DNA of 21,632 nucleotides, from IMG/VR virus record IMGVR_UViG_3300031753_000198, positions 1-21,632 of that record; one strand, written 5' to 3'. Of this stretch, positions 1 through 21,632 are shown piece by piece (positions within the stretch are counted from its first letter, which is position 1; the number at the start of each line of letters is the position of its first letter). The DNA comes from a virus. Below the pieces are notes generated by a model that was not told the DNA's origin, made no database searches, and was given only the letters and a program-made list of their open reading frames with translations. A program made the translations under genes and the position numbers.

Positions 1-521
1 CCCTTGCCTACTACCCGAATCCGTACCCGTGCGCCGTTCAGGGTTGCCGGCATCCATCGGCGCGGGTTGCCGTGAGACTTGCGCGATGCCCAGATTTCAG
101 AGGCCCATTCCCGGCGCTGCGCTTTCGGCGTGGCGTGAATAATCGCGCCCCCCGCGTCGTGAGCGTGCTTCTTGCGGTCCTGGTCGTGCATCGTTCCCGC
201 TAGGATGTACTCAAACAGGTTGGATGCGCCGCCTTGGGCTGTGAGATTACGCCGACTGGGGTTGAATTGGACTGTCCTTCGTCCCTTGCCGCGTTTCGCC
301 ATACGCGCTCCTTCCCGTGTGTTGCACGATTTACAAAGCCAGCGGAGATTCGATCTAGCGCCGTTCTCTTCTCTGCCGTCGCGATGGTCAACGGTCAGGA
401 ATCGGCGCGAGGCGCAGAGCTCGCACTGTCGAGGGCCGGAGGGTAAACAACCTGGCTGATTGGCCCGGTACCGCTTGGCGCGGTCGGACACGTGCGTCTT
501 GCGTATGCGTGCGCAGCTCAT
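1..521 (-). CDS. HNH-type endonuclease-like protein, 3' end cut by window edge
   Basis: Open from an ATG at 521 to the left edge (at least 173 codons), so the C-terminus is missing. Residues 33-36 are CELC, followed by VDHRDG (D45, H46), N58 and CKSCN (C63, C66, N67). This is the zinc-pinned beta-beta-alpha-metal arrangement of HNH nucleases, with Asn in the last catalytic position. HNH proteins of this size in phages often sit beside packaging genes and nick or cut DNA; that role is inference. The region after residue 75 is basic and not recognised. The start overlaps the stop of the upstream 221-residue gene as ATGA, which fixes the start and implies coupled translation. It is the last visible gene of the minus-strand operon that begins at 2407. 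Confidence 0.72.
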   Translation of the reverse strand, partial: MSCARIRKTHVSDRAKRYRANQPGCLPSGPRQCELCASRRFLTVDHRDGREENGARSNLRWLCKSCNTREGARMAKRGKGRRTVQFNPSRRNLTAQGGASNLFEYILAGTMHDQDRKKHAHDAGGAIIHATPKAQRREWASEIWASRKSHGNPRRWMPATLNGARVRIRVVGK

Positions 522-1183
522 CTTCGGCTCACCGCGAAAATCAATCCCATAATAATCAAGCCGCCGAACAACATCGCTCCCGCGCTCATCCCCCCTGATA
601 CGGTAAGGGTTCCGCTGCCTGGGACGTAGCCCGGTGGATAGATCGCGCCTGGATAGGTGACGCTCGGATTAGGAGCGATGGTTTGCGCCGCTACACTCGT
701 TCCCGCCGCGATCGCCTGTAAAACACGTTGGGTTGTGTCCTCGCAAATCGGTGCGCTGATGACGGTAGGGTCGCACGGCGTTCCATCCGCTAAGGTGTAA
801 GCGCTCAGTCCCGACATCGAACAAGCTGTAGGTTTGCCGGCTCGTCTCCATTTGTCAAAGCCGGATTCGGTCAGAAAGGATCCGCGGCGGTTCCACTGGG
901 TTCCTCGAGAGTCGCGCAACGGCGCCGTATTCAAGATGTTCTGATTGGGATTCGAACTGGACATCCAGAGTCCAGGGTCGTTGGTGTAGCCTCCGTCTGC
1001 GCTCAATGGTTCTCCGGTCGCCGGGTCGATGCCGCTCATCGGTTCCCCGGTCGCGGGATCGATGTTTCCTTGGCTCCAGAACTGTGCGCCCATGACTTCG
1101 CCGGTCTGCGGATCGAGTGTGAAGTTCGGTACGCCGCCATCCGGAAGCCCGAGTCTGCCTGTGAGGTTGATGGGGAGAATCAC
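518..1183 (-). CDS. Unknown protein with C-terminal membrane anchor and IDPATGEP repeats
   Basis: 221 residues; the start is GTG at 1183, overlapping the upstream stop as GTGA. Near the N-terminus two tandem copies of IDPATGEP (preceded by a related LDPQTGEV) form a short acidic repeat. The middle is Ser/Thr/Asn/Pro-rich and contains four cysteines that could pair. Residues about 197-217 form one hydrophobic helix (GAMLFGGLIIMGLIFAV) followed only by SRR, so the protein is probably tail-anchored with its bulk on one side of a membrane. I do not recognise a family. Its place among other small membrane proteins and next to an HNH gene suggests a virion-associated or lysis/entry role, but that is only inference from context. 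Confidence 0.7.
   Translation of the reverse strand: MILPINLTGRLGLPDGGVPNFTLDPQTGEVMGAQFWSQGNIDPATGEPMSGIDPATGEPLSADGGYTNDPGLWMSSSNPNQNILNTAPLRDSRGTQWNRRGSFLTESGFDKWRRAGKPTACSMSGLSAYTLADGTPCDPTVISAPICEDTTQRVLQAIAAGTSVAAQTIAPNPSVTYPGAIYPPGYVPGSGTLTVSGGMSAGAMLFGGLIIMGLIFAVSRR
1008..1063. repeat. Tandem 33-bp coding repeat (IDPATGEP units)
   Basis: Two similar 23-bp blocks (1008-1030 and 1041-1063, three mismatches) lie 33 bp apart inside the 221-residue gene. They encode the two IDPATGEP units. The spacing is a whole number of codons, so expansion or contraction would keep the frame. Confidence 0.8.
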
Positions 1184-1383
1184 AGGTTTTCCTCAATTGT
1201 GGATAAACCGCCGTTCGCCAGTGGGCGAAGGTTTGAAACATGCGGACGCGCGGGAACGCGAATGCGCACCGCGGGCCGAATCCGAATTGGTTTGCTACCA
1301 GCCTCAGCGATCGAGCGCTTCGCCGCGCGCAGGCTCGCATGGAGTCGCCAACACAGAATAGCCCAACCTATCAGGCGCTTCAC
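1180..1383 (-). CDS. Small protein with hydrophobic N-terminus
   Basis: 67 residues from a GTG at 1383 that overlaps the previous stop (GTGA); its own stop overlaps the next start (GTGA at 1180). The first about 15 residues (MKRLIGWAILCW) look like a short membrane segment or signal, and the rest is strongly basic. Its C-terminal third overlies a diverged copy (1207-1257) of the dispersed 50-bp element, read antisense. No family recognised. The coupling on both sides is the main evidence that it is a gene; the protein sequence alone is weak. Confidence 0.5.
   Translation of the reverse strand: MKRLIGWAILCWRLHASLRAAKRSIAEAGSKPIRIRPAVRIRVPARPHVSNLRPLANGGLSTIEENL
1207..1257 (+). repeat. Diverged dispersed element copy
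   Basis: The left motif is lost, but TTCGCCAGTGGGCGAAGG (1214-1231) matches the copy at 21311-21360 at 16 of 18 positions, and GCGCGGGAAC stands at the right end. TTCGCC and GGCGAA form a hairpin. Confidence 0.5.
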
Positions 1384-1733
1384 TGGATTGGTACCTCTAC
1401 TCCGACAGCAGCATAAGCAGCTTTAATGAACGGAACCGGCCGCTCGGTACAGCGTTCGACTCGGTTTCGCGGATCGGTCAAGACTTTATAGAGGTTCGCG
1501 ATTGCAGAGTCCTGAGTGGCGCCGATATGGTACACATAGCTGAAGCCTGGACCGCTGCTGAAGTCTGCGCTTGCGGGCTCATCAAACCTGTAGGTAATAA
1601 CTAGGTCTTGATTCTTCGCTTCGATTTGCCACCAATCGCGTGCATGCCGGCGATCCGCCATGCTTCCGAAGTGCTTGAAGTCGACCGGGCCTACTTTTAG
1701 AACGATCTCGGCAAGCATCTCGTTCGGAGTCAT
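1380..1733 (-). CDS. Unknown 117-residue soluble protein
   Basis: Starts at ATG 1733, which overlaps the stop of the transglutaminase-like gene as ATGA. Longer upstream starts in this frame only lie inside that gene and are not used. The sequence is mixed alpha/beta in character, with a Trp-rich centre (DWWQIEAKNQDLVITYRF) and a helical C-terminus; no membrane segment. No family recognised. It is the second gene of the minus-strand operon that runs from 2407 off the left edge. Confidence 0.65.
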   Translation of the reverse strand: MTPNEMLAEIVLKVGPVDFKHFGSMADRRHARDWWQIEAKNQDLVITYRFDEPASADFSSGPGFSYVYHIGATQDSAIANLYKVLTDPRNRVERCTERPVPFIKAAYAAVGVEVPIQ

Positions 1734-2407
1734 GCGTACATTCTCCAGGCTACATATCCAACTGCAGCTACCAGAGCAATGCCGGCCAGCATCCTCCATC
1801 CCGATCCGCTGTGCCACTCCTGACGCTTTCCAAACGGGTTTGGACATTCCCACCCCGGATACTCACCATGTGAAGAATCAAGCGCGACCCGTCCGCTCCA
1901 CATCGGCCCGCACTTTCCGCCTGAGCAATCGGCAACATTATATACATGCGAAAACCGGGTCGGGTCCTCCGGGTCGACGGCCACGGTCACAAAGCCGGCC
2001 GGAATTCCCAAAGCCAGCAGCCGAGCTCGCAGCGTTGTCGCGAAGCAATCGCAGTCCCCTTGCGGATACGCCATACGCCGCATGTCCAAAGGCCGTACCA
2101 ACACTTCCGGCGCCGAGTCTCCATCGTGCGTCTGCTTCAGCCAGGCGGAAAACGGTTCCGCAGTGTCTTCATCCTGAACGAACGTGATCGTATTCTTCAC
2201 GTCCTGAAAGTTTCCCGACAAACAATCCCCGCCACCTAACGCGCAGCCGCGGAGCGCATCGGAATAAAGTTCCGGAGTTTTCGAATCGGCATCGGAGTAA
2301 TCGAGCATCATGTCGATCACTTGCGCGACTTGCGTATCCGGGTCATCGGATAAAGGTGTCGCGTCTACGTGAATCGCATGCCCGAAGGATGGATGGTAAA
2401 CCTGCAT
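1730..2407 (-). CDS. Transglutaminase-like cysteine protease-fold protein, membrane-anchored
   Basis: 225 residues. QGDCDCFATTLRARLLALGIP (from residue 116) followed by FSHVYNV and VALDSSH is the transglutaminase-like core: probable catalytic Cys119, His154 and Asp177. Residues about 204-222 (MLAGIALVAAVGYVAWRMY) are a single C-terminal membrane helix. Members of this fold cleave or link amide bonds; in phages they occur near virion genes and could act on the cell wall or on virion proteins, which is inference here. The first canonical start is ATG 2407, with only a weak ribosome binding site. The frame stays open upstream to about 2531, and a CTG near 2478 would add a plausible stretch (TSFIERLRAENG), so the true start may lie further upstream. 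First gene of its operon. Confidence 0.72.
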   Translation of the reverse strand: MQVYHPSFGHAIHVDATPLSDDPDTQVAQVIDMMLDYSDADSKTPELYSDALRGCALGGGDCLSGNFQDVKNTITFVQDEDTAEPFSAWLKQTHDGDSAPEVLVRPLDMRRMAYPQGDCDCFATTLRARLLALGIPAGFVTVAVDPEDPTRFSHVYNVADCSGGKCGPMWSGRVALDSSHGEYPGWECPNPFGKRQEWHSGSGWRMLAGIALVAAVGYVAWRMYA

Positions 2408-2497
2408 TCCGTTTTCTGCCCGGAGCCGCTCAATAAATGAGGTGGCCCCGGTGGTCTGGTTGGTACCCGAGTTCAGGCTTAACCTTACTCCCTTGCC

Positions 2498-2527
2498 TTG
2501 ACGTTTGCCAAGATGAAGGTTTATATT
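2498..2527 (+). promoter_or_regulatory. Sigma-70-like promoter for the plus-strand operon
   Basis: TTGACG at 2498-2503 and TATATT at 2522-2527 are separated by 18 bp. An overlapping alternative is TTGCCA 2505-2510 with TATATA at 2529-2534. The GTG start of the 547-residue gene lies at 2566, giving a leader of about 30 nt with GAGG at 2557-2560. The rest of 2408-2565 is non-coding apart from a possible N-terminal extension of the gene at 2407. A matching minus-strand promoter must lie here too but is not clear. Confidence 0.55.
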
Positions 2528-2565
2528 CTATATAAATACTTGCAGTACAAACAGATGAGGGCCAT

Positions 2566-4209
2566 GTGGTAGGCGTTTCGACGGTTGACGAGACCAAAAA
2601 GAAGCCTAGCAAGGGCGCGAAAGTTGCGACGGAACACGAAAACGCGACTTCCGAGACACCCAAAAACGGCGCGGAATCGACTATAGGAGTCCAATCGAGC
2701 CAGGAGACGCCGGAAACCGCCGAAATCCCCGAATATCCCCGTACTCCCCGCAAATTGAGCTTCGATCAGTTCTGCGTATACTGGAACAACACCTTGACTA
2801 CCGAGCAGCGCGAGCGCGGAGTCGTGTACTGCTATCGGCATTGGCCTATCCTGGAGCCCGTCGAGACCACTACGGCGGCAGGCAACCCGGATTTCTCAAA
2901 CCCCTGCGCCGACAAGTTCAGCCACCTGGATCCGCCATTGAACATCGACCTTGTGTTGAAGCGTTGCGGCCTTGGGACATACAGCTTTCGGCTGAATCAA
3001 AACGTGAAGAGGCCGTACGGGACTCTTACCAATGCGCGCCTCGATACCGATCGCGATAACTGGAATGAGCACATGCCGATCATTCCGCCAGACCGAAAGG
3101 TCGATTTCAGCGACCCTGCGAACGAAAGATACAAAACTATCCTCGTCTCCAAAGGGATGTTGAAATCAACCGATACTCAGCAAGGAGCAGAAGAAGAAAT
3201 GGCAGCCACCAGCGTTTTAGGCGAAATCGCTTCAAAAGCATTCGATCAAAAGTTTCAGCAACAGCCCGCTCAGCAGCCTGCGGCAGATATCGGCGGAGGT
3301 GTAGGCACTGAACTGGTAGGATTGCTACGCGAACAAATCACTATGAACCGTCCGCCCAGCCAGCAAGGAACTGTCAAGGATCAACTGGAAGGCCTAGTCA
3401 CGCTCGCGAAGACGATGACGCCGCCAGCCGCTGCGGCTCCCGACATGGGACCCTACATCGAGCTCCAGCGCCAGAACAACGAACTGGTCCGGGAGTTGAT
3501 GCGCAAAGATGTGGAACGCGCAGAGGCCGAAGCGCAGAAGGCCCGTGAAGAAGCCGCCCAGTACAAAGCCGCTCTCCCTCAGCCTAAAACAGTTGACGAG
3601 CAATTCGACGAATTGGAACGCGCTGCGAAACGTTTCGAGAGGATGACGGGCGCGAAGAAGAAAGAAGAATCGGACGAAGAGCGCGACAATCCGCAGACCG
3701 CGGCCGGATTCTGGGGAGGCCTCTTCGGCGCCCTTCCCACAATTCTGAAAGAAGGCGTAACCCTCCTGCGTGAGGTCAATATCGGGCTGTATAACTACAA
3801 GCTGAACGGAGGAGGCGGCCCGCCATTGAATCCCGCTACAGGTCAGCCCGGTACCGAGCCTCTCTCCCCAACCGAAGATGCCGAAGACGACGGCCCACTC
3901 TCTCCTGAAGATCAGGCTAAAATGGAACGCATGCAAAATGTCGTCAATCAGCTTTCCTCTTTGGCTCAACCGATGCTCGCTCACCTGATGCGCAACAAGC
4001 CCGGTAGCGAGTTCGCCAAGTTTGTAATCGAGAACTATGGCTCCCAGGCCTTTGAAACGGTACGGGGCGTAGAAGGCGGCTCTGCAACGATCCTGGCGAT
4101 GATCCAGCAGTATCCCCCGGTCTGGAATCAGATAGGGCCCGCGAAGCTTCCGCAGTTTACGCAGTTTTTGAATGAGTTCATGATGTATTCAGGAGCTCCG
4201 GTGCAATGA
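2566..4209 (+). CDS. Large unknown protein with central coiled coil
   Basis: 547 residues from GTG 2566, with GAGG five bases before it. Residues 1-60 are charged and low-complexity (disordered tail). About 60-200 form an aromatic-rich domain (FDQFCVYWNNTLTTEQRERG). About 210-270 are Gln/Pro/Ala-rich. About 290-375 form a long charged coiled coil (ELQRQNNELVRELMRKDVER onward). About 385-415 form a Gly/hydrophobic segment, followed by a second acidic linker and a helical C-terminal domain ending YPPVWNQIG...LNEFMMYSG. No family recognised. The build (disordered ends, coiled coil, helical tail) would suit a structural, scaffold or DNA-packaging accessory protein, but that is inference. It leads the plus-strand operon and contains no copy of the dispersed element. 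Confidence 0.85.
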   Translation: MVGVSTVDETKKKPSKGAKVATEHENATSETPKNGAESTIGVQSSQETPETAEIPEYPRTPRKLSFDQFCVYWNNTLTTEQRERGVVYCYRHWPILEPVETTTAAGNPDFSNPCADKFSHLDPPLNIDLVLKRCGLGTYSFRLNQNVKRPYGTLTNARLDTDRDNWNEHMPIIPPDRKVDFSDPANERYKTILVSKGMLKSTDTQQGAEEEMAATSVLGEIASKAFDQKFQQQPAQQPAADIGGGVGTELVGLLREQITMNRPPSQQGTVKDQLEGLVTLAKTMTPPAAAAPDMGPYIELQRQNNELVRELMRKDVERAEAEAQKAREEAAQYKAALPQPKTVDEQFDELERAAKRFERMTGAKKKEESDEERDNPQTAAGFWGGLFGALPTILKEGVTLLREVNIGLYNYKLNGGGGPPLNPATGQPGTEPLSPTEDAEDDGPLSPEDQAKMERMQNVVNQLSSLAQPMLAHLMRNKPGSEFAKFVIENYGSQAFETVRGVEGGSATILAMIQQYPPVWNQIGPAKLPQFTQFLNEFMMYSGAPVQ

Positions 4210-4214
4210 TTATA

Positions 4215-4263
4215 ATTTGGGCGCAACTGTCCACACTGTTCGGAATTGACAGGGCGCGGAGGA
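4215..4263 (+). repeat. Dispersed element copy, intergenic, supplies ribosome binding site
   Basis: 49 bp from ATTTGGG to GCGCGGAGGA in the 58-bp gap between two plus-strand genes. The right end contributes the GGAGG that precedes ATG 4268. The last 25 bases are close to the copy at 11036-11085 (both contain GACAGGGCGCGGAG). Confidence 0.7.
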
Positions 4264-4267
4264 AGTC

Positions 4268-4636
4268 ATGATGCGCAGGCGCTTGGCTGCTGTCCTTCGT
4301 GGCGACGTGTTGCCTCTCACTCCCCGTGAGTGTTGGGCCGTCGAACAACAATTGAATCCGGCAGTCTTGCCTTTCGCTGAATGGTTGGAGCGTCTAGAGA
4401 AGCCGCGCCCTCTGATCGCACCCACGCCACCATTGCCGCCTGCGATAAAGCCCACGCAACGATTAGTTACTGTTTTACGCGAACAGAACGCGGAAGAGCG
4501 TAAACGCCGGATCGCTTCTGACGCCGCTTTGCTCTATCCGTGGGGTTCGCCGCAGTTTTACGCCTACATCGACAACCACAGCGCTCCCGCTACCACGGAC
4601 CCGCCTGGACAGGCGAACGGAGGTTCACCCCAATGA
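4268..4636 (+). CDS. Unknown basic protein with element-derived C-terminus
   Basis: 122 residues; ATG 4268 (a second ATG follows at once) stands behind a strong GGAGGAAG site that belongs to a dispersed element. The body is basic and helical, with a Pro-rich stretch (PLIAPTPPLPPAIKPTQ) in the middle. The last about 20 residues (DNHSAPATTDPPGQANGG) are encoded by a 66-bp segment that recurs almost identically at the end of the next gene. The stop overlaps the next start (ATGA). No family recognised. Confidence 0.65.
   Translation: MMRRRLAAVLRGDVLPLTPRECWAVEQQLNPAVLPFAEWLERLEKPRPLIAPTPPLPPAIKPTQRLVTVLREQNAEERKRRIASDAALLYPWGSPQFYAYIDNHSAPATTDPPGQANGGSPQ
4571..4636. repeat. 66-bp junction repeat, copy 1
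   Basis: Identical at 64 of 66 positions to 5227-5292. It carries the last codons and stop of the upstream gene, the GGAGG site and the ATG of the downstream gene. Within it, 4575-4634 is a 60-bp copy of the dispersed element in minus orientation (ends ATTGGGG and GCGCTGTGGT). Confidence 0.9.
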
Positions 4637-5292
4637 CGCCTTTCACGGCTCCTGATCCTCAGCTTTCCAAGATGCACCGCCGCGCCCAGATGCGCATGGT
4701 TCAGGCGTTCCAGTTGTTCATGATCCAGATCGCCCACGGGTCGAAACCGAAAGACGCCATCAGTACGATTGACGAGGCGATGGAATTTTGGACCAACTAC
4801 GAAGACCGCTACGAAACCGAGAACCCCCTGCCCGATATGCCCGATCCCACGGGCGCGATGATTGCGAACTTTCAACAGGTCATGGCGAAGATGGGCGAGA
4901 ACGCCGACAAGATCGGCGCCGGCAATGCCCAACTGTATGCCATCCATCCGCGCGATATCATTGAAGCTTCGCGCGACATGGCCCGCGCTTCACGAGATAT
5001 GCTAGCTGCCGGTCTCGAAAGCGTTTTGCCTGTTGGTAGTGAGAAGTTGATAGCCGCTGAGTTGCAAGCCCGCATGAATCTAGTGATGGATTGCTTCAAC
5101 ACGGGCGCGGCCATGATGCTCAAAATGCTCCATGGGGATGCGCGGCCCGAGCCTTGGTCTGACAATTACGACCATGAGGAACGGATTGCGCATCTGCTTT
5201 CTGACTTCGGCTTGCTTTGCGAACACGACAACCACAGCGCTCCCGCTAGCACGGACCCGCCTGGACAGGCGAACGGAGGTTCACACCAATGA
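4633..5292 (+). CDS. Unknown 219-residue helical protein
   Basis: Start is ATG 4633, overlapping the previous stop (ATGA) with GGAGG upstream; an in-frame ATG at 4540 lies inside the previous gene and is not used. The protein is Met-rich and mostly helical (RAQMRMVQAFQLFMIQIAHG; ASRDMARASRDMLAAG), with an NFQQVMAKMGENADKIG helix in the middle. No membrane segment or catalytic motif is evident. The last about 20 residues are nearly the same as those of the preceding gene, because both come from the 66-bp junction repeat. Function unknown; small helical proteins beside the coiled-coil protein could be its partners, which is only a guess. Confidence 0.72.
   Translation: MTPFTAPDPQLSKMHRRAQMRMVQAFQLFMIQIAHGSKPKDAISTIDEAMEFWTNYEDRYETENPLPDMPDPTGAMIANFQQVMAKMGENADKIGAGNAQLYAIHPRDIIEASRDMARASRDMLAAGLESVLPVGSEKLIAAELQARMNLVMDCFNTGAAMMLKMLHGDARPEPWSDNYDHEERIAHLLSDFGLLCEHDNHSAPASTDPPGQANGGSHQ
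5227..5292. repeat. 66-bp junction repeat, copy 2
   Basis: Two mismatches to 4571-4636. It again ends exactly on the overlapping stop and start (ATGA at 5289-5292) and carries GGAGG. The dispersed-element core is 5231-5290, 60 bp, minus orientation. Confidence 0.9.
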
Positions 5293-5579
5293 AAATCGAA
5301 ATAGATAACGACTCCTGCACCTATCGCCTAACAGACGGTGAAGAAGACGGCATCACAGGACTAATCGTCCCTTACGGAGAAAGATCCATCCTGGACGAAA
5401 CGGTACCCGAAGCGGAGCAATGGTGGGCGGAAATCGATGACGATGGATGCTGTGATGGGCTGGCTCACAAGGGCGATTCAACCGACTCGGAGCCTGTCGA
5501 ATTTGAACTCGATTGCGAATTCGAAGAGGAAGACGAAACCGGGGATACCGAAGACGCCGAAGACGCGGAGCCTGCATGA
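5289..5579 (+). CDS. Small highly acidic protein
   Basis: 96 residues from ATG 5289 (ATGA overlap; ribosome binding site from the junction repeat). Very rich in Asp and Glu throughout; residues about 65-94 are almost only acidic (FELDCEFEEEDETGDTEDAE). Such acidic phage proteins are often DNA mimics or inhibitors of DNA-binding proteins, but nothing here is specific enough to claim that. Three cysteines in DDGCCDG and ELDCEF. No family recognised. Its stop overlaps the next start (ATGA). Confidence 0.65.
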   Translation: MKIEIDNDSCTYRLTDGEEDGITGLIVPYGERSILDETVPEAEQWWAEIDDDGCCDGLAHKGDSTDSEPVEFELDCEFEEEDETGDTEDAEDAEPA

Positions 5580-5956
5580 AAGGCACCTGCAAACTCTGCG
5601 GCGCCGTGATCGAAACAGATCCCGATCCAATTATGGATGCAGACCATGAGAAGCGGGAGCGTACCGCCTTCTTCAACCGGGTAGCGTTCCATATCGACCC
5701 GCGAAACAAGCGCTGTACAGCCAATAATCAAAAGGTGATCGTTAATCGCTTCGCGATGCAACAGCAGGATAACGGTTGGTTCCAGCGCTGGCGCTTACTG
5801 GCGTGTCTTAACGATATCGACGCCTACTCTCTCGCCAAAGAGGAAGAGTGGCGCTCCTACCTTCATACGATCACAAGCGGGGAAGCCAGCCGCCGCGCTC
5901 CCGAACCTTCAGAACCTTCGACGGCTGTCGAGGCCAAACCAGAAACGGTCAATTGA
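5576..5956 (+). CDS. Small protein with N-terminal CxxC, unknown
   Basis: 126 residues; the start is ATG 5576 (ATGA overlap with the acidic gene). CKLCG at residues 5-9 and a later HIDPRNKRC could form a single zinc site. A helical region with aromatic residues (WFQRWRLLACLNDIDAYSL) follows. The last about 25 residues (RRAPEPSEPSTAVEAKPE) are Pro/Glu/Ala-rich and encoded by the element copy at 5889-5939 in antisense. Function not recognised. Confidence 0.65.
   Translation: MKGTCKLCGAVIETDPDPIMDADHEKRERTAFFNRVAFHIDPRNKRCTANNQKVIVNRFAMQQQDNGWFQRWRLLACLNDIDAYSLAKEEEWRSYLHTITSGEASRRAPEPSEPSTAVEAKPETVN
5889..5939 (-). repeat. Dispersed element copy in C-terminus of 126-residue gene
   Basis: 51 bp, minus orientation: plus strand reads GCCGCCGCGC at one end and GCCAAAC at the other. 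The middle TCGAAGG matches the copies at 7178-7247 and 17512-17561. Confidence 0.75.
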
Positions 5957-6285
5957 TGGAAATCTTAAACCGATTCCCGGTATCCGGCTCCTGCGATGGC
6001 TGCAAGAAAGCCTGGCGAGTGGATATCCCGTTAGGCTCCAAGGTCCAAGTGATCGCCCGCTACGTCGAAGACTCGCACCGCGAGCGCTCCCCCAATTGTC
6101 CAAGAGCGAAAGCCATCCTCACCTCAGACCGGTCTTTCCTTGACGACATCGCCGCTCAGATTGAATTCAGGATGCCGCGAACCAACGGAGCGACTCCGGT
6201 TTTCAGGATGACGTGGAGGGATGCGGATGAATTGGATTTAACGAAAGACGAGCGTAAGACGCCGATGATTATTATCGGGCGTTAG
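5956..6285 (+). CDS. Small protein with CxxC motif, unknown
   Basis: 109 residues; ATG 5956 shares its A with the previous stop (TGATG). CDGCKKAW near residue 13 and a later cysteine in SPNCPRAK may bind one zinc. The rest looks like a small alpha/beta protein. It ends the plus-strand operon; its stop overlaps by three bases the stop of the convergent minus-strand gene (TAG/TAA at 6282-6285), so the two operons meet without any space for a classic terminator. Confidence 0.65.
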   Translation: MEILNRFPVSGSCDGCKKAWRVDIPLGSKVQVIARYVEDSHRERSPNCPRAKAILTSDRSFLDDIAAQIEFRMPRTNGATPVFRMTWRDADELDLTKDERKTPMIIIGR

Positions 6286-6581
6286 GGTTCTTTGGGTTTT
6301 TGAATGGAGGTAGTCTGAGGGTCTGGATGTATGGTCCGCGTGTATGCTGTTCGCGTGTAGCCGATACGACATTCGGATGCGTATACCAACTCTCCAAGCT
6401 TTATTCCCGAATCGGCTGTGCGGATTTCAGCAACATGATCACATACGATGATGGTGACCGCGAGTTTCTTGCAGACCAGCCGAATAGCCTCCAGAACAGA
6501 ATCGAGCAGATCGTCACCGCGCAATGGCAATTCTGAAGCGTACGGTACAGATGAGCCCAACGACTGATTCTCGTTCTTCAT
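6282..6581 (-). CDS. Unknown 99-residue protein with element-derived N-terminus
   Basis: ATG 6581 overlaps the upstream stop (ATGA). Residues 7-21 (LGSSVPYASELPLRG) are encoded by the sense copy of the dispersed element at 6513-6562 and closely match the same peptide in the gene at 10584-10769. A hydrophobic helix/strand core follows (LAVTIIVCDHVAEI), then a short tandem YTRTAYTRT. Last gene of the long minus-strand operon. No family recognised. Confidence 0.6.
   Translation of the reverse strand: MKNENQSLGSSVPYASELPLRGDDLLDSVLEAIRLVCKKLAVTIIVCDHVAEIRTADSGIKLGELVYASECRIGYTRTAYTRTIHPDPQTTSIQKPKEP
6513..6562 (-). repeat. Dispersed element copy near the start of 99-residue gene
   Basis: 50 bp, minus orientation, sense to the gene. 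Ends CGTTGGG and GCGCGGTGAC. About four fifths of positions agree with the copy at 10665-10714. Confidence 0.85.
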
Positions 6582-6928
6582 AACTCAAAGTTGGCAATAC
6601 ACACTTCTTCTTTCTTCTTCATCCCTGGAACTGGTTCCCATTCTCGATCGATACGGATGGTAAAAGGCTCGCCGTGTTCCTGAATGCCGAATACTGATAA
6701 CATCTCGACTGAACTTGGAAGCATTGACGGACCCACGCGGCGGACGATATTCGGGAATCCCCGCATGGGCACTTTCCGAATCCGCAACACGACCAACGTA
6801 CACTGACGTTGCCTACGCTCGCCCAGAGATTCCCAATACTTCCGCATCTCCTCATAGGTCAAGATATGCCGGGGTGGTAACGGAAACCGCTTGCCGATCA
6901 GGGTGAGAAACCAGTTCCAGAGTTTCAT
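6578..6928 (-). CDS. Unknown basic 116-residue protein
   Basis: ATG 6928 overlaps the previous stop and the TGA overlaps the next start (ATGA at both ends). The N-terminus MKLWNWFLTLIGKRF is amphipathic and may touch a membrane. The middle is Arg-rich with LTYEEMRKYWESLGERR, and the C-terminus is a run of predicted strands (EPFTIRIDREWEPV, EEVCIANFEL). No family recognised. Confidence 0.6.
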   Translation of the reverse strand: MKLWNWFLTLIGKRFPLPPRHILTYEEMRKYWESLGERRQRQCTLVVLRIRKVPMRGFPNIVRRVGPSMLPSSVEMLSVFGIQEHGEPFTIRIDREWEPVPGMKKKEEVCIANFEL

Positions 6929-7149
6929 TTCGCTGGCTCCAATGTCGGCTGATGATCCGGCTTTTCTACTACTGTCGGTCCTGGCTTTGGTACCTCGCCC
7001 TTTTCGTACTTCGCCGCGAATACGCGGAGTTCAGCGGCTGCGTCCTGGCATCCTCGGCATGCTTTGGATTTGTTGACGGTCAACTCCTGGTAGTTGGCGC
7101 AGACTCGCTCTATACGGGCGGCGATTTGACGTAAGCGGGTGGGGGTCAC
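6925..7149 (-). CDS. Small helical protein, unknown
   Basis: 74 residues. Start GTG 7149 overlaps the stop of the 35-codon gene (GTGA); the end overlaps the next ATG. The body is one or two helices (LRQIAARIERVCANY; DAAAELRVFAAKYEKG) with three cysteines, including CRGC, and a Pro-rich tail. It resembles many small accessory phage proteins with no known function. Confidence 0.58.
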   Translation of the reverse strand: MTPTRLRQIAARIERVCANYQELTVNKSKACRGCQDAAAELRVFAAKYEKGEVPKPGPTVVEKPDHQPTLEPAK

Positions 7150-7253
7150 GATTTGAAGTCCACAAAGTCGTCTTTGGGTTTGGGCTCAACAGCGGGAAGC
7201 GGGTCGGCAGGGGTCGAAGGCTTCCGGCCTGGGGTGTGCGCGGTGGCGTTCAT
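7146..7253 (-). CDS. 35-residue microprotein made almost wholly of element sequence
   Basis: ATG 7253 overlaps the upstream stop (ATGA) and TGA 7146 overlaps the downstream GTG start (GTGA), so the tiny frame exactly fills the gap between two genes. Residues 3-25 are encoded by the 70-bp element copy at 7178-7247 read antisense. The product is Pro/Lys/Asp-rich (LPAVEPKPKDDFVDFKS at the end) and probably unfolded. It may be a real short protein, a translation relay between neighbours, or a gene mostly replaced by the element. Confidence 0.5.
   Translation of the reverse strand: MNATAHTPGRKPSTPADPLPAVEPKPKDDFVDFKS
7178..7247 (+). repeat. Dispersed element copy, long (70 bp) form
   Basis: GTTTGGGCTCAAC at the left and GCGCGGTGGC at the right, perfect versions of both end motifs. 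GGAAGC (7195-7200) and GCTTCC (7220-7225) can pair to a hairpin inside it. Confidence 0.9.
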
Positions 7254-7393
7254 GACAAGTTCCCATTCCGCATTGTTGGTTCGTGTCGGCTCGCCAGGAC
7301 ATTGTAAGGATGGAGCCGAACCCCGAACATGGGCAGCGTCATGGGGTAGTAATCCATTCGACCGCTCCAGGAATGCAATCTTGCCAAACTCAT
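7250..7393 (-). CDS. 47-residue small protein, unknown
   Basis: ATG 7393 overlaps the stop of the zinc-finger gene (ATGA) and the TGA overlaps the next ATG. A longer frame exists upstream but runs into the zinc-finger gene. The sequence is aromatic- and Met-rich (DYYPMTLPMFGVRLHPYNV) without a clear helix pattern. Real status rests on the two exact overlaps. Confidence 0.5.
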   Translation of the reverse strand: MSLARLHSWSGRMDYYPMTLPMFGVRLHPYNVLASRHEPTMRNGNLS

Positions 7394-7623
7394 GCGCGCG
7401 CCTCTTCCGCCTTGATAGCGGCCCACTCTTCCCGTACCCACTTCTTTACGAACGCTTGAATCTTTCGCAACGACAGTGCGCCGGTCTTGTGAAATTCCTT
7501 GCGGCAGTTGTCGCCGCAGAACTTCGGCTCGATGGTGGATTTCTTGGATTCGCTACGCTTGAACCGTTTTAAGCAGTTCTGGCACTCATAGCGCCCGTCT
7601 GCGAGTCTTTTGGCTGTTACCAT
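7390..7623 (-). CDS. Small zinc-finger protein (FCS/MYM-like)
   Basis: 77 residues from ATG 7623. CQNCLKRFKRS and FCGDNCRKEFHKTG give two Cys pairs plus His, a treble-clef/FCS-like pattern seen in small nucleic-acid- or protein-binding phage proteins. A helical, Lys/Arg/Glu-rich C-terminus follows (KIQAFVKKWVREEWAAIKAEE). It lies 36 bp after the helicase-methyltransferase stop and its own stop overlaps the next ATG. Binding partner unknown. Confidence 0.7.
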   Translation of the reverse strand: MVTAKRLADGRYECQNCLKRFKRSESKKSTIEPKFCGDNCRKEFHKTGALSLRKIQAFVKKWVREEWAAIKAEEARA

Positions 7624-7659
7624 TGGTCGTCAAATGGCCTTCTCGATGGCCGTAGACGA

Positions 7660-10590
7660 TCATAGACCTACTCCCCCGCGTCTGTCAATACCCTTAACCG
7701 GATTTTCAGTCTTCGCTGGTACTTTCTCGCCCGTTTCGATAGGTGGGAGCGCTGGTATTTCGTCCTCGTCTTCGGGCTGCAAGTATTCCGACATATCGAA
7801 CAACGTCGGCGCGTTCAACTTCTGCTCTGCCAGTTTCACGTATGCGGTTCCATCGAAGTGATAGCGCGGGTTCAGTTCGATGCTGATGGATTTTCTCTTC
7901 AGCGGTACCGCGCAATAAGCTACTGTGTGCAAGCCGCCGAATGGATCTAAAACCGTCTCCCCTTCCTGGGAGCACTGGCGGATGACCCGGTTCGCTAGAT
8001 CGAACTGCATCGGGCAGAGGTGCATCTCTCTTCCCTTCGCCGATTGCGCCCCGTTCAGTGTCCGCATTCTCGTGATATCGGTCCAGACGTCGGGATGCCA
8101 GGACTGCGGGGGAAGGAGCATAAACTTGACGGGCAAGATTTTCCGGCGCTCCAATTCTTCCGCGATGCGCACATGGTTTTCGTAGTCGTACACAGTTGTG
8201 ATGGAGTAATGCCGGTATTCCTTGTACATCGCGTGATGGGCGAGTCCTGCGAGTTCTTCTCCCGTCATCAGGCGATCCGGCTTCAATGGCGGGAGTTTGT
8301 GTTTCTTCAGGTCGGCGTAAAACTGCTCTTTCTCTTCGGCGGTCGGCAAGCGATTTCCCGAGCTGCGCTCAAAGCCATGCGCGTCCAACTGCCAACGGGC
8401 CCGGGAGTAGCCGGTCTGCTCTTCCCAGTCTTTCCCTTCCGACGTTGGAATGATGCTCTGGTTTCGATTGTCCTTGTCGTAGGGCGCGATTTCTCCCGTC
8501 TCGCCGTCGATGCAAAGGGACTTGTGTTTGACGACTGGTTCATCGGCGTAGGCGTTGGTCGTATCGGTCGGGGGCTTCCGAAAGATGAGCAAGTATTCCG
8601 GCATCCCCACGCCCATCTTGGTGCCGTCTTTACATTGCTCGGTCCAGCCTAATCGGTACGTCTGGTTGTTCTCTCGCACTACGTCGGTGACGATGGTTTT
8701 CATTCCCATGTAGGCGAATCCGTGGCGCTCGAAATGATCTGCGGTTTTTGAATGGAAACGATACACGGTCTGGAAGCCGAGGCCTGTGATTCCGCCTGGT
8801 ACGATCCGGTCCTTGACGTGGATCGCGCACACGCGGCCCGGTTTTAGTACCTTCAGCAGCCGCGGCGTGAGAAAATCCATCTGCGCGAAAAAGTGCTCGT
8901 TGCCGTCCGTATGGCCGAAATCGTTGTACGACGGCGTGTATTCGTACTGCGTGCTGAACGGTATCGAGGTAAGCACGAGGTCTACACTGTTCGGCACCAT
9001 CGTTTCCAGTTCTTCCACGCTGTCGTTATTGATGAGCCGCGCTGTCTCTGTTGCGACTTCGGCGCGCTCGATTCCCATCGCGCGGGCGAGTACGCTTTGA
9101 ATGGCCGCCTGGGATAAGCCGTACTCGCGGATGATCTCGCTCATGCGCGCCGATTGCTGATTGTGGCGCTCCCACTTTTGCATGAGGCTCTCCAGAATCA
9201 GCCGCTCCGACTCCGCATAGATCAGGTGAATTCGCACCGTCTTGGTCTGAAGGTAGCGCCGGATTCTGTGAATCGCTTGGATGAAGTCGCGGAACTTGAA
9301 CCCGATCCCCACGAAGATTGCATCCGCACAGTGCCTCTGCCAGTTCACGCCGGCTCCGAGCATTACAGGCTTGCCGGCGATGTATTGAATCTCCCCGTTA
9401 GCGAATCGAGCAACCGCATCCGCGATTTCTTCGTCGCCTCCGACTTTTCCGCGGAGTCCTCCGTACACGCTGACCACTTCCGGTACCGCCTTTTCGATGG
9501 CGTGGCGTTCGGCTTCCAAATCGTGCCAGAGGATGAAATGCTTGTCGGGCTCGGCATCGAGGATCTCGCGCATCTTCTCGATTCGTTCGGGCAGGGTATC
9601 GCGCTTTTCTCGAGCCGCTTCCGAAACACCGTGGGACGCCTCGCGGAACATTCTTCCTTGCCCGTCCTTTTCTTCGTGCGCCGTCGAGTGATCTACCTTC
9701 ACTTCGTGCTTGATGACTTCCAGCGGAGGAATGGCGTAGCCTTCATCCGAGAAACCAAGGTCTGAAGGGGTATATAAAAACAATCCCCAGGTGGAGCACC
9801 AAAACCAGAATTCTTTAACCTTGTGCGGATGCAAGGTAAGTTTATCGGCGTGTACCGAGTCGCGTTTGAAAAACCGCGTCTTCGCCTGGCTCACGTCCAT
9901 GATCCCCAAGAATGCCGCGTAGGCGAGTAGTTCTATGTACTCGTTAGGGTCCGGTGTTGCCGTCGCCACGAAGCGATAGGGCACGGCTTCAAACAGCCGC
10001 ATGAATTCGCGGAAAGTTTTCGTACCGCCGAAGGATGACAGTATGCTTGCTTCGTCCAGGCTGGCAACTACAAACTTCTGCGGGTCGAGTTTCCCGTCGC
10101 GCACGGTCTCGTAGTTGGTGAGGTAGATTCCGGTCTCGTCCGCTTCTTCGATACGCCGAATGAACTTGAGCGGGATACCGACTCTCTCCGCGTCGATGGC
10201 GAATTCCTGCTGTACGCCAAGTGGCGCCACGATCAGGGCTCGGCCGTTCTGGCCTTTCTTTGCCAGTGCTCGCAAGATGAGCCACAGTATCAAGAGCTGC
10301 TGGACCGTCTTGCCCAGTCCGAAGGATTCAAACAGCGCGCGCCGGCCGCCGCGGGCTCCCCAGATGATTCCTGCCGCCTGGTGGGGTTTTAATTCAAAGC
10401 CGCTCGGGAAACTCATCTGTAAGTCGGCGGGTTCGATGGGGATGCCGAGCTCTTGCGGGAGGTTGTATTTCGCTCTGAGGAATTCGCGGTACGCTTCGAT
10501 GGAGTAATCCCCATCCGCCCTTTCTTGCGCCAGTGGACATCCGGCCTTGTGGCCGCGGTGGACCCTACAGGATGGGCAATTCTCTACCAT
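7660..10590 (-). CDS. Fused SNF2/DEAD-like helicase and DNA adenine/cytosine-N4 methyltransferase
   Basis: 976 residues from ATG 10590, which has AAGGAG at good spacing; an upstream ATG at 10665 lies inside the previous gene. The N-terminus has a possible zinc knuckle (CPSCRVHRGHKAGC). Helicase motifs: Walker A FGLGKT (90-95), DEAS box (189-192), TAT (210-212), motif VI QAIHRIRR (438-445). Methyltransferase motifs: catalytic loop TSIPFS (541-546) in place of the usual (S/D/N)PP(Y/F), then DPFGGLHT (882-889) and SIELNPRY (903-910) for S-adenosylmethionine binding. The order catalytic loop, then SAM site, is that of beta-class amino-methyltransferases. Likely role: ATP-driven movement on DNA coupled to base methylation, protecting phage DNA from host restriction; target base and site unknown. 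No separate nuclease domain is seen. Confidence 0.9.
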   Translation of the reverse strand: MVENCPSCRVHRGHKAGCPLAQERADGDYSIEAYREFLRAKYNLPQELGIPIEPADLQMSFPSGFELKPHQAAGIIWGARGGRRALFESFGLGKTVQQLLILWLILRALAKKGQNGRALIVAPLGVQQEFAIDAERVGIPLKFIRRIEEADETGIYLTNYETVRDGKLDPQKFVVASLDEASILSSFGGTKTFREFMRLFEAVPYRFVATATPDPNEYIELLAYAAFLGIMDVSQAKTRFFKRDSVHADKLTLHPHKVKEFWFWCSTWGLFLYTPSDLGFSDEGYAIPPLEVIKHEVKVDHSTAHEEKDGQGRMFREASHGVSEAAREKRDTLPERIEKMREILDAEPDKHFILWHDLEAERHAIEKAVPEVVSVYGGLRGKVGGDEEIADAVARFANGEIQYIAGKPVMLGAGVNWQRHCADAIFVGIGFKFRDFIQAIHRIRRYLQTKTVRIHLIYAESERLILESLMQKWERHNQQSARMSEIIREYGLSQAAIQSVLARAMGIERAEVATETARLINNDSVEELETMVPNSVDLVLTSIPFSTQYEYTPSYNDFGHTDGNEHFFAQMDFLTPRLLKVLKPGRVCAIHVKDRIVPGGITGLGFQTVYRFHSKTADHFERHGFAYMGMKTIVTDVVRENNQTYRLGWTEQCKDGTKMGVGMPEYLLIFRKPPTDTTNAYADEPVVKHKSLCIDGETGEIAPYDKDNRNQSIIPTSEGKDWEEQTGYSRARWQLDAHGFERSSGNRLPTAEEKEQFYADLKKHKLPPLKPDRLMTGEELAGLAHHAMYKEYRHYSITTVYDYENHVRIAEELERRKILPVKFMLLPPQSWHPDVWTDITRMRTLNGAQSAKGREMHLCPMQFDLANRVIRQCSQEGETVLDPFGGLHTVAYCAVPLKRKSISIELNPRYHFDGTAYVKLAEQKLNAPTLFDMSEYLQPEDEDEIPALPPIETGEKVPAKTENPVKGIDRRGGVGL
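10556..10590. repeat. 35-bp gene-start repeat, copy 1 (MVENCPSC)
   Basis: First 35 bp of the helicase-methyltransferase gene; the same sequence with four mismatches begins the small gene just upstream (10735-10769). Both encode MVENCPSC(R/K)VHR. Confidence 0.9.
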
Positions 10591-10769
10591 TCGATATCTC
10601 CTTCTGGATTGTCGGGAGCGTTCAGACAGAGTCCTCGGTGTGCTGGTTCGCCGCATTTCGGACATTTACCGCGCAATGCCGGTTCTGAACCTGCGGGAAC
10701 AGATGAGCCCAAACTATCTTGATTTTCCTCTGATCGATGGACTTTACAGGAGGGGCAATTCTCTACCAT
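10584..10769 (-). CDS. Small zinc-ribbon protein sharing its start with the helicase
   Basis: 61 residues, ATG 10769 just after the previous stop (TAAATG) with GGAG upstream. CPSC at residues 5-8 and CPKCGEPAHRGLC at about 36-48 make a likely zinc ribbon. The first 12 residues are nearly the same as those of the following helicase-methyltransferase. Immediately after them lies the sense element copy 10665-10714, encoding LGSSVPAGSEPALRG. The stop (TAG 10584-10586) overlaps the start region of the helicase, so translation is probably coupled. Perhaps a partial duplicate of the helicase 5' end later joined to another zinc module. Confidence 0.7.
   Translation of the reverse strand: MVENCPSCKVHRSEENQDSLGSSVPAGSEPALRGKCPKCGEPAHRGLCLNAPDNPEGDIEW
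10665..10714 (-). repeat. Dispersed element copy in small zinc-ribbon gene
   Basis: 50 bp, minus orientation, sense to the gene. Ends GTTTGGGCTCA and GCGCGGTAAA. Closest relative in the window is 6513-6562. Confidence 0.88.
10735..10769. repeat. 35-bp gene-start repeat, copy 2
   Basis: See 10556-10590; spacing between copies is 179 bp. The repeat breaks off where the dispersed element region begins. Confidence 0.9.
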
Positions 10770-11021
10770 TTACTTTTTCTCCGTGTTTGAATTCGGGCTA
10801 TCGAGTGATTCCTTGTGGGCGCTCCGCTCGTTGGCTATCAGTGCTTTCTCGGTTTCCCAGTCCATTATTCCCATTGTGAGCAACCATGCCGGAGCGGTTT
10901 TGAAGTCGGGCCGGTTTTCGATCTCCGCTATCTCGCGGTCGCAGCGGGCGAGTCCGCGGATCGGGCAGTTCGGCTCTCGCGGCGCGTCCGGTTCGGCGTG
11001 GGGATTGCAAAGGCACGTCAC
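10770..11021 (-). CDS. Small Cys-containing protein, unknown
   Basis: 83 residues from GTG 11021, overlapping the previous stop (GTGA). MTCLCNPHAEP and NCPIRGLARC hold four cysteines and one His that could bind zinc. A helix (DREIAEIENRP) and a Trp-containing segment follow. The end (SPNSNTEKK) resembles the antisense tail left by the element in the gene at 16990-17277 (LNPNTENTEK), hinting at a decayed copy near 10785-10828. Function not recognised. Confidence 0.62.
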   Translation of the reverse strand: MTCLCNPHAEPDAPREPNCPIRGLARCDREIAEIENRPDFKTAPAWLLTMGIMDWETEKALIANERSAHKESLDSPNSNTEKK

Positions 11022-11248
11022 GAAGCGCTCTCCTGATCTCCGCGCCCTGTCGGGTCCGAATCGGGTGACGTGTCGCGGCCAACAACTGGAATAAATTGAA
11101 ACTGAGGCCCACCGTAATGCAACTGCCGAGCTGCTTTATCTTGGCAGAAGTCGAGCCATCTGCGGATGACTTCCGCCGCTTCGCCGGTCGCTACTTGCTT
11201 TGATCCGTCCGCATACTCGATTTCGATTCGGGTGCAAGGTATATTCAT
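11018..11248 (-). CDS. Unknown 76-residue protein
   Basis: ATG 11248 overlaps the previous stop (ATGA) and the end overlaps the next GTG (GTGA). The N-terminal half looks like a small alpha/beta unit (TRIEIEYADGSKQVATGEAAEVIRRWL split over two elements). The C-terminal third, starting VGRDTSPDSDPTGRG, comes from the sense element copy at 11036-11085. No family recognised. Confidence 0.62.
   Translation of the reverse strand: MNIPCTRIEIEYADGSKQVATGEAAEVIRRWLDFCQDKAARQLHYGGPQFQFIPVVGRDTSPDSDPTGRGDQESAS
11036..11085 (-). repeat. Dispersed element copy, diverged left end
   Basis: 50 bp, minus orientation, sense to the gene. Left end TTGTTGG is diverged; right end GCGCGGAGAT is clear. Shares 20 of the last 25 positions with the copy at 4215-4263. 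Confidence 0.65.
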
Positions 11249-11418
11249 GCCGTCCGCTCCTTCAGCGCCTTCCTGCTGGCGTCGATGGCGTCTAGGGTGT
11301 TCAGGATCGCTTTAGCCACTGGGTCTTTCGGGGCCGGGTCGATCAACCGGAACGCTTCTTTTACGTCCTCTTTGGCTTGCATCAGATGGGCGTCGGCGTG
11401 TTTTTCTTCCCTCGTCAT
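11245..11418 (-). CDS. 57-residue helical protein between DnaB and downstream genes
   Basis: ATG 11418 overlaps the helicase stop (ATGA) and TGA overlaps the next ATG (ATGA). The protein is almost all helix and highly charged: MTREEKHADAHLMQAKED, then EAFRLIDPAPKDPVAKAI and a second amphipathic helix ending in RKALKERTA. Small helical proteins directly behind a replicative helicase can be loaders or partners, but its size is small for that and the role is unknown. Confidence 0.62.
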   Translation of the reverse strand: MTREEKHADAHLMQAKEDVKEAFRLIDPAPKDPVAKAILNTLDAIDASRKALKERTA

Positions 11419-12740
11419 TCTGTACCATCCGCTCGATTTTCAAAAGCCGTGATATGCCCTAGCCAGGTCAGTTCTATTTTCCCGGTGGGGCCATTCCGCT
11501 GCTTCCAGAGCAACAATTCCGCTAGTCCTTTCAGGTCCTCGCGCTCCCGGTGGAGCATCTCCGGGCGCCACACGAATGCTACTGCGTCGGCGTCCTGCTC
11601 GATACTCCCAGACTCCCTCAGGTCATGCAGGGCCGGCGCGCGGCGCTCTTTCAGATTATCCCGGTTCAACTGGGAGAGTAGATGGACGTTCAGGTTTTCG
11701 TCGGCGGCCAACAGTTTTAATTGCCGGGTGATCTCCGATATCTCCGCGTTGCGGTTTGCTTGCTTGCCGATGGCCTGGAGAAGTTGGAGGTAGTCGATTA
11801 CTACCATGAACACGTCCCGATCTTTGGTCCGCTTCCGGCGAACGGCGGCGCGGATCGCGCTCACTGTCGAGATTCCGTGTTCGGCGATCCAGAGGGGCCA
11901 ACTTAAAATCTGCTGGATTGCTTTCTGAATCCGCCCGCGCTCCTCCTGGTTCAGATAGCCCGCCCGGAGTTTCGCGCCATCGACCCTGGAAACTGTACAC
12001 ATCATCCGCGTGAACAGGGACGCGCGGGTCATTTCCAGTGAGAATATAAGCACTCCCAAGCCCGCCTTTGCTACGCTCATGGCGATCTGCACAGCCGCGG
12101 CGCTCTTTCCCATCGCTGGGTTGCCGGCGATCACGAAAAGTTCTCCGCGCCTGTATCCGCCCGTCATGTCTGTCAACTTGTCCCACGGTGTTTTTACGAA
12201 GGTTGCCGCCTGGTGCGGGTTTAAGAATCGGTCAATTCCGCCCGCCTGCTCAATCACTTCCTGAAGTCCCAATAGTTCCGCGGTCTGCTCCGGTTTGAAT
12301 CCGATCTTAGCGAGGGCGTCTTCTGCTAGCGCGATCAGTTCCTTTGAATCCCCTTGCGTGGACGCGCAACGGTCTATCAGGTTTTGAGACGCGAAGATAA
12401 TTTTCCGCAGCGCCGCTTTTTCGCGGATGATGTCCACGTAGGATTCGACGCTGGGCATCTCCGGGAGCCCGGTATCGAGCGAGGTCAAGTAAGCGACTCC
12501 ATCGACGGCCGCCAGTTGATGGCGGTCGTTCAGGTAACTGGCGATGGTAACGCGATCGATTTCAAGGCCTGCGGAATCCATGTCTCGCAGGGCGGTATAG
12601 ATGCGCCGGTGTTTCTCGGTACTGAAATCGTCGGCGTCAAGAAGTTGAAATACTTCGGCGTGTTGATGGTGCTGCAGGATGATCGACCCAAGCACCAGCC
12701 GCTCAGCCGGTTTATCGCAAGGCAGAGGTATCTCGTTCAA
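11415..12740 (-). CDS. dnaB: Replicative DNA helicase, DnaB family
   Basis: 441 residues if started at TTG 12740, which has AAGGAG eight bases upstream and gives the usual DnaB N-terminus (PLPCDKPAERLVLGSIIL). An in-frame ATG at 12794 would overlap the previous gene by 34 bp and adds 18 atypical residues. Residues about 10-110 form the helical N-terminal domain. The RecA-like motor has Walker A GNPAMGKS (206-213), Walker B VVIDYLQL (313-320), LLSQLNR (354-360), and DLRESGSIEQDAD (373-385), all hallmark DnaB motifs; KQRNG near 413 fits the arginine-finger region. It unwinds DNA at the replication fork as a hexamer. It lies directly behind the initiator-like gene, a common phage replication module. 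Confidence 0.95.
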   Translation of the reverse strand: MNEIPLPCDKPAERLVLGSIILQHHQHAEVFQLLDADDFSTEKHRRIYTALRDMDSAGLEIDRVTIASYLNDRHQLAAVDGVAYLTSLDTGLPEMPSVESYVDIIREKAALRKIIFASQNLIDRCASTQGDSKELIALAEDALAKIGFKPEQTAELLGLQEVIEQAGGIDRFLNPHQAATFVKTPWDKLTDMTGGYRRGELFVIAGNPAMGKSAAAVQIAMSVAKAGLGVLIFSLEMTRASLFTRMMCTVSRVDGAKLRAGYLNQEERGRIQKAIQQILSWPLWIAEHGISTVSAIRAAVRRKRTKDRDVFMVVIDYLQLLQAIGKQANRNAEISEITRQLKLLAADENLNVHLLSQLNRDNLKERRAPALHDLRESGSIEQDADAVAFVWRPEMLHREREDLKGLAELLLWKQRNGPTGKIELTWLGHITAFENRADGTE

Positions 12741-12760
12741 CTCGTCCACTCCTTTCAGAT

Positions 12761-13771
12761 TTACGCTTGTTTTTCTTTCCAGGGAGCCTGCCACGGCTTC
12801 CCCGGCGCTAGAATTTCACCGATTGGACCCGCTCGCGCCCGCTCCAGCGGCTTCCGCGTAGCTTTTTCCGACTCCGGCACGATATCCACGGGGCCGTAGC
12901 ACTGGCAATGCCGGCAAACTCCGCACGGTACAGTTATGAACTCAACCGGACGTATAGTCTTTGTGGGTTCAACTGGTTGTGTAGTTTTTGGAGTAGTTTC
13001 GGTTTCTCGTTTCTTTCGCTCTTTCGGCTGTTTCACTTCTCGAGCCGCCCGCGCCGGGGCCGCTGCGAAGTTTTCCGGTTTGGCCCAATACCGATTCGTC
13101 CGCCCGATCTTTTCCGAGCCGATGAATTGGTAGCCTTCCGCCTGGACTTTTTGAAGATCCTGTAAAATCTCGCTTCGCTTCTTGCCGGTGGCCCGCTCGA
13201 ATTCCTCTATCGTGATCTCACAGGGGATTACTACGATTTGCTTGGTTTCCTTGTCCCATCGCATCGTGCGCTCTACGACGGTTTTCACGACAAGATACAT
13301 GCCGTGATCGCAGGATGAGGGGAGATTCAGAAAGAACGTGTGAGGTACGGGGATGAAATCGGTATCGAGGTCCACTTCGCCGGTCGTTCCACAGCCGCGG
13401 CACTTGGCGATGCCGGATTGGATATTTTCGGCCCGAGCCGCTATCGAGTACTCGAATCCGCTGCCCGTGGTTGCTTTCCGCTGGCGTATCAAACCTTCCA
13501 GATAAACGCCTGGTTTGTCCGGGTCCTCTTTGCCGAGTAATGAGGATATCGCCTGTTCACATCTGCGCCGGGTCACGCCGGCCACGTTACAGAACCGGGT
13601 CCAGGTGATCTTTTCCCAACTCCGGCCGCGGCCTACGGTCTGCTGAAGGATGAGCCCAAAGCATTTATCCTCCGCGTATTCCAGATAGCGGGCGAGTCCG
13701 CGGAAGAATGATGGCCGGGTCCTAGTCCAGTTGCCGGTTATGCCGGTTGGGATTGGTTCGGATGTAGTCAC
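12761..13771 (-). CDS. Replication initiator-like protein with two winged-helix regions and a zinc motif
   Basis: 336 residues from GTG 13771 with GGGGAG seven bases upstream. Residues about 20-110 (FFRGLARYLEYAEDKCFGLI ... WTRFCNVAGVTRRRCEQAIS) look like a winged-helix DNA-binding unit, as in phage O-type or plasmid Rep proteins. A CRGCG pair follows. Residues about 145-235 (a second recognition-type helix in TIEEFERATGKKRSEILQDL) form a second one. A Lys/Thr/Pro linker and a CGVCRHCQC motif come before a basic tail. Likely binds the origin and loads the DnaB helicase encoded next; this is inferred from context and fold, not from a clear family match. First gene of the minus-strand operon, preceded by a repeat-bearing non-coding region. 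Confidence 0.65.
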   Translation of the reverse strand: MTTSEPIPTGITGNWTRTRPSFFRGLARYLEYAEDKCFGLILQQTVGRGRSWEKITWTRFCNVAGVTRRRCEQAISSLLGKEDPDKPGVYLEGLIRQRKATTGSGFEYSIAARAENIQSGIAKCRGCGTTGEVDLDTDFIPVPHTFFLNLPSSCDHGMYLVVKTVVERTMRWDKETKQIVVIPCEITIEEFERATGKKRSEILQDLQKVQAEGYQFIGSEKIGRTNRYWAKPENFAAAPARAAREVKQPKERKKRETETTPKTTQPVEPTKTIRPVEFITVPCGVCRHCQCYGPVDIVPESEKATRKPLERARAGPIGEILAPGKPWQAPWKEKQA

Positions 13772-14158
13772 TGGGCAACTCCCCAGTTTCTACTTGCTTT
13801 CGCTGATTGGTTATGATAAGGTGGCATTGTTCAGGAAGGCTCTTGCGGACATTGGGAAATGTTTAACCGCTTGGGCCTTTTTGCTTTCTAGGGTCATTTT
13901 CGGACTCACCCAACCATACACCCAGTCCTAGTGTTTCGGCAAGAACAATTTTTCTCTCGCATGCCATTCTTTAGTCTTACCTCTTAAAGACACTATAGAT
14001 ATAGTCTTATGGAAATGAACTCCAGTGGACGTGTTTTTGGAATTCCAGTGGAGGGGTATGCGAACTCGGGTTCACGGATTTTTAGGGGTTGGCGGGTCCT
14101 GTCGGCGAAGGTTACCGGGAGGATTTTAGTTGGTTGGCGGGTCCTGTCGGCTAAGGTT
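13772..14158. other. Non-coding region upstream of replication genes; candidate origin/control region
   Basis: 387 bp without a convincing gene on either strand. It holds an inverted repeat at 13987-14008, a direct repeat TCCAGTGGA at 14021-14029 and 14044-14052, and two 27-bp copies at 14087-14113 and 14132-14158. The promoter for the gene starting at 13771 must lie here; I see no consensus pair, though the TATAG-rich inverted repeat is a candidate. A 28-codon minus-strand frame (ATG near 13900) overlaps nothing and is unsupported. Confidence 0.5.
13987..14008. promoter_or_regulatory. AT-rich inverted repeat
   Basis: AAGA...CTATA-GA-TATAG-TCTT: two arms pair with a two-base bulge. Suits a repressor operator, an initiator site or a -10 region; function not determined. 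Confidence 0.45.
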
Positions 14159-14182
14159 TCAGGTTTTCGAGAGCGCGGTAGA
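14064..14182 (+). repeat. Expanded dispersed element with internal 27-bp duplication
   Basis: Left end ACTCGGGTTCAC and right end GCGCGGTAGA match the family. The interior contains two 27-bp copies (14087-14113, 14132-14158; one mismatch; 45-bp period) that include GTCGGC(G/T)AAGG, a string also found in the copy at 21311-21360. Total 119 bp. Confidence 0.6.
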
Positions 14183-14329
14183 TGTCCTGACCAGGTTCAG
14201 GAGCCGCCCGAAGCGGTTAAATAGGTCTTCTCCCTTCTCGCGGGCGCAACTGATACAAATAGGGCGTTCGTCAAACGTGTGGTAGTCGGTTTTGTCGCCA
14301 CACCAGACGCAAGGGCGCTCCGCTTTCAT
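14159..14329 (-). CDS. 56-residue zinc-ribbon protein
   Basis: ATG 14329 overlaps the stop of the upstream gene (ATGA). CVWCG (residues 7-11) and CISC (25-28) form a clear two-pair zinc ribbon, followed by a helix (EDLFNRFGRLLNLV). The end (TSTALSKT) runs into the right end of the expanded element. Last gene of the minus-strand operon that starts at 20131. Small zinc ribbons of this kind are common phage accessory proteins without assigned function. Confidence 0.7.
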   Translation of the reverse strand: MKAERPCVWCGDKTDYHTFDERPICISCAREKGEDLFNRFGRLLNLVRTSTALSKT

Positions 14330-15075
14330 CCGTACAACTCCAGATTTCGCGGGATTCCCCCGATGCCGGGCCAGCGTGCGGCGCTCGGATGGTTGCCGAT
14401 GTTGTCACGCAGGAGCATGGCGCGAGTCTCTTTCCGGGTCGGGACGTATGATCCGGTCCACGCGGAGTCAATCCCGATGTTGCGGGCCACGTTCGTAGAA
14501 TCGACCGAAGCGTACGGGATGATGGAGAATACTTCCGGGTCCATCTGGCGCAGGCCGTGAAGTTTCACGGTGGGGCGTCCGTCCGTGTCGCAAAGGATTT
14601 CCATAGCCTCGGCGATCCTTCCCCACCATCGTTGTGTGCCGATCCGAACGTATTCGCCAGAGCTGCCGATGGCTATACGGGGATACACCATCAGGCTGAG
14701 CAGCCGCTTCATAGATTCGTGCATGTGCCACACTGGCACGCTACTTTCCAACGGAAGATGGTACGCTTCCCACTCTTCGATTAGCCGGTTGTTGTCATCC
14801 TCGGTCCCGTCGATCACGTCCGGGATCAGGCACCAATCGAACGCGGGATGCCGGTACCAGGCCCGCACCCACTGAACGTAAGCGGGAACGTTGATACTCC
14901 CCTTGCCGGCCGCAAAGATCGGCCACGCGCCGTTATCGAGAGCAACGCTTTCTGCGACGGCGAACGCGAGCTCGACCTGTCCGGGGTTGGCGTACGATAT
15001 CATCGCATGGGCACCGCGCCATGCCGCAAGAGCAGCCGGTTCAGGGGTGATTGGGCCGCCGTGGTACCGGATCAA
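14326..15075 (-). CDS. TIM-barrel protein resembling tRNA-guanine transglycosylase / DpdA
   Basis: 249 residues; the start overlaps the stop of the HNH gene (ATGA). Ordered motifs MISYANP, LDNGAWPIF, IPDVIDG, VPVWHMHE, IAIGSSGEY, VKLHGLRQMD and YASVDSTNVARN recur at barrel-like spacing. They resemble the phage DpdA-type relatives of queuine/archaeosine tRNA transglycosylases, with acidic residues in the LDNG, IPDV and SVDST strands as likely catalytic or base-binding positions. That family swaps guanine for a 7-deazaguanine base in DNA or tRNA. No preQ0/preQ1 synthesis genes lie in this window, so substrate supply would have to come from elsewhere. Family call is from memory of motifs and is tentative. 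Confidence 0.55.
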   Translation of the reverse strand: MIRYHGGPITPEPAALAAWRGAHAMISYANPGQVELAFAVAESVALDNGAWPIFAAGKGSINVPAYVQWVRAWYRHPAFDWCLIPDVIDGTEDDNNRLIEEWEAYHLPLESSVPVWHMHESMKRLLSLMVYPRIAIGSSGEYVRIGTQRWWGRIAEAMEILCDTDGRPTVKLHGLRQMDPEVFSIIPYASVDSTNVARNIGIDSAWTGSYVPTRKETRAMLLRDNIGNHPSAARWPGIGGIPRNLELYG

Positions 15076-15551
15076 GACTCCCTCCGCGCACTTCTCAGGA
15101 CGGATCGTCCTGACTCTTCAGCCCAAAGACTCTGCATTTCCTGTATCAAACCAGCCCTATCTAACCCATGGTAAGCCCAAAATCGCTTTCCTAGCCTGTG
15201 GTGAGACTCTGGCCCTACCCTGTGGTGTTCGATTGCACAGAGGGGCAGGGATTCGCAATCCGGGCACTTCTGCGAGAGACCGCGGCTGCCGACATGGGCG
15301 CATTCAGTGGGGGAGGTTTGGCGACTCCACATCGTAACGTCGGGTTCTATCGCGTCCATCCATCGAAAGTCTTTGACTAATTTACCAAAACAGGCGACAC
15401 AAGCGAATTTCCGCACGAAGGCGCGGTAAGCCGGATTGTCTCCCGGTTGGCGCTTGCGGGGTTTACGCCGAATCGGGGAGCGCTGGATGGGCCGCCGGGC
15501 TTCTGTTTGCTGGAAAGTGTTTCGACCGCCTGTATTCAAACCCTTAACCAT
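15072..15551 (-). CDS. HNH-type nuclease, Ref/DUF968-like
   Basis: 159 residues from ATG 15551 (GGAG upstream; it overlaps the end of the 52-residue gene). A TTG at 15575 would also work but lies further inside that gene. After a basic N-terminus, CVAC, ECAHVGSRGLSQKCPDC, PLCAIEHHRVG and SHHRLGKRFWAYHGLD match the zinc-bound HNH core of P1 Ref and DUF968 proteins, RecA-dependent or recombination-linked nucleases. Residues 4-15 come from an element copy (15491-15541). Possible role in recombination or host DNA breakdown; inference. Confidence 0.72.
   Translation of the reverse strand: MVKGLNTGGRNTFQQTEARRPIQRSPIRRKPRKRQPGDNPAYRAFVRKFACVACFGKLVKDFRWMDAIEPDVTMWSRQTSPTECAHVGSRGLSQKCPDCESLPLCAIEHHRVGPESHHRLGKRFWAYHGLDRAGLIQEMQSLWAEESGRSVLRSARRES
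15491..15541 (-). repeat. Dispersed element copy at start of HNH gene
   Basis: 51 bp, minus orientation, sense to the gene. Left end GTTTGAATACAGGC is shared with the copy at 17295-17344; right end GCCCGGCGGC has two mismatches to the consensus. Confidence 0.6.
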
Positions 15552-15702
15552 CAACAATCTCCAGTAATTCCTCAATCTTCTTAAGCATCGATTCTTCCTC
15601 CTGATTCAATCCCCTCGGCATCAATTTTTGCATAGATAAAAAGACCCACAAATGTATCAACTCGTCTTGGTCTAACTCTAAGTTGTACAAGAGAGTGGGC
15701 AT
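15544..15702 (-). CDS. 52-residue helical protein
   Basis: ATG 15702 shares the last A of the upstream TAA (TAATG), and the stop overlaps the start of the HNH gene. The sequence is protein-like and helical: LYNLELDQDELIHLWVFLS then MLKKIEELLEIVDG. Codon context here is AT-richer than its neighbours. No family recognised. Its position, exactly bridging two genes, is strong support. Confidence 0.65.
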   Translation of the reverse strand: MPTLLYNLELDQDELIHLWVFLSMQKLMPRGLNQEEESMLKKIEELLEIVDG

Positions 15703-16022
15703 TAGCGGGATTTCCCCTTTTTGTGTTTGGGCTGAAGGCTGGGGACGGGTTTACGTTTGCCAGTGCGCGGTGGTCGTAGCCTAGCTTCAAGTTTTTCTAT
15801 TTCCCGTTTCAGTCCTGGCCATCGGCTAGTCTGTGCTGCGCGGGGAAACTCCCTCACCAGCGCTATCAGATACCTCACCAATTCAAACGCTCGCTGGTCG
15901 TTGGCAAGCGCTGATGTGGTATTTGGATAGAATCCATCGAACTCTGAGCTAAACGGGCGCTCTTCTTGATGGAAGCACCATGCTTCCAATAATTGGAGGT
16001 CCTTTTCACTCGGTACCCTCAT
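15702..16022 (-). CDS. Unknown 106-residue protein
   Basis: ATG 16022 overlaps the stop of the DUF5131 gene (ATGA). The N-terminal 80 residues look helical (EKDLQLLEAWCFHQEERPFS; AFELVRYLIALVREFP). The very basic C-terminus (RPPRTGKRKPVPSLQPKHKK) is encoded by the antisense element copy at 15725-15774. A different frame here (15581-15790) is a shadow. No family recognised. Confidence 0.65.
   Translation of the reverse strand: MRVPSEKDLQLLEAWCFHQEERPFSSEFDGFYPNTTSALANDQRAFELVRYLIALVREFPRAAQTSRWPGLKREIEKLEARLRPPRTGKRKPVPSLQPKHKKGKSR
15725..15774 (+). repeat. Dispersed element copy in C-terminus of 106-residue gene
   Basis: 50 bp; GTTTGGGCTGAAG at left, GCGCGGTGGT at right. Antisense to the gene. 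Confidence 0.85.
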
Positions 16023-16993
16023 CGGGGAAACTCCCGGATACGGAGATCGACGGGCCACTCGTCCCAGTTGCCGCCTTTGGAATCAACTAGTGGGTAATGT
16101 GTTCGGAGGCAATTTGTTTTACTGGCGACCGGATGCGCGCCCAACTGCTTCACAAATACAGACACGCCAGCCGCTTTACACTGGCGGATGGTCTCTCTGG
16201 CCCATTCGAGGTCGAAGGGCCGCGCCTGAGGCCCAGATTCGCCGCCTACGATAACCCAGTCGAGCCCGCTCCGGCATTCTGCGGCAAGGTCTGGATATCC
16301 CCCGGCTCGGTTCCATCGCGCATTGGCTTCACACTGAGCGCATCGGCCTGAAAATCCGTGCGCACACCGCAAGAAGCGTCTAAAATCGAGTCCTGCCAGC
16401 GCGGGTTCATAACTCACAAACCGTAGCGCTGCCGGCGTCTGCAACAATAAAGGGATTCTGGCGTCTGCGGTAGCCTGGTCTTCGACGGATACACCTTCCC
16501 ATACGTTGGGTAGGGGCCAACTAAATCCAACTTTAATATTTCGTTCTATCAAAATATCGACACCCTGCCGTCGCACACGGTTCGGCGTGAGAGGATCAGT
16601 AGTCCATTCCCGCATCCGTTCCGGGCGTTTCGTCAGCACTTGGAAAGTGTGTTGCGGGCAGAGTGCCATCAAAGCGAAAACCCGGTCTATCGCCTCATCG
16701 GGTAAATTTTCATAGAATAGATCCGACATGCTGTTGACGAACACACGCCGGGGCTTTTTCCAGTGGAGCGGTTCGGTCAACTTGGATTCGATCAGTTCAA
16801 CCTTACCTGTCCAGTGGGGGCCGTCGCCGTTCAAGACGGCGAACGCTTCGCCAGTCGTCGGGCTGCGGAGTCCTGGGAAATTCCGTGCTGCCTGGCGCTC
16901 GGCGTAGCAATTCCGGCAGCCTTCGGAAACTCGAGAACAGCCGCGCACGGGGTTCCAGGTCTCGTCGGTCCATTCGATGGGCGTAATACTCAA
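16019..16993 (-). CDS. Phage Gp37/Gp68 family protein (DUF5131), radical-SAM-like
   Basis: 324 residues from TTG 16993, overlapping the previous stop (TTGA) with GGGAGG five bases upstream. IEWTDETWNPVRGCSRVSEGCRNCYAE at the N-terminus holds the CX6CX2C motif, an iron-sulfur-type signature of this family. FVNSMSDLFYENLP, VLTKRPERM, NVWEGVSVEDQ, RFVSYEPALAG and WVIVGGESGPQARP are further conserved blocks. A Cys-rich insert (CAHGFSGRCAQCEANARW) lies in the middle. The family is named after genes 37 and 68 of mycobacteriophages L5 and D29; its biochemical role is not settled. Full length, no frame problem, no element inside. Confidence 0.92.
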   Translation of the reverse strand: MSITPIEWTDETWNPVRGCSRVSEGCRNCYAERQAARNFPGLRSPTTGEAFAVLNGDGPHWTGKVELIESKLTEPLHWKKPRRVFVNSMSDLFYENLPDEAIDRVFALMALCPQHTFQVLTKRPERMREWTTDPLTPNRVRRQGVDILIERNIKVGFSWPLPNVWEGVSVEDQATADARIPLLLQTPAALRFVSYEPALAGLDFRRFLRCAHGFSGRCAQCEANARWNRAGGYPDLAAECRSGLDWVIVGGESGPQARPFDLEWARETIRQCKAAGVSVFVKQLGAHPVASKTNCLRTHYPLVDSKGGNWDEWPVDLRIREFPR

Positions 16994-17277
16994 CCGCGCC
17001 TCCCGCTGCCGCGCTCAGGTAGGGTTTTTTCAGTATTCTCAGTGTTTGGGTTCAACGCTGACGACGGGTACAGAGCGGTCAATGCGCGGTAGCCATCTGA
17101 GCACTTCCAGCAGCGCGCCCTGTAAATCCCGTTCGATGTCGTCTTATGGCCACACTCCAACAGAACGAGGTTGCGGTCGAAGATGCTGTTCTTGTAGACG
17201 CTCAATACTTGGACGATCTTCCGCAATGGGCTGCGACGCTGGTTCGGGCTACCGCTTGTTTTGCCTTTTAATTTCAT
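16990..17277 (-). CDS. Small zinc-binding protein
   Basis: 95 residues from ATG 17277, two bases after the previous stop, with GGGAGG upstream. LLECGHKTTSNGIYRARCWKC gives a C-x-H...CxxC zinc site. The N-terminal half (RKIVQVLSVYKNSIFDRNLV) is predicted alpha/beta. The C-terminal 35 residues are element-derived: YRALTALYPSSALNPNTENTEK from 17044-17093 and PERGSGRRG from a 25-bp repeat also present at the end of the upstream gene. Function unknown; perhaps nucleic-acid binding. Confidence 0.68.
   Translation of the reverse strand: MKLKGKTSGSPNQRRSPLRKIVQVLSVYKNSIFDRNLVLLECGHKTTSNGIYRARCWKCSDGYRALTALYPSSALNPNTENTEKTLPERGSGRRG
16992..17016. repeat. 25-bp tail/ribosome-site repeat, copy 1
   Basis: Identical to 17282-17306. 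On the minus strand it encodes ERGSGRRG plus the GGGAGG that serves the next gene, followed by the overlapping stop and start. Confidence 0.92.
17044..17093 (+). repeat. Dispersed element copy in C-terminus of 95-residue gene
   Basis: 50 bp; GTTTGGGTTCAAC to GCGCGGTAGC. Antisense to the gene. Confidence 0.88.
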
Positions 17278-17279
17278 AC

Positions 17280-17576
17280 TTAACCGCGCCTCCCGCTGCC
17301 GCGCTCCGGTATCTCCGATCCGCCGGGGAAGCCTGTATTCAACCTCTGAAAATAAGCGATCAATTCCAAGTGCCGCAACCAACTTTCTAATCGAAACTCG
17401 TCTTGTTCTCGATGAGCTGCATAGAAGCCTTTCAAAGCTAAAAATACGTCAGGGTTTCGAGGTTGTGTGTGCATGAATAATCTTATCGGCTGCGAGGTGA
17501 AAATCTTCAGTGTTTGGGTTTGACAGTGGTCGAAGGGGTTCGACTGTGGGCGCGCGGTGGCGAGAGCGCTAGTCAT
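17280..17576 (-). CDS. Unknown 98-residue protein with element at both ends
   Basis: ATG 17576 lies inside the last codons of the upstream gene, with AGGAG nine bases before it. Residues about 5-22 (LATARPQSNPFDHCQTQT) come from the antisense copy at 17512-17561. The last 20 (RLNTGFPGGSEIPERG and tail) come from the sense copy at 17295-17344. The middle is a plausible folded part (DVFLALKGFYAAHREQDEFR; SWLRHLELIAYF). No family recognised. About a third of the product is element-encoded. Confidence 0.62.
   Translation of the reverse strand: MTSALATARPQSNPFDHCQTQTLKIFTSQPIRLFMHTQPRNPDVFLALKGFYAAHREQDEFRLESWLRHLELIAYFQRLNTGFPGGSEIPERGSGRRG
17282..17306. repeat. 25-bp tail/ribosome-site repeat, copy 2
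   Basis: Identical to 16992-17016; here too it ends one gene and provides GGGAGG for the next. Confidence 0.92.
17295..17344 (-). repeat. Dispersed element copy at end of 98-residue gene
   Basis: 50 bp, minus orientation, sense. Left GGTTGAATACAGGC, right GCGCGGCAGC. Its right end merges with the 25-bp repeat at 17282-17306. Confidence 0.75.
17512..17561 (+). repeat. Dispersed element copy with strong hairpin
   Basis: 50 bp; GTTTGGGTTTGAC to GCGCGGTGGC, antisense to the gene. 17523-17534 and 17539-17547 pair around a GGGG loop (TCGAA/TTCGA plus ACAGT/ACTGT, three unpaired bases). Confidence 0.9.
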
Positions 17577-18348
17577 TATTTCTGACTCCTGGCCCACGCC
17601 GAAGTTCCTGAATCTCAGCCGCCATCCGTTGGATCATATCCTGTGGATCGGTCAGCGGCGCATCGTCGCCGAAAACCTTTTTGTAATTGGTTCGTAAGCA
17701 GGATACCCAGGATGGGTAGTCGTGTCCACCGATTTCCGGCCAATAGCCTTTTTCGCCGGGTCTACGGTCGGGAGTGTAAAAAACCTGTTCTGTGTTTGGC
17801 GGGGCCGAGGTAGCCGTCGCGGCCTCGGGTGGCGCGGCGGCTGGCTCTTTTCGGATATACCGATTCATCGCAACGACAATGGCGAGAGAATCCAACCAAC
17901 TGTGGCACTGGCATACTGGCCGGTCGCCGTCGTAGACATTCAGATTCACCTTTGAACCGACGCGCCATCTCCCGCGCTCCTGTTCGCCGGATGGGGGCCG
18001 GGGTGTTGAGCCCAAATCCTCAGAATCTTTGGTTGGCAGCGCGGTGGCTGGCAAGGTTTCGCGCGTCCATACAATCCCAGGCTGAGAAATCCAGACAAAC
18101 CGCACGTCGTACTTGTCTGTGAACTTGAGCCGCCCGGTTGCCATGCGCACAAGCAGGTTCGGCAATCCCCCTTCGACTTCCACGTACTCGGCAAACGCTA
18201 ATTTCACCTCGTCCAGCGATTCGTAGTGATATTGACGCTCATGGGCTGGACCATCAATCCAGCCTGGAACAATCCGGCATCGCTCCACCGATATTGGCTC
18301 CCACTCTCGCCCGTCGTGCTTGCGACGTACCTGGATTTGCCAAGGCAT
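17569..18348 (-). CDS. Unknown 259-residue protein with low-complexity middle
   Basis: ATG 18348 follows the previous stop by two bases, with GGAGGAG upstream. Residues 1-95 are a compact alpha/beta domain (MPWQIQVRRKHDGREWEPI...). About 97-125 (ATALPTKDSEDLGSTPRPPS) is a linker encoded by an element copy plus a right-half copy of opposite orientation. About 130-165 is a second small domain (KVNLNVYDGDRPVCQCHSWL) followed by an Ala/Pro/Thr linker. The C-terminal part is aromatic (GYWPEIGGHDYPSWVSCLRT) with a final helix. The split suggests two folded pieces joined by an inserted linker. No family recognised. Confidence 0.68.
   Translation of the reverse strand: MPWQIQVRRKHDGREWEPISVERCRIVPGWIDGPAHERQYHYESLDEVKLAFAEYVEVEGGLPNLLVRMATGRLKFTDKYDVRFVWISQPGIVWTRETLPATALPTKDSEDLGSTPRPPSGEQERGRWRVGSKVNLNVYDGDRPVCQCHSWLDSLAIVVAMNRYIRKEPAAAPPEAATATSAPPNTEQVFYTPDRRPGEKGYWPEIGGHDYPSWVSCLRTNYKKVFGDDAPLTDPQDMIQRMAAEIQELRRGPGVRNND
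17968..18017 (-). repeat. Dispersed element copy inside the 259-residue gene
   Basis: 50 bp, minus orientation, sense; ATTTGGGCTCAAC to GCGCGGGAGA, encoding LGSTPRPPSGEQERG. A separate right end GCGCGGTGGC of the opposite orientation stands at 18039-18048, 21 bp beyond. Confidence 0.75.
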
Positions 18349-18350
18349 GG

Positions 18351-18563
18351 TTAGCGCTCCTCCCGGTGAATCTCCCGCTCCAGCGATTCAAACCGATCAT
18401 CCATCAGTTTTTCTAGTGCCTTGAACCGCTCGATCATATCGGCTCGCAAATCCGATAGTCGCGCGTTAAAGTTGGCGGTTAGAACGACAGCCAGAGTGCC
18501 CGTAAAAATGGCATTCGCCAGAATCGGCAAGCCTACTACAAGCCAGAGTTGATCGACGGGCAT
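18351..18563 (-). CDS. Small membrane protein with coiled-coil tail
   Basis: 70 residues; ATG 18563 shares its A with the upstream stop (TGATG) behind AAGGAGG. Residues about 6-30 (LWLVVGLPILANAIFTGTLAVVL) form one membrane helix. Residues 33-68 are a charged heptad-like helix (LRADMIERFKALEKLMDDRF). This is the common phage layout of a membrane-anchored coiled coil. Possible holin accessory or membrane scaffold; unproved. Related in its first residues to the 36-residue gene at 19584-19694. Confidence 0.72.
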   Translation of the reverse strand: MPVDQLWLVVGLPILANAIFTGTLAVVLTANFNARLSDLRADMIERFKALEKLMDDRFESLEREIHREER

Positions 18564-19150
18564 CAGTACACCCCCTCCTTAAAACTCTGAATTCCTCCGG
18601 TGATCGCCACTCGGCAGATGATGTCGCTGGTAATTTCAAACTCGATGTTCTGAGACCTGGCGTAATCCTGGGCGAGTTTGCACGCATCCACGGCCGCGAT
18701 CAGTTGGCGAACCATCGCGCTCGATTGCCGCGTCGTCAGCGTGGGCGCGGCTGGCATGACCGATACCGCCTTGCCGTTTGTGATAGACTTCGGAGATTCG
18801 GTACTCCTACCAGGGAGTGGCGCAACTGGGCGGCTTATCCCGGAAGGCGAGTCGCCCGGTTGTCTAACCTGTTGGACATTCTCCCCGTTAACCGGCTGGT
18901 TTTGTACAATTCGTTCAACTTTCCAGACCGCTTGATTTCCTTGCCCGATGGTTTTCGTCAGCGTGAATGGTTCGCCTGGGCCGGCGTGAAGTTTCTGGAT
19001 CTCATCGTGAGCGATCGGCGGGACGAAGAGCGCGTGTCCACCTTGCAGGGTGTACATGAAGTCCAGTCCGTTTCGGCCGGGTTTCTCTTTGGCTGAAGGG
19101 TAGAGCAATGAGACGGTGAGGGGTTTGTTGGGTTCTATTTTGATGATCAT
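18563..19150 (-). CDS. Unknown 195-residue protein
   Basis: ATG 19150 overlaps the upstream stop (ATGA). N-terminal domain (residues 1-80) is strand-rich: MIIKIEPNKPLTVSLLYPS, YTLQGGHALFVPPIAHDEI. About 85-140 is a Pro/Ser linker. The C-terminal helix (MVRQLIAAVDACKLAQDYAR) is followed by IEFEITSDIICRVAITGGIQ. This helix plus conserved tail recalls a widespread phage C-terminal module seen in single-strand-DNA-binding-like or accessory proteins, but I cannot name it. No element copy. Confidence 0.7.
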   Translation of the reverse strand: MIIKIEPNKPLTVSLLYPSAKEKPGRNGLDFMYTLQGGHALFVPPIAHDEIQKLHAGPGEPFTLTKTIGQGNQAVWKVERIVQNQPVNGENVQQVRQPGDSPSGISRPVAPLPGRSTESPKSITNGKAVSVMPAAPTLTTRQSSAMVRQLIAAVDACKLAQDYARSQNIEFEITSDIICRVAITGGIQSFKEGVY

Positions 19151-19587
19151 GGCTTGTACCGTAGTTTGTCGCAGTCGCTTTCTTTGGTTTTTGGGCTGGA
19201 CGGTTCCGAAAGGTCTGGAGCGGACGGGCGCGCGGTGGCTTTGGCGATGGCCGCATTGACACGACCGAGCAAGGTCTCCTCAGCGGCGCCTATCTCAACG
19301 CTCCATTCTTCAAACCAAGCCGGAACTTCCTGGAGCGCGGCCAAAAGGCCCCAGGCTGCGGCGTGGAGCGGACAGTAAGATAACTCGATACCGCATGGCC
19401 GGAATTGGCGAAAGGGATCTTGGGTAACGATGACCTTACAGCCACATAGGAAGACGGCTTCGTGAACGTTCGGCCAGTTCAGGACGCCGGTTCCGTTGCA
19501 CGCTTCACACTTGCGCTCAACCTGAGGGCCGTTGCCTCCGAAGAAGCCGGAGCCGCCGCATTCGAGACAGGGTATTTCGTGGGTCAT
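19147..19587 (-). CDS. DnaJ-type zinc-finger-like small protein
   Basis: 146 residues from ATG 19587 (ATGA with the 36-residue gene). The frame stays open upstream to 20046, but that part is out of frame with the genes there. CLECGGSGFFGG and CEACNGTGV are two CxxCxGxG units as in the DnaJ zinc domain, followed by FLCGCKV and a CPLH motif. The middle helix (AWGLLAALQEVPAWFEEW) is amphipathic. The tail ATARPSAPDLSEPSSPKTKE is encoded by the antisense element copy at 19189-19239. Possibly a zinc-stabilised adaptor; function unknown. Confidence 0.68.
   Translation of the reverse strand: MTHEIPCLECGGSGFFGGNGPQVERKCEACNGTGVLNWPNVHEAVFLCGCKVIVTQDPFRQFRPCGIELSYCPLHAAAWGLLAALQEVPAWFEEWSVEIGAAEETLLGRVNAAIAKATARPSAPDLSEPSSPKTKESDCDKLRYKP
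19189..19239 (+). repeat. Dispersed element copy in C-terminus of DnaJ-zinc-like gene
   Basis: 51 bp; TTTTGGGCTGGAC to GCGCGGTGGC. Antisense to the gene. Confidence 0.85.
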
Positions 19588-19694
19588 GATTTCTGCCCCA
19601 TCATTTCGTAGACCTTGCCGGTGAGTAACTTGATGTCGACGCGGATTTCGCGGATGGGCACGCCTACGGCGATGTAGAGTTGGGTGTTGGTCAT
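19584..19694 (-). CDS. 36-residue remnant of a membrane/coiled-coil protein family
   Basis: ATG 19694 is overlapped by a TGA in another frame (ATGA), and the stop overlaps the next ATG. It begins MTNTQLYIAVGVP, like the start of membrane-anchored coiled-coil proteins (compare MPVDQLWLVVGLP at 18563), then passes straight to IREIRVDIKLLTGKVYEMMG, the helical end. The membrane helix expected between them is missing, so this looks like an in-frame deletion derivative. A longer frame from 19814 exists but lies over the upstream gene. Confidence 0.5.
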   Translation of the reverse strand: MTNTQLYIAVGVPIREIRVDIKLLTGKVYEMMGQKS

Positions 19695-19908
19695 CTGACT
19701 GGCCTCGTAAGATCCCACAACGGGGACGGCATAACGATAGTTCACCCCACAGATTCCGAAACCGGCGCGGCTCATCCTCGACCCACTGGCAACCTGCTTC
19801 AAGCTCTCGCTCATAATCGGCTTCGGTGAGGCATTCGACTATGCGGGTATCCAGGTTGAATTCTCCCGCTTCGACGCCTTCTTCTTCGTAGTGAATGCGT
19901 CCGTACAT
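19691..19908 (-). pseudogene. Small gene probably carrying a frameshift
   Basis: ATG 19908 shares its A with the stop of a 13-codon frame. The first about 45 residues (MYGRIHYEEEGVEAGEFN onward to EAGCQWVEDEP) read like a normal acidic protein. The frame then turns Arg/His-rich and has no stop before 19147. A one-base shift near 19720-19770 would bring it to the TGA at 19691-19693, which overlaps the next ATG as ATGA, the pattern used everywhere else here. The length 19691-19908 is not a multiple of three. Sequencing error, decay or programmed shift cannot be told apart. Confidence 0.4.
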
Positions 19909-19949
19909 CAGACACGCCCCTGTTTCAATTCTGTGATCTGGCGCGTCAC
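19908..19949 (-). CDS. Possible 13-residue bridging ORF
   Basis: GTG 19949 overlaps the stop of the 61-residue gene (GTGA) and its TGA overlaps the next ATG (TGATG). The peptide is MTRQITELKQGRV. It may act only as a translation bridge between the two larger genes. Confidence 0.3.
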   Translation of the reverse strand: MTRQITELKQGRV

Positions 19950-20131
19950 CCGTCAAGGCGGCATCGTGCAAGGTGGATCGCGGCAAGGAACGCCAGATTT
20001 TCCATGGCTTCGATGCGATCCACAAGTCGGGTTTCGAGTTTGTCAAGGCGTCCGAAAATCTTATCGGTCAAGCGGAGTTCCATCGCGATCCACCACTTTT
20101 CCATCTCGTCTTTCAGTTGATCGTTATCCAT
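19946..20131 (-). CDS. 61-residue helical protein, first gene of operon
   Basis: ATG 20131 stands six bases after a -10-like CATAAT with no ribosome binding site, so the message is probably leaderless. The protein is one long charged helix (DNDQLKDEMEKWWIAMELR; KLETRLVDRIEAMENLAFLA) ending in a hydrophobic stretch; perhaps an oligomer-forming or membrane-touching coiled coil. It ends GTGA, overlapping a tiny bridging frame. No family recognised. Confidence 0.65.
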   Translation of the reverse strand: MDNDQLKDEMEKWWIAMELRLTDKIFGRLDKLETRLVDRIEAMENLAFLAAIHLARCRLDG

Positions 20132-20137
20132 ACACCG

Positions 20138-20166
20138 ATTATGCTTGACGCTAAGCACAAATGCAA
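20138..20166 (-). promoter_or_regulatory. Minus-strand promoter, probably leaderless
   Basis: On the minus strand TTGCAT (20166-20161), 17 bp, then CATAAT (20143-20138). Transcription would begin at or beside the A of ATG 20131. The spacer contains one copy of the 14-bp repeat. Confidence 0.5.
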
Positions 20167-20211
20167 AGGAATTCTTTACCTAGTACCCGTCTGAGTACTT
20201 GACGCTAAGCA
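20144..20211. promoter_or_regulatory. Paired operator-like repeats in the divergent control region
   Basis: CTTGACGCTAAGCA occurs at 20144-20157 and 20198-20211, exact and in the same direction, 54 bp apart. The first lies in the spacer of the minus-strand promoter, the second covers the -35 of the plus-strand promoter. Between them AGTAC (20182-20186) and GTACT (20195-20199) form an inverted repeat. One regulator bound to both repeats could control both operons. Confidence 0.6.
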
Positions 20212-20227
20212 GAAAAGGCTTTACACT
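20199..20227 (+). promoter_or_regulatory. Plus-strand sigma-70-like promoter, probably leaderless
   Basis: TTGACG 20199-20204, 17 bp, TACACT 20222-20227. The GTG start is six bases later at 20234, about where transcription should begin; no ribosome binding site is possible. Confidence 0.65.
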
Positions 20228-20233
20228 GAGACG

Positions 20234-20395
20234 GTGAAAAGATTTAATGCGTGGTTTGATTCGCTGGGTGAGCCGTTTCGGTTCACGGTTTTTGTCGTGA
20301 TGCTGATGCCCGCGGCTTGGGCTCTCGGTTCCGGTCACGCGCTCATGGCGTGCGGCTGGTTTGTTGGAATGGGAGTGTTGCGGTTCAGCCGATGA
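20234..20395 (+). CDS. 53-residue small membrane protein
   Basis: GTG 20234 to TGA 20395, the latter overlapping the next ATG (ATGA). After MKRFNAWFDSLGEPFRFTVF, two hydrophobic segments (VVMLMPAAWALG and LMACGWFVGMGVL) suggest one or two membrane passes. First gene of the rightward operon, directly after the promoter. Could be a small holin-like or superinfection protein, but nothing specific shows it. Confidence 0.62.
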   Translation: MKRFNAWFDSLGEPFRFTVFVVMLMPAAWALGSGHALMACGWFVGMGVLRFSR

Positions 20396-20592
20396 AGAAT
20401 CCGACGGCGGCCACGATGGGGAAGGCGGGCGGTAGACGGCGTGCAAAGTTATTGAGCGCTGAGGAACGGCAAGAAATCGCACGTCAGGGTGGGTTAGCGA
20501 AGGCCGCAAAACGGAATGGGACAGCCGCCGCGCTCGAAACAGAAACAGACCTTGCTGAATCTCAAGGCCAAACTCAAAAGAGAAAAGCCTGA
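20392..20592 (+). CDS. Small basic protein, possibly DNA-binding
   Basis: 66 residues from ATG 20392 (ATGA overlap); the longer start at 20317 is inside the previous gene. MGKAGGRRRAKLLSAEERQE followed by IARQGGLAKAAKRNG is the pattern of small basic proteins common in phages and plasmids (GG(R/K)..AK.LS.EER..IAR). They are often annotated as hypothetical and may bind nucleic acid. The last 20 residues come from the antisense element copy 20524-20573. The stop shares its A with the next ATG. Confidence 0.68.
   Translation: MKNPTAATMGKAGGRRRAKLLSAEERQEIARQGGLAKAAKRNGTAAALETETDLAESQGQTQKRKA
20524..20573 (-). repeat. Dispersed element copy in C-terminus of small basic gene
   Basis: 50 bp, minus orientation, antisense. 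Plus strand reads GCCGCCGCGC to GCCAAAC. The same two end variants occur in the copy at 5889-5939. Confidence 0.75.
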
Positions 20593-21200
20593 TGCTGAAC
20601 GCTCACTTCAAACCTCTCCATCAATGGCCGGGAAAACGTGTTGAAGAAACAGAATCGTCTCGTTTTAAGGCTGGCTACGACAATACCCTGGCAAAGTTGG
20701 AATATGAGTTGGAGAAACTTGAAGCGAGCGAGATCATCATCCAGGTAGACGGCTTAACTCCCGATTGGATACGAAACGACGGCTGGCCGAAAGGTCAGTG
20801 GTGGAATCTGAAACATGCGCGCTCCGGCGTGATACTGTCGTTTCAATCACCCAAAGGCGCAATCTCTTTCCCTTGTGACCGCTTTAATTATTGGCAAGAC
20901 AACCTGCGAGCAATCGCTCTTTCACTCGAAGCGCTCCGAGCTGTAGACCGATACGGAGTCATAAGAGGGAATGAGCAGTATCGAGGATGGACACAAATTG
21001 GAAATGGGAATGGAAAGATGGATCGAGCCTCGGCGTTGAAGTTTATCGAGTCGCTGCTAGGCGCGTCCGTTCCGGCTCAGGCGAACATTCGCGACGTGTG
21101 CCGAAAGCTGAAAATCCTCCATCACCCTGACCATACGGGCGGGTCGCATGAAACCTTCGTAGCTATCGGGCAGGCCGAAGAGGTGCTGTGTGCCGGGTGA
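20592..21200 (+). CDS. J-domain-containing protein
   Basis: 202 residues; ATG 20592 (TGATG overlap). The N-terminal two thirds form a conserved phage/bacterial region (FKAGYDNTLAKLEYELEKLE; ALRAVDRYGVIRGNEQYRGW). The C-terminal about 45 residues (SALKFIESLLGA then VCRKLKILHHPDHTGGSHETF) end in a degenerate J domain with the HPD motif, the part of DnaJ co-chaperones that stimulates Hsp70 (DnaK) ATPase. It may recruit host DnaK for phage replication or assembly; inference. No element inside. Confidence 0.82.
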   Translation: MLNAHFKPLHQWPGKRVEETESSRFKAGYDNTLAKLEYELEKLEASEIIIQVDGLTPDWIRNDGWPKGQWWNLKHARSGVILSFQSPKGAISFPCDRFNYWQDNLRAIALSLEALRAVDRYGVIRGNEQYRGWTQIGNGNGKMDRASALKFIESLLGASVPAQANIRDVCRKLKILHHPDHTGGSHETFVAIGQAEEVLCAG

Positions 21201-21411
21201 TGCGCTGTGGGCGCTGGCTGCCTGCTTACTGATTGAAGCGTTCTTTGCGCCGGTGGCGCGGATTGTCTGCATGTGCCGGTATCGGGTAATAATTCAACGG
21301 GCTGAAGAAAGTTTGGGTTCACCAGTCGGCGAAGGGGTGGACAACTCAGGGCGCGGTGGCAGACCAGTTCCAGCCGATTCGAAGCGAGATTTGACCGCTT
21401 CCGCGCCCTGA
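21190..21411 (+). CDS. Small membrane protein with element-derived tail
   Basis: 73 residues from GTG 21190, eleven bases inside the J-domain gene, with GAGG upstream. Residues about 4-25 (ALWALAACLLIEAFFAPVAR) are one membrane segment, followed by CMCRYRV. From residue 41 the protein is encoded by the sense element copy (LGSPVGEGVDNSGRG) and a short polar end. The stop abuts the convergent stop at 21412 with no room for a terminator. Confidence 0.62.
   Translation: MPGDALWALAACLLIEAFFAPVARIVCMCRYRVIIQRAEESLGSPVGEGVDNSGRGGRPVPADSKRDLTASAP
21311..21360 (+). repeat. Dispersed element copy, near-consensus
   Basis: 50 bp, sense to the gene: GTTTGGGTTCACC to GCGCGGTGGC. Best single example of the 50-bp form. 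Confidence 0.9.
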
Positions 21412-21612
21412 CTATTTCAGATTGGTCAGACTGGTCAACGGCGGTTTATCCCTAAATTCTCGAAAGTACTGAACCGTCTTCATCCCATCCCTACCAAACC
21501 AAGCAAATATAGGAACAAGAATCAGCCAGAATATCCAGCGCTTCATTTTGGGGTACACCTCGGTTCGCCTGTCGGTTGCGGGTCCGTGCTTGCCGGGGCG
21601 CGGTGGCTTCAT
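21412..21612 (-). CDS. Small membrane protein with element-derived N-terminus
   Basis: 66 residues from ATG 21612, overlapping the stop of a gene at the right edge (ATGA). The first 20 residues (KPPRPGKHGPATDRRTEVY) are encoded by the antisense copy at 21547-21607. Residues about 24-39 (RWIFWLILVPIFAWFG) are one membrane helix. An alternative start at ATG 21546, behind the element's GAGGTG, would give a 44-residue protein lacking the element part and is equally plausible. Confidence 0.6.
   Translation of the reverse strand: MKPPRPGKHGPATDRRTEVYPKMKRWIFWLILVPIFAWFGRDGMKTVQYFREFRDKPPLTSLTNLK
21547..21607 (+). repeat. Dispersed element copy, 61-bp form
   Basis: TTTGGGGTACACC at left and GCGCGGTGGC at right. 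Its interior (GGTTCGCCTGTC, GCGGGTCCGTG) is close to the 60-bp copies at 4575-4634 and 5231-5290. Read on the minus strand it places GAGGTG ahead of an ATG, as those do. Confidence 0.85.
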
Positions 21613-21632
21613 TCCATAGCCTGGAAATCGTC
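21609..21632 (-). CDS. Last codons of a gene beyond the right edge
   Basis: Seven codons (DDFQAME) and a TGA whose bases overlap ATG 21612 as ATGA. Nothing can be said of the product. Confidence 0.45.
   Translation of the reverse strand, partial: DDFQAME

Follow-up and report, generated by a model that had tools for sequence, protein, structure and literature searches.

The stretch of DNA analysed here (the window) is a complete, linear IMG/VR record of 21,632 bases, probably a fragment, whose gene products include a DnaB helicase, an SNF2-like/N6-N4 methylase fusion and a DUF5131 protein. On its plus strand lie g1 (4268-4636, 122 aa) and g2 (4633-5292, 219 aa), both of unknown function, followed by the downstream gene g3 (5289-5579, 96 aa). 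Searches of Pfam and PHROG with the genes around the two junctions gave no match, and searches of IMG/VR with g1 and g2 retrieved no relatives. Both junctions are occupied by copies of one direct repeat, c1 (4570-4636, plus strand) and c2 (5226-5292, plus strand), which are 67 bp long, spaced by 656 bp and 97% identical without a gap (2 mismatches; self-BLAST E=4e-26). Each copy comprises the last 22 codons and the stop of the upstream gene (g1 for c1, g2 for c2), a GGAGG positioned 9 nt 5' of the next start, and that start itself (of g2 and g3, respectively), which overlaps the stop as a 4-bp ATGA. The two upstream ORFs end almost identically, in DNHSAPATTDPPGQANGGSPQ and DNHSAPASTDPPGQANGGSHQ directly before the stop. 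A sequence-only reading had described such a near-identical cassette at two successive junctions, built of a gene end with its stop, a ribosome site and the next start and giving both upstream proteins nearly the same tail, and in all these points it was confirmed. The arrangement suggests that the ribosome site of the cassette is used in translation and that translation may be coupled through it.

A third copy had been proposed to place a similar ribosome site before an ATG. This copy, c3 (21548-21606, minus strand), is 79.7% identical with one 1-nt indel and carries CGAGGTG about 10 nt before the ATG at 21546, in agreement with that proposal. Its upstream frame is not fused in the same way, since a TGA abuts its 5' side (TGA-AGCCACCGCGCC); c3 is therefore intergenic, whereas c1 and c2 are read as protein tails. 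Because of this TGA and the indel, which shifts the tail frame, the tail peptide is not conserved in c3.

An old duplication of the entire gene that left only the tails alike would account for the same tail ending both proteins. A single comparison of the g1 and g2 bodies outside the tail gave E=0.054 over 38 aa, which is not a convincing similarity, and the same kind of tail is present on the g2 homologue of a related contig (G001) and on unrelated ORFs. As the bodies are unrelated, whole-gene duplication, the outcome that would have overturned the cassette reading, can be taken as ruled out for practical purposes.

Relatives of the window

The nearest relatives of the window are three contigs of 54-56 kb, G001 (3300050133_000100), G002 (3300021559_000001) and G003 (3300037840_000311), and two further short contigs (G004 and G005) are also related; a search with the DnaB alignment found no additional members of the clade. 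DnaB identity within this group is 64-88%, gene order is largely common to the window and its relatives, and the nearest relative varies from gene to gene. The comparison rests on four genomes (G000-G003), all of them metagenomic, uncultivated contigs, and the four phages that host the elements described below are related and undescribed. Among the proteins of G003 (L101-L103) are a Cpn10-like chaperonin, an ice-binding-domain protein, a papain-family protease and a glycosyltransferase, and neither a terminase nor a capsid family was recognised among them by Pfam. Relatives of the methylase fusion occur in at least 94 IMG/VR stretches, mostly at 50-60% identity, in phages that are otherwise different (L004-L083).

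A family of dispersed junction elements

When the cassette was searched against the relatives, many weak matches were obtained. Iterative nhmmer yielded a subfamily A (about 53 matches), to which c1, c2 and c3 belong, and a subfamily B (about 52). Merging of overlaps left 105 elements in six contigs, 100 of them within G000-G003, where their density is one per 1.5-2.1 kb and they sit where genes end and begin; the window also carries more diverged members beyond c1-c3. Subfamily A is laid out as CCGCGC, about 28 variable bases and GAACGGCGGTTTAYCCC, and subfamily B as CCGCGCAATGCCGA, a variable part and GAGCCCAAAC; by eye, B resembles A minus about 11 bases. The unit is about 45-60 bp in size, with CCGCGC conserved at one end, GAACGGCGGTTTAYCCCCAAA (A) or GAGCCCAAAC (B) at the opposite end and a variable middle. 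The ACGGCGGTTTAYCC core is near-invariant in translated and untranslated copies alike. A related third family, C, was found at about 32 places.

A strict A pattern scanned across IMG/VR matched only G002 and G003. The roughly 80 other phage loci that share the methylase (1.3 Mb) held no other family member, and named phages gave no DNA match to the cassette. No convincing copy was found in bacterial and archaeal genomes, where 23 scattered single matches, confined to the 3' core, compare with about 17 estimated by chance. As far as seen within the collections searched, the family is confined to one clade of ~55-kb phages. Origin as a host-derived repeat was considered and rejected, the genome scan matches being at chance level.

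The near identity of c1 and c2 (97%, 656 bp apart) could reflect a simple local event in which the 3' end of g2 was copied, in tandem or ectopically, behind g1 with no wider system involved. Such an event would explain at most c1 versus c2, as about 100 family copies exist in four phages and the window itself has the minus-strand site, and as a complete account it is very improbable. Joining of different phages at a repeat during metagenome assembly has to be weighed as well, since all genomes compared are uncultivated contigs. We consider it hardly credible given that c1 and c2 differ at two bases and in their flanks, that the c2 junction was found independently in G001 and that elements occur in five other contigs.

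Two further candidates for what keeps the copies alike were tried. A conserved tail peptide as the driver was rejected, for the 3' part of A shows no freer codon position in the tail frame; copies of A outside the tail frame are conserved equally to those read in it. An apparent conserved protein tail can thus echo a DNA repeat, which makes such tails an annotation trap. An RNA hairpin or terminator was rejected in the absence of a fold signal: for A and B on both strands, mean z lay between -0.25 and 0.27, and the folds were not more stable than those of shuffled sequences. A tally of 24 upstream proteins in 14 unrelated groups was set aside, since antisense artefacts occur among the long upstream ORFs.

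Placement, orientation and ribosome site

Elements lie close to gene boundaries, at a median distance of 38 bp where random positions give 132 bp (A and B each p<1e-8). Subfamily A is found mostly just 5' of a start, many copies ending 2-30 nt from it, and subfamily B mostly after a stop or at first codons. With respect to neighbouring genes, A copies were same-sense in 31 cases and opposite in 6, and B copies antisense in 32 and same-sense in 9, counts that are approximate since the gene models come from our own crude caller, as are those of shared tails, which are upper bounds. At G003 36518, for example, the copy is preceded by a long ORF that runs antisense to a DUF1003 gene, and the real genes (DUF1003 and a g1 homologue) are on the other strand; errors of this kind render the orientation and shared-tail counts only approximate. 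Some upstream genes stop just before the element (c3 in the window, G003 47021 and G002 51501), and others run into it in more than one reading frame. In the early genes, several proteins contain ...LGSTVPPGSESALRE..., internally or at their start, as the in-frame translation of B copies.

The GGAGG of c1 and c2 is a minority variant. Most A cores read GGCGG, which is not a Shine-Dalgarno sequence, with a separate ribosome site further downstream, and B contains no ribosome-site motif. GGAGG was present in 4 of the 8 A copies with a start no more than 12 nt from the core, in contrast to 1 of the 26 others (GGCGG or CGAGG; Fisher p=0.007). This association with nearby starts indicates that one base change suffices to make the element a properly spaced Shine-Dalgarno beside a start: in an A copy ending 2 nt 5' of a start, a C-to-A change would convert GGCGG into a correctly spaced GGAGG, the association being observed and its cause presumed. 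Judged from these arrangements, elements can supply the end of one gene together with the ribosome site of the next. The idea of a mobile junction cassette needs revision in one respect, as the stop, ribosome site and start do not form a special unit and represent one variant within a larger family; the similar copies at non-matching junctions and their sharp ends, described below, bear the idea out.

Turnover of elements across junctions

Several junctions keep an element across phages, and the element sequences do not track synteny. Identity between A copies averaged 69.8% at syntenic junctions of different phages and 69.8% at paralogous junctions of one phage, and only 5 of 37 A elements and 6 of 30 B elements had their best match in the syntenic copy. 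Non-syntenic pairs of about 80-97% identity match over the entire unit, variable middle included, and lose their similarity at the same ends. The lack of closer similarity between copies at matching junctions, together with the fixed ends that highly similar copies have in common, indicates discrete dispersed units, and spread of elements into new junctions is well supported by these sequence comparisons.

The reading we favour, with moderate confidence, is that the cassette belongs to a clade-confined, dispersed junction repeat of about 45-60 bp whose units are copied or moved between junctions, recombination being the favoured route. The comparison shows that elements move, or are copied, to new junctions as discrete units. 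An element would be tolerated at a junction in that it is usually open in at least one frame and ends beside a start codon, so that the upstream gene ends inside or just before it and the next gene stays translatable, a picture partly observed and partly extrapolated. The route of spread may have been recombination of gene cassettes through short homologies, or insertion in the manner of transposition, and we lean to the former. The strongly conserved ends around a variable middle count against this explanation to the extent that they fit a functional site as well as a mobile unit.

The repeats could instead be cis-regulatory sites (promoter, operator, antitermination or translation control, similar to the start-associated (SAS) and extended start-associated (ESAS) sequences of phages), kept alike by function and acquired with genes without moving by themselves. 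The near-invariance of the ACGGCGGTTTAYCC core whether or not a copy is translated, the strand polarity with short distances to starts and the several syntenic copies kept at the same junction across phages all agree with regulation, and ESAS of mycobacteriophages are likewise conserved junction by junction (PMC3203893). Regulatory sites would be less expected to be read in more than one frame, to lie in part within coding sequence, to be mostly antisense to genes, as B is, and to show no RNA fold signal, and function does not readily explain why near-identical copies at different junctions also match in the variable middle. We regard cis-regulation as the whole explanation as rather doubtful. 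In the favoured reading, the repeats on which recombination acts would also be under cis-functional constraint.

Another alternative is that the elements are selfish, non-autonomous transposable elements of the MITE, REP or RPE kind, in which A and B would form the two ends of an inverted-repeat unit that depends on a host or phage enzyme acting in trans for its mobility. Their discrete ends would suit this, as would the adjacent inverted B-A pairs, which are 9 nt apart at three places and 32 nt apart at one. A G003 gene, moreover, contains an in-frame 72-nt A copy that is missing from the G002 orthologue; an ATG/GTG follows this site in both phages, which allows it to be read as an old gene junction instead. 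No target-site duplication was seen by eye in this filled/empty pair or in the paired elements inspected, no transposase was found among the 59 G003 proteins scanned, the bacterial and archaeal genomes scanned hold no convincing copy, and the A and B ends differ systematically. Taken together, these observations make transposable elements unlikely.

Possible gene exchange at the elements

Gain or loss of whole genes bounded by the cassette in related genomes, and recombinants at the cassette, had been suggested as checks. G001 has the cassette between its g2 and g3 homologues (the syntenic copy of c2, at 37352-37402) and, at the position of g1, a different gene and no cassette. A g2 homologue is also present in G003, where the homologue of g1 (37% over 83 aa) is located far from the corresponding site, between a B and an A element. 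The state of G001 suggests that c1 arrived together with g1 and that c1 may be a recent copy of c2, or both may derive from one recent source. At G001 2035-2087, sequence before the element is G002-like and from the end of the element onward G003-like. In G003 35773-36567 (L102), the g1 homologue and the DUF1003 gene have an orientation towards the flanking elements opposite to that of g1 in the window, of which inversion between inverted repeats is one possible cause.

Across the genomes the evidence is less pronounced. Synteny breaks were weakly more frequent at junctions with an element than at those without (OR 0.70, p=0.083), and the effect was gone when both genes were present in the other phage (p=0.46). 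HSP ends fell at elements 27 times compared to 15.0 +/- 4.1 for shifted positions; those at gene boundaries were not enriched at elements (8 compared to 14.3 expected), and for this reason we treat the signal of a recombination hot spot as weak. The suggestion that the cassette splices genes into operons thus holds at one clear locus, where g1 and c1 are missing in G001, and the weak genome-wide enrichment does not extend it; operon splicing would be a single clear case and not a rule. In a stronger form of the suggestion, the cassette would be a mobile junction module landing at gene ends, where it provides the final codons of the upstream gene, a ribosome site that a single mutation would make functional, and an overlapping start. 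Genes could then join an operon while translation stays intact, and A and B copies would serve as the standard right and left boundaries of mobile gene cassettes. This we hold as a tentative possibility.

The joints of mosaic phage genomes lie at gene boundaries, yet it is uncommon to find one marked by a recognisable repeat. In this clade elements recur about once per 2 kb, some copies at separate sites are almost identical, and at least one gene appears to have been gained next to a fresh copy; the clade lends itself to the question whether short junction repeats drive gene exchange or simply outlast it.

Comparison with known dispersed elements

In cluster K mycobacteriophages, SAS are 13-bp motifs beside starts, at the position of the ribosome site and mostly in one direction; half of them carry 17-bp inverted repeats upstream of starts, the ESAS, which are conserved gene by gene (PMC3203893). 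Similar start-associated motifs occur in cluster EF Microbacterium phages (PMC7302621). The window family resembles SAS/ESAS in its many short conserved copies beside gene starts, A lying 31:6 in one orientation (by the approximate counts above) and often less than 30 nt from a start. It differs from them in a unit of 45-60 bp that often overlaps the upstream coding sequence and is found in both orientations, in usually having no ribosome-site core, and in element sequences that do not track junctions, some of which do keep an element.

In cluster O mycobacteriophages a 17-bp palindrome is dispersed through each genome in more than 30 copies, and gene 14 of Corndog lies between the copies of a 17-bp direct repeat of which its relatives have only one (PMC4351075). 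As a phage-specific gene bounded by repeats that are single in relatives, Corndog gene 14 is the closest published parallel to g1/g2. The cluster O repeats are short palindromes with near-invariant arms, whereas the window family is asymmetric, 45-60 bp long and variable in its middle.

The PeSL of T4-type phages, reportedly described by Arbiol et al. in 2010, are said to be early promoters with stem-loops, for which a role as mobile junction cassettes that shuffle phage genes modularly has been proposed. The window family likewise consists of dispersed junction cassettes, and the g1 locus and G001 2035 would fit a bounding of exchanged genes, for which the genome-wide signal is weak (p=0.083); unlike PeSL, it has no stable RNA fold. 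Rickettsia palindromic elements and REP, BIME and MITE sequences are dispersed, occur at gene boundaries and in frame within coding sequences, and are read in more than one frame. Like MITEs and RPEs, the window family consists of discrete dispersed units with fixed ends that are sharp in non-syntenic pairs; unlike them, it resides in a phage clade and has strong polarity relative to genes, and target duplication and a transposase were not seen. The family thus lacks at least one defining feature of three of these systems: the ribosome-site core of SAS, the stem-loop of PeSL and the target duplication of MITEs.

Other elements in the window

Directly before g1, a B element (4216-4259, minus strand) occupies the space between a stop at 4209 and the g1 start, and its terminal GCGCGGAGGAAG appears to be the ribosome site of g1. 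The element carries a mini-ORF (MIIIWAQLSTLFGIDRARRKS followed by a stop) overlapping both neighbours: within 4206-4270, it shares bases with the stop of a 547-aa gene at its ATG and with the g1 start at its stop. From its position, the mini-ORF could possibly act as a translational relay.

Three further A elements were recognised. That at 1201-1253 (minus strand, GGCGG variant) precedes a gene starting at 1183 and has syntenic copies in G001, G002 and G003; that at 21401-21451 (plus strand) is reversed and lies over the 3' end of a 44-aa membrane-like ORF (21412-21546, minus strand); and that at 14142-14178 (minus strand) is partial. Behind the latter, 14076-14163 holds two 43-bp tandem copies (84% identical) resembling partial A elements. 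A weak A/B hybrid is located at 21317-21356 (minus strand, E=0.005).

Additional B elements lie at 15726-15770 (minus strand), at the end of ORF 15702-16022 (minus strand), at 17045-17089 (minus strand), near the end of ORF 16990-17277 (minus strand), and, as a weak match, at 11040-11082 (plus strand), antisense to the C-terminal codons of ORF 11018-11248 (minus strand). Another (6517-6560, plus strand) is antisense to the N-terminal codons of ORF 6282-6581 (minus strand), whose 3' end contains a family C element (6292-6350, minus strand); this 99-aa ORF opens with B-element codons, closes with C-element codons and is probably a real gene, although the gene caller picked the opposite-strand ORF. 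A further C element (10777-10835, minus strand) is at the 3' end of ORF 10770-11021 (minus strand). The 5' end of the helicase-methylase gene is overlain by an antisense B element (10669-10713, plus strand), and the same gene carries B copies in G001, G002 and G005. Flanking this element, an N-terminal segment, MVENCPSC(K/R)VHR, is repeated (10556-10591 and 10735-10770), as if the start of the methylase gene had been duplicated around it.

Outside the A, B and C assignments, a 36-bp repeat (16986-17021 and 17276-17311, 94% identical) covers two successive gene ends. PERGSGRRG forms the C-terminus of both minus-strand proteins, and GGGAGG lies just 5' of a TTGAG stop/start overlap; this pair is possibly a further junction repeat.
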